Part shown: positions 1 through 43,944 of the stretch, in pieces | Layout: every line of letters begins with the position of its first letter | How positions within the stretch are numbered: position 1 is the first letter of the stretch | Source of the DNA: a virus | Reading direction: 5' to 3' (one strand) | Virus record (IMG/VR): IMGVR_UViG_3300042923_001760 | Location: 1 to 43,944 of that record | DNA length: 43,944 nt | Notes under the pieces: generated by a model | Databases searched by the model: none | What the model saw: the letters and a program-made list of their open reading frames with translations, nothing else | Told to the model about the DNA's origin: nothing | Translations under genes and position numbers: made by a program

Positions 1-180
1 ATGCCGTCACAGAAGCTGCCGTACGCGTTCGTCGAGGAGTGCATCGGGGCGGGGTTCGGGAACACGGAGACGGCAGAGTTGCTGGCCTTGTTCCGCGGGG
101 TGCATGTGACGCCCGCAGCGGTCGGGATGTACCGGCTGCGGCACGGGCATGAGCGCAGGCCGATCCGGAAGAGGGCATGA
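1..180 (+). CDS. Small HTH-like protein (59 aa)
   Basis: The protein begins MPSQKLPYAFVEE and ends RRPIRKRA. An N-terminal helix, a short helical pair around residues 20-45 (TETAELLALF, then VTPAAVGMYR) and a basic tail suggest a small helix-turn-helix DNA-binding protein; I know no named family for it. It is one of only three + strand loci and converges on the tail phosphodiesterase gene, with a hairpin terminator between them. Its ATG is the first base of the window, so an upstream start or longer reading frame cannot be excluded. It could be the last phage gene or the first flanking gene. Confidence 0.6.
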   Translation: MPSQKLPYAFVEECIGAGFGNTETAELLALFRGVHVTPAAVGMYRLRHGHERRPIRKRA

Positions 181-184
181 CGAA

Positions 185-221
185 GCGCCCCCGCCCAGCC
201 ACGAAGGCTGAACGGGGGCGC
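185..221. terminator. Bidirectional terminator hairpin
   Basis: A 9-bp perfect stem (gcgcccccg / cgggggcgc) holds an inner cagcc/ggctg stem. It sits 5 bases after the stop of the + strand gene and 3 bases after the stop of the - strand tail gene, so it can end both converging transcripts. There is no clear U-tract, as is common in actinobacteria. Confidence 0.75.
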
Positions 222-224
222 ACG

Positions 225-2225
225 TCACACCAAAGGAACCTCAACACCGCCGGCCATCACAGACCACGACACGACCGGCACCTCAACACCACCAGCCATC
301 ACCGACCACGTCGCCGCAGTCTCCACACCACCGACCATGACCTTCGGCGCACCACCCTCAGGCGGGGCAGTTGTGTCGACGTTCACCGTCAACGTCACGC
401 GCTGAGTGTTCGTCGAGTCATACCCGCGGTACACGAGCGCGATCGTGGACCCGTCGTCCGTGACCGTGACGTGCCCGTACTGCTGCACCGCCGGCGACTC
501 GGGAGCCCATAGCCCGGCGGACCAGTCGTTCACCGGGTCGGACGTCTTCACGGACGCCCACTGGCCGAACGGTGCGGCGGCGAACATGGGGAAGCCGCCC
601 CACGGGTTGTTGGACCCGTTGTCGGCCGACAAGGCGTGCTGGTCGCCCATGAGCATGACGACTTGCCCGACCGCGGTCGACTGGATGTAGTTACCGATCT
701 CGGTGCGCTCGGCGTTGAACCATTGCCACGTGTCGTCCCCGAGGACGGCGGGGCGGTCGTCGATCCACGTGCTTTCCTGCACGACGATCTTGACGGGTTC
801 GTCCTCGACGAGCTGATCCTTGAGCCACGCCAACTGGGTTGCCCCGAGGCGTGTCGACCCGTCCGGTGCCGCGAAGTACCTCGTGTCGAGCACGATGAAC
901 CGGATGCGACCAAGGACGAACGAGTGGTACAGGCCGTTGCTGTCCGGGCGCGTGTACGACGGGAACGTCTGCAAGTGCGCGGCCCGGTTTGGTGCGGTCT
1001 GCGTCCCCGGGAACGACCCATTGTCGCCGGTGTCGTGGTCGCTCTTGGAGTACACGGTGGGGACGTTCGCCATCAACGTCTTCAACCCGGACAACTGGTT
1101 GATCTGTGTCGCGAGGTCGTTCAGGTGCGACGCCTGCGACGTCGACGTGTTGTCGGCGTAGTGGAAGTCGCCCAGGTGGAAGAACAGGCGCGGGTTACGT
1201 GCGCTGATCCTCGTGAACGCGGCCGACGATGTGGTTTCCGCGTAGGAGTGGCAGGACCCGAACGCGAACGAGAACGACTCCGCTGTGCCCGGTGTGGGCC
1301 AGGTCGTGAACGGCCCGTACGCCGACGTGGTGACCGTGCCGCCCGGGCCGGTCATCTCGACCCCGTAGTAGTACGCGGTGTCGGGGGACAGGCCCGTCAC
1401 GGACGCGCCCGCCGTGCCGGGCCCGTCAGTCGACGCGGACGAGGAGTACACGACCCCGGTCGTGAGGCCCGAGTTCGTCGCGACCTTCAACCGGATCGAC
1501 GTCGTGTCCGAGCAGCGCGCCCGGATCGACGCACCGGCCTCAGTGACCGCCCCGAGAACCGTGTACATGAGCGTCGGCGACGCAGCCGCCGCGGCGGGGC
1601 GCAACGCGAGCTGCCACCCCAGTGTGTTCAACGCCGTGGCCGGGGTCGTGCCGAACGACACCGAACCCGTAGACCCAGCTGACGCCTGGATGCCCTTGGT
1701 GGCGACCACACCAACAGCCTGTGTCGCGGTCGCCCGAGTGGTCCACGTACCGGGCACGGTCACACTGTTCGACGAGGACCCGACCGTGAGCCCACCCACG
1801 ACGAACGCGTTCGCAACCGTCGTCGTGATAGACGGCACCACGTTCGGGGTCGGGTTCGCATGGTTTGCCGTGCCCGCAACGTTCAGCGGCGACGTCGTGT
1901 CCACACCCCGGAACCTGGCCCACGCAACCGACCCGACCGTCGCAGCCGACATGACCATCGCGACCGCAGACGTGGACGACGACGTGGCCTTCCACAGAAA
2001 CACGGTCAGGTGCCGGTCCGCGGTCGTGAGCTCAGCCTTGTTGATCGCGACCGTCAGACTTCCGAGAGCCGTCCCACCAACAGTCGTGATGCTCGTGTTG
2101 TCACGGTGCGCGACCATCACAACGAACCAGTCGTCAGCCGCAACCCCCGCATCGGGGGTGAACGACCACGACGCGGTCGAGCTCGAGAAGGGCGTGGTCC
2201 CGGCACCCTCGTAGGTGATTGCCAC
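225..2225 (-). CDS. Tail protein with PhoD-like metallophosphatase domain
   Basis: 666 aa with a GTG start. Residues about 1-210 are a beta-rich Ser/Thr-rich domain, about 215-315 a fibronectin-III-like domain, and about 320-610 a calcineurin-like metallophosphoesterase of the PhoD alkaline-phosphatase/phosphodiesterase type. Metal-ligand motifs are visible: FGSCH, FHLGDFHYAD, SKSDHDTGDN and MLMGDQHALS. The C terminus has short near-identical repeats (SVMAGGVEVP). It is the last gene of the late operon, after the lysis genes and a tail fibre, so it is probably a virion tail or receptor-binding protein that cleaves phosphodiester-containing cell-wall polymers such as teichoic acids. The fold is well supported. 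The substrate is inference. Confidence 0.85.
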   Translation of the reverse strand: MAITYEGAGTTPFSSSTASWSFTPDAGVAADDWFVVMVAHRDNTSITTVGGTALGSLTVAINKAELTTADRHLTVFLWKATSSSTSAVAMVMSAATVGSVAWARFRGVDTTSPLNVAGTANHANPTPNVVPSITTTVANAFVVGGLTVGSSSNSVTVPGTWTTRATATQAVGVVATKGIQASAGSTGSVSFGTTPATALNTLGWQLALRPAAAAASPTLMYTVLGAVTEAGASIRARCSDTTSIRLKVATNSGLTTGVVYSSSASTDGPGTAGASVTGLSPDTAYYYGVEMTGPGGTVTTSAYGPFTTWPTPGTAESFSFAFGSCHSYAETTSSAAFTRISARNPRLFFHLGDFHYADNTSTSQASHLNDLATQINQLSGLKTLMANVPTVYSKSDHDTGDNGSFPGTQTAPNRAAHLQTFPSYTRPDSNGLYHSFVLGRIRFIVLDTRYFAAPDGSTRLGATQLAWLKDQLVEDEPVKIVVQESTWIDDRPAVLGDDTWQWFNAERTEIGNYIQSTAVGQVVMLMGDQHALSADNGSNNPWGGFPMFAAAPFGQWASVKTSDPVNDWSAGLWAPESPAVQQYGHVTVTDDGSTIALVYRGYDSTNTQRVTLTVNVDTTAPPEGGAPKVMVGGVETAATWSVMAGGVEVPVVSWSVMAGGVEVPLV

Positions 2226-2242
2226 AGTACGGCTCCCTCAGG

Positions 2243-3238
2243 TCAGGTGCGGGCGATGAGCGTGCCGTCGGCGAGTCCCGCGGTGGACCCGGGGTTGACC
2301 TTGATGGCGTCGCCTCGGAGCGCGGTGGTGGATGTGATGCCGAGTGCGAGGCTCGAGGTGCCCGCACCGATCGCAGTACGCGCCGCCGACTGGCTCGTGG
2401 CGCCCATGACCGTTCGCCCGGTCGACCCGGTGTCGGAGATGTCAGCAGACACCAGGACCACGGTCCCCGTCTTGCCGGCGACCGAGTTCACGGCCGTACC
2501 GCCCAGCGCGTCCAGTGCGTCCTGCAACCCGGCCACGGTGTTGATCGCTTGCGTGCCCGTGTGGTTCGCACGGTTCCGGTCCGCCGCCGAGTTCTGCGAC
2601 GCCGCGTTGTTCACCGCGGTGTCGACCTGACCCTTGGTGTAGTACCGGGCGTCACCACGCGTGTTGTTCAGATACTGCGGGTGGTCGTCGTCCGCGAGCC
2701 CGGCCAACAGCCCGTGGTCGGACACGCCGCCACCAGAGCCAGACACCGTCGCCCACTGGACGTCACGGTCAGTGTTCGACGCCTTCACCAACGACTGACC
2801 CGTCGTGCCACCCACAGGCAGCGCGATCGGCGCATCCTCCACCGCCTGCTGAGCCGCCAGGGCCGCAGCAGCAGACGCCGCAGCAGAGTCGGCCGAGTTC
2901 TCCGCAGCGTCCTTCGCGCCCCTGGCCGCGTTCCGCAACGGGATGTCGAAGTCGACCGAGCCCCGCACACCCGACCCCGCGTTGTACCAATCCAGGTACA
3001 CCTGCGAGATGTCACCAACCGGCGCATCCGCATCACTGATCCAGATGCGCGGCACCGTGAATGTCTGCGTCACCGTCACGTTCGACCCGCTGATCGGGTC
3101 ACCAATCGAGTCGTAGATCGGGAACGCCGTAGTCGTGTCCCGAGTAACGATCTTCACCGTCTGCCCAACAAGCGCCTGGATCAGTTCGCCCGTCGCTGCG
3201 TCACGAACCTGAACATCATCGATGCGGTACAGCACCAT
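2243..3238 (-). CDS. Tail fibre / minor tail protein
   Basis: 331 aa. An N-terminal beta domain (residues 1-100) is followed by an Ala-rich coiled-coil stretch (about 103-135) and a fibre shaft carrying HGLLAGLADDDHPQYLN, a motif recurrent in phage tail fibres, plus GKTGTVVL and SQSAARTAIGAG segments. Such proteins form trimeric fibres at the baseplate and bind the host surface. It lies between the small CxxC gene and the phosphatase tail protein. The exact receptor role is unknown. Confidence 0.8.
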   Translation of the reverse strand: MVLYRIDDVQVRDAATGELIQALVGQTVKIVTRDTTTAFPIYDSIGDPISGSNVTVTQTFTVPRIWISDADAPVGDISQVYLDWYNAGSGVRGSVDFDIPLRNAARGAKDAAENSADSAAASAAAALAAQQAVEDAPIALPVGGTTGQSLVKASNTDRDVQWATVSGSGGGVSDHGLLAGLADDDHPQYLNNTRGDARYYTKGQVDTAVNNAASQNSAADRNRANHTGTQAINTVAGLQDALDALGGTAVNSVAGKTGTVVLVSADISDTGSTGRTVMGATSQSAARTAIGAGTSSLALGITSTTALRGDAIKVNPGSTAGLADGTLIART

Positions 3239-3253
3239 GTGCGGGACTCCCTA

Positions 3254-3343
3254 CTACTCGTTCTCCGCGATGTCCTCGCGGGCACAACGGATTGCGTCTA
3301 GCTCGTTCTTGCGGGGAGTCCCGCACGTGTCGCACTCGACCAT
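3254..3343 (-). CDS. Small CxxC protein (29 aa)
   Basis: An open frame of 29 codons, MVECDTCGTPRKNEL through EDIAENE. It has a CDTC pair and a third Cys, as in half a zinc ribbon. It fills the gap between the holin-like gene and the tail fibre, starting 3 bases after the upstream stop. There is no strong ribosome binding site, so translation would rely on coupling. Cys-containing micro-ORFs of this kind are common in actinophages, but function is unknown and it may not be expressed. Confidence 0.45.
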   Translation of the reverse strand: MVECDTCGTPRKNELDAIRCAREDIAENE

Positions 3344-3346
3344 GGG

Positions 3347-3562
3347 TCAGTCGTCGCCCACCGGGGTGTCGTCGACCGGCACCACGTCGACGCCCTTCCC
3401 TGAGAACCGGATCGCGAGTAGCAGCGGCAGGAGGTTCAGCACGGCCGCCGCAACGGTCAGCCAGTACTGCGCCTGACCCTCCGTCGCGACGCCCAGGAGA
3501 ACGAGAAGTCCGCCAACAGAAGCGGCGACCTTGTACAGGTGGTTACGTGCAGCCTGAGTCAT
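3347..3562 (-). CDS. Holin-like two-TM membrane protein
   Basis: 71 aa from MTQAARNHLYKV. Two hydrophobic segments (about 13-26 and 33-52) are followed by a charged tail ending DDTPVGDD. Small size, two membrane spans, an acidic C terminus and a position directly after the endolysin gene fit a holin, which permeabilises the inner membrane for lysis. A frame extending further upstream exists but overlaps the endolysin gene entirely, so the internal ATG was chosen. Other membrane proteins at 4383-5233 are alternative holin candidates. Confidence 0.7.
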   Translation of the reverse strand: MTQAARNHLYKVAASVGGLLVLLGVATEGQAQYWLTVAAAVLNLLPLLLAIRFSGKGVDVVPVDDTPVGDD

Positions 3563-3563
3563 G

Positions 3564-4373
3564 TCAGTTCCCCTTGACGCCGATGGTGAGCTGGGCCGCG
3601 ACATCCGCCGGGTCCACCGGCTCCGGCTTAGGGAGCGCGGCAACAAGGCGGTCGATGTCGGCGTCCGACAGGCCGATGACCTTCCCCGCGGCCCGCACGC
3701 CCTGAACCGACGCGACACGAGTGGCCGACAGGAACTCGCCCGGGTTCTCCTTGCGGTCCGTACCCGGGACCGTCCAACGTGGGTTCGCCCACGTCGCCGC
3801 GTAAACCTCGTTGCGGAAATCGGCGGAGTCGAATGCGGCCTTGACCGCCTCGACGAGCTCGGCCTTCGTAGCCATGCTGAACCAGTCCTTTGCAGGTGCG
3901 GCGGGGATCCCGCCAGGGACATTCGGATTGGTGACAGAACCGCCACCGGTAACGGTGTTGCTCATGCGGGCGGCGAGGTTCCACGGAGACCGGTCCCGGT
4001 CGTACCCGTTGACCTTGCGGACGCTCACGTGGATGTGGTGCCGGTGCGCGTTGACGCCGCTGTACGGCTGCCACCCGTTCTCGCGGGTCCAGATCCGCCC
4101 CTCATAGATGACGTACCGAGTGCGGACGTCACGGATGATCGCGTTCACGAGCGGCATCGCCTCACCCGTCGCGGTCAGGTTCTTGACGAGATCCTCGTCG
4201 ATGTCCTGCGCCCGCACGATCCCGCCAGCCGACCAGTCCGGGTTGTGATCCGACGGGCGCGCCTGGTGGGACGTGTCACCGATCCACCCGTCCGACGTCT
4301 TGTCCCGATGCGGCCACAACTTGTTGACCTCGGCCATGAGCACGTCCAGCGCCCCGGCACGGTAGTAAGCCAC
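3564..4373 (-). CDS. Endolysin, M15-type peptidase
   Basis: 269 aa, GTG start with AGGAG ahead. The N-terminal domain (1-150) carries the zinc-site pattern of M15 D-Ala-D-Ala/L-Ala-D-Glu peptidases: SDHNP (His43), AQDID (Asp57) and HHIHVS (His113/115). These enzymes cut peptidoglycan stem peptides. A Gly/Pro-rich linker (about 150-165) leads to a helical C-terminal part (170-269) that may bind the cell wall. It is followed at once by the holin-like gene, making a lysis cassette. The catalytic class is clear; the precise bond cleaved is not. Confidence 0.9.
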   Translation of the reverse strand: MAYYRAGALDVLMAEVNKLWPHRDKTSDGWIGDTSHQARPSDHNPDWSAGGIVRAQDIDEDLVKNLTATGEAMPLVNAIIRDVRTRYVIYEGRIWTRENGWQPYSGVNAHRHHIHVSVRKVNGYDRDRSPWNLAARMSNTVTGGGSVTNPNVPGGIPAAPAKDWFSMATKAELVEAVKAAFDSADFRNEVYAATWANPRWTVPGTDRKENPGEFLSATRVASVQGVRAAGKVIGLSDADIDRLVAALPKPEPVDPADVAAQLTIGVKGN

Positions 4374-4382
4374 TGGGTTCTC

Positions 4383-4778
4383 CTAAAGGTCGTCAGCAAT
4401 CTCGTCGGGCACCGACGGGGGAGGGGGTTGCGCGTCCGGGTGCCACGTATCCACCCACCGGCGAGTGCTGCGGATGTGATCGATCGCGCGCCAGTACCGC
4501 AGATGCAGGGCAGCGAACTTCCCCTCGAGGTCAGCCACCCGGTTCCGCAACCCGGTGACCTCGTTCTGCAACGGAGTGATGAGCACGTCTACCTGGGCGC
4601 GCACGATCGCGTTCCAGTGCTCGTCCTCCGCAGAGTCCTCAGCAACCGCCGCCTCAACAACGGCTTTCGACGTCTCCGCGCGCAGTTTCCGGATCTGGGG
4701 GCGCAGCAGGAACCAGGAGCCGAGCCCGCCCACGCTGAGCAGCCCCAGCGAGGCGAACACGATCTCCCACCCCGTCAC
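4383..4778 (-). CDS. Single-TM coiled-coil membrane protein
   Basis: 131 aa from a GTG that overlaps the upstream stop (GTGA), starting MTGWEIVFASLG. One N-terminal membrane span (about 5-24) precedes a long charged helix/coiled coil (about 27-95) and a Pro-rich tail (PPPPSVPDEIADDL). It lies directly before the endolysin gene. The topology suits a lysis accessory protein, but no spanin-like lipobox is visible and actinophages usually lack spanins. Function unknown. The frame reads further upstream only inside the preceding gene, which is rejected. Confidence 0.75.
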   Translation of the reverse strand: MTGWEIVFASLGLLSVGGLGSWFLLRPQIRKLRAETSKAVVEAAVAEDSAEDEHWNAIVRAQVDVLITPLQNEVTGLRNRVADLEGKFAALHLRYWRAIDHIRSTRRWVDTWHPDAQPPPPSVPDEIADDL

Positions 4779-5233
4779 CCGCGACCACCCCGCGCACGCC
4801 GATGCGGGTGCAACTGCTGGTAGGCGAGCACCGTGGCCTTGAACTGGTCGAACCGGACCGCGAGCTGGAACACCCGCCACCCCGACGACACACCAACCGA
4901 CGCGATCATCCCGATGACGATCGCCGACCCCCACACCGTCGCCGAGCCAACCAGAGCGATCGTGTACGCGAGACACGTGCACGCCAACGCGATGCGGCCC
5001 GACAACTCCATGGCCCACCCAGTCAGATGGTCACGCCACAACACCCCCGCTAACGACACACCAGCCGCCAACGTGAACGTCGCCGACCACGCCAACCCAA
5101 TCGGAAACGGAACCAACTCCGCCACCGACTTAGGAACCTCACCCGCCACAGTCAAGACGGCCCCCACCAAAGTGAGAACCGTCAACAAACAGATCGTGTC
5201 CGGCGTCCTACCGAACCTCCGACGATCCGGCAT
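4775..5233 (-). CDS. Four-TM membrane protein
   Basis: 152 aa, MPDRRRFGRTPDTICLL onward. Four hydrophobic segments (about 13-30, 42-64, 77-96 and 100-120) are followed by a basic tail. It sits between the last tail gene and the lysis genes and is coupled to the next gene by GTGA. Multi-TM proteins here often act in lysis, for example as an alternative holin. No catalytic motif is seen. Confidence 0.75.
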   Translation of the reverse strand: MPDRRRFGRTPDTICLLTVLTLVGAVLTVAGEVPKSVAELVPFPIGLAWSATFTLAAGVSLAGVLWRDHLTGWAMELSGRIALACTCLAYTIALVGSATVWGSAIVIGMIASVGVSSGWRVFQLAVRFDQFKATVLAYQQLHPHRRARGGRG

Positions 5234-5249
5234 AAACGCCCCCCTGACA

Positions 5250-6314
5250 TCACCAGTTATTCACACCCGACGTCTCAACCCAATCCGCCCGGAACGCGCC
5301 ACCCGGCTCATCAAACACCGTGATGCCATCACTACCAGCCGTCCGAACCAACCACACCCGGATCGAGTTCGACACATTCGCAGGAATCGCAACCGTCGTC
5401 GACATCGCCACGTGATGAAGCATCCCGTCCGCCTCACCGCCCATACGCTGAGACGCTCGACGCTCACCCGCACCAGCCGTATTGGGCGAACCCGTGGCCG
5501 CCAACTCAATGTCAATGCGCCACGTGTTCCGCGGAGGAATGTCGATCGAAGCGAACACCTCAACCGTGATGTTCCGCGCGTACGGCTTAGCAGGCACATC
5601 GACACCGTAATAGCGACGCGTAGCCGACGTCACCGTACCCGTCACCTCAGGCGCAAAATCCGAAAACACACCAATGCGCGGCGGAATCGGAGACTCCAAC
5701 ACCCACTCAGCCGTACCACCCGTACTCAACCGGCGCCGGTAAACCTCATCACCACGAGCAGCACGCGTACCCAACGGCACATTCGGCGGCAACGACTCCG
5801 ACGCCGGCACCAACAAATTCGGGCCAGTCCGGCGACGCAAATCAACCTTCGCCGCCTGATTCAAACCCTCCGCCGTCGTCCCGTTCCCCTTACGAGTCAC
5901 AGCCCACAACGGGAAGTCCTCAACACCAGGAGGCGCCTCGTCCATCGACGGACGCGCAGCCGAACCCTCCACACCAGCAATCCGCACCAAACGGCACGGG
6001 CCAGGCGCGGACGTATACGTACCAGCGTCAAGACGAACCGCAATAATGTCCGTCCGCCCAACCACATTCGTCGACGGAGGAATCGTCACAGCCTGCGTAG
6101 AATCCTCCGCGATCCGGTGCATAAACCCACCAACAACCGCAACCGAATCCTGCGTCGACGAACCCAACAACGCATCATCCGTACCCGCACCCAACGTGAT
6201 GTTGAAAGCAGACCCGTCAACATCACCAACAATCCCCGGCTCACCACCGAGAATCGCCCGCCACTGCGTGTCCGTGAAGTTCGCCCCAACAAGGGGACCC
6301 GACTCCTGAGCCAT
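5250..6314 (-). CDS. Minor tail protein
   Basis: 354 aa, MAQESGPLVGANFTD. It is beta-rich with few long helices. An N-terminal region (1-170) resembles baseplate/upper-fibre proteins that follow the Gp37-like gene in actinophages, and the C-terminal half looks like a beta-sandwich. Its start overlaps the upstream stop (TGATG). Codon choice differs sharply from its neighbours: many GTT, GGT and TTG codons, as if acquired from another phage lineage. The tail role rests mainly on position. Confidence 0.7.
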   Translation of the reverse strand: MAQESGPLVGANFTDTQWRAILGGEPGIVGDVDGSAFNITLGAGTDDALLGSSTQDSVAVVGGFMHRIAEDSTQAVTIPPSTNVVGRTDIIAVRLDAGTYTSAPGPCRLVRIAGVEGSAARPSMDEAPPGVEDFPLWAVTRKGNGTTAEGLNQAAKVDLRRRTGPNLLVPASESLPPNVPLGTRAARGDEVYRRRLSTGGTAEWVLESPIPPRIGVFSDFAPEVTGTVTSATRRYYGVDVPAKPYARNITVEVFASIDIPPRNTWRIDIELAATGSPNTAGAGERRASQRMGGEADGMLHHVAMSTTVAIPANVSNSIRVWLVRTAGSDGITVFDEPGGAFRADWVETSGVNNW

Positions 6315-7519
6315 CAGGCACTCCTCTTCAATAGGGCGATGTCGCGCAACGCCTTGTTCAGACGCACCGCTTGCTTCGTCGACTTCGTCGCTGCCCCCGG
6401 CGAACCGATCACCACAGACACCTGATCCGCCTCACCAGGGCGCACCACCGTCGTCACCTCACGCACGACGTTGTCCGACACCTCATCCGGAAGGCCCGGG
6501 ATCTCGACCCCGACCTTGTCCCCGACGAAGTAGTCCCGCCGGTACACCACATCCGGGCCATCCATCACGGTGAACTCGACCGTGACTGGGGTGGCGCCCT
6601 CCTCGAGCGCTTCCGTGCCAGCGCGCGTGATCTCGTCGGCGTCATCGGTCTGCCGCTGATCAACCAGGAGCTCACGCGACCGTGCCCACAGAGACTCCGC
6701 GGCCGAGTCCGAGAACTGGGTCGCCTCACGTGCCTCAAGCTCGTTCGCGGAGAACACCACCGCGCGGGTGAGCTCAGGGGCTTCGAGCTTGTACGACCAG
6801 GACGAGATCGACCCCGTAGCGGTCGTTCCGGCAGGGCCAAAGCGCACGTTCGCTGACCGGTCCGTCACAGCGGCCACCGTCAGGAGCAGGCGCGGCGTCC
6901 CCGTCGACTCGTCATGCGCAACGTCGACCAGCAGCCCCCCGGCTTCGGCGAGATCCGCGACCAGGCGTCCCAAGTTGTCCATGCGAGCTGACACGGTCGT
7001 AGTCCCGCCCCGACCGAGAGTGGTCGGCAGCACCAGTGCCGAGAGGCGCCGGTTCGCGACCGGGGCGGCAGGGCCGAGGTTCTGCGCGATGTACTGCAAC
7101 AGGACCGTCTCGACGGCGCCTGTGCGGACGTCGTGCGACGCCGTGAACGTGGATGGCGTGGTCGTCAAGACCTTCGACGGCACCGGGAACGCCAGCCGGG
7201 AGAACACGTCATCCCGGTCCGACACAAACCCGAGAACCATGTTGTCGATGACCTGACCCGTGTCCTCGTCAACCTCCATCGCGCGCTCGATCACACGCAC
7301 CTGACCGGACGAAACCTGCGTCGACACATCCCCGTCGATCTTGTCCAGGATGCAACCCATGCCCGGGGTAAAGACCGACAGCGCCGACGCCGGGCCCTTC
7401 AACACCCACGTCGTCGGGTCCGCGTAGCGCTCGACCAGGTCGAGCTGCTCCCACGTGGATACAGGGTCCAGGGTGCGGCTGAGATCCGCGTTCCGCGGGT
7501 GAATCTCCCACCGGCTCAC
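6314..7519 (-). CDS. ReqiPepy6 Gp37-like tail protein
   Basis: 401 aa from the second of two adjacent GTG codons. This one overlaps the upstream stop (GTGA) and has AGGAG at a better distance. The pattern of an N-terminal ERYADPTTWVL segment, a central SYKLEAPELTRAVVF region and a late YFVGDKVGVEIPG motif matches the Siphovirus ReqiPepy6 Gp37-like tail protein family. These proteins follow the distal tail protein and form the tail tip or baseplate hub, like Tal proteins. The gene order Dit-like, Gp37-like, minor tail supports it. Confidence 0.8.
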   Translation of the reverse strand: MSRWEIHPRNADLSRTLDPVSTWEQLDLVERYADPTTWVLKGPASALSVFTPGMGCILDKIDGDVSTQVSSGQVRVIERAMEVDEDTGQVIDNMVLGFVSDRDDVFSRLAFPVPSKVLTTTPSTFTASHDVRTGAVETVLLQYIAQNLGPAAPVANRRLSALVLPTTLGRGGTTTVSARMDNLGRLVADLAEAGGLLVDVAHDESTGTPRLLLTVAAVTDRSANVRFGPAGTTATGSISSWSYKLEAPELTRAVVFSANELEAREATQFSDSAAESLWARSRELLVDQRQTDDADEITRAGTEALEEGATPVTVEFTVMDGPDVVYRRDYFVGDKVGVEIPGLPDEVSDNVVREVTTVVRPGEADQVSVVIGSPGAATKSTKQAVRLNKALRDIALLKRSA

Positions 7520-8481
7520 CACAGACTCCTGTATCCGCCGCGCCAGGTCAGGCGAAGCCTCGTGTCAGCGGTAGCGCCCGGCGCGGTGACGTCGATCAGG
7601 TTCGAGCCGGCCTTGAACGGGACGAGGCGCGACCCGCGCGCGACCATCCCCGCAGCCAAGGCGCCGTCCAGCCGGATCGACTTCCTCCGCGGGTCTGTCA
7701 CGATCCGCAGCGTGTCGCCCGCGTCGACCCCGCCCGGCACGTTGATGTACAGGCCGGTGTCGGACTCGATCAGCACAGAGTCGACAGGACCGGTAATCTC
7801 GATCGTCGGGTAGACCGGGACGGCCGACGTCATGGTGACGTCCATGCCCTCACCGATGACCGTCGACGGCGCGAGTTGCCGCGTACCCCACGGGTTGTCC
7901 GTACCCTCCGTATCGAGGAACGGCAGCACGCCCGCACTCAGGCGGAACTCACGGGTCGTCTCCGCCCGGTCCTCCGCAAACGGGTATGGGGCGGCTGCGG
8001 ACATGACCGTGCGGTCACGCCAGGGCAACTCCTGCCCCTCGCCCTCGAGCCCTGACAGGTACGCAAGGGTTAGCTGCCTGGTCCCGGACTCCGACGAGCA
8101 CACGAGTCGGAAGTTCCCATCCGGCGTCATGCCCACTGTCGGGTCGGTCAGGTCCCGCAACTCCTGGACCGCGGCCCACTGCTCCGCCTGGGTCCTCGTG
8201 TTCAACCCGAGCGGGAGCAGAAGGTCGCGAGTCAGGGTGAACACGTCCCGCACGGACGACCCGACCGCGCCCGGGGTCCCCGCCGCGTCGACGACGGTAG
8301 GCGCCACACCCAGGCCCGTGGCACCTACCTCGAGGTGCCACGGGCCTGGGTGTGTCTCGCTCCCGACCGGGATGACGGTCTGCCCGTCCATCGACTCGAA
8401 CCAGAAACTCCTGGTGTCGAGCGGCGGGAGGGGCTCAACTGGGGGAGGGGTCTGGACGGTAGCGAGGATGAAGAACGACAC
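7516..8481 (-). CDS. Distal tail (Dit-like) protein
   Basis: 321 aa with a GTG start. The order is an N-terminal beta domain (WHLEVGATGLGV), helix and strand pairs around RTQAEQWAAVQELRDLTDP, and a C-terminal beta sandwich with TLRIVTDPRRKSIRLDG. This fits the phage tail (Dit-like) family that forms the ring joining tail tube to tip. It is the first gene after the tape measure protein, the usual Dit position. Confidence 0.75.
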   Translation of the reverse strand: MSFFILATVQTPPPVEPLPPLDTRSFWFESMDGQTVIPVGSETHPGPWHLEVGATGLGVAPTVVDAAGTPGAVGSSVRDVFTLTRDLLLPLGLNTRTQAEQWAAVQELRDLTDPTVGMTPDGNFRLVCSSESGTRQLTLAYLSGLEGEGQELPWRDRTVMSAAAPYPFAEDRAETTREFRLSAGVLPFLDTEGTDNPWGTRQLAPSTVIGEGMDVTMTSAVPVYPTIEITGPVDSVLIESDTGLYINVPGGVDAGDTLRIVTDPRRKSIRLDGALAAGMVARGSRLVPFKAGSNLIDVTAPGATADTRLRLTWRGGYRSLW

Positions 8482-8496
8482 CGCGACACCCCGTTC

Positions 8497-11139
8497 CTAG
8501 TAGTCGAGCAGGTCCGCCTGGTGCATCGCCGCGGTGATCTCTCGGCGGGTTACTCGTTCGCGCGACAGCACGTTCACGTTGAACGTCTTGTTCACATTCG
8601 ACGTGTTCGAACTCGACACGCTCGACGGCGGCGTTGTGTAAACCCCCGGCTGCGCGCGGGCCATAGTCACCCCATGCGACGAGATCATCCCGTTCGACGG
8701 TGCCGTGAACAGCTCCGGACCGTTCTCACCAACCAGGTACGTCTGCCCCGCGGTGACAGCACCGCCAGACGCCTTTGCGCCCTTCGGAACGTAGAACCCG
8801 GCAGGCGGGCGAATGCCCGTCTCCACGAACGCGGTCGTGATCTGCACCCGGCGATCCCTAATCCCAGCCATAGCGGCCTTAAGGTTCTCGATCGCCGACA
8901 TCGCCTGGCCCGTGTTCGCGCGAATGTCCGTCTTCACCTGAGCCGGAATCAACCCCAACTCATCAGCAAGCTGATTAGCCTCCGCAGCAGACATCCCAGC
9001 CGCACGAGCCACCGCAACGAACCGGTCACGAGACGTCTGCATAACGCCCTGCAACTGCTTCTGCGACGCCCCGTTCTTCTGCATCGCAGAGATGACGTCC
9101 CACGTAGACGACGCAATGTTGTCCAACGCGGCCTGGTTAGCACGACCCTTCTCCGTCGTGATGTCCAGGTTCTTACCGTTCTCCTTGATTGTGTCGTTAG
9201 CGTCAGAAATCGACTGCTCCAACTGGCGCTGCGCCTCACGCTGCCCCAGCACGACACCAGCAGCCTCCTGCTGCGCCTTGATCAAGTCCGCAAGCGCCGT
9301 CGTCTGATTCACAACCTCGGTCGTTGTCGCCTGATACGTAGACGCGAGCTCCTCCTGAGAGATGCCCGCCTCTTCGTCCGCCAGCGACTTCTGCGCCTGA
9401 GCCTTCTCGGCGTCCGTCAGCGCTGACGCCTCAGCGTCCAGGGCACCAGTCAGGAACCGAGACGCTGCCGCCGCGATCTCACTCTGCGTCGCTGTCGGGT
9501 CCAGGCCCTCAGCGACGTAAGCCCGCGTAGCGTCGGTCACGCGCCGCATCGCGGCTTCGTTCCCGACGATGTAGCCCTGCAAGTCCTCGATGGCCACGCC
9601 CGCGCGCTCGGCCCTGTCGATCAGCGAGTCAGCGTCCTTGCCGAACAGGTTGTCCAGCCAGTTGTTCTGGTTCGCTGACAGGGCCTTGTTGATCCGCTCC
9701 ATCGTCGCGTCAGTCGCGTTTCCCAGGTTGTCCAGCGTCGCCTGGTACTCCTCGGTCCGGGCGCTCGCCTCGGCAGCGTTCTGCGCCCACACCGTGAGCC
9801 CGATAGCGGCGACGCCAATCGCGGCGCCCAAAGCACCAGCCGCGATCCCCGCCGTCTTCATCGAGATGCCCATGGCCGTGATAGCAGCCTTGGTGTTGTT
9901 GATCCCGATCGTCAGCTTCCCCAGGCCAGCAAGACCGAGAGCGACCAAGCCGCCGCCACCCACGAGCAGCGTGGTCGCGTTGAGGACGGGCTCAGGGATC
10001 CGCCCGAACGCGTCGACCACGTCCTCCGCGCCCTGCACCATGCCCCGCAGCCACTCGTTCGCACCAGAACCCGACCTGAGGATCAGGGACTCGAACGAAC
10101 CCGACAGTGCCTCAAGGTCACCCTTGAGGTTGTCCAGCCGCATCGCAGCCTGCTCAGCCGCATACCCCTGGTCATCAACCGCGGTGATCCAACCCTGAAT
10201 ACCCTCAGCACCCTGCTGATACAGGACGTTCGCGGCACGGATAGCATCCGACCCGAAGATCGTCGCCATCGCCGCATCACGCTGCGACTGCGGCAACGGG
10301 GCCAACGCCCTCTCGAGCTGGCCCGCGAGATCCGTCATCCCCACGAAGTTGCCCTGCGCGTCGTACGCCGAGATGCCCAGACGGGCCATCTCGTCCGCAG
10401 CCTCCTTCGACGGGTTGCCCAGCCGCAGCAGCATCGTCCGCAGCGACGTGCCAGCGTCAGACCCCAACAGGCCGGCAGAAGCGAACGCAGCCAGCGAACC
10501 CGTCGTCTCCTCGATCGACAGGCCGAACTGCGATGCCACGAGCCCGGACTGCTTGAGCGCACCGGCAAGGTCCGTCACGTCACCCTGCGCCTTGCCCGCG
10601 CCAGCCGCCAAAAGGTCGGCGATGTGCGTGACATCCTCACCCGACAGCCCGAACTGCGTCATCGCCGTCGCCGCGATCTCCGCAGCGTCCGCAACGCCGA
10701 TCTCACCAGCCGCGGCGAGATCCAGGGCACCCGTCAGACCACCGTTCAGGATGTCCGTCGTCGAGATGCCAGCCTTCGCCAGATTCTCGATCGCGCCCGC
10801 AGCCTCCGTCGCCGAGAACGACGTCGCAGCACCCGCGTCAATCGCGGCCTGACGCAGACTGTCGAGCTCGGCACCGGTCGTCATCGTCGCCGCAGCAACG
10901 GACGACATCGCCGCATCAAAATCGGCGAACGTCTTCACCGCGTACCCGAACCCGGCCGTCAACGCTAGGCCCATCCCGCCCAGCACATTCGACAAGTGCG
11001 AGATGTTCTGCTCGTTGCGCGACACAAAATCCGACGACCGCTTCGCCGTGTCCTGAATAGCCTGCTGCGCCGTCTTCAACCCCGACACAAGCCCCTGAAC
11101 GTTCGCCATCAGGACAAGACGAATAGACCGGTCGGCCAT
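8497..11139 (-). CDS. Tape measure protein
   Basis: 880 aa, the longest gene in the window. The N-terminal third is the conserved tail tape measure region (FDAAMSSVAAATMTTGAEL, then GAIENLAKAGIST and LLGSDAGTSLRTMLLRL). Two hydrophobic segments follow around residues 390-455, then Ala/Gln/Glu-rich coiled coils (about 465-740). It sets tail length and passes DNA at injection. By the usual 1.5 angstrom per residue it implies a tail of about 130 nm. It follows the tail-assembly chaperones, and a + strand gene starts divergently 42 bases away. Confidence 0.95.
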   Translation of the reverse strand: MADRSIRLVLMANVQGLVSGLKTAQQAIQDTAKRSSDFVSRNEQNISHLSNVLGGMGLALTAGFGYAVKTFADFDAAMSSVAAATMTTGAELDSLRQAAIDAGAATSFSATEAAGAIENLAKAGISTTDILNGGLTGALDLAAAGEIGVADAAEIAATAMTQFGLSGEDVTHIADLLAAGAGKAQGDVTDLAGALKQSGLVASQFGLSIEETTGSLAAFASAGLLGSDAGTSLRTMLLRLGNPSKEAADEMARLGISAYDAQGNFVGMTDLAGQLERALAPLPQSQRDAAMATIFGSDAIRAANVLYQQGAEGIQGWITAVDDQGYAAEQAAMRLDNLKGDLEALSGSFESLILRSGSGANEWLRGMVQGAEDVVDAFGRIPEPVLNATTLLVGGGGLVALGLAGLGKLTIGINNTKAAITAMGISMKTAGIAAGALGAAIGVAAIGLTVWAQNAAEASARTEEYQATLDNLGNATDATMERINKALSANQNNWLDNLFGKDADSLIDRAERAGVAIEDLQGYIVGNEAAMRRVTDATRAYVAEGLDPTATQSEIAAAASRFLTGALDAEASALTDAEKAQAQKSLADEEAGISQEELASTYQATTTEVVNQTTALADLIKAQQEAAGVVLGQREAQRQLEQSISDANDTIKENGKNLDITTEKGRANQAALDNIASSTWDVISAMQKNGASQKQLQGVMQTSRDRFVAVARAAGMSAAEANQLADELGLIPAQVKTDIRANTGQAMSAIENLKAAMAGIRDRRVQITTAFVETGIRPPAGFYVPKGAKASGGAVTAGQTYLVGENGPELFTAPSNGMISSHGVTMARAQPGVYTTPPSSVSSSNTSNVNKTFNVNVLSRERVTRREITAAMHQADLLDY

Positions 11140-11180
11140 TTCACCCTCCCGGTTTCACCCGCCATGCGGTTCAATGAGGT

Positions 11181-11426
11181 ATGGCAACGACCGACAGCGG
11201 GCAGGCGGCAACCAAGCCGGACTACTCCAAGACCAACCGGGCGCTCATCATCTGGGGCGTCGTCCTTGTCGCGGTCATCGCCCTGACCGTGGTGTTCGTC
11301 CAGATGCGGGCCGCGCGGGCCGACGCTGAGCGGACGGACGCGTACTACTGCACGCTCGAAGGCGTCGGCCCCTACGACAAGGCGCCAGAGACCGGCATGC
11401 GGTGCTGGGAGCTACTAGACGACTGA
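11181..11426 (+). CDS. Small membrane protein inside the tail operon (moron candidate)
   Basis: 81 aa, MATTDSGQAATKPDYSK onward. A cytoplasmic-type N terminus precedes one membrane span (about 22-42), then an extracytoplasmic tail with two Cys (YYCTLEGVG and MRCWELLDD) that could form a disulfide. It is the only + strand gene between the tape measure and tail chaperone genes, with a GAGG close to the ATG. It starts 42 bases from the divergent tape measure gene and its end overlaps the chaperone ORF by 12 bases. An opposite-strand single gene in a structural operon is the typical layout of a lysogenically expressed moron. Function unknown; superinfection exclusion is a guess. Confidence 0.75.
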   Translation: MATTDSGQAATKPDYSKTNRALIIWGVVLVAVIALTVVFVQMRAARADAERTDAYYCTLEGVGPYDKAPETGMRCWELLDD

Positions 11427-11888
11427 CATGCCCCAAGGCCGCACCCTCGGTCGCCAGATCAGCGCATCGGAGTTCTTCTCGCCGCGGCGCTCGTGCTGCG
11501 CCGATCGGAGAGCGTCAGTGACCATGCACCGCGCGGGCGGCTCGGCCCCGTAGACGAACGTCCCATAGGGCGCCTGGCACACCTCGACCGGGTAGCCACA
11601 CAGCGGGCACAAGTTCTCCCGCCTCCACCGCTCGAGCGCGAGCATCCACTCAACCTCGGTCTCGTCCCACTCCGCCTCCGGAGTAGACGACACCAACCGG
11701 CCGTCCTCGTCGTGCACGTAGTGCGTCGTGGGCTCCCACCCGGTCAGCCGCTTGAACGAAACACCCAACCGCTCCGCAAGCTCTACTTGCTGCCTGAGCT
11801 CCGGGTCTTCTGCCAAGCGGCCCTGTTGAAACCCGGCGTCACCGTTCCCCGGTTCACCAGCAGCAGCGGGATAGCGAACTGCTCCCAC
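11415..11888 (-). CDS. Tail assembly chaperone, T-part reached by -1 frameshift
   Basis: This frame has no convincing start of its own. It overlaps the end of the upstream chaperone (11783-12337) in the -1 frame. Reading shifts at GGGTTTC (11828-11834), after which the fusion continues QQGRLAEDPELRQQVEL to the end WGMSVV, about 137 residues. A CPLC...C pair lies mid-way. In tailed phages the long G-T fusion binds tape measure protein during tail assembly and only a fraction of ribosomes makes it. Position between major tail protein and tape measure is exactly as expected. Confidence 0.85.
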   Translation of the reverse strand: MGAVRYPAAAGEPGNGDAGFQQGRLAEDPELRQQVELAERLGVSFKRLTGWEPTTHYVHDEDGRLVSSTPEAEWDETEVEWMLALERWRRENLCPLCGYPVEVCQAPYGTFVYGAEPPARCMVTDALRSAQHERRGEKNSDALIWRPRVRPWGMSVV

Positions 11889-12337
11889 TGCGCGTTCGAC
11901 ATGTCATCCGCAAGCGCCTGCCACTCAGACCGTGGGTCGAAGTCGACACGCTCACCCGTGGCCTTGTACGCCACCGAAGCGACCGTCCCAGGCTCCACCA
12001 TGACCGCGTCGATGAACGTGCCGACGTTGACCCCGTACCGCTTGTCCTCGTCGTTGTCCTCACGCGGCGGGTGCTCGGCCTCGAGCTCGACCCAACGCTT
12101 GCGGGGGAGTGCCCGGAGCGTGAACACGACGATGCTGTCCATCATCCGGTTCTCAAGCTCGACGATGCGGGCCTTGAGGTCGCGCACCTTCTTCGACTCG
12201 CCCGTCATGCGCGCGTCAGCCTGCTCACGCTTCTTGACCGTGTTGAGTTCCTCGCCGGCGGACTCCCACTCGGACTGCAACCCGATGTCCGTGCAGAACT
12301 CGACGATCTTCTCCGGCCGCTTGACCGTGATACCCAT
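11783..12337 (-). CDS. Tail assembly chaperone G
   Basis: 184 aa starting MGITVKRPEKIVEF. AGGAG lies 7 bases before this ATG; a TTG further upstream is less convincing. Features are a charged helical segment (about 40-75, KKVRDLKARIVELENRM) and the C-terminal QWEQFAIPLLLVNRGTVTPG before the shift site. It is the abundant unshifted product of the programmed -1 frameshift pair and acts with the G-T fusion to load the tape measure protein. A terminator-like hairpin separates it from the major tail protein gene. Confidence 0.9.
   Translation of the reverse strand: MGITVKRPEKIVEFCTDIGLQSEWESAGEELNTVKKREQADARMTGESKKVRDLKARIVELENRMMDSIVVFTLRALPRKRWVELEAEHPPREDNDEDKRYGVNVGTFIDAVMVEPGTVASVAYKATGERVDFDPRSEWQALADDMSNAQWEQFAIPLLLVNRGTVTPGFNRAAWQKTRSSGSK
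11828..11834 (-). promoter_or_regulatory. -1 ribosomal frameshift slippery site GGGTTTC
   Basis: On the - strand the zero-frame codons are G GGT TTC. The heptamer fits X XXY YYZ (GGG TTT C), so both tRNAs can re-pair one base back as GGG and TTT. The new frame continues CAA CAG GGC CGC and stays open to 11415. Confidence 0.85.
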
Positions 12338-12374
12338 TACTCGACTCCTAGGCTCCGGCTCCAAGAAAGAGTGA

Positions 12375-12410
12375 CCCCCGCCCGCAACGGAGCCATGTCA
12401 CGGGCGGGGG
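12375..12410 (-). terminator. Hairpin after the major tail protein gene
   Basis: A perfect 10-bp stem (cccccgcccg / cgggcggggg) with a 16-base loop lies between the major tail protein and chaperone genes. A weakly T-rich TCACTCTTTCTTGG follows on the - strand. It probably reduces read-through, so that major tail protein mRNA exceeds that of downstream tail genes. Confidence 0.75.
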
Positions 12411-12421
12411 AGTAGAAAAGG

Positions 12422-12931
12422 TCAGGCGCCAGTAACGACCGCGACCTCAACCTCGACCTTGCCAGTCACGAAGCACTGCCACGTCGACCGGATAACCGAG
12501 TTCGCCTCAGGGGCGACGTCCATCTTCACGCCAGGCTTGAACGGGATCACCGTCACCTTGTCACCCGTCGCCTTCACGTCATCAAACGGGACGCCGCGCC
12601 GACGAACCAGGTAAAGCTGGGTCCCCTCGACAAGCTCGTCAACCAACTTGTTGTCGGTCGACTCGTTCGCCGAGTTCGTGTTGTCAATCCCCGTCAGCGA
12701 AAGACCATAAGTCTTACGCCCCGGCTGCCCGTAAGTCTCCGTCGAGCACAACCGCTCATCCGTGATCGTCGCCTGCTCAAGAGTCAGCGCGAACCCATCC
12801 GGAGTCAGGTAGCACGACACATCCTCACCGGCATTCAGCTCGGTAAGCGTCGGCGCCGACGTGTTCGCGATAGTCGGAACAATCCACGTCGCGACATTGC
12901 CGTCAGACGGCGTCGAGGGCACATCTGCCAT
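12422..12931 (-). CDS. Major tail protein
   Basis: 169 aa from MADVPSTPSDGNVATW. A GAAGGAG ribosome site stands 8 bases upstream of this ATG, which is preferred over an upstream extension. The protein is short, beta-rich and of even composition, with SCYLTPDGFALTLEQ and a C-terminal VEVEVAVVTGA strand, as in tail tube proteins of small siphoviruses. Its place between tail terminator and frameshifted chaperones, followed by a hairpin, supports the call. Confidence 0.85.
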   Translation of the reverse strand: MADVPSTPSDGNVATWIVPTIANTSAPTLTELNAGEDVSCYLTPDGFALTLEQATITDERLCSTETYGQPGRKTYGLSLTGIDNTNSANESTDNKLVDELVEGTQLYLVRRRGVPFDDVKATGDKVTVIPFKPGVKMDVAPEANSVIRSTWQCFVTGKVEVEVAVVTGA

Positions 12932-12932
12932 G

Positions 12933-13178
12933 TCAGTTCTCCTTCTCTGTGGCCTCAGTGGTCTCCGGGGCCGCTTCCTGCGGTCCCGGCACACGCGAGG
13001 CCGACAGGCCCGCGAGGTTCAGGTGGTGCTTCGGTCGCCGCGGCTGATTCGCCGGCGGGAAACGCTTCTGCTTGACGCGGACGAATCGACCGCTGATAAC
13101 CGCGGGATCGTCGTCGCGCCGGTCAAACTCGTGACCGGTCTTTGGGTCGCGGACACGGACCCACAGGGGGCGGGGCAT
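12933..13178 (-). CDS. Small head-tail region protein (81 aa)
   Basis: It starts MPRPLWVRVRDPKTGHEFDRR and has a basic, Pro-rich middle and an acidic tail (PETTEATEKEN). Genes of this size beginning with a VRVRDPxTGHEF-type strand often sit between tail terminator and major tail protein in actinophages, but no function is known. The stop is just upstream of the major tail protein start. Confidence 0.75.
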   Translation of the reverse strand: MPRPLWVRVRDPKTGHEFDRRDDDPAVISGRFVRVKQKRFPPANQPRRPKHHLNLAGLSASRVPGPQEAAPETTEATEKEN

Positions 13179-13202
13179 GAGAAACCTCCGGGCACGCCGA
13201 AC

Positions 13203-13229
13203 AGCCCGCCAGGCAAACGCCTGCGGGCT
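13203..13229 (-). terminator. Hairpin after the tail terminator gene
   Basis: agcccgccaggc pairs with gcctgcgggct apart from one bulged base, loop aaac. It lies between two late genes. It has no U-tract on the - strand side (the T-run precedes it), so it may be an mRNA-processing or stabilising hairpin instead of a true terminator. Confidence 0.4.
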
Positions 13230-13246
13230 AGAAGAAAAAAGGGGGG

Positions 13247-13732
13247 TCAGATCAGAGCCGCGGTATACACGAACTCGAGCACCGAGAACATCGGGTAACG
13301 GCCACCAGCACCGGGGTCCACGTCACGGTCCTCTGTAGGCGCGCGCGTGTTCAACAACTCGATCGGCGACACCGACCAGCCATCCGTCAACGGGCGACGA
13401 CCCTCAAGACCATCCACCACATCCTGCGCGACCAACCGAACACCCGCAGCCGTACCCGCCGTCACCGTCACCCGAACCAAACACCGATGCGCCTGACGCG
13501 ACCTACCCAACGACCGCGACCACACGTCCGGGATCGTCTGATTCACCACAATGAACGCCGCCGGGGCAGTACCAGGAACCTGCCCATCGAACGCGCGCAA
13601 ACCAGGAGTCTCAGGGTTCGGGTCACCGCCAGCTCCCACGACCACGAAGCCAGCGTCATCAACCAGCATCAGCACCGAGTCAGCGAGCATCCCGCGCGCC
13701 TCCTCCACCGACACCAGCACAAACCCACTCAC
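13247..13732 (-). CDS. Tail terminator protein
   Basis: 161 aa, GTG start. An N-terminal helix (SVEEARGMLADSVLML) is followed by a strand-rich core with RQAHRCLVRVTVTAG and a C-terminal strand YPMFSVLEFVYTAAL. This is the size and layout of siphovirus tail terminators, which cap the tail tube. Its neighbours, a gp10-like protein before and the major tail protein after, fit. Identification rests on gene order and fold pattern. Confidence 0.65.
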   Translation of the reverse strand: MSGFVLVSVEEARGMLADSVLMLVDDAGFVVVGAGGDPNPETPGLRAFDGQVPGTAPAAFIVVNQTIPDVWSRSLGRSRQAHRCLVRVTVTAGTAAGVRLVAQDVVDGLEGRRPLTDGWSVSPIELLNTRAPTEDRDVDPGAGGRYPMFSVLEFVYTAALI

Positions 13733-14106
13733 AACAGACCACCCAGGAACTTGCCCAAGTTCTGCTCAAGCGAACGTCCGGCATCAGCGAACGCGCCATC
13801 CAGGTCGACCGTGCCACCGCCACCATTCGACCCACCGAAGTACGCGATATTCGTAATCGCGCCACCACGACGACCCTTATCCGGCCCAACCTCATACCCC
13901 ACGGACCCGAACGAGTACCGCGAGTCATGCGTCACCGACCCCGCGGCGCCACGGAAGTGACGAGACCCAGCCAGGTCAGAGTTCATCCGGTCCTTGAGCT
14001 CATGCGCCTCAGTCCGCACGATCGGGTCAACCTCACGCACCGAAGCCTCCGCAGCCTTCGCCACGTCCGACGCGAACCGGTACAGCTCAGCGGCACCATC
14101 ACTCAC
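13729..14106 (-). CDS. HK97 gp10-like head-tail protein
   Basis: 125 aa, GTG start, overlapping the next gene by 4 bases. A long N-terminal amphipathic helix (ELYRFASDVAKAAEASVREV...EAHELKDRMNSDL) is followed by a Gly-rich beta region (GYEVGPDKGRRGGAITNIAYFGG) and a C-terminal helix. This is the pattern of HK97 gp10/neck proteins encoded between head closure and tail terminator proteins. Confidence 0.75.
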   Translation of the reverse strand: MSDGAAELYRFASDVAKAAEASVREVDPIVRTEAHELKDRMNSDLAGSRHFRGAAGSVTHDSRYSFGSVGYEVGPDKGRRGGAITNIAYFGGSNGGGGTVDLDGAFADAGRSLEQNLGKFLGGLL

Positions 14107-14504
14107 GGCGCACCCCCGTACCCGTTGTTGTCATCCACGAGCAGGCGATACGACGTCGCGAACGACTTGTGCAACAGGCCAGACACCACATACCGGCGAC
14201 CCACCAAGCCCGTGTCCAACACCGCAGCAGTCACCGTCACCACGTCATTCACCCGCGGCACATACGCACCAACCGGCACATGAACCGAATACCGCTGCAC
14301 CGTCACAGTGCCGCCACCAAGCTCAGGCTGCTTCTCAAACGCCTCATACGTCTGAACCTTCGCCCGGCCCCCGTACACCTCCGACGTCACCGGGATGCCA
14401 GTAATCGGATCCACAGCGCCAGTCGGCCGCGCGATCGACACCTCATCGATCATCAGAGCCTCAGCGCGCTTCCGGCCACGCAGAACCGTCGACCGCGCGG
14501 ACAC
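14103..14504 (-). CDS. Head closure protein (DUF6093-like)
   Basis: 133 aa, GTG start directly after the connector stop. A basic N terminus (STVLRGRKRAEALMIDEVSI) precedes a small beta barrel with VQRYSVHVPVGAYVPRVNDVVTV. This resembles the actinophage DUF6093/head-stopper group that seals the portal after packaging. The gene order connector, closure, gp10-like, terminator supports it. The family name is from memory. Confidence 0.7.
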   Translation of the reverse strand: MSARSTVLRGRKRAEALMIDEVSIARPTGAVDPITGIPVTSEVYGGRAKVQTYEAFEKQPELGGGTVTVQRYSVHVPVGAYVPRVNDVVTVTAAVLDTGLVGRRYVVSGLLHKSFATSYRLLVDDNNGYGGAP

Positions 14505-15086
14505 TCAGAACACCCCCGTGACCGAGACCCCAGAACCAAACCGTGACGCCAGAGAAGCCTTCACCCGAGGCGGCAAGTCCATTGGCGACACAACCTCGTC
14601 ATCACCCTGACGAAGCCCATACTGGTAGTCGTCGATCCGCTCATACGCCATCGACCTACGCGGGTCGTACCCCTCATCAGCCGCAGCCATACCCGCCGCA
14701 ACCAGCGAGCAGCACAAGTCCACGACGTCCGCCGGCACCTCGTCCAGGCCCTGCGTGTACGTCAGCTCGACGTTCGCCGGGCCACAGTCCGACTGCCACC
14801 CACACGCACGCCACAACCGTCCCGACACCAGACGCCAGTCCGACACCGATTCCGCGTCCACCGACACGTCAGCCACATCGCGGGGCGCGAACCCCGGCAG
14901 CCACAGCCACGGCCCCGGGCAACCCGGAACCGTGACTGTGGCCGTCACCGCAGAGATCGTCGACCCGGCAGCAGCACGGATCGACTCCGACGCCGCATCA
15001 AGCAACGCCTCAACACGAGCCGTGTCAGTCGTGTCCACGCCCCGCGCCGCCAGGTCGACCACTGTCGCTAGAGGATCAAGAGCCAC
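14505..15086 (-). CDS. Head-tail connector (adaptor)
   Basis: 193 aa, GTG start. An N-terminal helical part (ARVEALLDAASESIRAAAG) leads to a strand region and a helix DVVDLCCSLVAAGMAAADE, ending in the basic DLPPRVKASLASRFG. Two-domain proteins like this (HK97 gp6/SPP1 gp15 type) dock onto the portal. It directly follows the capsid gene in transcription order. Confidence 0.8.
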   Translation of the reverse strand: MALDPLATVVDLAARGVDTTDTARVEALLDAASESIRAAAGSTISAVTATVTVPGCPGPWLWLPGFAPRDVADVSVDAESVSDWRLVSGRLWRACGWQSDCGPANVELTYTQGLDEVPADVVDLCCSLVAAGMAAADEGYDPRRSMAYERIDDYQYGLRQGDDEVVSPMDLPPRVKASLASRFGSGVSVTGVF

Positions 15087-15116
15087 AGCAGCCTCCCTGG
15101 CAGCGTCGAGAACAGG

Positions 15117-16310
15117 TCAGACAGTCAGGCCGCGCAGGACACCGTGCGAGAGCTCGTTGCCCCACTTGAGACCGATCTCGCCGTAGATCTGCGTCCGGTC
15201 CTTCGCGCCGGTCTTCGCCAACTCCTCCTCGAACAGCACGCCCTTGCCGGGGATGCTGAGGAAGACAGGGTCGACCTGCTCGAGGGACACAACCGCGAGG
15301 GCGTCCGGGGGAAGCGCGCGGTCGACAACGACGTTGAGACGGCCAAAGTCCGTCTCGATCGTCTGCACGTCCAGGCCCGCAACGTTCCGAGTGCCCGAGT
15401 AGGCGTCCGACTGCGCGTACGCCGTCGCGTAGGCCGCGGTCAGGGCGCGCTTCTGCCGGGACGAAGCGAACAGGGTCGCCGTCGCCTCCTGCGAGATGCC
15501 ACCCGAGTCGAACACCCGCTGCATCAGGACACCGAGTCCATCAACGGTGAGCGTTGTCTCAGCCGGAACCACAGAGATGGTGCCCGTGCCGAGCGTGATA
15601 GCCGAACCGCCAGGCGTGGCAGCGAGCTTGAACGCCGTGGTCGACGTCGGGGAAACGACGTAGTAAACGCGGTCGAACCGGAGAGCCGTCCCCGAGAACG
15701 CCGTCACGACGACCTTGTCACCAGCCGAGTAGTCGTGCGTGACCGTGACCGTGTCAGTCGCCGTGGTGCCCGAGATCTCACCCGTAGCGATCCGGTTCGT
15801 CGTAACGACCGAAAGCATGCCAGCAGACTGGCGGGCCGTGGCGTTCGTGGTCGGCTTGACCTTCTTGCCGTGCCAGAACGTGTAGTTCACGTCGCGCGCG
15901 ATCGTCTTGAGCGCGTTCGCAACCTGGTGCGAGTGCTCGTCCGTGACCGGGTTCGACTCGCCGTCAGCGGAGCTGAACGGAGCCGCGCCCGGCGTGGCGT
16001 ACTGGCCAGTAGCGGCCTGCTTCGTGTACGACGTCTCGACCGACTCGTGGAAGATCTGCACGACGTTCTCAACGTTCGCGCGAACACGAGACTCAGCGGT
16101 CGGGGCGTCCGCACCCTCGAGACGGCCCCGGATCTCCGGGTCCCGAAGATCCTCCGTCTGCCACTCGAAAGCGGTCGCGGTGGTCTGCTTACCGCCGCCC
16201 AGACCGCCCGAGAGCGACAGGAGCGGGGTGTCCGTCGGGGTGATGGCGATGAGCTCGCCGTGGTAGTTCGGGAGGTTAAAGGTCGTCCCGAGACCGGTGA
16301 TACCAGCCAT
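15117..16310 (-). CDS. Major capsid protein
   Basis: 397 aa with AGGAG before the ATG. The N-terminal FNLPNYHGELIAITPTDTPLLSLSG pattern, then EFEWQT-like strands and DVNYTFWHGKK, match the SU10/DUF5309-type HK97-fold capsid family. Residues about 170-250 are a Thr/Val-rich beta insertion (TVTHDYSAGDKVVVTAF), probably an Ig-like surface domain. The C terminus (GEIGLKWGNELSHGVLRGL) is the usual family ending. It follows the scaffold gene. No separate decoration gene is seen. Confidence 0.9.
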   Translation of the reverse strand: MAGITGLGTTFNLPNYHGELIAITPTDTPLLSLSGGLGGGKQTTATAFEWQTEDLRDPEIRGRLEGADAPTAESRVRANVENVVQIFHESVETSYTKQAATGQYATPGAAPFSSADGESNPVTDEHSHQVANALKTIARDVNYTFWHGKKVKPTTNATARQSAGMLSVVTTNRIATGEISGTTATDTVTVTHDYSAGDKVVVTAFSGTALRFDRVYYVVSPTSTTAFKLAATPGGSAITLGTGTISVVPAETTLTVDGLGVLMQRVFDSGGISQEATATLFASSRQKRALTAAYATAYAQSDAYSGTRNVAGLDVQTIETDFGRLNVVVDRALPPDALAVVSLEQVDPVFLSIPGKGVLFEEELAKTGAKDRTQIYGEIGLKWGNELSHGVLRGLTV

Positions 16311-16321
16311 GTCTAGTTCTC

Positions 16322-16966
16322 CTAGCTGCGGATTGCTGCCTCAGCCCGGATGTGGGCGAGGCGCTGTCTGATGGCAATGCGCTGCTCAGGGGTCGCCGTA
16401 GTGAGCGCCGCCTCGAGCTGCTGTTCCTCCGACGGGGAGTCCGCCTTGCGCGCACCCTGATCGGCTGTGCCCTGGAACCGCGTGCCTTGCGCAACCGCGA
16501 GGTAGGGCTTCGTGCTGATGAGACGATAGATCGCCTCCTTGACGGCGGCGGTGTCAACCTCGCCGTCGTCACTGACCTCGAACTCGTCAAGATCCAGGTA
16601 AAGCAGAGCGTCCGCGGGGTCGGCCAACTTCCCAGCAGCGGCGGCGCGGATCTCAGCCTTCTTGATCCGCACGTTCGCCTTACCGAGCGCTTCCGCCTCG
16701 ACGGAACGCCGGTCCTGCTCGGCCTTGAACTCCGCTTCCTTGCCCTCCGCGACGGCCCGCAACCGCGCGATCTCGGCCTCAGCCTCAGCGGCCTTAGCGC
16801 GAGCCGCGTTACGGTCCGCCTTCATCGCATCGAGGGCCTTCTTTCCAGCGTCCCCAAGGCTCTCCTCCCCGGGCACAACCTCGCTAGCGCCGTCGCCAGT
16901 CGACTCGACGACGGTGCTCTCCTGCTCCACGGCCGCAGCCGCGTCCTGCGTGACCTCATCGGCCAT
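16322..16966 (-). CDS. Capsid scaffolding protein
   Basis: 214 aa. The acidic N terminus (MADEVTQDAAAAVEQES) is followed by a long charged coiled coil (about 42-115, rich in Ala, Glu, Lys and Arg) and a C-terminal helical domain ending RQRLAHIRAEAAIRS. This composition and the place directly before the capsid gene are diagnostic of siphovirus scaffolds, which bind capsid subunits during procapsid assembly and then leave. Confidence 0.9.
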   Translation of the reverse strand: MADEVTQDAAAAVEQESTVVESTGDGASEVVPGEESLGDAGKKALDAMKADRNAARAKAAEAEAEIARLRAVAEGKEAEFKAEQDRRSVEAEALGKANVRIKKAEIRAAAAGKLADPADALLYLDLDEFEVSDDGEVDTAAVKEAIYRLISTKPYLAVAQGTRFQGTADQGARKADSPSEEQQLEAALTTATPEQRIAIRQRLAHIRAEAAIRS

Positions 16967-17026
16967 GGTGCTGTCTCCCTTGCGGAGGTGACCCAGGCAC
17001 GTTGCGTGACCGGGGAATCTGTGGGG

Positions 17027-18004
17027 CTACACCAAGTAGCCGTTGGCGCGCAGTAGGCGCAGGTAGTCGTCACGGCTCTTCGCGACGCGCGCGATCGACT
17101 CAGGCATGAGCCGGGGGCGCCGGCGGGACGATGTCGGGTCACCCGAGAAGCGGAGCCTCTGATAGGCGAAGCCCCGGCGTGTCACGCCCTCGTTCGTCAC
17201 CAGGACCGAGCGACCGCCGATCTGCGCGGTGCGCATGCCGCGCTGAGCGTTAACCACCTGATTCAGGTCCGCGCCCTCACGCAAAGCGGCGGCGTTTGCC
17301 TCGCCGATCCACTCGTCGAGCTCGGCGTCGGACAACGACGCCACGTACTCGTCCGGGTCGATCGTCAGGTCTCCGCCCACAGCCTCAGACGAGGGGATGT
17401 GGCGGCAGTCGCAACCCGGGTGACGCTGAAAGCCCTGGTTCCGCTTGAACCACTTCCCGGCAAGGATCACGCACCGCGGACACGACGGGGTCTGCAACAT
17501 CCGCACGTACCCGGTGACCGGCCGCACCGACACCCCAGCCCGCAGCGACTCTGCGCTCCGGGCCGTGTCAGAAAGCAGCGTGCCCGTAGTCGACGACAGC
17601 CATTTGCCCGACGACTGCAACGCAGCGAACGGCGCCTGCCCGGAGCCAACGAGCTCCTTCGTTCGAGTCACCGCGCCATAGAGCAGCGACTCAACCGGGC
17701 GGCCGTCACCCGCGACGCCGATCAAAGGCGCCGTCCGCGCGGCACCAACAACGTCGACCGACACCGACTGTCCCGTGTCCTCGAGCACGTCCGGCACGTA
17801 CGCCAGGGCGCCCGCGGACACCCGCGACTGCGCAACCGCAGTCACCGTGAGCATCTGCGGGGCGACACGAGCCCAACCCGAATCGAAATCCGTTCCAATG
17901 CGGCGCCACAGCCTCAGGACCGCAGCAACCGCGTCAGAAATCTCAGCCCGCTGCGCCCTGCTGTACGCCCTCGCCGCTGACGGAAGACTCTGCTGCAACA
18001 CCAT
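17027..18004 (-). CDS. MuF-like head morphogenesis protein
   Basis: 325 aa. The first 230 residues are helical, followed by CPRCVILAGKWFKRNQGF and HPGCDCRHIP, a Cys/His signature typical of MuF-like minor head proteins of actinophages. The C terminus is basic. These proteins are internal virion components encoded after the portal. The start overlaps the portal end by 62 bases; no good start is seen downstream, so the long overlap is accepted. Confidence 0.8.
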   Translation of the reverse strand: MVLQQSLPSAARAYSRAQRAEISDAVAAVLRLWRRIGTDFDSGWARVAPQMLTVTAVAQSRVSAGALAYVPDVLEDTGQSVSVDVVGAARTAPLIGVAGDGRPVESLLYGAVTRTKELVGSGQAPFAALQSSGKWLSSTTGTLLSDTARSAESLRAGVSVRPVTGYVRMLQTPSCPRCVILAGKWFKRNQGFQRHPGCDCRHIPSSEAVGGDLTIDPDEYVASLSDAELDEWIGEANAAALREGADLNQVVNAQRGMRTAQIGGRSVLVTNEGVTRRGFAYQRLRFSGDPTSSRRRPRLMPESIARVAKSRDDYLRLLRANGYLV

Positions 18005-19457
18005 CAGCAGCAGCCCCCTTCGCGCCCTGACCGGCCAGATACGGGTCCGTCTCCTGCTCCGCCTTGATCAGCGCCAACTGGCGCTCAATCTCCGGCTGCG
18101 ACAGCCCATACCGCTTCTCAAGCACGCCCGCGAACGACCACCCGATGTTCCGGTCCTTGAGCGCCGCATCCGAGATCTGCGCATCGGAACGAACCTCAGG
18201 GTTCTTCCACTGCACGTCACCCGTCAGCGCGGCCTCAGCAACGCGCGAGTCACCCCGCACCTCCGCCATGAGGCTGAACACCTCACGCACCGGGGTCCGG
18301 TAGAACTTGTGCCCCTCGCGAACCTTCGAAACCAGCGGCGCGTCAAGGCCCGTCAACGTCTCACCGTTCACGTTCCCCAGCTCGCCGTGCACCAAGTAGA
18401 TCGGGGTCCGGGTCTGCGCCGCGACATGACGCACGGCCACGTTGATGACCTCAGTGAAGACGTCCAGCTTGGACGCGTCCCACTGGCCGATCTTCGCGTT
18501 CTCGCCAGTCAGCCACAGCATGCGGCCCTTGGTCAGCGCCTCGATGTCGACCGGCTTCTCGCCGATCTTCTGCCCGTTCTCGTCGAGAACCGGGAGCTTC
18601 GGAGGCTGCTGACCCATCACCACGCGCGCCGGCATCGACGCGTAGTCCGCCGCGACGAAGAGGTAAGCCCACAGCAGGTTCACCGCATCCTGCATCGCCC
18701 TCGTGCCGTCAATGTCGGAGATCGGCTCCCCGCCCAGCATGGGGCGGTTCTGGAACTCAACCACCGGGACCTTGCCCATCGGGTTGGCGATCGGCCACGT
18801 GTCATCCTCGCCCTCGCGAGGGACCCATCCGCCACCCGTCAGGTCAACAGTGGACGCGATGTACAGGCCGGACTCTGTCCGGCCCCTCTCAATCGCCCCA
18901 GCCGTGAGCGGGCGCCGCCACTTCCACACCGCGCCCGGCTCGTACAGAGTCGCGAACTCGACGTCGCCATCCCGCCACGACTTCAACGCGAACCGGCGCA
19001 CCCGAGGCGATCCCGGGTCATAGTCCACGATGACCTGAGAGGGGTGCTCCCACGTCATCGTCGGCTCGTCGTCCTTCGTGCCCCACACCATCACCGAGGA
19101 CCGCTTAGCGATCGTCGACATCAGGAACCCCTGCGACGCCTGGGCTGGGCCGTCGTTTACCTCCCAGTCCCGCCACAGAGCCTTCTCGTCGGGCGACACA
19201 GGGTCGCCGTCATCGCCAAGGCGGAACCCGTACAGCTCGGTCCGCTCACCAGGAGCCGACCCGACCACGCCGCACCAGTTGTCCGAGAAGTTCTTGTACT
19301 GGTCGTGGTGGACCTTGCGCCACTCCGGAGAGGCATACGAGAGCGGCTGTTCGCCGCGGAAGTACTTCTCGAGATCCGTGATCTCCGGACGCCGCTTGGA
19401 GAGTCGCGCATACAACTCTTCCGTCTTCTTCAAAGCCTGCTCGGTGCTCAGTGCCAC
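17943..19457 (-). CDS. Portal protein
   Basis: 504 aa from a GTG (MALSTEQALKKTEEL) with GGGAGGT just upstream. Family hallmarks: DLEKYFRGEQPLSYASPEW, NWCGVVGSAPGER, and the clip/stem region MQDAVNLLWAYLFVAADYASMPARV. The Gln/Glu-rich C terminus resembles SPP1 gp6-type portals of actinophages. It forms the dodecameric DNA-entry ring. It stands between terminase and MuF-like genes. Confidence 0.93.
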   Translation of the reverse strand: MALSTEQALKKTEELYARLSKRRPEITDLEKYFRGEQPLSYASPEWRKVHHDQYKNFSDNWCGVVGSAPGERTELYGFRLGDDGDPVSPDEKALWRDWEVNDGPAQASQGFLMSTIAKRSSVMVWGTKDDEPTMTWEHPSQVIVDYDPGSPRVRRFALKSWRDGDVEFATLYEPGAVWKWRRPLTAGAIERGRTESGLYIASTVDLTGGGWVPREGEDDTWPIANPMGKVPVVEFQNRPMLGGEPISDIDGTRAMQDAVNLLWAYLFVAADYASMPARVVMGQQPPKLPVLDENGQKIGEKPVDIEALTKGRMLWLTGENAKIGQWDASKLDVFTEVINVAVRHVAAQTRTPIYLVHGELGNVNGETLTGLDAPLVSKVREGHKFYRTPVREVFSLMAEVRGDSRVAEAALTGDVQWKNPEVRSDAQISDAALKDRNIGWSFAGVLEKRYGLSQPEIERQLALIKAEQETDPYLAGQGAKGAAADGVAAESSVSGEGVQQGAAG

Positions 19458-19473
19458 GGCACCTCCCAGGCGC

Positions 19474-20133
19474 TTAGAAGACGAATGCGTACTCCGGTGT
19501 CGGCTCCGGCCAGCCCTCAGCCCGCATATCCGATGCGGCCTCATGCGCAAGAACAGACGTCACAGCAACGTCAATCTTCTGATTCTGCGACGGCTTACCC
19601 AACGCATACCGCTCCATCGTCTTAGCGATCCGACGAGAGTTACCCACATGCGAGGCCGTGATAGGGCACCCATCATGCTTGATCAGACCACCAGCAAGAT
19701 CCGCCTCAAACCTGCGCAAAGCCGCGTACGTCGCATTCAAACGCGAGTTACCCGACATCTGCCACGGGATAAAGACCTTGTCGCCGTAGAGTTGCCCCCA
19801 CCGCTCAATCTCCGACTCCCACGAGATCTCATCACGAAACCCCGGGTCGCAATACGCACGCAAGACCGTGTACCGCCGAGCGAGCTCATCCCACGCAGCA
19901 TCAACCTCACCGCGCGGAATCTGCCCACCCCACTCCTTCGGATTCCAAATCGTCGGACGACGATCCGGACCATACCGAGGAGTGAAAATCAGACCCTCAC
20001 GAGTCTCAAGCTTGATCGCAGTCCAGTCATCATTCTCAGACCCGTCAAACCCCGCACACACACTGACACCCGCCGGCGGATTCTCCAACCACACATCATC
20101 GACGACCGGCATACGCACCCGCCCAAACACCAT
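19474..20133 (-). CDS. Terminase large subunit, nuclease half
   Basis: Up to 219 aa from an ATG at 20133, or 212 aa from an ATG at 20112 (MPVVDDVWLENPPAG). It carries the RNase H-like nuclease of TerL: the first metal site in CAGFDGSENDDWTAI, then RAYCDPGFRDEISWE and QKIDVAVTSVLAHEA near the end. It cleaves concatemeric DNA during packaging. It overlaps the ATPase half in a frame shifted by +1. No strong ribosome site precedes either ATG, so translation may be coupled, or the gene may be a single TerL broken by a frameshift. Codon use is richer in T-ending codons than in most of the ATPase half. Confidence 0.88.
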   Translation of the reverse strand: MVFGRVRMPVVDDVWLENPPAGVSVCAGFDGSENDDWTAIKLETREGLIFTPRYGPDRRPTIWNPKEWGGQIPRGEVDAAWDELARRYTVLRAYCDPGFRDEISWESEIERWGQLYGDKVFIPWQMSGNSRLNATYAALRRFEADLAGGLIKHDGCPITASHVGNSRRIAKTMERYALGKPSQNQKIDVAVTSVLAHEAASDMRAEGWPEPTPEYAFVF

Positions 20134-21205
20134 CCGGCAACCACGAACCCTGCCCATACACCAGGCGGTTACCGAAGAACCGCTCAGCCTGCGCAGGATC
20201 GCGCTGCAAGATCTCGGAAGCCTCAGCCTCGATCGCGTCCAGGTCCACCCACGGCGAACCCCGGTAGGCGTAGGCGTGAATCTTCCGTCGCGAACGCTTG
20301 TCCTGATACGACAAACGCTCGCCTTCGTCATTTCGCAACGAAGGCTCGAGGTCGGGGTTCCGGTAGAAGCGGAACAGGTCCTCAGACCCCGACTCCCACG
20401 TCTGCTGAGCCACGCTGTTCTCGGTCGGGTCCCACGCGTTCGTGGTCTCAATCGCACGCCCAGACATTCCCGCAAGACCGCGACGCTGGTCATTCGCAGG
20501 CTTCTCAAGCCGGTTCGTCTTCGTGTACGTCCCGGACTCATCCTGAATCGCGAACGTAATCGGCTGACCCAGGCGAGAAAGCCCAGACGAAGTCACCGGT
20601 GTAATCCGGTTCATGCCAGCGCCGTCCGGAGCCCCCGGAAGCGGGGCGACCTTGATCGACGACTCGTGGACCTTCATCAACTCACCGATAGGTCCCATAG
20701 CAACCATGTTCTTCAACGGGCCGTAAGTGTTGTCGACCTGATCCTCAGACGCAGCCATAAGCTGGATCTTCGGAGTCGGCCACCGCATACCCATCGGCTC
20801 GCCCACCTGATAGTCGAAGTACCAGCCGCAAGAGCAACCGTTCTCGTCGCACCGATACGCGTCCCCGGCTTTCGCCCACCCCGCGAACAACGCAGGACCG
20901 GCAGCCTCGAACGCCGTGATCGACGCAGCGAGAGGACCCTTACCCGTCTTCTGCGGCGCCACGATCATCGAACGGCGGTAAACAAACGCCTGCGACCTCA
21001 GCATCTTCATCGGGTCCGGGTTGAACGCGATACCCTCGCGCACCCGATAGTGGCTCGCCACGCAGAAGAACTGCCAGTCCGACAACTCGAACTCGGCGCC
21101 CACCGCGAAGCCGTCTGGGACGCGGCAGTGCTGCTTGATCCACCCGTCAGCCAGGTCCCCCAGCGTGGGAAAGTCGATGCGCGTCACCTCAGTGGCGCGA
21201 GTCAT
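20096..21205 (-). CDS. Terminase large subunit, ATPase half
   Basis: 369 aa. Walker A is APQKTGKGP (residues 83-91), Walker B is ITFAIQDES (216-224, Asp222-Glu223), and the coupling motif is AIETTNAW (251-258). This is the DNA-translocating motor domain. The sequence runs normally through ERFFGNRLVYGQGSWLP and then ends at a TGA just where an intact TerL would pass into its nuclease domain, which is found in the next frame. It starts 3 bases after TerS. Confidence 0.9.
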   Translation of the reverse strand: MTRATEVTRIDFPTLGDLADGWIKQHCRVPDGFAVGAEFELSDWQFFCVASHYRVREGIAFNPDPMKMLRSQAFVYRRSMIVAPQKTGKGPLAASITAFEAAGPALFAGWAKAGDAYRCDENGCSCGWYFDYQVGEPMGMRWPTPKIQLMAASEDQVDNTYGPLKNMVAMGPIGELMKVHESSIKVAPLPGAPDGAGMNRITPVTSSGLSRLGQPITFAIQDESGTYTKTNRLEKPANDQRRGLAGMSGRAIETTNAWDPTENSVAQQTWESGSEDLFRFYRNPDLEPSLRNDEGERLSYQDKRSRRKIHAYAYRGSPWVDLDAIEAEASEILQRDPAQAERFFGNRLVYGQGSWLPDGVWAGAYAGRR

Positions 21206-21208
21206 GGG

Positions 21209-21664
21209 CTACGCCCTCAGGCGTCGCACCGGGGCAAGCGGAGCGTCGTCATCGACACGGACGCGCTCATCACGCTTCTCCGAGACCTCGTCCGCTGCGA
21301 TGGCCCAGCCGTTCTCCTTGAGACCCGCTGGCGTCAGCCCGAGATCCGCTCGCCACTGACGAATGCGCTCGAAAAGTGTCGTCGGCGAGTCCTTAGCCTC
21401 GGCACGAACTTGCAACCGGACCAGCTCGCCAATCGCCTGCCAGCGCCACTCCTGCGCGGCCCAAGCAAAGGCCTGCGGCGTGCGCCACAACGCCCCCCAC
21501 ACCTCGAGCTCACGGTCCGACGGAGACGGCAACGGGAAGCCGGGCACCTCGCCCGCATAGCCCTCAGCCGGCAGGGACTTGAACGACAGGCCCCGACGAT
21601 CAGAACGACCAGACGAAGGGTCCACAGCGGGACCCGACCGGTTGCGCGCGCCACCACTAGCCAT
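21209..21664 (-). CDS. Terminase small subunit
   Basis: 151 aa from MASGGARNRSGPAVD, with AGGAG 8 bases ahead; an ATG six bases upstream is too close to it. The N-terminal SGPAVDPSSGRSDRRG and the region DRELEVWGALWRTPQAFAWA are typical of the actinophage small terminase group. It recognises the packaging site and feeds DNA to TerL. The C terminus is acidic then basic (PLAPVRRLRA). Confidence 0.85.
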   Translation of the reverse strand: MASGGARNRSGPAVDPSSGRSDRRGLSFKSLPAEGYAGEVPGFPLPSPSDRELEVWGALWRTPQAFAWAAQEWRWQAIGELVRLQVRAEAKDSPTTLFERIRQWRADLGLTPAGLKENGWAIAADEVSEKRDERVRVDDDAPLAPVRRLRA

Positions 21665-21890
21665 CGTCATCACTCCTCGCCGCGTTGCGCAGCATTGGTG
21701 TTGCCCTGACATTGCGCCGGGGCACGGCTTTGAACCCTCCGGACCTGGCACACACCTCACCGGCGGTGGGCTGTTGTGGGCTCGAGGGGGCCACCCCCCG
21801 TGCGTTAACGCGGGTCAGGGCGACGAGGTGTCGACTCAGATGTGGAGCGAGTGTGCGACGGTCGCGCGTCTCGCGGCCTCGCTTCGACGC
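21665..21890. other. Noncoding gap, possible cos region
   Basis: 226 bases between HNH and TerS genes with no convincing reading frame, although late genes elsewhere are packed. It contains a 10-bp palindrome gcgttaacgc (21802-21811) and a ggggg-cca-ccccc hairpin (21786-21798). HNH plus TerS/TerL is the usual gene set around cohesive-end sites, so this is the best candidate for cos. No overhang can be read from sequence alone. Confidence 0.3.
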
Positions 21891-22241
21891 TCAGTCGCGT
21901 TTGTTCCAGCCGCCTGGTGATGTGCGTGCGGTGTGCCTGTCGTGGCATGGCTTGCATAGTCCGCGTCCACGTGCCGGGTCGTTGGGGTCTTGCCCGAGCT
22001 CGACCAGGTCTCGTCGTTCGATGGGGTAGTGGTCGGCAACGGTGGACCATGCCACCCTGCACTCCACGCAGTAGGGGTCGCGGAGTAGTACCGCTTCCCG
22101 GAAGGCACGGTGGCCTGGGGTTTGGTAGGGGTTGCCTTGTGGTCGACGCTGCTTGTCTGCTGCGGTGCGACAGGTGGGGCATCTACCTGTGCCGGGGTGG
22201 AGGGTGGGGCATCCGGGTGTGCCGCATACCCGGTAGCCCAT
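21891..22241 (-). CDS. HNH endonuclease (packaging-associated)
   Basis: 116 aa from MGYRVCGTPGCPTL with GGGAGG upstream. Four Cys (CGTPGC, CPTC) form an N-terminal zinc knuckle. The HNH core is VLLRDPYCVECRVAWSTVADHYPIERR ... CKPCHDRHT. It is the first gene of the late operon, next to TerS. In HK97-like cos phages such HNH proteins work with TerL in cos cleavage. Confidence 0.9.
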   Translation of the reverse strand: MGYRVCGTPGCPTLHPGTGRCPTCRTAADKQRRPQGNPYQTPGHRAFREAVLLRDPYCVECRVAWSTVADHYPIERRDLVELGQDPNDPARGRGLCKPCHDRHTARTSPGGWNKRD

Positions 22242-22460
22242 GGTTCCTCCCGGCATGTGTACCCCTCACTCGCCCGGGTGTGTCCACTCGTGGTGGGTGT
22301 GTTGCCGGGGTGGGGGAGTGTGTGTGGGCGCGCACCATCGTCCGGCGTTGAGCATTTGCTCGGTGCGGGGCGAGAGGGTGCGCCGCCCATGTGCGGGGTG
22401 CGATCGGGGCCAGGTCTTTCACCTGCGGCGGCCCACTCTTCCCGCACCTGCGAACGCGAA
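22242..22460 (-). other. Untranslated late-operon leader
   Basis: About 220 bases between the leader hairpin and the HNH start. Long frames here are low-complexity (Pro/Thr/His-rich) with no ribosome sites, and I see no gene. It may be 5' untranslated mRNA or part of the packaging region. Confidence 0.4.
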
Positions 22461-22497
22461 AGCCCCGGCTGTGAAGCCAGTGGCTTCGACCGGGGCT
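22461..22497 (-). terminator. Leader hairpin (terminator/attenuator-like)
   Basis: agccccgg pairs with ccggggct, and an inner gaagcca/tggcttc stem extends it. On the - strand TTTCGCGTT follows. It lies about 20 bases downstream of the predicted late transcript start, before any gene, so it could act as an attenuator needing antitermination. Confidence 0.6.
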
Positions 22498-22500
22498 CAA

Positions 22501-22515
22501 GTGGACGAGGTCCAC
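22501..22515. promoter_or_regulatory. Inverted repeat at late transcription start
   Basis: GTGGAC-GAG-GTCCAC, a perfect 6-bp inverted repeat where the late transcript is predicted to begin. It could be an operator or the 5' hairpin of the mRNA. Confidence 0.45.
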
Positions 22516-22521
22516 GTTACT

Positions 22522-22550
22522 AAGATAGGTGATTCAACCGGGTTTTGCAA
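22522..22550 (-). promoter_or_regulatory. Late operon promoter
   Basis: On the - strand: -35 TTGCAA (22545-22550), 17-base spacer, -10 TATCTT (22522-22527). This is close to the sigma-70 consensus and lies between the early-operon terminator and the first late gene. Confidence 0.7.
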
Positions 22551-22567
22551 GGTGCGCATACACGAAT

Positions 22568-22602
22568 AGCGCCCCACTCTGGCCGTAGCCAGGTGGGGCG
22601 CT
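22568..22602 (-). terminator. Early operon terminator
   Basis: agcgccccac pairs with gtggggcgct, and ctggc pairs with gccag inside (loop cgta), for about 15 bp. It starts 3 bases after the stop of the last early gene and separates early from late transcription. Confidence 0.85.
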
Positions 22603-22605
22603 GAT

Positions 22606-23286
22606 TCATGTTCTGCGGGTGGCGAGGGTGAGTGCGTCTTCGAGCCGGTAGAGGTCTTCCTCTTGGGCCTTGAGCTTGCCGCGGTTGATCCAGGTTTGGA
22701 CGGTGCGGTATGGGGTGTCGTGGCCTAGGCGCTTGAGGGCTTTGACGATTTCGGGTCGTGTGAGGAGGACGGTTTCGGCTTGGTTCTTGAGCCAGGCGTA
22801 TTGGCCGTTGGGTGTCCAGGGGTTGCCGCAGCGGGGACAGTTGCCTGACTCTGCCGTGTTGGTTGCGTAGATTTCGCCGTCGCAGTCGGGCGTGGTGCAG
22901 GGTCCGAGGTGGTGTTGGGGGTTGGTGTTGCGGAGTGCGCGGTCGGTCTTGCGGCGGTATCGGGCTGCTGCGTGTTCGAAGTCGTCTACGCCGTCCCAGC
23001 ATTGGTGGTGCTGGGCTAGGTGACGCAGCATCACCGGTGCTGGTGCTCGCCACGGGAACGCGATGCCGGCGTGCTGCTCGAGCTGGTCCACACCCCACTC
23101 GGCCCACTGCTCGATCTCGTGGACGAGGTCGAGTACGTGCAGGTTGATTGGCGCCTGAGGGTCGCCTGAGGTCTGCACGGTGATTTTGTCGGTGGGTGTG
23201 GACTTGAGGCCGCCGAGTTGGTGTTGCAGGTCGGGCCAGTGGTGGGCGATGTGGTTGAGGTTGTCGCGGGCGTCGAGTGTGCTCAT
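22606..23286 (-). CDS. Zinc-ribbon/HTH protein, last early gene
   Basis: 226 aa from MSTLDARDNLNHIAHH, coupled to the upstream stop by ATGA. The N-terminal half is helical. A zinc ribbon lies around 125-160 (CTTPDCDGEIYA ... CPRCG). The C terminus looks like a MerR-type winged helix for DNA (LTRPEIVKALKRLGHDTPYRTVQTWINRG ... LYRLEDALTL). It stands just ahead of the late promoter, the usual place for a late-gene activator, so a role in late switching is attractive but unproven. G/T-rich codon use differs from its neighbours. Confidence 0.75.
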   Translation of the reverse strand: MSTLDARDNLNHIAHHWPDLQHQLGGLKSTPTDKITVQTSGDPQAPINLHVLDLVHEIEQWAEWGVDQLEQHAGIAFPWRAPAPVMLRHLAQHHQCWDGVDDFEHAAARYRRKTDRALRNTNPQHHLGPCTTPDCDGEIYATNTAESGNCPRCGNPWTPNGQYAWLKNQAETVLLTRPEIVKALKRLGHDTPYRTVQTWINRGKLKAQEEDLYRLEDALTLATRRT

Positions 23287-23585
23287 GTGGGGTCCTTCTC
23301 GTCGAGGATGGCCAGCACGTCGCACGCGGCGTTGTACTCGATGTCGCCGCGCTCACGTGTGGTGCGGATGTGGTGTGCCCAGTCGCGCACCTTGTCGAGC
23401 TTGGCCCGCGCCGCGTCTGCGCGATTGTTGGACTCGTTGCGCTGGGCTTCGAGCATGTCCCGCTCGGCTTCGGTTTGCTGCACGCGCTCGACAAGGGCGC
23501 GCAGGACGCGATCGATGTTCTCCTCGGTGTAGAGCATGTCGCCCAACACGAGTCGTGTCGCTTCGTCCAGCAGGTCGTCGCTCAT
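23283..23585 (-). CDS. Coiled-coil early protein (100 aa)
   Basis: It starts MSDDLLDEATRLVLGDML with GAGGAGG ahead. Residues about 27-75 form a charged coiled coil (LVERVQQTEAERDMLEAQRN). Both ends are joined to neighbours by ATGA overlaps. No known family. Confidence 0.75.
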   Translation of the reverse strand: MSDDLLDEATRLVLGDMLYTEENIDRVLRALVERVQQTEAERDMLEAQRNESNNRADAARAKLDKVRDWAHHIRTTRERGDIEYNAACDVLAILDEKDPT

Positions 23586-23908
23586 GATTCCTCCTCGGGC
23601 ACGTACAGCACGCGGGCGGGGAGTGCGATGTCCTCGGACTGGACCCGCCACGTGTTGCCGGTCTCGATCCAGTACGCGTCTGACTCACGCTCCCAGATGG
23701 CACCCTGTTCGCTCAGCACGACGCTGCCGACCGGCAGTGCGTCGAGCTCGGCCACGGTGGTGACCTGGCGTGGCCGGGACGCAGCCTCATGCCCAGCGAG
23801 GTAGCCCTGCTGGAACACGTCGCGCATCGCGAGCGCGAGGGCCAGGGGGTCGGTGTCGGGGAAGCGCTTCTCGGCTTCGGCCCTCGCCTGCTCGTGGATG
23901 CTGCTCAT
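23582..23908 (-). CDS. Early hypothetical protein (108 aa)
   Basis: MSSIHEQARAEAEKRFP, a helical N terminus, then VTTVAELDALPVGSVVLSEQG and a Trp-rich beta part ending LPARVLYVPEEES. The 'TVAELDALPVGSVV' segment recurs in many actinophage early proteins of unknown function. ATGA overlaps on both sides. Confidence 0.75.
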   Translation of the reverse strand: MSSIHEQARAEAEKRFPDTDPLALALAMRDVFQQGYLAGHEAASRPRQVTTVAELDALPVGSVVLSEQGAIWERESDAYWIETGNTWRVQSEDIALPARVLYVPEEES

Positions 23909-24213
23909 GCTTGTCCCGCCTCTCGCGCGATCCGGGCAGCCTTCGTAGCGTCCCTGCTGTCGAGCCAGTGGCCGACACCGGCATCATGTCGCGACTCGGC
24001 CCAGGGAGCGTCTCCGCGATCTGCCTCGATGGCCTGTGCGATGCGTTCGGCCACCTCGGCGTCACGCGCGGCAAGGTGGCTGAGGATCATCGCCAGGTCG
24101 GACACGGGGACCCGCACCGCATCGTCCGGCCGCTCGACCTTCACAACGTCGCGCATGTCGGCCAGCACGTCCGCGATCCCTCGCGTGGTCGGCGTGTGCT
24201 CGTCGGTGCTCAT
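23905..24213 (-). CDS. Early hypothetical protein (102 aa)
   Basis: It starts MSTDEHTPTTRGIADVL from the second of two tandem ATGs, which has AGGAGG at better spacing. Mostly helical (VPVSDLAMILSHLAARDAEVAERIAQAIEADRG), ending in ATKAARIAREAGQA. It resembles other small 'TPTT' early proteins here (24415-24687 and 38185-38418). Function unknown. Confidence 0.7.
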   Translation of the reverse strand: MSTDEHTPTTRGIADVLADMRDVVKVERPDDAVRVPVSDLAMILSHLAARDAEVAERIAQAIEADRGDAPWAESRHDAGVGHWLDSRDATKAARIAREAGQA

Positions 24214-24422
24214 CATGCCTCCTGCTCGCGGTACGGGTTGCTGCTGGGCGGATCGGACTCGTAGGCATCGAGCGGCGGACCGCCCCACCGGGCGCCCGAC
24301 TTCTGGCCCTCGTCCCACGCCTGTGCCTTGACGGAATCCAGCCAGGCGTTGAACGCCTCGCCGTCGATGTAGGAGAGGCGTGCAGCACTCCGCGCCCACT
24401 CCTCTGCGCTCGTGTCACCCAC
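24213..24422 (-). CDS. Early hypothetical protein (69 aa)
   Basis: GTG start with AGGAGG 6 bases ahead. Acidic helical N terminus (EEWARSAARLSYIDGEAFNAWLDSV) and a Pro/Ser-rich end. It overlaps the gene before it by 8 bases. No known family. Confidence 0.65.
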   Translation of the reverse strand: MGDTSAEEWARSAARLSYIDGEAFNAWLDSVKAQAWDEGQKSGARWGGPPLDAYESDPPSSNPYREQEA

Positions 24423-24687
24423 GGCGTGCCTCCTGCTCGATCTGGTCAGCGCGGTCGTTCAGCCAGGACGCATACCAGTCATCGGCACCGGAGTCGTCCT
24501 GCGCGGTGTCACCTGCCGCGTCCCTGAGTGCCTGTGCGGCGATGCTGGGGCCGACCGCCACCAACACGGCACGGGCCATCGCCTCGTAGTCCGCAGGGCC
24601 GTACGTGCCGTTCTCGTACTCCGGGTCATCGCGCATGAGTTCAGCGGCACCGCGCTTCACCTGCTCGTCGGTCGGGGTGTAGGTCAT
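24415..24687 (-). CDS. Early hypothetical protein (90 aa)
   Basis: MTYTPTDEQVKRGAAELM, with GGGGAGA before the ATG. The 'YTPT.(D/E).V(K/R)RAA' opening is shared with the protein at 38185-38418, so both belong to one recurrent actinophage family of unknown function. C-terminal helix WYASWLNDRADQIEQEARRG. Confidence 0.7.
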   Translation of the reverse strand: MTYTPTDEQVKRGAAELMRDDPEYENGTYGPADYEAMARAVLVAVGPSIAAQALRDAAGDTAQDDSGADDWYASWLNDRADQIEQEARRG

Positions 24688-25046
24688 GGCTTCTCCCCGG
24701 CCAGGGCGGCCTCGATCACGGCGCGGATGTCGTCCACGAAAACGGACTGTCGCCCCTGGAACATGTGCGACCACGAGTCAGGGCCGCCCGGGTCGTCGCA
24801 CAGGTCGAGTGCGGCGGTGAGAGCTGCGACCAGGCGCGGCACGTCCGACCGCGCAGCAGCAATGAACTCACCATCACGGTCAGCCAGCCCGTAGGTGCTG
24901 GTCTCGCCGTCACCGTCGAACAGGATGGACTCTGCGTAGTCCCCGTTCTGGTTCTGCGACCCCCAGTGCTGGAACGTCCACGGGCCGTCGGTTGCGTTGT
25001 CGGCGCGCTGGCGGATCACGTCCAGCACGGCACGAGGATCAGCCAC
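24684..25046 (-). CDS. Ead/Ea22-like early protein (120 aa)
   Basis: GTG start, GAGGAGG upstream. MADPRAVLDVIRQRADNAT, then DREGEFIAAARSDVPRLVAALTAAL: the 'FIAxARxDVPxLxAxL' helix is typical of Ead/Ea22-like proteins found in early regions of many temperate phages. Role unknown. ATGA coupling downstream. Confidence 0.7.
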   Translation of the reverse strand: MADPRAVLDVIRQRADNATDGPWTFQHWGSQNQNGDYAESILFDGDGETSTYGLADRDGEFIAAARSDVPRLVAALTAALDLCDDPGGPDSWSHMFQGRQSVFVDDIRAVIEAALAGEKP

Positions 25047-25266
25047 GAGACACCTCCTCGTCGACCGAGTTCACGAGCACGTCGTGAGACCAGAACTTCC
25101 GGAACGAGTCGTAGCTCGCCCCGACCATCACGCGGGCCTTGTGGACCATCTCAGCCTTCGTGGAGGCGAGCACGGTCGCGGGCGTCTTGGACTCCACGCG
25201 GTCGCCGTAGGTGTTCCAGCGGCGGATCGTCACGTCCCACCGGTACATGGGCTTGTCGTCGGCCAT
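25039..25266 (-). CDS. Early hypothetical protein (75 aa)
   Basis: MADDKPMYRWDVTIRRWNTYGDR: a short beta hairpin with many aromatics, then a helix ASTKAEMVHKARVMVG. GGAGG precedes the ATG, which overlaps the HNH gene stop. Function unknown. Confidence 0.65.
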   Translation of the reverse strand: MADDKPMYRWDVTIRRWNTYGDRVESKTPATVLASTKAEMVHKARVMVGASYDSFRKFWSHDVLVNSVDEEVSRG

Positions 25267-25772
25267 CACGCACCTCCCAGGATCGAACGAGCAACGTCAC
25301 GCGATGAGCCGTAGCTCTTTCGGTATGCGTCGTGCGTCATGCCTAGGCTCCTTGCCGCTCTCTGCAACAGCTCGCTCTTCTCCCGGTCTCGCTCCTTGGC
25401 GCACTCGCGGCACGATCCGCTGCTCGGAACGACATCCTCTGGCCCGGCGATCACGTGGCGCCCCGACTTGCAGTGCCCATCGAAGGAGAACGGGCGCGCT
25501 CCGCGCTTCGTGTTCTCGGCCGACGTGACGACCTCCATGTGCGCCGGGTTCACGCAGTGCCGCACGCGGCAGAGGTGGTCGATGACCATGCCCGGGGGGA
25601 TCGGCCCGACCTCCTGCTCGTACACGAACCGGTGGGCCTTGGCCCGCTTCCGGTGAAGGTCTGCGTTCCCGTAGCCCTGGTTCGAGATGGGCCCGGTCCA
25701 GGGCCAGCACTCGTCCGGGCCTTGGCGGTCGACGTACCCCATCAGCCTCTCGATGGTGTTCGGTGCAGGCAT
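25266..25772 (-). CDS. HNH endonuclease (HNH_3 type)
   Basis: 168 aa. DECWPWTGPISNQGYGNA opens the domain and VIDHLCRVRHCVNPAHMEVVT is the HNH active site (residues about 63-84), followed by SAENTKRG. A second Cys pair set (CKSGRHVI ... CRECAKERDREK) resembles a zinc knuckle. Proteins of this kind are often free-standing homing endonucleases inserted between phage genes; here it sits cleanly in the operon with 1-base TGATG overlap upstream and GTGATG downstream. Confidence 0.9.
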   Translation of the reverse strand: MPAPNTIERLMGYVDRQGPDECWPWTGPISNQGYGNADLHRKRAKAHRFVYEQEVGPIPPGMVIDHLCRVRHCVNPAHMEVVTSAENTKRGARPFSFDGHCKSGRHVIAGPEDVVPSSGSCRECAKERDREKSELLQRAARSLGMTHDAYRKSYGSSRDVARSILGGA

Positions 25773-26104
25773 CAGGCGTCACCGCCCAAGATCTCGGCCC
25801 GCACGGCATCGGCCACGTGACGAGCCCAGTCCGCAGCGTCCACGAGGTCGCGCCCGCAGTCGCACCGGAGTCCGCTCGGGGTGTGCTCTCGCACGTACCC
25901 CGCGAGCGCGTCCGGGTCGTCGGGGTCGTGCAGGGCGGCGGACACGGCGGCACGGGCCTGGATGCGCACGTGCTCCTGGTCCTCGGCGGATAGGATGCTC
26001 CACTTGACCGGCTCGTCGAGGCCGATGAGCCGAGCCGCGTTCTCCGCGCCAGCACGGAAGGACTCCTTGGCGGCGCGGTCCACGGCGGGCGTCAGCTCGG
26101 TCAT
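25772..26104 (-). CDS. Early hypothetical protein (110 aa)
   Basis: Helical N terminus (VDRAAKESFRAGAENAARLIG), a CDCGRD pair and the C-terminal ADWARHVADAVRAEILGGDA. The ending resembles that of other early proteins (34913-35224). Function unknown. Confidence 0.7.
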   Translation of the reverse strand: MTELTPAVDRAAKESFRAGAENAARLIGLDEPVKWSILSAEDQEHVRIQARAAVSAALHDPDDPDALAGYVREHTPSGLRCDCGRDLVDAADWARHVADAVRAEILGGDA

Positions 26105-26286
26105 GATTCCTCCTCAGCAAGTCGGGTCAGCAAACCAGAATCCCGGTCTGCCAGTGCAGCGATTTCCGCGTCACGGTACTTAGAGAGGCGCGCCCTAAGC
26201 ACATGTGCCAGCCGCCAACCCTCCGCACCCCAATCCAACACCGCGTCCACGCGTTCACGGTCACGATTCTTCGGAACATTCTCCAT
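26101..26286 (-). CDS. Early hypothetical protein (61 aa)
   Basis: It starts MENVPKNRDRERVDAVL with AAGGA 8 bases ahead; an upstream extension has no ribosome site. Charged and helical (HVLRARLSKYRDAEIAALAD). Directly downstream of the helicase gene. Confidence 0.65.
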   Translation of the reverse strand: MENVPKNRDRERVDAVLDWGAEGWRLAHVLRARLSKYRDAEIAALADRDSGLLTRLAEEES

Positions 26287-26299
26287 CACAAAGGTCCTT

Positions 26300-27670
26300 T
26301 CACCAGTCCGCGTCGATACCGACACCGGCACGCTTGTCAGCAGCGCGCGACATCACCTCAGCGGGAGTCATATCGGAATCAGCCAGGGTCGAGTACGCGC
26401 CGTTACGCTCAAGCACGAACTCGCCAGTCGGCCCGTTACGGTGCTTAGCGACATGCACCGTGAGGTAATCCGGGGCGTCCCAATCGACGCTCAACAGGAT
26501 CACAACGTCAGCATCTTGCTCTAGCGAGCCACTCTCACGAAGATCCTCAAGGACCGGGCGGCGGTCCTTTCGGCCCATCCCCTCGCGGTTGAGCTGCGAG
26601 AGAGCAACGACGGGTATCGCGAGTTCCTTCGCCATCATCTTGAGAGACCGCGAGTAGTCCGTGACGACGTCGCGACGTTCACGGCGGTCTCCACGGGCGG
26701 CGGGCATGAGGCCGATGTAGTCCAAGACCATGCCCGTGAGCTCGCCCCGGCGGGCGAGGGATCGGGCGTGGTTGCGGATCTGCGCGGGCCGCACGTCTGA
26801 CCGATCGTCGACGCTCAACCGAAGCTTCGAGAGAACAGAGGGGCCGAGCTCACGGACCCTCTGCCACTGCCCATCCGTCAGGTCGTGATGCAAGAGCGCC
26901 TGCAACGGGATCTTCGCTAGATGGGCGATGATCCGGAGCTGCATCTCGTGCTTCGTCATCTCGAGCGTGTTGAACCCCGCCCACCCGTGCTCAGCCATGG
27001 ACAGCCCAGCCTGTGCACCGAACAGGGTTTTCCCGACACCTGGCCGGGCGCCGACGATGTACAGAGCGCCGGGCTTCCACCCGCCGATCAGGTTGTTCAG
27101 CGCCGCCCACGGTGTGGGGCGGAACGTGGACTTGGTCGACAGGATCCCGAGGGTCTTGGCGTGCTGCTCCTCGAGGGTGAGGGCCGGGTTGGTGGACTCT
27201 GCCGCGGCGCCGTCGACCTCGGACCGCGCCATCTCGAACGCGTCCTCGAAAGGGACGTCGGCGCGGACCAGTTCCCGGATGCGTGCGCCGGCGGTGTCGA
27301 GTGCCCTCAGGTGTGCGGCCTCGACGACTTCCCGCGCGTACCCGCCCACTGAGATGAACGTTGCCGAGTACCCGGTGGTGGCCATCTCGATGAGGTCAGA
27401 CGCCGTAAAGGGTCGGGCGTCGTGACTGGCCATGCGCGCGAGGTGCGGCACCAGGCTTGCACCATCGGTCCCGCGCCCCGCCGTGTGGCGTTCGAGCATG
27501 AGCGCGTACAGGGCCCCTAGGCGCCTGTCGTAGAAGTCCTGGGGCGTGAGGGTGTCGAGCTCTTCTACGCCCCAGCAGCGGCCTGCTGCGTCGGCGAGGA
27601 TGGCGGAGATGAGGGTGCGTTCGGGGCCGATGAAGCGGGAGTCGTTGTCGGGGTCGTCGTAGTCGGTCAC
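26300..27670 (-). CDS. DnaB-like replicative helicase
   Basis: 456 aa from a GTG that overlaps the upstream stop (GTGA). The N-terminal domain (about 15-130) matches the DnaB N-terminal fold. The RecA-like core carries Walker A GARPGVGKT (207-215), then FNTLEMTKHEM, Walker B GMVLDYIGLM, and PVVALSQLNREGM ... RPVLEDLRESGSLEQDADVV. It unwinds DNA at the phage replication fork. The preceding gene looks like its loader/initiator. No phage DNA polymerase or primase is seen, so host enzymes are probably used. Confidence 0.93.
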   Translation of the reverse strand: MTDYDDPDNDSRFIGPERTLISAILADAAGRCWGVEELDTLTPQDFYDRRLGALYALMLERHTAGRGTDGASLVPHLARMASHDARPFTASDLIEMATTGYSATFISVGGYAREVVEAAHLRALDTAGARIRELVRADVPFEDAFEMARSEVDGAAAESTNPALTLEEQHAKTLGILSTKSTFRPTPWAALNNLIGGWKPGALYIVGARPGVGKTLFGAQAGLSMAEHGWAGFNTLEMTKHEMQLRIIAHLAKIPLQALLHHDLTDGQWQRVRELGPSVLSKLRLSVDDRSDVRPAQIRNHARSLARRGELTGMVLDYIGLMPAARGDRRERRDVVTDYSRSLKMMAKELAIPVVALSQLNREGMGRKDRRPVLEDLRESGSLEQDADVVILLSVDWDAPDYLTVHVAKHRNGPTGEFVLERNGAYSTLADSDMTPAEVMSRAADKRAGVGIDADW

Positions 27671-28350
27671 CGGGCCCCGCTCTCGTGTTCGCGTCGGCAC
27701 CAGTTGCGCCAGGTTGCGTCCCAGTTGAGCTTGACGCCCTTGGCGCCGGGGACTCCGTGCCAGTAGTCACGGAACTGTGCTGCGACTTGGGGGCCGTTGA
27801 GTCCGGGGCACTCTTCGAGGGTCCAGGATCGGAGCTCGGGGCTGGGTGTCCAGTCGTCGGGGAGTCGGGTGCCGCGCTTGCGCGCACCGTCTAATTCTCT
27901 CTCTCTCTTTCTCTCTCTCTGGGCATTGGGGTTCGCATCGACACCCCCTATGCGGTTCGCATTTCGGGTCGCATCGTCGTCCGGGGTGGAGTCCGCATCC
28001 GAGCGGGCCCAACGCGACGCAGCCCCCTTCGCCCCGGCCTCCTGCGCCTTCTTCACCTGAGCTGCCGACCGGTTGTGCTCGAGGTAGTCGTGGATCTGGA
28101 TTCGCCCGTCTCCGAGGTCGACCCAGAGGCCGGCGGCGACCAGGGCGTCAACGTCTCCCTGGTCGCCGCCGTACTTCCGCAGCAGGGTCTTGACGCGCAC
28201 CCCACCGTCCGTGAGGTGCTGCGCCGAATACAGGATCGATGCGGCGTGCAGGATGACGGCGTAGGGGCGGTCGTCCTCGAGGAGGGGTCCTACCTTGGGG
28301 TTGTCGAGGTATCCGACGTCGAACTTGGCGTAGGCGCGCTTGTCGGCCAT
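27667..28350 (-). CDS. Replication initiation (helix-turn-helix) protein
   Basis: 227 aa, MADKRAYAKFDVGYLDNPKV with AGGAGGG ahead. The N-terminal domain (1-100) is the winged-helix type seen in actinophage replication proteins beside helicases (YAVILHAASILYSAQHLTDGGV, then LWVDLGDGRIQIHDYLEHNRSA). A flexible charged linker (about 108-155) contains QRERKRERELD, encoded by a GA dinucleotide tract. The C-terminal domain (165-227) has WNWCRREHESG-like features of DnaD/loader proteins. Origin binding and helicase loading are inferred from context. Confidence 0.75.
   Translation of the reverse strand: MADKRAYAKFDVGYLDNPKVGPLLEDDRPYAVILHAASILYSAQHLTDGGVRVKTLLRKYGGDQGDVDALVAAGLWVDLGDGRIQIHDYLEHNRSAAQVKKAQEAGAKGAASRWARSDADSTPDDDATRNANRIGGVDANPNAQRERKRERELDGARKRGTRLPDDWTPSPELRSWTLEECPGLNGPQVAAQFRDYWHGVPGAKGVKLNWDATWRNWCRREHESGAR
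27896..27920. repeat. TC/GA simple repeat inside the replication gene
   Basis: Twenty-five bases of nearly pure TC dinucleotides (+ strand) with one TTT interruption. On the coding strand it is a GA tract in the linker of the replication protein. Confidence 0.9.
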
Positions 28351-28490
28351 GTCCCTCCTTCCTGGTGGGCTGCGGTGAGTGCGTCGAGTGCGGTGTAGTA
28401 CGTGTCGCGCGCGTCGGTGTTGTTGGTGCCGAAGAAGAGTGCGCAGGCGGCGTTGTGGAGGCGGCGTTGCGCGGTCTCGAGGAGGGTCAC
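28290..28490 (-). CDS. Small early protein (66 aa)
   Basis: GTG start overlapping the methyltransferase stop (GTGA). The first 45 residues (TLLETAQRRLHNAACALFF ... ALDALTAAHQEGG) look like a real helical protein. The last 20 run into the replication gene by 61 bases and are Ser/Thr/Pro-rich. Function unknown; the long overlap lowers confidence. Confidence 0.55.
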   Translation of the reverse strand: MTLLETAQRRLHNAACALFFGTNNTDARDTYYTALDALTAAHQEGGTWPTSAPTPSSTSDTSTTPR

Positions 28491-29146
28491 GCGGGGGCCT
28501 CCTGCTCAAGGTGCTCGATGAGCTGCTCGCCGAGGAACTGGGTGTAGGCGGGCGGGATCGCCTGGGTGGTGCCGTGCCAGGACGCCCAAGGCATGCCCAT
28601 CGCGTCGCGGGCCTCTTCGACGGTCTGGGCCTTGACGCCTCTGCTGGTCCCGTTCGGGCGGCGGGTGACGCCGTCCGCGTGGTCGCCGTAGACGCCGACG
28701 GGCACGTCGGCGCCGTGTGCGCACGGGAGCTGGACAAGGAAGATGTTCGACTCGAACAGCCGGTGACGGCGGACGCGGAGCCCGAACGACGACCCGCACA
28801 GGAGCGCGGGCTCGATGAGCGCTGGCCGCGCGCCGGCGACGTTCTCGATGATGTACGGCTTGCCCGTCGCGACGAGCGCGTCGCGCGTGGGTGGGATGAG
28901 GTCGACGTGGACGCTCTTGTCGGGCGTGATCGTTGAGTGCGCCTGGCGCGGCGGGGACGCGTGGATCGAGTCGAACTCGTGGCCGTGCTCCCGGACGTAC
29001 TCGATCGCATCAGCCTGGACGAACTCGAACGGGTAGAGCGGCTGTTCGACGATGTCGACTCCGACGACGTCGAACCCAGCGCGGTGGTAGCCCATGGCGG
29101 CGCCACCCTCGCAGCAGAACAGGTCGAGGAGTCGGGGTCTGCTCAC
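28487..29146 (-). CDS. C5-cytosine methyltransferase homologue lacking catalytic Cys
   Basis: 219 aa, GTG start overlapping the upstream micro-gene (GTGA). Motif I DLFCCEGGAAMG (8-19) binds S-adenosylmethionine. Motif IV reads ASPPRQAHS: residue 67 is Arg (codon at 28946-28948, CGC) where the family has the nucleophilic Cys (usually TGC). Motif VI ENV (101-103) and motif VIII RRHRLFE (126-132) are intact. Family members methylate cytosine C5 in DNA. With Arg in place of Cys this copy should be unable to form the covalent intermediate, so it may be a dead enzyme or a binder. The rest of the frame is undamaged. Confidence 0.88.
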   Translation of the reverse strand: MSRPRLLDLFCCEGGAAMGYHRAGFDVVGVDIVEQPLYPFEFVQADAIEYVREHGHEFDSIHASPPRQAHSTITPDKSVHVDLIPPTRDALVATGKPYIIENVAGARPALIEPALLCGSSFGLRVRRHRLFESNIFLVQLPCAHGADVPVGVYGDHADGVTRRPNGTSRGVKAQTVEEARDAMGMPWASWHGTTQAIPPAYTQFLGEQLIEHLEQEAPA

Positions 29147-29241
29147 TTGTCCTCCACTGGTGTGTGTCCGTGGATGGTGCGGTGAGTGTTGCGCCCGCCC
29201 GGGTCGTCGCGGTACTTGGCGCCGCATTTGCAGGTCTTCAT
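29143..29241 (-). CDS. Zinc-binding-like micro-protein (32 aa)
   Basis: MKTCKCGAKYRDDPGGRNTH, then RTIHGHTPVEDK. A CxC pair is followed by spaced His residues, like a minimal zinc finger. AGGAG precedes the ATG. It overlaps the RusA stop (ATGA) and its own stop overlaps the methyltransferase GTG. The tight joints on both sides make it a credible gene. Confidence 0.7.
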   Translation of the reverse strand: MKTCKCGAKYRDDPGGRNTHRTIHGHTPVEDK

Positions 29242-29600
29242 GGATGCTCCTGGATTTCGAGTCGGACGCGCCATGCACCGGGCTTTTTGGTGTCGGTGTC
29301 GCGGCGGAATGTGGGTCCTATGATGTGTTCGCTGTCGTCGTCGGGGAATATGCCCGCGTCGACTAGCCCATCGAGGGCGGCCTTGATTACTGGGAACGCG
29401 TTGGAGGGGTCTGCTCGTCCTGCGCGTGGGTATCCGATGTGCGCGATGATGTGCGCCCTTGTGAAGCGGGGGAGGCCGCTCGCAGCAAGTGCGGCGGCCT
29501 CCCTGATGCGTGCGTTCCTTTTGGCTTTGGCTGCCCAGTGGAGGCGGTCGTTTGCGGAGTGCCAGTCTGCGCGGCAGAGTTCGAGGATGAGCTCGGTCAT
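29238..29600 (-). CDS. RusA-like Holliday junction resolvase
   Basis: 120 aa, MTELILELCRADWHSANDRL. The RusA pattern is visible: an N-terminal HWAAKAKRNARIREAA helix, GRADPSNAFPVIKAALDGLVDAG (with Asp64 and Asp81) and FPDDDSEHIIG (Asp87-89), then a final VRLEIQEHP strand. It cleaves four-way junctions in replicating or recombining phage DNA before packaging. An upstream extension lies within other genes and is rejected. Confidence 0.85.
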   Translation of the reverse strand: MTELILELCRADWHSANDRLHWAAKAKRNARIREAAALAASGLPRFTRAHIIAHIGYPRAGRADPSNAFPVIKAALDGLVDAGIFPDDDSEHIIGPTFRRDTDTKKPGAWRVRLEIQEHP

Positions 29601-29794
29601 CGGAATGTGTCCGGGTTCCAGAATGCGACGGGGTTGTATCGCCGGAGGTATTCGTGGTCGTTGGCGAGTGCGTTTGCGACCTTGATTGCGAGGTTCCAGT
29701 CGACGTACATGCCGCGGATTTCTGAGTGGGGTCCGTAGACGTACCACTTGCGGCGGCCGGTGAAGGTCTCGAATGACTTGACGCGGAACCTCAT
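29597..29794 (-). CDS. Early hypothetical protein (65 aa)
   Basis: MRFRVKSFETFTGRRKWYVY with AGGAG ahead. Strand-rich N terminus, then a helix WNLAIKVANALANDHEYLRR. Both ends overlap neighbours by 4 bases. No known family. Confidence 0.7.
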   Translation of the reverse strand: MRFRVKSFETFTGRRKWYVYGPHSEIRGMYVDWNLAIKVANALANDHEYLRRYNPVAFWNPDTFR

Positions 29795-29994
29795 GCGATC
29801 TCCTTGAGGTAGGCGCACGCTGCTTCCCAGGTGGGGAGGCTGCGTACGGCGAAGTAGCCGTCGTGGCCAGCGCCATGTTGCTCGGGGTCGAGGCGAAACA
29901 CGGTCCAGAGGCGGCGCTTATGGGTGCTGAAATAGGAGAGGCGCACCCGGTATGGGGTGCGCCTCTCGGGCTTAGTGCAGTTTGGGCAGGTCAT
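29791..29994 (-). CDS. Early hypothetical protein (67 aa)
   Basis: MTCPNCTKPERRTPYRVRLS: an N-terminal CxxC, then a WTVFRLDPEQ strand and a helix TWEAACAYLKEIA. It has the same general plan (aromatic strand pair plus helix) as its downstream neighbour. Function unknown. Confidence 0.7.
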   Translation of the reverse strand: MTCPNCTKPERRTPYRVRLSYFSTHKRRLWTVFRLDPEQHGAGHDGYFAVRSLPTWEAACAYLKEIA

Positions 29995-30242
29995 GGCCCG
30001 CTTCTTTCGTTGTGGTCTCGCACGATGTTGTGGAGTTCGTTGATGCGGAATCCGCTGTGTGCCTTTCCGCGGTGTACGACGATGGGGAATTCGAGCATGA
30101 CCTTGTCGGGGTCGTATTCGCTTCGGACCTCGTCGGTAAGCGGCAGAACCTTGGGTGTGATGCCCTTGAGCTCGAGGTACTGCTTAACGCGGTCGCACGT
30201 GTTGCAGGGGCCGACCGGGTTTACGTAGACGGTGACCGTCAA
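29991..30242 (-). CDS. NrdH-like redoxin
   Basis: 83 aa from a TTG preceded by AAGGAG at 8 bases. Glutaredoxin fold with the redox motif CNTC (13-16) in VYVNPVGPCNTCDRVKQYL, and FPIVVHRGKAHSGFRINEL near the end. NrdH-type redoxins donate electrons to ribonucleotide reductase, but no reductase gene is in the window, so it probably serves the host enzyme or another thiol target. Confidence 0.85.
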   Translation of the reverse strand: MTVTVYVNPVGPCNTCDRVKQYLELKGITPKVLPLTDEVRSEYDPDKVMLEFPIVVHRGKAHSGFRINELHNIVRDHNERSGP

Positions 30243-30243
30243 T

Positions 30244-31074
30244 TCACACGCTCCTTACGATGGACAGCCGCTCGGGCGCGATCGAGATGCGTGAGTAGCC
30301 CTTGCAGTTGGGGCACTTCCGCATCGAGTACGAGAGGACGTTCGCCACGTAGCGGCGTTCGGCGGGTTCGGTCTCGGTACCGCACCGGTGGCACGTGGTG
30401 AGGTTGTTCTGCCCGTCAACGAACAGGGCCGGGTGGTTCTTGATGTGTGGCCGCAACCGGTCGAGAAGCCCCTGCGTCGCGATCACATCTCCCGCGCAGT
30501 ACTCCACCAACCGCTCACGGTCCTCAACCGACTTTTCCGTGACCGCGCGCTCCATGCGGCGGGCGTCGTAGCTGTCGGTCTTGGCGGGGATGCCGAGGAT
30601 CTGACACAACGCGTCGAGGCCCTTGAATGGTGCGCCGCCACCGAACTCGCGGCGCATGACCTTGAGCGTGTCGATGGTCTTGAACGGGGGGAGTGGGGGT
30701 AGTCCGCCTTCGAGGTGGAGGTCGCCCTTGAGCCAGGGGATGTCGGCTCGGTCGACGTTGTGCCCGACGATGATGTCTGCGGATGAGACGAGGGCGTGCA
30801 CCTTCTTGAGGAAGGTCTTGCGGCCTCCCTTGTCCCATTCGGCGAGGCGGATTACGTCAGGTGAGTCGTACCACTTCGCACAGACGATGGTGGTGCGCGG
30901 CTGCCGGGTCACGGACTCCCAGTGGATGTAGCGCTGCTTGAGTGCGCCACGGTCCCACCAGTGCTGCTGTGTGATGCCGTCGAGTCGTTCGACGTCGAGG
31001 ATGAGGACCCGGTTACGCACGCCCGGGACCATCTCGGTTCTGAGTGCTTCGGCGAAACTGCTGGGGTCGGTCAC
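30244..31074 (-). CDS. DEDDy 3'-5' exonuclease with zinc ribbon
   Basis: 276 aa from a GTG overlapping the upstream stop. RNase H-like exonuclease motifs: Exo I LILDVER (Asp27, Glu29), Exo II GHNVDRADIPWL (Asp108/111), Exo III EYCAGDVIAT (Tyr192, Asp196). A C-terminal zinc ribbon follows (CHRC 228-231, CPNC 254-257). It is a stand-alone proofreading-type exonuclease without a polymerase domain. It may act in recombination or DNA turnover with SSB and YqaJ. Confidence 0.85.
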   Translation of the reverse strand: MTDPSSFAEALRTEMVPGVRNRVLILDVERLDGITQQHWWDRGALKQRYIHWESVTRQPRTTIVCAKWYDSPDVIRLAEWDKGGRKTFLKKVHALVSSADIIVGHNVDRADIPWLKGDLHLEGGLPPLPPFKTIDTLKVMRREFGGGAPFKGLDALCQILGIPAKTDSYDARRMERAVTEKSVEDRERLVEYCAGDVIATQGLLDRLRPHIKNHPALFVDGQNNLTTCHRCGTETEPAERRYVANVLSYSMRKCPNCKGYSRISIAPERLSIVRSV

Positions 31075-31292
31075 TGGCGGGCCTCTCGTCGGACGATGCG
31101 GATTCGTTCTCCGCCGATGTCGTGTCCGAGCTTCTTGAGTGCCCGGGAGATTGCCTCGGCGGGGATCGCTTCGTCGGCGATGGCTGTGCGGAGGTCTTCG
31201 GCGTCCTTCTTGGGGAGGGATGCGAGGACTCGGTCGAGCTTCCCGGGTGCTGCCCGGTAGGTTTCCTTGGCGATGAGGTCGGCGAGTGCCAT
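31071..31292 (-). CDS. Early hypothetical protein (73 aa)
   Basis: MALADLIAKETYRAAPGKLD. Helical (RVLASLPKKDAEDLRTAIAD) with a late AISRALKKLGHDIGGERIRI that reads like the end of a winged helix, as in small actinophage DNA-binding proteins. GTGA joint with the exonuclease. Confidence 0.7.
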   Translation of the reverse strand: MALADLIAKETYRAAPGKLDRVLASLPKKDAEDLRTAIADEAIPAEAISRALKKLGHDIGGERIRIVRREARQ

Positions 31293-31295
31293 GGG

Positions 31296-31460
31296 TTAGT
31301 CCTCGTCTCGGGTGACGGTGGTCCAGGTGGTGGGGGAGTAGGCGCGCGCCACGATGGCGGGCCATTCGGTGGTGAAGACGAGTGAGCCGCCGACCACTTC
31401 GAGGTGGTCGGCGGAGATCTCGTCTACTCCGTCGCGCGTGTACACGGTCCAGGTCGGCAT
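31296..31460 (-). CDS. Early hypothetical protein (54 aa)
   Basis: MPTWTVYTRDGVDEISADHL, a compact beta protein ending TTWTTVTRDED. No strong ribosome site; it starts 1 base after the SSB stop and is probably translationally coupled. Confidence 0.65.
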   Translation of the reverse strand: MPTWTVYTRDGVDEISADHLEVVGGSLVFTTEWPAIVARAYSPTTWTTVTRDED

Positions 31461-31461
31461 G

Positions 31462-31908
31462 TCAGAACGGCGGTTCATCGTCGGTGTTCGCCGGCGCTGT
31501 CCACGGGTCCGACGACGCAGCAGCCGCCTGCCCGCCGCCTCCGCGACCAGTCTTCGCGACCGTGGCGCGCGCGTACTTGAGCGACGGCGCGACCTCGTCG
31601 ACCTTGAGCTCGTACACGGTTCGCTTCTCGCCCCCGCTGGTCTCGTAGGACCGCTGCACCAGGCTCCCGACCGCAATGACCCGGGTCCCCTTCGTCAGGG
31701 ACTCGGCGACGTTCTCCGCGGCCTCGCGCCAGATGGAGGCACGGAGGAATAGGGTGTCTCCGTCCTTCCACTCGTTCGTGGTCTTGTCAAACGTTCGGGG
31801 TGTCGATGCGATGGTGAAGTTAGCGACCGCTGCACCGCTGGGGGTGAAGCGGAGCTCGGGGTCGGCGGTGAGGTTGCCGACAACGGTGATGGTGGTATCG
31901 CCTGCCAT
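31462..31908 (-). CDS. ssb: Single-stranded DNA-binding protein
   Basis: 148 aa. OB fold with [32 protein letters not shown] and [20 protein letters not shown], as in bacterial SSB. The C-terminal linker is Gly/Ala-rich and ends in the acidic tip DDEPPF that recruits partner proteins. It protects single strands during replication and recombination. Next to WhiB and exonuclease genes. Confidence 0.95.
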
Positions 31909-31911
31909 GAG

Positions 31912-32469
31912 TCAGGAGGCCTTTCGGGTGTAGTTCTGGGGGATGCCGAGTCGTTCCCACACGTCGAGTCGTCCGGCGCGTTCGAGGCGCTTGAAGACGC
32001 CGTCGGATCGCCGTGAGAGGCGGTTGAGGATGTCGGGGCCGGTGAGTCCGAGGTCGAGGAGGTCGATGATGTTGTCGACCCATTCGTTGCGGCGTCGGAG
32101 TGCTACTGGGGTGCGTGCTCGGGCGGTTGCGAATACGTCTTCGGCCTCGGCCGGGGTGAGCGGGGCCTTGCGTTCGCGTTTCTTGGGTGTGGCGGGGAGT
32201 CCGAGGCTGATGCGTCGGCGTTGGTGTTGGGTGTGTCCGCCGCGGAACCCTGCTCTGTCGCTGCCGCCCTTTCCTTCGGTGCGGAGTGCGTCGTCGAGGC
32301 AGGCCTGTCGAACCCATGCCGGGCAGCGCGCGCACATGGCCCGCGCGTACTCCCACTTGTCCCCACCGTCCTCACGCTCAGGGGGGTCGTAGAACGGGTC
32401 TTCGTCGGGGTTGAAGTCGGGGTTGTGTGCGATGCCTTTGCAGGCCGCTTTCTCGCGCCAGTCGCTCAT
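31912..32469 (-). CDS. WhiB-family transcription factor with extra C-terminal HTH
   Basis: 185 aa. The four Fe-S cysteines are Cys10, Cys46, Cys49 and Cys57 (WREKAAC ... AMCARCPAWVRQAC), and a GFRGGH turn replaces the usual G-hydrophobic-WGG signature. WhiB proteins bind a [4Fe-4S] cluster and control promoters with the sigma factor. Unlike the usual ~85-100 aa form it has about 100 further residues, including VDNIIDLLDLGLTGPDILNR and SDGVFKRLERAG, which look like a second helix-turn-helix. Confidence 0.9.
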   Translation of the reverse strand: MSDWREKAACKGIAHNPDFNPDEDPFYDPPEREDGGDKWEYARAMCARCPAWVRQACLDDALRTEGKGGSDRAGFRGGHTQHQRRRISLGLPATPKKRERKAPLTPAEAEDVFATARARTPVALRRRNEWVDNIIDLLDLGLTGPDILNRLSRRSDGVFKRLERAGRLDVWERLGIPQNYTRKAS

Positions 32470-32885
32470 GGGGTCTCCACTCGGACACCGCGCTTGACTA
32501 GCTGGCGAGCGCGACGGATGGCGTGGTCCCGGCCCGCCTCAGTGATCGCGAACTCATCCAGCCAGATGTCCGCCAGAGCCTTGACCTGGTCCTCGTCGAC
32601 CGGCGGGTGCTCACGGAAGTGCTCGTCGGCAGCCAGAAATGCGAGGGCCAGGCGGCGATGGTCGTCGTGAACACCGACGCGCTGGAGGCCGTCGGGGAAC
32701 TGAACTCGTCCGCCCTGACTCACCGACGTCACCTCGGGTAGTTCGTCGCGGCGGATGACGATGGCGTCCACCGGCACCACCTGAACCTCGGTGTTCGTGA
32801 CCGAGCCCAGGAACGCCGGGAGATGCGCGCTATTATTCCGGACGCGCACGATCGATCCGTCCAACATTTGGAAGTACCTGTTCAT
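32466..32885 (-). CDS. Early hypothetical protein (139 aa)
   Basis: MNRYFQMLDGSIVRVRNNSA. An N-terminal beta domain (1-80) is followed by helices (ALADIWLDEFAITEAGRDHAIRR). ATGA joints on both sides. No family recognised. Confidence 0.75.
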   Translation of the reverse strand: MNRYFQMLDGSIVRVRNNSAHLPAFLGSVTNTEVQVVPVDAIVIRRDELPEVTSVSQGGRVQFPDGLQRVGVHDDHRRLALAFLAADEHFREHPPVDEDQVKALADIWLDEFAITEAGRDHAIRRARQLVKRGVRVETP

Positions 32886-33076
32886 GACTGCTCCTCGATT
32901 CCGAGTTGCTGCAAAAGGAAAGCCGCCTCGTCGTTTCCGAAGCGGCGGCGAATTAACTGGCGGGCGAGGCGTGCGTCATCGGGTGGGATGTGCACGTCGT
33001 CGAGTAGGCCCGTGTCTTGCCCGAACCATCCCTCGGTCGGTCGGGGCGCCATCATGTCCTGCACAACACCAGTCAC
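32882..33076 (-). CDS. Early hypothetical protein (64 aa)
   Basis: GTG start overlapping the upstream stop. TGWFGQDTGLL-like middle, and helical DDARLARQLIRRRFGNDEAAFLLQQLG. No known family. Confidence 0.65.
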   Translation of the reverse strand: MTGVVQDMMAPRPTEGWFGQDTGLLDDVHIPPDDARLARQLIRRRFGNDEAAFLLQQLGIEEQS

Positions 33077-33507
33077 GAGCTGCCCTCCTTGTCGTAGTCG
33101 TCAGCAAGTAGTGCAGGACTCGCGTTGCCTACGTGAGTCAGGCAGGCGATGACAATGCGACTCCACTCGCGAGCCGAGATTCGGCGCGACTGGGTCCCTC
33201 CACGGCCGAGGTGCTTGTACCAAGTCGCCCGGAACCCCGACGCGTGGTGATGGAAGTTGGGAGGGCACCCGTCTCGATGCTCGCCCTCGCCGTCGCACCA
33301 GCAGTAGGAGCGAAGGTCGAACAGCGGGCTGCTGAAGGAGCCGCCCGAGTTGCCAGTGATTGGCCCCTGCCCTTCCTCCTCTCGCCCGGATGCCTCGGCA
33401 TGGAACGCGGCAATCAACTCGATGCCAGCCTCGACGTGCGGCTCCATGTCGATCGAGTGCCACCGGTTGTTCGACAGGATCAACTGCCCGAGTTCGAGGT
33501 TGCTCAC
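33073..33507 (-). CDS. Early Cys/His-rich protein (144 aa)
   Basis: GTG start (MSNLELGQLILSNNRWHSID). Residues about 62-100 are rich in Cys, His and Trp (YCWCDGEGEHRDGCPPNFHHH), a likely metal-binding site, followed by GFRATWYKHLGRG, a motif seen in other actinophage early proteins. Function unknown. Confidence 0.75.
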   Translation of the reverse strand: MSNLELGQLILSNNRWHSIDMEPHVEAGIELIAAFHAEASGREEEGQGPITGNSGGSFSSPLFDLRSYCWCDGEGEHRDGCPPNFHHHASGFRATWYKHLGRGGTQSRRISAREWSRIVIACLTHVGNASPALLADDYDKEGSS

Positions 33508-34019
33508 TGCGCGGCCTCCTTGAGCTCGGTCACGCGGGCACGGATCGCGTCGTGCAGGGCGGGGAACTCTGCCCACCACGCCTGCAACTCCGCCTGATCC
33601 GTCGACGCCGCGACCTGAGCAGGAGTCGGCGCATCGGGCAGCGGCTCCACGACGTGCGGTGCGCGCTTCCCCCGAGTCACAGTCAACGCGATCGTGCGGC
33701 GCGAGTCGATGTGGGACAGGTGGCTGATCTTGATGCCACCAACCTTGTCCCGGCCGAACGTAACCTCGGGGTCGCGGTACAGGGTGAGTCGACGGCCCGC
33801 GTACTCGACCGCTTCCTTGCCCCACGCGTCCACCATCACCCTGCGCATGCTCTTGCTCGGGCGGTAGGGGCGGCCGGGGATCTCGACCAGGTGCACGTTC
33901 ACGGGCTGCTCGGCCGATCCCGCGGACACCTTGTCGATGGTGAACGTGCGCGGCCCGGTGAGCAGGTCCTCGGCGTTGAGCTGGTCAGACTTCGGGGCGA
34001 TTGTCTCCGTGAGGTCCAT
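33504..34019 (-). CDS. Possible recombination partner of YqaJ (171 aa)
   Basis: MDLTETIAPKSDQLNAEDLL, then a strand-rich core with RRVMVDAWGKEAVEYAGRRL, TLYRDPEVTFGRDKVGGI and KISHLSHI. The C terminus is helical and acidic. No RecT/Erf-type annealing protein is recognisable elsewhere, and this gene lies two genes from the exonuclease, so it could supply single-strand binding or annealing. That is inference; I do not recognise a characterised family. Confidence 0.75.
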   Translation of the reverse strand: MDLTETIAPKSDQLNAEDLLTGPRTFTIDKVSAGSAEQPVNVHLVEIPGRPYRPSKSMRRVMVDAWGKEAVEYAGRRLTLYRDPEVTFGRDKVGGIKISHLSHIDSRRTIALTVTRGKRAPHVVEPLPDAPTPAQVAASTDQAELQAWWAEFPALHDAIRARVTELKEAAQ

Positions 34020-34020
34020 G

Positions 34021-34239
34021 TCAGCCCCTCAGCTTCTTGATGAGGCGCGCGTTGGTGGTCGGGGACAGCGCCTCGAGCGCATCCGCCACGTCTTCCGCGC
34101 GGACCCACAGGACGTCGTCCTCGCGCCGCCCACGGATCGCGGGCATGGGGTTGGTTACGGGCTTCGGGGTCTGCGACTCGGCGGGGCGCGACTTCCCCTG
34201 GGCGGCAGGATTGCGGATGAACTCGTCGAAGACGTCCAT
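34021..34239 (-). CDS. Early hypothetical protein (72 aa)
   Basis: MDVFDEFIRNPAAQGKSRPA, then a Pro-rich linker and a helical VRAEDVADALEALSPTTNARLIKKLRG. It starts 2 bases after the exonuclease stop and ends 1 base before the next start, so it belongs to the recombination cluster. Confidence 0.65.
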   Translation of the reverse strand: MDVFDEFIRNPAAQGKSRPAESQTPKPVTNPMPAIRGRREDDVLWVRAEDVADALEALSPTTNARLIKKLRG

Positions 34240-34241
34240 CG

Positions 34242-34916
34242 TCAGATCACCATTTCTTCCTCGAGCACTCGCTCGGTCATGGGCAGCCCGTGGACTGCGG
34301 TCTGGTAGGCGGTGACCATCTGTGCGGCGGTGGTCTCGAACTGTCGGACGGCCGCGATGATGGCCTGATGCCACTTGGCATCTGGGTGGACGCGCTTGAC
34401 CCAGAGGGGCATGCCGCCGGAGTACGACACGTAGTCGCACCAGGCGCGCCCGGAGACCAGCAGGCCCGCTTGGATCTGGGCCATGTTCTCCGCCGGCACC
34501 TGGTCGGAGAGGATGGTTTGCAGGTGGCGCTTGGCGCGGCGGGACTTGATCTCGATGAGCCCGTCGTCACCCACGAGGCCGTCCGGGGAGTAGCCGACGC
34601 GCCACCCGTCACCCTCGCGGATCATGAACCCGTACTCGGTGACGGGCGCGTGGTGCTCGGCGTACTTCTCGCGCGCGCGTGGTTCGTCTTCGATGCCTCG
34701 CCACATGTCGTCGGTCATGCGCGACGGTTCCGTGTACCCGGTGATGCGTTCGGCGACGAGGGTTGCGGTGAGGCTGCGGGACGTGTCGTTGGCCGCGGGC
34801 TTGAGCGTGGACGGGGTGACGAGCTGCCCGACCGTGGATGCGGTGACGATGCCGCGGCGTGCGGCGTGCCACTCTTCCGACCCCTGTACGAGGTCACGGA
34901 TGACGATCAGGCTCAT
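34242..34916 (-). CDS. YqaJ-type recombination exonuclease
   Basis: 224 aa. PD-(D/E)xK fold of the YqaJ/lambda exonuclease family: EEWHAARRGIVTAS at the N terminus, WRGIEDEPRAREKY, then the active site GYSPDGLVGDDGLIEIKSRR (Asp, Glu-x-Lys) and ENMAQIQAGLLVSG. It digests one strand of DNA ends to make 3' tails for annealing. Stop and start overlaps place it in the early operon. Confidence 0.92.
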   Translation of the reverse strand: MSLIVIRDLVQGSEEWHAARRGIVTASTVGQLVTPSTLKPAANDTSRSLTATLVAERITGYTEPSRMTDDMWRGIEDEPRAREKYAEHHAPVTEYGFMIREGDGWRVGYSPDGLVGDDGLIEIKSRRAKRHLQTILSDQVPAENMAQIQAGLLVSGRAWCDYVSYSGGMPLWVKRVHPDAKWHQAIIAAVRQFETTAAQMVTAYQTAVHGLPMTERVLEEEMVI

Positions 34917-35224
34917 GCGTCACCGCCGAGGATGAGGCGGGCGAGACGCATGGCCGGGTCGCGGTGGGCGTCCGGTCGGTCGTACAGCGGCTCGGGCTCG
35001 TCGTCATGCACCGGATACCAGACGTCATAGGACGCGAGTTCCAGAGTCTCCGCCACAAGCTCGGCTACGCCCAGGCTTGAGAACCCGAGATCGTCAAGCG
35101 AGTAGTAGGCCACCCCGGGCTTGCACTCGCCCGCCGCCTTGATCTTGCGGGCGGCGCGACGCAAAAGGTCGGACCCGCGTGTATCAGGGTGGCTAGTTGC
35201 GCCTCCCTCAGGGTGTGAAGTCAC
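34913..35224 (-). CDS. Early hypothetical protein (103 aa)
   Basis: GTG start. After a Ser/Gly/His-rich N terminus comes SDLLRRAARKIKAAGECKPG, then VAELVAETLELASYDVWYPV and MRLARLILGGDA. It is a paralogue of the protein at 37047-37319 (DLLRRAAAKIRA ... ARRILGEDE). A recurrent actinophage early family of unknown function. Confidence 0.75.
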   Translation of the reverse strand: MTSHPEGGATSHPDTRGSDLLRRAARKIKAAGECKPGVAYYSLDDLGFSSLGVAELVAETLELASYDVWYPVHDDEPEPLYDRPDAHRDPAMRLARLILGGDA

Positions 35225-35418
35225 TTGGCGTCTCCCTCAGCGGTGGCGAGCCATGCGTCGACGGCGGCGGCGCGACGCTCCATGCCCTTCACGCCGGCGA
35301 AGCGGTTGATGCGGCGGCCGTCGTTGAGCACCCACACGATCACGCCGTCGTAGATGCCCTCGTACCCGCCGTCGATGCCGTACGCGACGTCGTCCATGGT
35401 CCAGTCGGGGGTGTTCAC
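35221..35418 (-). CDS. Early hypothetical protein (65 aa)
   Basis: GTG start overlapping the upstream stop (GTGA). VNTPDWTMDDVAYGIDGGYE, then VIVWVLNDGRRINRFAGV and a helix ending in AEGDAK. A small alpha/beta protein with no known family. Confidence 0.7.
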   Translation of the reverse strand: MNTPDWTMDDVAYGIDGGYEGIYDGVIVWVLNDGRRINRFAGVKGMERRAAAVDAWLATAEGDAK

Positions 35419-35657
35419 TTGGACTCCCGCGTCCACAGCGTGTACGAGGAATCGGCCAGCAGTACCCGCGCCGCCACGACGACGAACACAGACTCGATGT
35501 ACCCGAGGCTGGGGAGGGCTGACACCTGGGACAGCGCCCACGAGAGGATGGCGCCGTAGAGGGAGTAGACGGCGACGCCCGCGAGGAACTGGGTGATCCA
35601 GTCGGTTGCGCTGCGCTTGGGGCGGACGATGGTCACGTTGACGGTGGGCTGGCTCAC
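35415..35657 (-). CDS. Small membrane protein (80 aa)
   Basis: GTG start (MSQPTVNVTIVRPKRS). Two hydrophobic stretches (about 20-39 and 50-67) with short loops, ending LLADSSYTLWTRESK. It is coupled by GTGA to the 30-aa membrane micro-protein upstream. Function unknown; an accessory to host takeover or superinfection exclusion is possible. Confidence 0.7.
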   Translation of the reverse strand: MSQPTVNVTIVRPKRSATDWITQFLAGVAVYSLYGAILSWALSQVSALPSLGYIESVFVVVAARVLLADSSYTLWTRESK

Positions 35658-35746
35658 TTGCGGCTCCTGAGATCGAAGAAATACCGCCCAAGCCACGTGA
35701 CGGCTAGGACGGCGAGAAGGATGAGTGCTGTGTGCCCCTCACTCAC
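35654..35746 (-). CDS. Membrane micro-protein (30 aa)
   Basis: GTG start with GAGGAG 7 bases ahead. SEGHTALILLAVLAVTWLGR makes one membrane span, followed by basic YFFDLRSRK. It overlaps the gene before by 8 bases and the one after by 4. Confidence 0.65.
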   Translation of the reverse strand: MSEGHTALILLAVLAVTWLGRYFFDLRSRK

Positions 35747-36539
35747 GGTGAGGCTCCTCAGTCGGGTGCCGGGTCAGCATCTCGTCGAGGTCGGTGTAGA
35801 TCGGGAGGTCCGGGTAACGGGCGGCGACCTTCGTCATCGTCTCGGCGGGCACGCGGCCGAGTACGTTCCCGAGGCCTGCCTTCAACGGTTCGTCCCTCTC
35901 GACGTATCGCTTGCCCATCGCGTTCGAGTCGGCGGGCGGGAGGTAGAGGGCGACGATGCGGGCCATGGATGCGCGGAAGCCGCGTGCCCCGAGGACGACG
36001 GTGCCGAATGCTTCGACGACGCCGGAGATTCGGTTGGGGGAGTCGGCGTAGTCGAGTGACCCGGAGAGGTACCCGTGCCAGCCGCATGAGCAGTTGATGA
36101 GGGAGTGGCTGGTGTCGCCGTGGTTGCCGTACAGGGGTGCGGGTTCCTCGGTCGCGACACCCTCCACGCCGTCGACGGTCCAGGACCAGCCGCGGGGGAT
36201 GTACTCGATCTCGGGCCACTCGCGGTACTGGTCGGTGCCGGGTGTTCCCCAGGACCGCATGTTGCCGGTGAGGCGCTGTTCGGTGACGCGGGTAGGGAGG
36301 CGGGTGGAGACGCCGACTCCGGGGACGTCCCACCCGGTGACGCGCCAGCATTCGGCGTAGTTCACTCCGGGCGTCCAGATGCGTTTGACGACGACTCCCA
36401 TGAGGTGGCCGTCGGGGTTTGCGGTGAAGGTGCGGGCGCCGAAGATGCTTGAGGCGCGTACTTCGACCGTGTCGAACTCGATGCCGGCACCGAGTGGTTG
36501 TGTGGGGGGTGTCCCTCCCCACCCGTCGTCGACGCTCAT
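35739..36539 (-). CDS. Early hypothetical protein (266 aa)
   Basis: The N-terminal half is beta-rich. Around 145-200 it has CSCGWHGYLSGSLDYADSPN followed by VVEAFGTVVLGARGFRASMA. The last 60 residues are helical. The CxCGxxxY plus 'GxVxxGxxGFRAxxAxI' pattern recurs in actinobacterial and phage proteins of unknown role. Largest unidentified gene of the early operon. Confidence 0.8.
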   Translation of the reverse strand: MSVDDGWGGTPPTQPLGAGIEFDTVEVRASSIFGARTFTANPDGHLMGVVVKRIWTPGVNYAECWRVTGWDVPGVGVSTRLPTRVTEQRLTGNMRSWGTPGTDQYREWPEIEYIPRGWSWTVDGVEGVATEEPAPLYGNHGDTSHSLINCSCGWHGYLSGSLDYADSPNRISGVVEAFGTVVLGARGFRASMARIVALYLPPADSNAMGKRYVERDEPLKAGLGNVLGRVPAETMTKVAARYPDLPIYTDLDEMLTRHPTEEPHRE

Positions 36540-36543
36540 GGGT

Positions 36544-36696
36544 CTACGCCGGGATGGGCTGGGGCTCGACGACGGGTGAGGGTTCGGCGGGCGCGGGGAC
36601 CTCTGCCGGCGGGACGATCTCGATGATTTCGGTGGAGGTCTCTTCGCCGGTGTCGCCGAGCTTGTAGGGGCGGACGGTCTGGGTGGTGTTGAACAT
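36544..36696 (-). CDS. Small early protein (50 aa)
   Basis: MFNTTQTVRPYKLGDTGEET, then IIEIVPPAEVPAPAEPSPVV: acidic, Pro-rich and probably unstructured. GAGGAG stands upstream of the ATG. Confidence 0.65.
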   Translation of the reverse strand: MFNTTQTVRPYKLGDTGEETSTEIIEIVPPAEVPAPAEPSPVVEPQPIPA

Positions 36697-36707
36697 GTCG
36701 TGTCTCC

Positions 36708-36902
36708 TCAGGCGTCGATGGTGGCGAGGGCGTGCTGTGCGGTGAAGTCGGACGCGGGCCCGTACTGGACCTCGGTGGTGAACCCGACGCGCGTGGTCTT
36801 GTCGGCGCGGAAGGTCACGGTCTGGGCCTGCTGGGTCTCGCGGTCGAGGATCGTGGAGACGATCACTCCGGGGCGGACGTGGTTGACGAGCTGGGGGTTC
36901 AT
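36708..36902 (-). CDS. Early hypothetical protein (64 aa)
   Basis: MNPQLVNHVRPGVIVSTILD, strand-rich (AQTVTFRADKTTRVGFTTEV), ending in a helix. A compact beta protein of unknown role. Confidence 0.7.
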   Translation of the reverse strand: MNPQLVNHVRPGVIVSTILDRETQQAQTVTFRADKTTRVGFTTEVQYGPASDFTAQHALATIDA

Positions 36903-36906
36903 GGGT

Positions 36907-37050
36907 TTAGCCCTTTCGGTGGTTTCCGGTGGGTGTGTTGGTGGTGGAGCATTCGCAGCGCCACCAGGTGCAGGTTGGGTTGTTGCAGTGGGGGACGGGT
37001 TTGGTGGGGCGTGGTTTGCCGCAGGATCCGCAGAACGCGTCGGCGGTCAC
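36907..37050 (-). CDS. Zinc-ribbon micro-protein (47 aa)
   Basis: GTG start with GGGGAGG ahead, overlapping the upstream stop (GTGA). Six Cys plus His: FCGSCGKPRPTKPVPHCNNP, then TCTWWRCEC. This is a likely zinc ribbon. Function unknown. Confidence 0.7.
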   Translation of the reverse strand: MTADAFCGSCGKPRPTKPVPHCNNPTCTWWRCECSTTNTPTGNHRKG

Positions 37051-37319
37051 TCGTCCTCCCCGAGGATGCGGCGGGCGAGGGCTTCCTCGTCCTCGAACCC
37101 GGCGGCATCCGGACCGTCATAGGTCGCGATGTGCCAGGCGCTCTCGTCAAGCACTCGGGCCACGAGCCGAGCCGTACAGGGATCCCAGAGGTTGACGTGC
37201 GTCTCGACGTCGCTTGCCTCGCCCGGGTCGCCGTGCCAGTCGGGACCAAGCTCGCGGGAGGCGAGGGTGGCGGTCGCGCGGATCTTGGCTGCGGCTCGGC
37301 GTAGCAGGTCAGCGCTCAT
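37047..37319 (-). CDS. Early hypothetical protein (90 aa)
   Basis: MSADLLRRAAAKIRATATLA, then VNLWDPCTARLVARVLDESA and EEALARRILGEDE. Paralogue of 34913-35224. Coupled to both neighbours. Confidence 0.75.
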   Translation of the reverse strand: MSADLLRRAAAKIRATATLASRELGPDWHGDPGEASDVETHVNLWDPCTARLVARVLDESAWHIATYDGPDAAGFEDEEALARRILGEDE

Positions 37320-37573
37320 GAGTCCTCCATAGCGTCGCGTACTGACTGGGCTATCTGTTCCTTGGTGACTGTGACCTCGACCTCTACGGGTGCAGGTCGG
37401 AGCGCTTCGGCGACCGCAAGCAGGGACTCGGCGATCGCGAGGTTGCTCCGAGCGACCTGCGACGACTCCGATTCGGGGTACTGACGCCCGCGAGCGTCGA
37501 CTGACCAGTGCCCCGAGAGGGCATCGGCGATAGTGCGCCGCGCAGTATCGCGCTGGGTCCCGTAGGCGCTCAT
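37316..37573 (-). CDS. Early hypothetical protein (85 aa)
   Basis: MSAYGTQRDTARRTIADALS, then two helices (SNLAIAESLLAVAEALR; TKEQIAQSVRDAMEDS). ATGA joints on both sides. No known family. Confidence 0.7.
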   Translation of the reverse strand: MSAYGTQRDTARRTIADALSGHWSVDARGRQYPESESSQVARSNLAIAESLLAVAEALRPAPVEVEVTVTKEQIAQSVRDAMEDS

Positions 37574-37722
37574 GCGTAGGACCCCGCGGCGAAGATGAGG
37601 ACCCCGAGGCCAGCGATAACGAGCCCGGAGAACACCTGCGCGAGTGAGTCGCCGTGCCAAATGACTCGGCCTCCGCCCCACATGATGAGGACGGAGGCCA
37701 GTGCAGCGATCCAGAAACTCAT
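37570..37722 (-). CDS. Small two-TM membrane protein (50 aa)
   Basis: MSFWIAALASVLIMWGGGRV, then FSGLVIAGLGVLIFAAGSYA. Two hydrophobic spans around a short polar turn. An upstream extension overlaps its neighbour and is rejected. Confidence 0.7.
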   Translation of the reverse strand: MSFWIAALASVLIMWGGGRVIWHGDSLAQVFSGLVIAGLGVLIFAAGSYA

Positions 37723-37970
37723 GAGACGACTTCCTTCCCTGTGCGGGTGTCGTAGGCGTACCAGCGGGCCTCTGGGAACGTGGGCCTCCGACCCAGAGCG
37801 CGGTATAGGTCGTTGATGATCTGCGCCACCTCCGGGCTCCGGTTCGCTAGGTCCGCCGCCGTGGTCGCCGCTGAGGATCGCCAGTACCTTCGGCTCAGCG
37901 GATCCGGGATGCGGTCGACAACCTCGGCGTCGACCGTGAGCGCGCACTCGATCTGGTATTTGCGCCTCAT
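37719..37970 (-). CDS. Early hypothetical protein (83 aa)
   Basis: MRRKYQIECALTVDAEVVDR: a strand, a helical region (ATTAADLANRSPEVAQIIND), then EARWYAYDTRTGKEVVS. Coupled to both neighbours. Confidence 0.7.
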   Translation of the reverse strand: MRRKYQIECALTVDAEVVDRIPDPLSRRYWRSSAATTAADLANRSPEVAQIINDLYRALGRRPTFPEARWYAYDTRTGKEVVS

Positions 37971-38188
37971 GGTCGGAGCCTGCTGAGGTGTGTGGCCGCG
38001 TCGAGGTACGCGCGGGCAGCATCCGTGGCGCGCATGTACGACGGCCACTCGTGCACGGCAAGATCAGGGTCACCTGGGTCGCCGTTGAAGTGTGCGTCGG
38101 CTGCGGTGAGGAACTCGTCTTGCCGTCGTGCGAGCTCGGTTTCGGCGGCCTCGTACTCGGCCTGCGTGTTCGAACGCCAACGGCTCAC
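37967..38188 (-). CDS. Early helical protein (73 aa)
   Basis: It starts at a GTG overlapping the upstream stop (GTGA), with GGGGAG 8 bases ahead; a GTG nine bases upstream is the alternative. Long helices: AEYEAAETELARRQDEFLTA and MRATDAARAYLDAATHLSRL. Confidence 0.65.
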   Translation of the reverse strand: MSRWRSNTQAEYEAAETELARRQDEFLTAADAHFNGDPGDPDLAVHEWPSYMRATDAARAYLDAATHLSRLRP

Positions 38189-38418
38189 TTCGGCCACTCC
38201 CCTCGCGCAACGTCGGCTGCGATCAGCATTCCCGCGAGGTAAGGGCGACTTTGTCCGCGCTCGCTTCCGTTAGCTGCCCCCTCGATGGTCTTGGCGATCC
38301 GCTCCTTCATTGCCAGGTCACGTGCCGCGAGCCAGCGGTCAAACTGACCGGAGGTCATTACCACCTCGTGCATGGCAGCGCGACGCACGTCGTCGGTGGT
38401 CGGCGTGTACTCGCTCAT
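38185..38418 (-). CDS. Early hypothetical protein (77 aa)
   Basis: MSEYTPTTDDVRRAAMHEVV, FDRWLAARDLAMKERIAKTI. Same family as 24415-24687 ('YTPT' opening). Unknown function. Confidence 0.7.
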   Translation of the reverse strand: MSEYTPTTDDVRRAAMHEVVMTSGQFDRWLAARDLAMKERIAKTIEGAANGSERGQSRPYLAGMLIAADVARGEWPK

Positions 38419-38723
38419 GTGGTTGCCTTCCATGCTTGCCACGCGCGTCGTGCAGCAGTGAGCCGCATAGACAGTGGCGTCGGGTCCGTGTCGTCGAACA
38501 GGTACGCGAGGGCTTCGAGGAGGTCGCCCATGGCCTGCTCGCGTGCGTCAAGGTTGACGATGCTGTTGCCGGCGATGCGGGTGAGTGCGGCCTCGGTGTG
38601 TGCCGCGTACCCGGGGATGGGCTGGTCACCGTGAAGGAACCACGCCTCGGTTTGAACGTCGTCGGGAACGTTGCGTGCAGCAGCCCACGCCCGCGACTCA
38701 GCCTGCGTGTCGAAGGCGCTCAT
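38415..38723 (-). CDS. Early hypothetical protein (102 aa)
   Basis: MSAFDTQAESRAWAAARNVP, helical throughout (EALAYLFDDTDPTPLSMRLT). Only the part from this ATG looks coding; the frame upstream of it is a shadow. Confidence 0.65.
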   Translation of the reverse strand: MSAFDTQAESRAWAAARNVPDDVQTEAWFLHGDQPIPGYAAHTEAALTRIAGNSIVNLDAREQAMGDLLEALAYLFDDTDPTPLSMRLTAARRAWQAWKATT

Positions 38724-38728
38724 GACGC

Positions 38729-38926
38729 TCAGGACCTCCCCGCCAGCAACTCGCGGGCGTAGGCGATGGCCTCGTGCGTGGTGTACATCGCGAACATGCC
38801 CACCACCCACCGCGCCATCTCCTGCTCCCGCTCGGTGAGCGTGCCCAGCTCGGTGGCCGTAAAGTCCGACCACTCGACCATGCGCGTGGACTCCGGGATC
38901 TCCTGCATCAGCGTGTCCAGCTCCAT
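38729..38926 (-). CDS. Early hypothetical protein (65 aa)
   Basis: ATG overlapping the upstream TAA (TAATG). MELDTLMQEIPESTRMVEWS, then a helical region with VVGMFAMYTTHEAIAYAREL. AGGAA lies upstream. Confidence 0.7.
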   Translation of the reverse strand: MELDTLMQEIPESTRMVEWSDFTATELGTLTEREQEMARWVVGMFAMYTTHEAIAYARELLAGRS

Positions 38927-39093
38927 TACTGCCACTTCCTTTCCTGTCTGTGGGCCTGCTCCTCAGCGGCCTCTTCATCACGAACCCGGGTAAGTTCGTG
39001 CCAGTAGTCCGGGTCTACGCGTCGTACGGCGTAGGTTTGCTCGGCGCGCAGGTCGTGCAGCGGGTCCCAGTAGTCGACGTAGGACTCAGTCAT
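38926..39093 (-). CDS. Early hypothetical protein (55 aa)
   Basis: MTESYVDYWDPLHDLRAEQT, rich in Tyr/Trp and then highly charged (RVRDEEAAEEQAHRQERKWQ). Unknown function. Confidence 0.65.
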   Translation of the reverse strand: MTESYVDYWDPLHDLRAEQTYAVRRVDPDYWHELTRVRDEEAAEEQAHRQERKWQ

Positions 39094-39413
39094 TGGGGCG
39101 TCTTCTCCCAGTCGTCCCAGCGCCACGACGGGAGCCAACCCTTGCCGTCGTTCTCGCCGCGGAGGATGGACAGCAGGTGGCGCCCGACCTCGACCTCGGC
39201 CTGCACGTCGGGGTGGCTGTACTCGGCGCGGGCGTCGAGCAGCCACTCGAGCCGTTCAAGGTTCCAGTCGGCGCCGAACACGAACGCCTGGCGGGTGCGG
39301 CGACCGACCGAGGGGCGCTCGGTGCGGTACTGCTCGTGCGGCCACCGCGCCTTTGCTTCGTCGAGCGGGGCGGCGTTGCGAGGCACGTAGCGCGACGTGA
39401 TCTCGTCGCTCAT
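39090..39413 (-). CDS. Early hypothetical protein (107 aa)
   Basis: MSDEITSRYVPRNAAPLDEA, then helices WNLERLEWLLDARAEY and AEVEVGRHLLSILRGEN. Coupled to both neighbours by ATGA. Confidence 0.7.
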   Translation of the reverse strand: MSDEITSRYVPRNAAPLDEAKARWPHEQYRTERPSVGRRTRQAFVFGADWNLERLEWLLDARAEYSHPDVQAEVEVGRHLLSILRGENDGKGWLPSWRWDDWEKTPQ

Positions 39414-39583
39414 CGGCCCCACCTCTTGTCCACCCACCGCGCCACCAACAACAAGCGCATGAACACGTGAGCCGACACACGCTGACGAACCGGCAGAGGC
39501 TTCCCCACGATCCGGGCGCGCTCGAGGACGAACGCCAACGTGAACACCGCGAACGCCACCAACACCGGCGACTCCGCGTTCAT
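39410..39583 (-). CDS. Small membrane protein (57 aa)
   Basis: MNAESPVLVAFAVFTLAFVL forms one N-terminal span. The basic C-terminal part (MRLLLVARWVDKRWGR) should face the cytoplasm. Unknown function. Confidence 0.65.
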   Translation of the reverse strand: MNAESPVLVAFAVFTLAFVLERARIVGKPLPVRQRVSAHVFMRLLLVARWVDKRWGR

Positions 39584-39999
39584 CGCGCACCCGCTACCTG
39601 GTCGTGGGGGATGGTCTCGCGCGAGCCCATGTCGACCGTGACGGACTTCGCGTTCCAGCGGATCACGGGGAGCCAGCGCCCGGACATGGACCACAGAACC
39701 TCGGCGCAGTCGCCGTAGCGTTCCCGCAGGTTCGCGGACTCATGCGCGTCGGCCTTTGCCTGCCGGATCGCGGGCGCCTGCTCACGGCGCCTCTCGGCAG
39801 CGACCTTCGCGGCCCAGTAGTCGACCCGCTCGTTGAGCTTGCGCCACTGGCGCGCCTCGGAGTCGATGTTGCCGCGCTTGCGCAGTGGCAGGTTCAGTGT
39901 GCCGTGATCGAGCGCACCGTCTCGGGTCGGGAAGTGACGCTCCGCGAACGCGCCCCGTGCGGCCTCTGCCTTCGCGAGGTTCTCCGTCGCGGCGCTCAC
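39580..39999 (-). CDS. Early hypothetical protein (139 aa)
   Basis: GTG start overlapping the upstream stop (GTGA). Long charged helices (ARQWRKLNERVDYWAAKVAA) and a C-terminal strand pair SGRWLPVIRWNAKSVTVDMG. No known family. Confidence 0.7.
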   Translation of the reverse strand: MSAATENLAKAEAARGAFAERHFPTRDGALDHGTLNLPLRKRGNIDSEARQWRKLNERVDYWAAKVAAERRREQAPAIRQAKADAHESANLRERYGDCAEVLWSMSGRWLPVIRWNAKSVTVDMGSRETIPHDQVAGAR

Positions 40000-40163
40000 A
40001 GTCCCCGCCACCCGTCAGTCCACGGGTTCTCCGACGGCTCAACCAGGCCCTCACGCCACGGCCTGTACCCGCCCACACCATCCGCCACGTCCAAACGCGA
40101 CGGCGGCTCCTCGTGCGAATCCAGCTCGCCACCGTTCAACCAAACCAAGAACCTACGAAACAT
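39996..40163 (-). CDS. Early hypothetical protein (55 aa)
   Basis: MFRRFLVWLNGGELDSHEEP, then GYRPWREGLVEPSENPW. Trp/Pro-rich. Second gene of the early operon. Confidence 0.65.
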   Translation of the reverse strand: MFRRFLVWLNGGELDSHEEPPSRLDVADGVGGYRPWREGLVEPSENPWTDGWRGL

Positions 40164-40168
40164 GGGGA

Positions 40169-40375
40169 TCACCGCTTCCTACTCCTCGGCGTTCTCCGCA
40201 ACAACGCGGGATCCACCGTGTTCAACTCGATGTAGCGGTCCAAATGCGACTGCGTGTACCGGACCAGGCGCCCCATCCGAATGTGGGGAACGTCGTCTCG
40301 GTGATCCCGGAGCCACGTGGCCGTGACGCCGAGTCGTCGTGCTGCTTCCTGCGTGTCGAATACGGGCTCGGGCAC
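40169..40375 (-). CDS. Excisionase-like winged HTH protein
   Basis: 68 aa from a GTG with GGAGG ahead; an in-frame ATG at 40453 would add 26 Pro-rich residues. FDTQEAARRLGVTATWLRDH, then VPHIRMGRLVRYTQSHLDRYIEL is the MerR/excisionase-type winged helix. As first gene of the early operon in a phage with a tyrosine integrase it is the natural excisionase (directionality factor), but small HTH regulators look the same. Confidence 0.75.
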   Translation of the reverse strand: MPEPVFDTQEAARRLGVTATWLRDHRDDVPHIRMGRLVRYTQSHLDRYIELNTVDPALLRRTPRSRKR

Positions 40376-40462
40376 GTGGCCTCCGTTCGTCGGGGTGGTT
40401 GGGTTCGGCACGGGGAGGGGTTCACCCCGGGTGGAGCCGTCCGGCCTCCCCATGCCTGCAAG

Positions 40463-40537
40463 TCCCTGAGGCGGGATTCGAACCCGCACTGTCCGCCTTT
40501 TGAGGGCGTTGCCTCCTGCCAGTTGGGCTACTCAGGG
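40463..40537 (-). tRNA. tRNA-Leu(CAA)-like
   Basis: 75 nt folding into a cloverleaf: acceptor CCCTGAG/CTCAGGG (7 bp), 3-bp D stem with GG in the loop, anticodon stem with loop CTCAAAA (anticodon CAA), 5-base variable loop ACAGT, T arm GCGGG-TTCGAAT-CCCGC, discriminator A, no encoded CCA. CAA reads leucine UUG, but the short variable loop is not that of normal class II tRNA-Leu. Confidence 0.85.
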
Positions 40538-40561
40538 GGTCATGCGCGACCAGCCCCCGCG

Positions 40562-40627
40562 TTAGCTGTCAGGGCTTGCGGCGTACCGGCCTAGTGCTTC
40601 CGGGGTATCCGCTTGCAGATCGCGCAT
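40562..40627 (-). CDS. Possible leader micro-ORF (21 aa)
   Basis: MRDLQADTPEALGRYAASPD, preceded by a good GGGGAGG 9 bases before the ATG. It lies in an otherwise gene-free 240-base stretch between the Cro-like gene and the tRNA. Weakly supported; it could be a leader peptide or chance. Confidence 0.3.
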   Translation of the reverse strand: MRDLQADTPEALGRYAASPDS

Positions 40628-40763
40628 ATCGGGATGCCTCCCCTTCGATCCCCGGGCCGCGTGAAGGGCGGTGCTCCTGTCCTGCCACCGTCATCGCCCG
40701 AGTCAGGCTCTGGTGGGTAAGGGGATCGGCCTATGTGGAGTTGGCCTTGCGCTCCATACGGTA
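40628..40763. other. Gene-free region downstream of the Cro-like gene
   Basis: No convincing gene. An 8-bp inverted repeat (cgatcccc at 40646 and ggggatcg at 40721) could fold the early transcript leader. A frame open on the - strand here lacks any usual start codon. Confidence 0.4.
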
Positions 40764-40775
40764 TGCCATATGGAG
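40764..40775. promoter_or_regulatory. Operator O3 (TGCCATATGGAG)
   Basis: Matches the TGCCA-n2/3-TGGCA sites in the switch region, with CCATATGG as a palindromic core. On the - strand TACCGT follows directly, in the position that the -10 has at operator O1. Confidence 0.5.
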
Positions 40776-40777
40776 TA

Positions 40778-41008
40778 TCAGTGAGCGTGCGTACGAACCT
40801 TCATGAGGTTCGAGACCGGCACCTTCAATGCCGTTGAGATGACGTCCAGCTCGTCCGTCGTCCAAGCAGAGTTACCCTGCAAGCGGCGGCGGAGCGTCCT
40901 GTCCGCGATCCCGGTGGTGTTGATGAGCTCGGCCTGAGTCACGCCGCTCTGCGTGAGTGCCGCCCGCACGTTGCGGGCCACCTCTGCGTTGAGCGTGTTT
41001 TGGGCCAT
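40778..41008 (-). CDS. Cro-like XRE repressor
   Basis: 76 aa, MAQNTLNAEVARNVRAALTQ. XRE helix-turn-helix: SGVTQAELINTTGIADRTLRRRLQG, followed by ELDVISTALKVPVSNLM. It is the first gene of the leftward transcript, opposite the tandem-HTH repressor, as Cro is to CI. The predicted -10 lies only 7 bases before its ATG, so the mRNA would be leaderless. It probably controls both switch promoters. Confidence 0.85.
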   Translation of the reverse strand: MAQNTLNAEVARNVRAALTQSGVTQAELINTTGIADRTLRRRLQGNSAWTTDELDVISTALKVPVSNLMKVRTHAH

Positions 41009-41015
41009 ACAGAGG

Positions 41016-41044
41016 ACCGTATGCCACTTGGCCTACGACGTCAA
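41016..41044 (-). promoter_or_regulatory. Early leftward promoter
   Basis: - strand: -35 TTGACG (41039-41044), 17-base spacer, -10 TACGGT (41016-41021), which fits the actinobacterial TAnnnT pattern. The start codon at 41008 is 8 bases after the -10, predicting a leaderless transcript. Confidence 0.65.
41022..41033. promoter_or_regulatory. Operator O1 (TGCCACTTGGCC)
   Basis: Imperfect TGCCA/TGGCA dyad directly beside the -10 of the early promoter, in its spacer. A half-site CGCCACTT with an AAGTGG inverted partner lies at 41043-41060. Confidence 0.55.
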
Positions 41045-41075
41045 GTGGGGTACGCCACTTTTTCACCCACTCTGC

Positions 41076-41104
41076 TTGCATCACGTATGCCATGTTGGCA
41101 TCGT
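41076..41104 (+). promoter_or_regulatory. Repressor promoter
   Basis: + strand: -35 TTGCAT (41076-41081), 17-base spacer, weak -10 CATCGT (41099-41104). The GTG at 41112 is 8 bases after it, so this transcript would also be leaderless. The -10 match is poor, as in promoters that need activation. Confidence 0.45.
41088..41100. promoter_or_regulatory. Operator O2 (TGCCATGTTGGCA)
   Basis: A 13-base perfect palindrome (TGCCA-TGT-TGGCA) that overlaps the spacer and -10 of the repressor promoter. It mirrors the position of O1 at the opposing promoter. Confidence 0.65.
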
Positions 41105-41111
41105 TACAGGT

Positions 41112-41651
41112 GTGCCCACAGGAAAGCAGGACTCTCCCAGCCCGTTGAGCCACGCCATCGCCGCACGCCTCAGGGCAGCCATGGCAGGCCACACGCCGGT
41201 GATCTACCAGCGCGACATCGAAGCGCAGACCGGGATCGAGCAGTCGACCGTGTCGCGCCTGCTCAAGCCGACAAAGCAGATGACGCTTGAGCAGCTTGAG
41301 GCGATCTGCGGTGTGGTCGGTTTGGACGCGATCGAGGTCATGTCGACGGCGCAGAAGACGGTGAAGGAGCAGGCGAAGGCCAGGGGTCGCACGTGGCGTG
41401 ACGACCTTGCGGACGACATCCGTCGCGCCCTGGACCGGTCGGGCATGAGCCACAACGGCATCGACCACGTGGCGGGAACGACGGTGATCCGGGCGCGCAA
41501 GGGCGACCCGACCGTTGACGAGAGCACACTGACGCTCATCACTCGGGCGCTAGGATTGGACCCCGTACAGGTGTACAAAGACCGGTACGTGGACAAGGGG
41601 GCCGTCGAGCAGACGGCGGCCCCGGGTGCGAGGGAGGCCGACGCGTCGTAG
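41112..41651 (+). CDS. Tandem-HTH immunity repressor
   Basis: 179 aa from a GTG (MPTGKQDSPSPLSHAIAARL). Two XRE-like helix-turn-helix units: residues about 14-70 (VIYQRDIEAQTGIEQSTVSR with MTLEQLEAICGVVGLD) and about 95-155 (DDLADDIRRALDRSGMSHNG with LTLITRALGLDPVQVYKDR). No peptidase or CI-type dimerisation domain is seen. On the opposite strand to the early operon and facing its first gene, it is the likely lysogeny repressor. An upstream extension of the frame crosses the operators and is rejected. Confidence 0.85.
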   Translation: MPTGKQDSPSPLSHAIAARLRAAMAGHTPVIYQRDIEAQTGIEQSTVSRLLKPTKQMTLEQLEAICGVVGLDAIEVMSTAQKTVKEQAKARGRTWRDDLADDIRRALDRSGMSHNGIDHVAGTTVIRARKGDPTVDESTLTLITRALGLDPVQVYKDRYVDKGAVEQTAAPGAREADAS

Positions 41652-41679
41652 CGTCTATGGTTTCTCCTCTACCTAAGGC

Positions 41680-42408
41680 GTGGTGGCGGTGGAACTCAGA
41701 TTGGTCGGACCCGAAGGGCGAGAGTGGGAGTCCCACGAGCACGCTTTCAGTGACGGCGTGATCGAGGGTGCTGAGCGTGAGGCTGCGCGTTGGCGGGCGA
41801 TGAAGGCCGCTGAGACGCCTCGTGAGCAGGTGACGATTCTGCCGGACCCTCGCCCCCGGACCCCGTATCTACTTGTGGGTCTGGGGGCTCTGATCGGGGG
41901 CCTGGTGACGGCGGTGGGGTTTCTGGCGGCGCCGGAGCCTCAGCAGATGGTGCAGCCGATCGTGGTGCAGCTGGTCCCGTCTGGGGATGCGGTGTCGGTG
42001 CCGGAGTCGTCTTCGTGGCCGTTGACGCCGTCGACTCCGGAGATTGCTGTGACGCCGGCCCCGGAGGACGAGTGGTCCGGTAGTGGCCCGGACGGTGGTG
42101 GCGGGGTTGTGCCCGCTGGTGGGTCGGTAACGGTATCGACGACGACGGGCGCGACCGAGACCGGTTCTGGTGAGGCTGTGCCGGGAGGCGCAGGCGGGCC
42201 CTCGTCGCCCGCGGCGGTGCAGGAGGCGCCCGCGACCCCGTCTACGCCTGCGCCCCAGGTTGACCCGCCGTCGACCCCTGGACCGCCCGCTGAGGTGCCT
42301 ACTGCCCCTGCAACGCCGGACGCCCCCGAGCCTGGCCTTGTGGGTGGCCTGCTCGGGGGCGTCGGGGGTTTGGTGGACGACGTGGTGTGCGTCCTCGTGT
42401 GCGTCTAG
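41680..42408 (+). CDS. Membrane-anchored Pro-rich protein co-transcribed with repressor
   Basis: Up to 242 aa; three GTGs (41680, 41683, 41689) could start it, with AAGG just upstream. A cytoplasmic N-terminal helical part (WESHEHAFSDGVIEGAEREA ... RWRAMKAAE, 1-60) precedes one membrane span (about 64-88, LLVGLGALIGGLVTAVGFLA). About 150 residues of Pro/Ala/Thr/Ser/Gly-rich low-complexity sequence outside follow, then a hydrophobic Gly/Val C terminus (GLLGGVGGLVDDVVCVLVCV) with two Cys. It lies 28 bases after the repressor and so should be made in the lysogen. Surface or superinfection-exclusion function is inferred from context. Confidence 0.75.
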   Translation: MVAVELRLVGPEGREWESHEHAFSDGVIEGAEREAARWRAMKAAETPREQVTILPDPRPRTPYLLVGLGALIGGLVTAVGFLAAPEPQQMVQPIVVQLVPSGDAVSVPESSSWPLTPSTPEIAVTPAPEDEWSGSGPDGGGGVVPAGGSVTVSTTTGATETGSGEAVPGGAGGPSSPAAVQEAPATPSTPAPQVDPPSTPGPPAEVPTAPATPDAPEPGLVGGLLGGVGGLVDDVVCVLVCV

Positions 42409-42797
42409 GGCCGCCACGTCTCGTCGTAGTCGGGGTGGTCGGCGTAGGGCAAAGCTAGGAGCGTCAGCGCCTGCTCGACCGTCCCCATGGCCGCTCCCCA
42501 CCCGTCGGGGGTGTCGCCGGTCATCCAGTCCGGAGAGGGCGGCCCGTCGAACTTGCACGAGGCGTCGAGGTCCGTGGACATCTGCACGATGCGACGCTTG
42601 GCCTCGCACTCCGCCAACACGCGCGTTGGCGTCGTCTCCACGGTGCCGCGCGGTCCGTGAGGATCGCCACCCGTTCGGCACGCTTCCTTGAGGGACGTTC
42701 TGAGTGTGCTGGGCTCACCGTCAGTGCTCGCCCCAGCGGCGCGCGCTACAGTCTCGTCTTCGGCGATCCTGGCGAGCAGGAACTCGGTCAGCGTCAT
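42405..42797 (-). CDS. DUF6221-like protein
   Basis: 130 aa, MTLTEFLLARIAEDETVARA, with AGAGG 9 bases ahead of this ATG. The opening, TRVLAECEAKRRIV and the final DYDETWRP are the signature of the DUF6221 group common in actinobacteria and their phages. Function unknown. It lies directly downstream of the integrase and converges, by 4 bases, on the membrane protein gene. Confidence 0.85.
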   Translation of the reverse strand: MTLTEFLLARIAEDETVARAAGASTDGEPSTLRTSLKEACRTGGDPHGPRGTVETTPTRVLAECEAKRRIVQMSTDLDASCKFDGPPSPDWMTGDTPDGWGAAMGTVEQALTLLALPYADHPDYDETWRP

Positions 42798-42810
42798 GTC
42801 AGGCATCCTC

Positions 42811-43944
42811 TCAGGCTTCAATCTGGGGCATGGCGTGGGACAGGGCGAGCTCGGCCGCGTAGGCGGTCTTGATCTGCGCCTCGGGGAGCAGGTGCCCGTA
42901 CGTGTCGGATGTGACCTTGATGGACGCGTGCCCGAGCCGGTGTTGGATGGTGGTGAGGTCGGCGTGGGGGAGTAGCCACGCGACGTGACTGTGGCGTAGG
43001 TCGTGGATGCGGGGGCGCTTGGCGATACCGGACGCCTTGACCCACCGCACCCACCGCTGCCACATCTGCTGCTGCGTGATGGGGTGACCATCGTGCGTGA
43101 ACACCCAGTCGTCCGAGGACATGCCCCGTGTGTGGTCGCGGAGGGCATCCACGATCTGCGGGGGCAGGCTGATCGTGCGCCGCCCACGCTCCGACTTAGG
43201 CGCGCCCGTCTGTCGCGGCCCGGAAGACACGAACGACCACGTGCGGGAAATCGTCAGCGTCGGGGGTCGGTCGTCCAGGTGAAGATCCGAGACCTTGAGC
43301 GCGGTCGCCTCCCCAAACCGCATCCCGGTGCCGGCGAGCGTGGTCACGAGGGTCTGCCACTCGGCGGGGACGGCCGTGAGCAACTGTGCGAACTCCCCGG
43401 GGGTGAGGAACGTCTTCTCGCGCCGCTCCGTGCGGGGGATCTTCGCACCGCGGAACGGGTTGCGCGCAATCACTCCGTCTTCGACGGCACGAAGGAACGC
43501 GGACGATAGGAGCTGCTGCCGCATCTGGATCGAGGGACCAGAGAGCCCGGAGTCCTCGAGCCCACGAATGTACGCGGACACGTCTTGCCGCGACACTCCG
43601 TCGATGGGTAGAGCGCCCATGGGGTAGCCGGAGAGTTGGCGGTGGATGCGGTCGTAGACCTGGCGGGTTCCCTTGGTGATGCCGGAGAGGGTGTCGATGT
43701 GTTGGCGGAGGAGGGTGGTGACGGTGATAGTTCCACCGGGTGCCTTCTCGTGCTTCTTCGCGATCTCGCGCGCCGCAGCGCCCCCGAGGCGTTCGACGAG
43801 GCGCTTGTAGTCTGCGGCCTCGCGCGGGGTCTCGAACGCGTCGGAGCACTGCCTGCCGTCGATGCGAAAGAGGACGGTGTAGGAGGTCCAGGGTTCGGAG
43901 TGCCGCCCGTCTGGCTTGCACTCCCGCGTGCGGATGGATGCCAT
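42811..43944 (-). CDS. int: Tyrosine integrase
   Basis: 377 aa. N-terminal arm-type domain (1-70), SAM-like core-binding domain (about 72-165), and catalytic domain with Arg209 (GTGMRFGEA), probable Lys250, His314-x-x-Arg317 (HDLRHSHV), His339 (RLGHASIKVT) and nucleophile Tyr349 (SDTYGHLLP). It integrates phage DNA at attB and, with the excisionase, excises it. It is at the extreme end of the window, so attP, normally beside it, is not seen. Confidence 0.95.
   Translation of the reverse strand: MASIRTRECKPDGRHSEPWTSYTVLFRIDGRQCSDAFETPREAADYKRLVERLGGAAAREIAKKHEKAPGGTITVTTLLRQHIDTLSGITKGTRQVYDRIHRQLSGYPMGALPIDGVSRQDVSAYIRGLEDSGLSGPSIQMRQQLLSSAFLRAVEDGVIARNPFRGAKIPRTERREKTFLTPGEFAQLLTAVPAEWQTLVTTLAGTGMRFGEATALKVSDLHLDDRPPTLTISRTWSFVSSGPRQTGAPKSERGRRTISLPPQIVDALRDHTRGMSSDDWVFTHDGHPITQQQMWQRWVRWVKASGIAKRPRIHDLRHSHVAWLLPHADLTTIQHRLGHASIKVTSDTYGHLLPEAQIKTAYAAELALSHAMPQIEA

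Follow-up and report, generated by a model that had tools for sequence, protein, structure and literature searches.

The 43,944-base virus record analysed here (IMG/VR record IMGVR_UViG_3300042923_001760; this whole stretch is referred to as the window) encodes a homologue of the C5-cytosine methyltransferases (C5-MTases) in which the catalytic Cys of motif IV is replaced by Arg, a departure that probably reflects a real, recent and private loss of activity by a single T-to-C change in one genome. Head and tail genes of the siphovirus type are found in the record, along with an integrase gene at the right end, and the methyltransferase (MTase) gene is located between a replication initiation gene and a resolvase gene:

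26300–27700, minus strand: DnaB-like helicase of the same replication module (phrog_19, E 7e-74)
27667–28350, minus strand: replication initiation protein, adjoining the MTase gene (phrog_3926, E 5e-18)
28487–29146, minus strand: DNA (cytosine-5) methyltransferase homologue of phrog_363, 219 aa with a GTG start, assigned by homology, motifs and predicted fold
28946–28948, minus strand: codon CGC for Arg67 within motif IV (SPPRQ), a position occupied by Cys in every relative sampled, from the reading of the frame and alignments
29238–29876, minus strand: RusA-like Holliday junction resolvase, flanking the MTase gene opposite the replication initiation gene (phrog_34, E 3e-18)

The MTase frame is open and intact from the GTG at 29146 to the stop codon at 28487–28489 on the minus strand. 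The plus strand reads GCG at 28946–28948, so that the minus-strand codon (28948–28946) is CGC, and the translation around Arg67 runs VSRPRLLDLFCCEGGAAMGY...FDSIHASPPRQAHSTITPDKS..., with motif IV as HASPPRQAHST. The AdoMet-binding motif I (DLFCCEGGAAMG), motif VI (ENV), motif VIII (VRRHRLFE) and a motif-X-like C-terminal end (IPPAYTQFLGEQL) are all present, and only the Cys of motif IV is missing from this set. The protein belongs to the phrog_363 family annotated 'DNA methyltransferase', with homology over the whole protein (E 6e-33); no match to Pfam PF00145 (DNA_methylase) was obtained for it at E 0.01, a profile matched by 50 of the 61 family members in the alignment. As judged from its sequence, the protein is a homologue within the C5-MTase family, but not a member in the sense of an active enzyme.

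The AlphaFold model of the protein (61 homologues) has a mean pLDDT of 93 and a pTM of 0.90, and Foldseek matches it to the C5-MTases DNMT2, DNMT1, M.HaeIII and DNMT3A/B as well as the prophage MTase 3g7u (E ~1e-7), indicating a C5-MTase fold. The PPCQ of the family profile aligns with the PPCQ of 3g7u, M.HaeIII and DNMT2, such that Arg67 is placed on the Cys of M.HaeIII by the sequence profile and the overall fold, not by a residue-level superposition. The motif IV Cys is the established nucleophile of C5-MTases (PMC4802922), and its substitution by Ala in M.MpeI reduces methyl transfer to near background (PMC11347137). From this known chemistry of the Cys nucleophile, we strongly infer that the protein encoded in the window would lack methylase activity. 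A preliminary description of this DNA had likewise called it a homologue devoid of the catalytic Cys and probably inactive as a methylase, and is borne out on the same chemical grounds.

The residue at the catalytic position was compared in five homologue sets, for none of which motif IV served as bait, namely 80 viral contigs, 17 bacterial genomes, seven named phages, the single MTase of a sister phage (G001, IMGVR 3300042922_000339, with a capsid protein 95% identical to that of the window) and a further 80 viral contigs gathered from a mycobacteriophage family member. Cys occupies the aligned position in every set (80/80, 17/17, 7/7, 1/1 and 80/80, respectively), amounting to 185 of 185 loci, although sequences are partly shared between the two viral sets and some entries are nearly identical to one another, making the 166 distinct sequences the safer count. 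The residues flanking the Cys do vary among the relatives (SPPCP, SPPCH, SPPCT, SWPCQ, SCPCQ, APPCQ), whereas the Cys itself is invariable. Given that Cys is found in all five sets and is encoded by TGC in the four nearest relatives, the Cys-to-Arg departure is, across the sequences compared, far beyond the ordinary variation of the family. The earlier reading of SPPRQ for SPPCQ as a single transition from TGC to CGC is thereby confirmed, as is that of an otherwise intact frame and motif set, upheld both by the reading of the frame and by the conserved columns described below.

The same comparison bears on the proposal, also made in the preliminary description, that the protein is a conserved pseudo-enzyme, an MTase that has lost catalysis but would bind or shield particular DNA sites, leaving them unmethylated. 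The fold and the remaining motifs would permit such a role, and M.HaeIII C71S, which is among the Foldseek matches, was crystallised with DNA (3ubt), illustrating that binding can survive without the Cys; Arg, however, would take up far more room in the base pocket than Ser. Arg occurs in none of the 166 distinct relatives, and the sister phage retains Cys. When every viral contig in the collection was scanned for a motif variant carrying Arg, Ser or Gly in place of Cys, three matches were returned (L139–L141), all in reading frames devoid of MTase motifs and none an MTase, compared with at least 120 matches for the Cys version in the same collection. A clade-wide Arg variant was thus sought in the five homologue sets and by degenerate-pattern scans and rejected, with zero found; the homologue alignment suggested earlier shows Arg conserved in no clade, and loss of the Cys is shared by no group among relatives of up to ~67% identity. 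A literature search for phage MTases that naturally lack the Cys returned nothing relevant. We therefore regard a conserved dead binder as very improbable, and likewise consider it very improbable that a poorly sampled phage lineage has fixed a Cys-to-Arg MTase as a non-methylating, sequence-specific DNA-binding shield or regulator.

The rest of the protein is well preserved. Among 12 columns invariant across 184 relatives, the window MTase departs at one, Cys67, and this is also its sole substitution in the ~48 columns for which 80 relatives show at least 95% conservation; one loop Gly is absent, in a column that is gapped in 20 of the 80 relatives as well. A long-dead gene is unlikely, because further conserved sites would have been lost. 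Pairwise dN/dS values, which are rough since dS is near saturation, are 0.27 against L001 (IMGVR 3300042923_000773), 0.42 against L002 (IMGVR 3300042922_000554) and 0.33 against L122 (Leucobacter soli), close to the 0.25–0.35 found among these three MTases themselves, and indicate purifying selection on the gene. The window MTase has 16 private residues compared with seven for L001 and six for L002, in a test lacking a proper outgroup, which could reflect some relaxation.

The intactness of all other strictly conserved sites is also what would be expected of a functional enzyme, and hence of a consensus or sequencing error at one base, with the real phage carrying TGC and an active enzyme. The change is a singleton, consists of one transition and stands against Cys in every relative. 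The preliminary description had cited reads with TGC only as an observation that would overturn its claim; we treat a one-base error as a live alternative, with a real chance of being correct, albeit clearly a smaller one than that of a genuine loss. The contig shows no other sign of poor sequence: the genes common to the window and G001 align gene by gene with no frameshifts inside genes, and of the 93 capsid protein columns that do not vary among up to 23 relatives, only one differs in the window, by a conservative Ser-to-Ala change, which together argue against generally poor sequence. Two apparent frame changes relative to G001 proved to be gene starts rather than frameshifts within genes. 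We note that the reading frames compared with G001 were chosen for being open, such that the absence of stops in them is no evidence. A random error would rarely strike the single catalytic codon, but the finding was picked for exactly that. We consider it extremely improbable that the protein methylates by another route, using a different residue as nucleophile or acting on a different base. Nothing direct points to such a route, the nearest indication being that M.MpeI C135A retains activity on one cytosine analogue (PMC11347137); the Cys is unchanged in every relative, and no compensating change is seen at other conserved positions.

We thus favour a genuine loss, in which an ordinary orphan C5-cytosine MTase, encoded in the replication module of a temperate siphovirus, would have had its nucleophile Cys67 replaced by Arg through one T-to-C transition (TGC to CGC) in this genome only. 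Folding and AdoMet binding should be preserved in the mutant protein, which would nevertheless be unable to attack C6 of the target cytosine, and the phage DNA would not be C5-methylated by the Arg67 enzyme. The loss would be recent, given that every other strictly conserved residue is still in place; 'recent' refers to this lack of decay, as the nearest MTase relatives are only ~67% identical and the branch bearing the Arg change is long, and the G001 MTase is too divergent (44–48%) for dating the mutation. If the base is real, the gene cleanly captures an orphan phage MTase being inactivated by a single step; this would suggest that the phage can do without methylation in its present host, or even pays a cost for it. 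Knowledge of C5-MTases is unchanged by the finding.

The enzyme looks like an orphan methyltransferase because no restriction enzyme was recognised beside the gene in the part of the window's reading frames that was scanned. The host is probably an actinobacterium. The record starts exactly at the ATG of a 59-aa reading frame (position 1) and ends at position 43944 with the exact start codon of the integrase frame, with no end repeat, as if a provirus caller had cut at gene boundaries. The integrase, together with a beginning and an end exactly at gene starts, makes a resident prophage plausible; of the fresh loss in a resident prophage proposed earlier, the loss is favoured, being private and unaccompanied by any other conserved change, whereas the prophage state is plausible only. 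Elsewhere in the window, the terminase large subunit is apparently distributed over two minus-strand reading frames (19474–20541 and 20096–21205). Both match G001, likewise in two frames, and a separate 'terminase large subunit, ATPase domain' is annotated in Arthrobacter phages, on which grounds the gene seems to be split or frameshifted in a conserved manner. A PhoD-like phosphatase domain protein (225–2225, minus strand) is present among the tail-end genes and a WhiB-like transcription factor (31912–32469, minus strand) in the phage replication region.

Among known relatives, the phrog_363 phage MTases, annotated 'DNA methyltransferase' in Gordonia, Arthrobacter, Mycobacterium, Streptomyces and Paenibacillus phages, are homologous to the window MTase over nearly the full length, with the same motifs and a similar size (47–51% identity for the best named phages), but have Cys in motif IV in all sampled members. 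The closest homologues, the MTases of L001 and L002, are 67% identical by alignment and very similar in the C-terminal part, yet read SPPCQ rather than SPPRQ. An additional ~19 residues precede motif IV in L001:2986-3714, L002:2992-3705 and L122:2998-3699 and are absent from the window MTase, which, together with the very similar C-terminal halves, raises the possibility of recombination within the MTase gene. M.HaeIII, M.HhaI and DNMT2 share the C5-MTase catalytic fold and motif order with the window MTase, but are ~100 residues longer and, in their wild-type forms, have the catalytic Cys. The Cys-to-Arg protein is most likely a degenerate form of an enzyme whose family is well known, rather than a new kind of protein.

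Follow-up and report, generated by a model that had tools for sequence, protein, structure and literature searches.

Opposed and predicted leaderless regulator genes with similar operator-like sites in the lysis-lysogeny control region of a temperate actinophage

The stretch of DNA analyzed here (the window) is an IMG/VR virus record of 43,944 bases with a G+C content of about 65%. Family and profile matches revealed an actinophage-type integrase together with excisionase-like and regulator genes, and the locus discussed below is the lysis-lysogeny control region of a temperate actinophage. Two regulator genes diverge from opposed start codons with 103 bp between them. On the minus strand, a Cro-like HTH protein of 76 aa starts with the ATG at 41008 (40778-41008; phrog_4583, transcriptional repressor, E 3.8e-17), while on the plus strand, a repressor of 179 aa with an N-terminal HTH and a probable degenerate second HTH starts with the GTG at 41112 (41112-41651; HTH_26, E 9.1e-7). 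The Cro-like gene is the first early gene of a leftward operon in which an excisionase-like HTH_17 gene is found downstream (40169-40489, minus strand; HTH_17 E 3.2e-6, phrog_66 E 5.7e-5), and a tyrosine integrase gene lies near the repressor and converges on it (42811-43944, minus strand; Phage_integrase E 2.8e-23). This is the gene order of a divergent repressor/Cro switch, and its intergenic region contains both predicted promoters as well as operator-type dyads. Also inside the leftward early operon is a tRNA-Leu(CAA) of 76 bases (40462-40537, minus strand). Elsewhere in the window, ARAGORN calls a tRNA-Pro (31180-31266, plus strand) that overlaps a predicted minus-strand ORF (30244-31365) and may be spurious. 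Between the repressor and the integrase there is an ORF of 242 aa (41680-42408, plus strand), proline-rich and, by eye, with a likely membrane segment, for which no Pfam or PHROG match was found at E 1.

An earlier note on this DNA had proposed two opposed promoters in a mirrored layout, and this was confirmed. The leftward early promoter, PL (41016-41044, minus strand; score 8.5), consists of the -35 TTGACG at 41044-41039 and the -10 TACGGT at 41021-41016, and the repressor promoter, Prep (41076-41104, plus strand; score 7.0), of the -35 TTGCAT at 41076-41081 and the -10 CATCGT at 41099-41104. Both are sigma-70-like and share an identical geometry, with a 17 bp spacer and a gap of 7 bases between the -10 and the start codon; this spacing had been put at about 8 bases in each direction. 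Each promoter is the top-scoring one on its own strand in a 400-bp scan, and a gap of 7 is the best promoter position on both sides when 0 to 40 bases upstream of the starts are scanned. The score of PL is reached at 2 of the 263,424 scored positions of the window, which ties it for the best; the sole other match scoring 8.5 is TTGCAA-17-TATCTT at 22550-22522 on the minus strand. The score of Prep is reached at 87 of these positions, and both of its hexamers are weak, agreeing with the consensus at 3 of 6 positions. A stricter consensus scan, requiring at least 9 of 12, listed neither PL nor Prep and no promoter in this region. With the in-frame start freely chosen, the fraction of shuffles as good was 0.000 for the Cro-like gene and 0.040 for the repressor.

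The gap preceding the Cro-like gene is CCTCTGT, followed by ATG (41006-41015, minus strand), and that preceding the repressor is TACAGGT, followed by GTG (41105-41114, plus strand). With sigma-70-type spacing, a -10 that ends 7 bases before a start codon is expected to begin transcription there, and we infer starts at or next to the A of the ATG and at or next to the G of the GTG, respectively. No Shine-Dalgarno match precedes either ATG 41008 or GTG 41112. For comparison, such a match is found in 41 of 55 picked ORFs under a loose criterion, which accepts any start in frame within the first 60 codons. The sequence signature of a leaderless gene, a -10 ending 6-8 bases before the start and no Shine-Dalgarno match, is thus found on both sides. 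From the equal geometry, the lack of Shine-Dalgarno matches and the rank of PL, both transcripts are predicted to be leaderless. The same had been proposed for both switch proteins, and with the recurrence of this spacing in other actinophages (described below) the prediction is well supported.

Operator-like dyads, imperfect in both cases, overlie the two promoters. O1 (41019-41036; GTATGCCAC joined to TTGGCCTAC) extends over the spacer of PL and the first half of its -10, and O2 (41085-41103; GTATGCCAT-G-TTGGCATCG) over the spacer and -10 of Prep. O2 is where it had been proposed to be, whereas O1 had been placed beside the -10 of PL and instead covers the spacer and -10 like O2. The motif TGCCA-n-TGGCA attributed to both sites is present in O2 (at 41088), but O1 reads TGCCA-CT-TGGCC, its right arm being TGGCC instead of TGGCA. 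O2 has one extra central base compared with O1, and the dyad centers lie 19.5 (O1) and 18 bases (O2) from the respective start codons. When each is read along its own promoter, the two sites align as CGTAGGCCAAG-TGGCAT and CGTATGCCATGTTGGCAT, and this alignment of PL with Prep beats 23 of 24 cross-locus pairs in the forward direction and 24 of 24 when reversed. A picture of two operators omits the sites at 41043-41060 and 40761-40778. The former, O3 (AAGTGGGGTACGCCACTT; repeat pair I18, 89% complementary), is a palindrome of overlapping half-sites that abuts the upstream edge of the PL -35; it includes the half-site GTACGCCAC at 41050 and does not match the O1/O2 dyad. The latter is an O4-like site (GTATGCCAT joined to ATGGAGTAT) located where the Cro-like gene ends. 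It is overlapped by a strong RNA hairpin at 40752-40775, which directly follows the stop codon of that gene and has a folding energy of -15.6 kcal/mol (z -3.90 in a 41-nt fold and z -0.84 in a 66-nt fold). The hairpin has no T run and could be a terminator or a processing site.

What these sites have most clearly in common is the half-site GTAYGCCAY, which occurs four times in one orientation (40761, 41019, 41050 and 41085). All four copies carry an exact left half; the right halves are degenerate (7, 7 and 6 of 9). Exact matches to GTAYGCCAY number 6 in the window against 0.90 expected, and 0 of 100 shuffles reach 6 with this pattern, which was picked post hoc. Two of the six lie outside the switch, and as the half-sites are not dispersed over the genome, a stoperator-type system as in Cluster A was rejected. 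When the region was tested without a preset pattern, 7 of 200 shuffles equaled the half-site repeat with one mismatch allowed, a borderline result, and 170 of 200 did so with two, which is not significant. The full dyad pattern, left half GTAYGCCAY plus right half RTGGCRTAC, was derived from these very sites, and its three highest-ranking positions across the window fall within this locus: 41019-41036 (16/18), 40761-40778 (16/18) and 41085-41103 (15/18). Because the pattern was built from the sites, this ranking speaks to uniqueness rather than significance. As generic palindromes, O1 pairs at 7 of 8 positions (0.020 of shuffles as good), and O2 alone is not significant (6 of 8; 0.393). Exact TGCCA-(0-6)-TGGCA is found solely at 41088 and 34369, against 0.29 expected in the window. 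The second of these is a perfect TGCCA-CT-TGGCA dyad (34369-34380) inside a predicted ORF (34242-34916).

The two regulators are related in part. Against the Cro-family profile, the N-terminal half of the repressor reaches an hhalign probability of 97.3 (E 1.7e-11), the homology starting at residue 8 after GTG 41112, and the C-terminal half is a weak match (probability 48.1, E 1.8e-4; phrog_4583 E 0.018). A chain with two HTHs in tandem is likely; a single-sequence AlphaFold model (mean pLDDT 49.7) was too poor for use. With the N-terminal half and the Cro-like protein in the same HTH family, it is plausible that both recognize one type of site; by eye, their recognition helices differ. The C-terminus of the repressor was looked at for an ssrA-like tag and is EADAS, not LAA. 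No relatives of the repressor were found in phages at E 0.01 (tblastn), in viral_contigs or in genome_contigs; relaxing the threshold in phages to E 10 brought up only weak HTH matches, and plasmids gave a single one at E 0.8 (the query, P0001, carried one extra residue ahead of the GTG start). This probable tandem-HTH protein, lacking close relatives in the collections searched, is the least ordinary part of the switch. Relatives of the Cro-like protein were found in 29 phage records, the majority from phages of Gordonia, Propionibacterium, Mycobacterium and Arthrobacter, and some are annotated as Cro, repressor or excise. As a single query the Cro-like protein found no relative in viral_contigs, and as an alignment (A2) it found 10 viral loci and nothing in genome_contigs. 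A homologous copy of this switch was not found in the phages, viral_contigs and genome_contigs searched, so a direct footprint by conservation is lacking.

Other actinophages provide a comparison of layout. The closest relative by terminase (G001, 88% identity) has the same gene order as the window, namely integrase, repressor, first early ORF, tRNA-Leu(CAA) and excisionase-like gene, but its repressor and first early ORF differ. Its early promoter reads TTGCGC-17-TATCGT-6-ATG, so the leaderless spacing persists despite a different switch. Among six terminase relatives there was no match to the repressor and one weak Cro-like match, in G001. The tRNA-Leu(CAA) of G001 (locus L018, 7171-7254, plus strand) is 84 bases long compared with 76 in the window, and from these lengths the two appear to be of different types despite sharing an anticodon.

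For a broader survey, the surroundings of Cro-like relatives were taken from named phages, 19 regions in all and some of them near-identical, with hosts including Gordonia, Microbacterium, Propionibacterium and M. abscessus (Guacamole, Hedwig, Min1, B3, prophi89-1 and others). With deposited starts and promoters sought 0-40 bases upstream, the top promoter falls 6-7 bases before the start codon in 17 of 30 genes from 15 loci, the window among them; 200 shuffles gave 1.08 such genes on average and never more than 5. Of 106 other ORFs in 14 of these loci, 3 have a promoter at this gap scoring 7 or more. When in-frame starts were re-chosen in the data and the shuffles alike, 14 of 24 genes in 12 loci passed at 0.02, and both genes passed at 0.05 in 8 loci (the window, Guacamole, TillyBobJoe, Gudmit, BBQValindra, prophi89-1, Min1 and Hedwig). 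The failures were both genes of Bbif-1, the repressor of JustASigh and both genes of B3 (0.09-0.10), and prophiGD43A-3 just missed 0.05 on one side (0.053). This test kept JustASigh and Bbif-1 and omitted one member of every pair of close relatives (PhrostedPhlake, HannahD and prophiGD16-1) as well as Walrus, Hitter, Nandita and G001; Hestia and Pipp entered no test. The two-sided leaderless layout thus seems to be common in such viruses. Side by side with these tests, several deposited starts of Cro-like or repressor genes look wrong (Guacamole, Hedwig, Min1 and TillyBobJoe), with leaderless promoters favoring other in-frame starts; the doubtful positions are L002 2435-2471, L040 1477, L037 1468-1480, and L008 2471 and 2346. 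For the Cro-like gene of Guacamole, the TTG deposited as its start belongs to the predicted -35.

The alignment and dyad tests cover 13 loci. JustASigh and Bbif-1 were dropped from them because a convincing leaderless start for both genes was not obtained in either, so these tests describe loci selected for the leaderless reading. Dyads with 7 or 8 of 8 pairs are found at 8 of the 26 promoters, all centered 18.5-19.5 bases before the start codon, and the other 18 fall below 7 of 8 pairs by the generic palindrome test. In a scan of the dyad axis, the Cro-like promoters peak at -19 (10 of 200 shuffle maxima as high) and the repressor promoters at -20 (0 of 200), in loci that are not independent because some are related. 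Dyads sit at the same distance in other actinophage switches, with different sequences. Likeness between the two promoters of one locus is strong in the window, and at most 2 of 24 forward cross pairs are as good in the window, Guacamole, B3, prophi89-1 and Hedwig; across the 13 loci it is not general. Among prophage sequences resembling prophiGD43A-3 of M. abscessus, 8 were compared (its own record and 7 IMG/VR loci, some rows identical and L021 omitted): the arms of the Cro-side dyad are fixed and its center is variable, as expected of an operator. The surveyed switches resemble that of the window in having a related Cro-like protein, a divergent repressor and promoters mostly 6-7 bases from the start on both sides; they differ in operator sequence, and tblastn found in them no relative of its repressor.

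Taken as a whole, we consider it likely that this is an actinophage switch with opposed leaderless regulator genes and similar operators, O1 and O2, over both promoters. PL would transcribe the Cro-like gene and the early operon (the tRNA-Leu, the excisionase-like gene and beyond), and Prep the repressor. If both RNAs start at the start codon or no more than two bases from it, control must act inside the promoters. The repressor would then bind the similar dyads to turn off PL and, once abundant, its own promoter Prep as well, while the Cro-like protein would shut Prep and perhaps PL. Repression would work by occlusion of RNA polymerase, and the additional half-sites, in O3 and where the Cro-like gene ends, may assist.

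This reading has to be weighed against others. The leftward promoter alone might be real and leaderless, with CATCGT a chance match and the repressor expressed from a promoter further upstream or from another start codon. The frequency with which the window and its shuffles equal Prep allows for this, a candidate 55 bases from the repressor start scores 6.5, and the repressor frame is open upstream to 40953, which makes other starts possible. We nevertheless regard it as unlikely: Prep is the best promoter on its strand in 400 bp and has the gap and spacer of PL, other actinophage repressor genes show the same spacing, and with Cro-family homology beginning at residue 8, a much later start would truncate the domain. 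Another view is that the sites serve one protein: a monomer of the tandem-HTH repressor would bind GTAYGCCAY in asymmetric sites, and the Cro-like protein would bind elsewhere. The exact left and degenerate right halves would fit such binding, as would two HTH-like halves in one chain, and Cluster A repressors, which are two-domain monomers, do bind asymmetric sites (PMC9283540). The weak match of the C-terminal half speaks against it, as does the confinement of the sites, which are not genome-wide like stoperators, and we hold this to be rather unlikely.

Lastly, the repeats might be no operators at all, with TGGCATAC representing -10 context and the copy at 40752-40775 a terminator stem. TGGCAT does lie directly before or overlap both -10s, and that copy folds well as RNA. 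However, this leaves the left arms GTATGCC and the copy at 41050 unexplained, and other actinophage switches carry dyads of different sequence at the same distance; we find it very improbable.

Divergent repressor and Cro-like genes with promoters and an operator between them are described as usual in many mycobacteriophages and little studied (PMC9262239). The switch described here is well formed and belongs to a type with direct precedents in PY54 and BPs. In BPs, the Prep and PR promoters diverge; the operator OR lies between the two hexamers of PR, -10 and -35, and Prep carries a second operator related to it (PMC4557955). To these likenesses can be added one strong and one variable half-site, but the second operator of BPs overlaps the Prep start, whereas O2 of the window covers the spacer and -10 (PMC4557955). 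In addition, attP lies within the BPs repressor gene and the repressor is expressed with the integrase from Prep, while the integrase of the window converges on the repressor (PMC4557955). Integration-dependent immunity of the BPs type was therefore rejected for the window, where the repressor (plus strand) and integrase (minus strand) are convergent and not co-transcribed. In the telomere phage PY54, the cI and cro mRNAs are both leaderless by RACE, starting at each AUG (PMC4488713). This two-sided arrangement is what is predicted for the window, although PY54 has lambda-type proteins and its Cro binds a single site, upstream of cI (PMC4488713).

For Cluster O mycobacteriophages, the available section describes a divergent PL1/PR2 pair with leaderless mRNAs predicted both ways; it is a prediction alone, and that section does not present the pair as a repressor/Cro switch (PMC4351075). 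The repressors of Cluster A are monomers with two domains and asymmetric binding sites, and that of TipsytheTRex resembles the repressor of the window in having two DNA-binding parts per chain (PMC9283540). It differs in its many sites genome-wide and in its second domain, a stoperator domain with an HTH variant rather than an XRE-like HTH, and the available excerpt mentions no Cro-like partner (PMC9283540). In the literature searched, with subscription papers mostly outside it, we found no description of paired leaderless repressor and Cro genes as a general actinophage rule.

That regularity across actinophages is the part worth following. Tentatively, and with some doubt on our side, it may reflect a general design in which regulator genes are divergent and leaderless with a dyad axis about 19-20 bases before the start, so that operator, promoter and start form a rigid module that could be swapped whole; in the window, the tandem-HTH repressor may bind as a single chain. 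If both RNAs are leaderless, the choice between lysis and lysogeny would be set by promoter occupancy, with no 5' leader available for control at the RNA level, and it would depend on how efficiently the host starts translation on leaderless RNAs. Gene starts would also be affected, as promoter position favors a non-annotated start in Guacamole, Walrus, TillyBobJoe, Min1, Hedwig and B3. The spacing of promoter and dyad may further offer a simple route to finding operators in uncharacterized actinophages.
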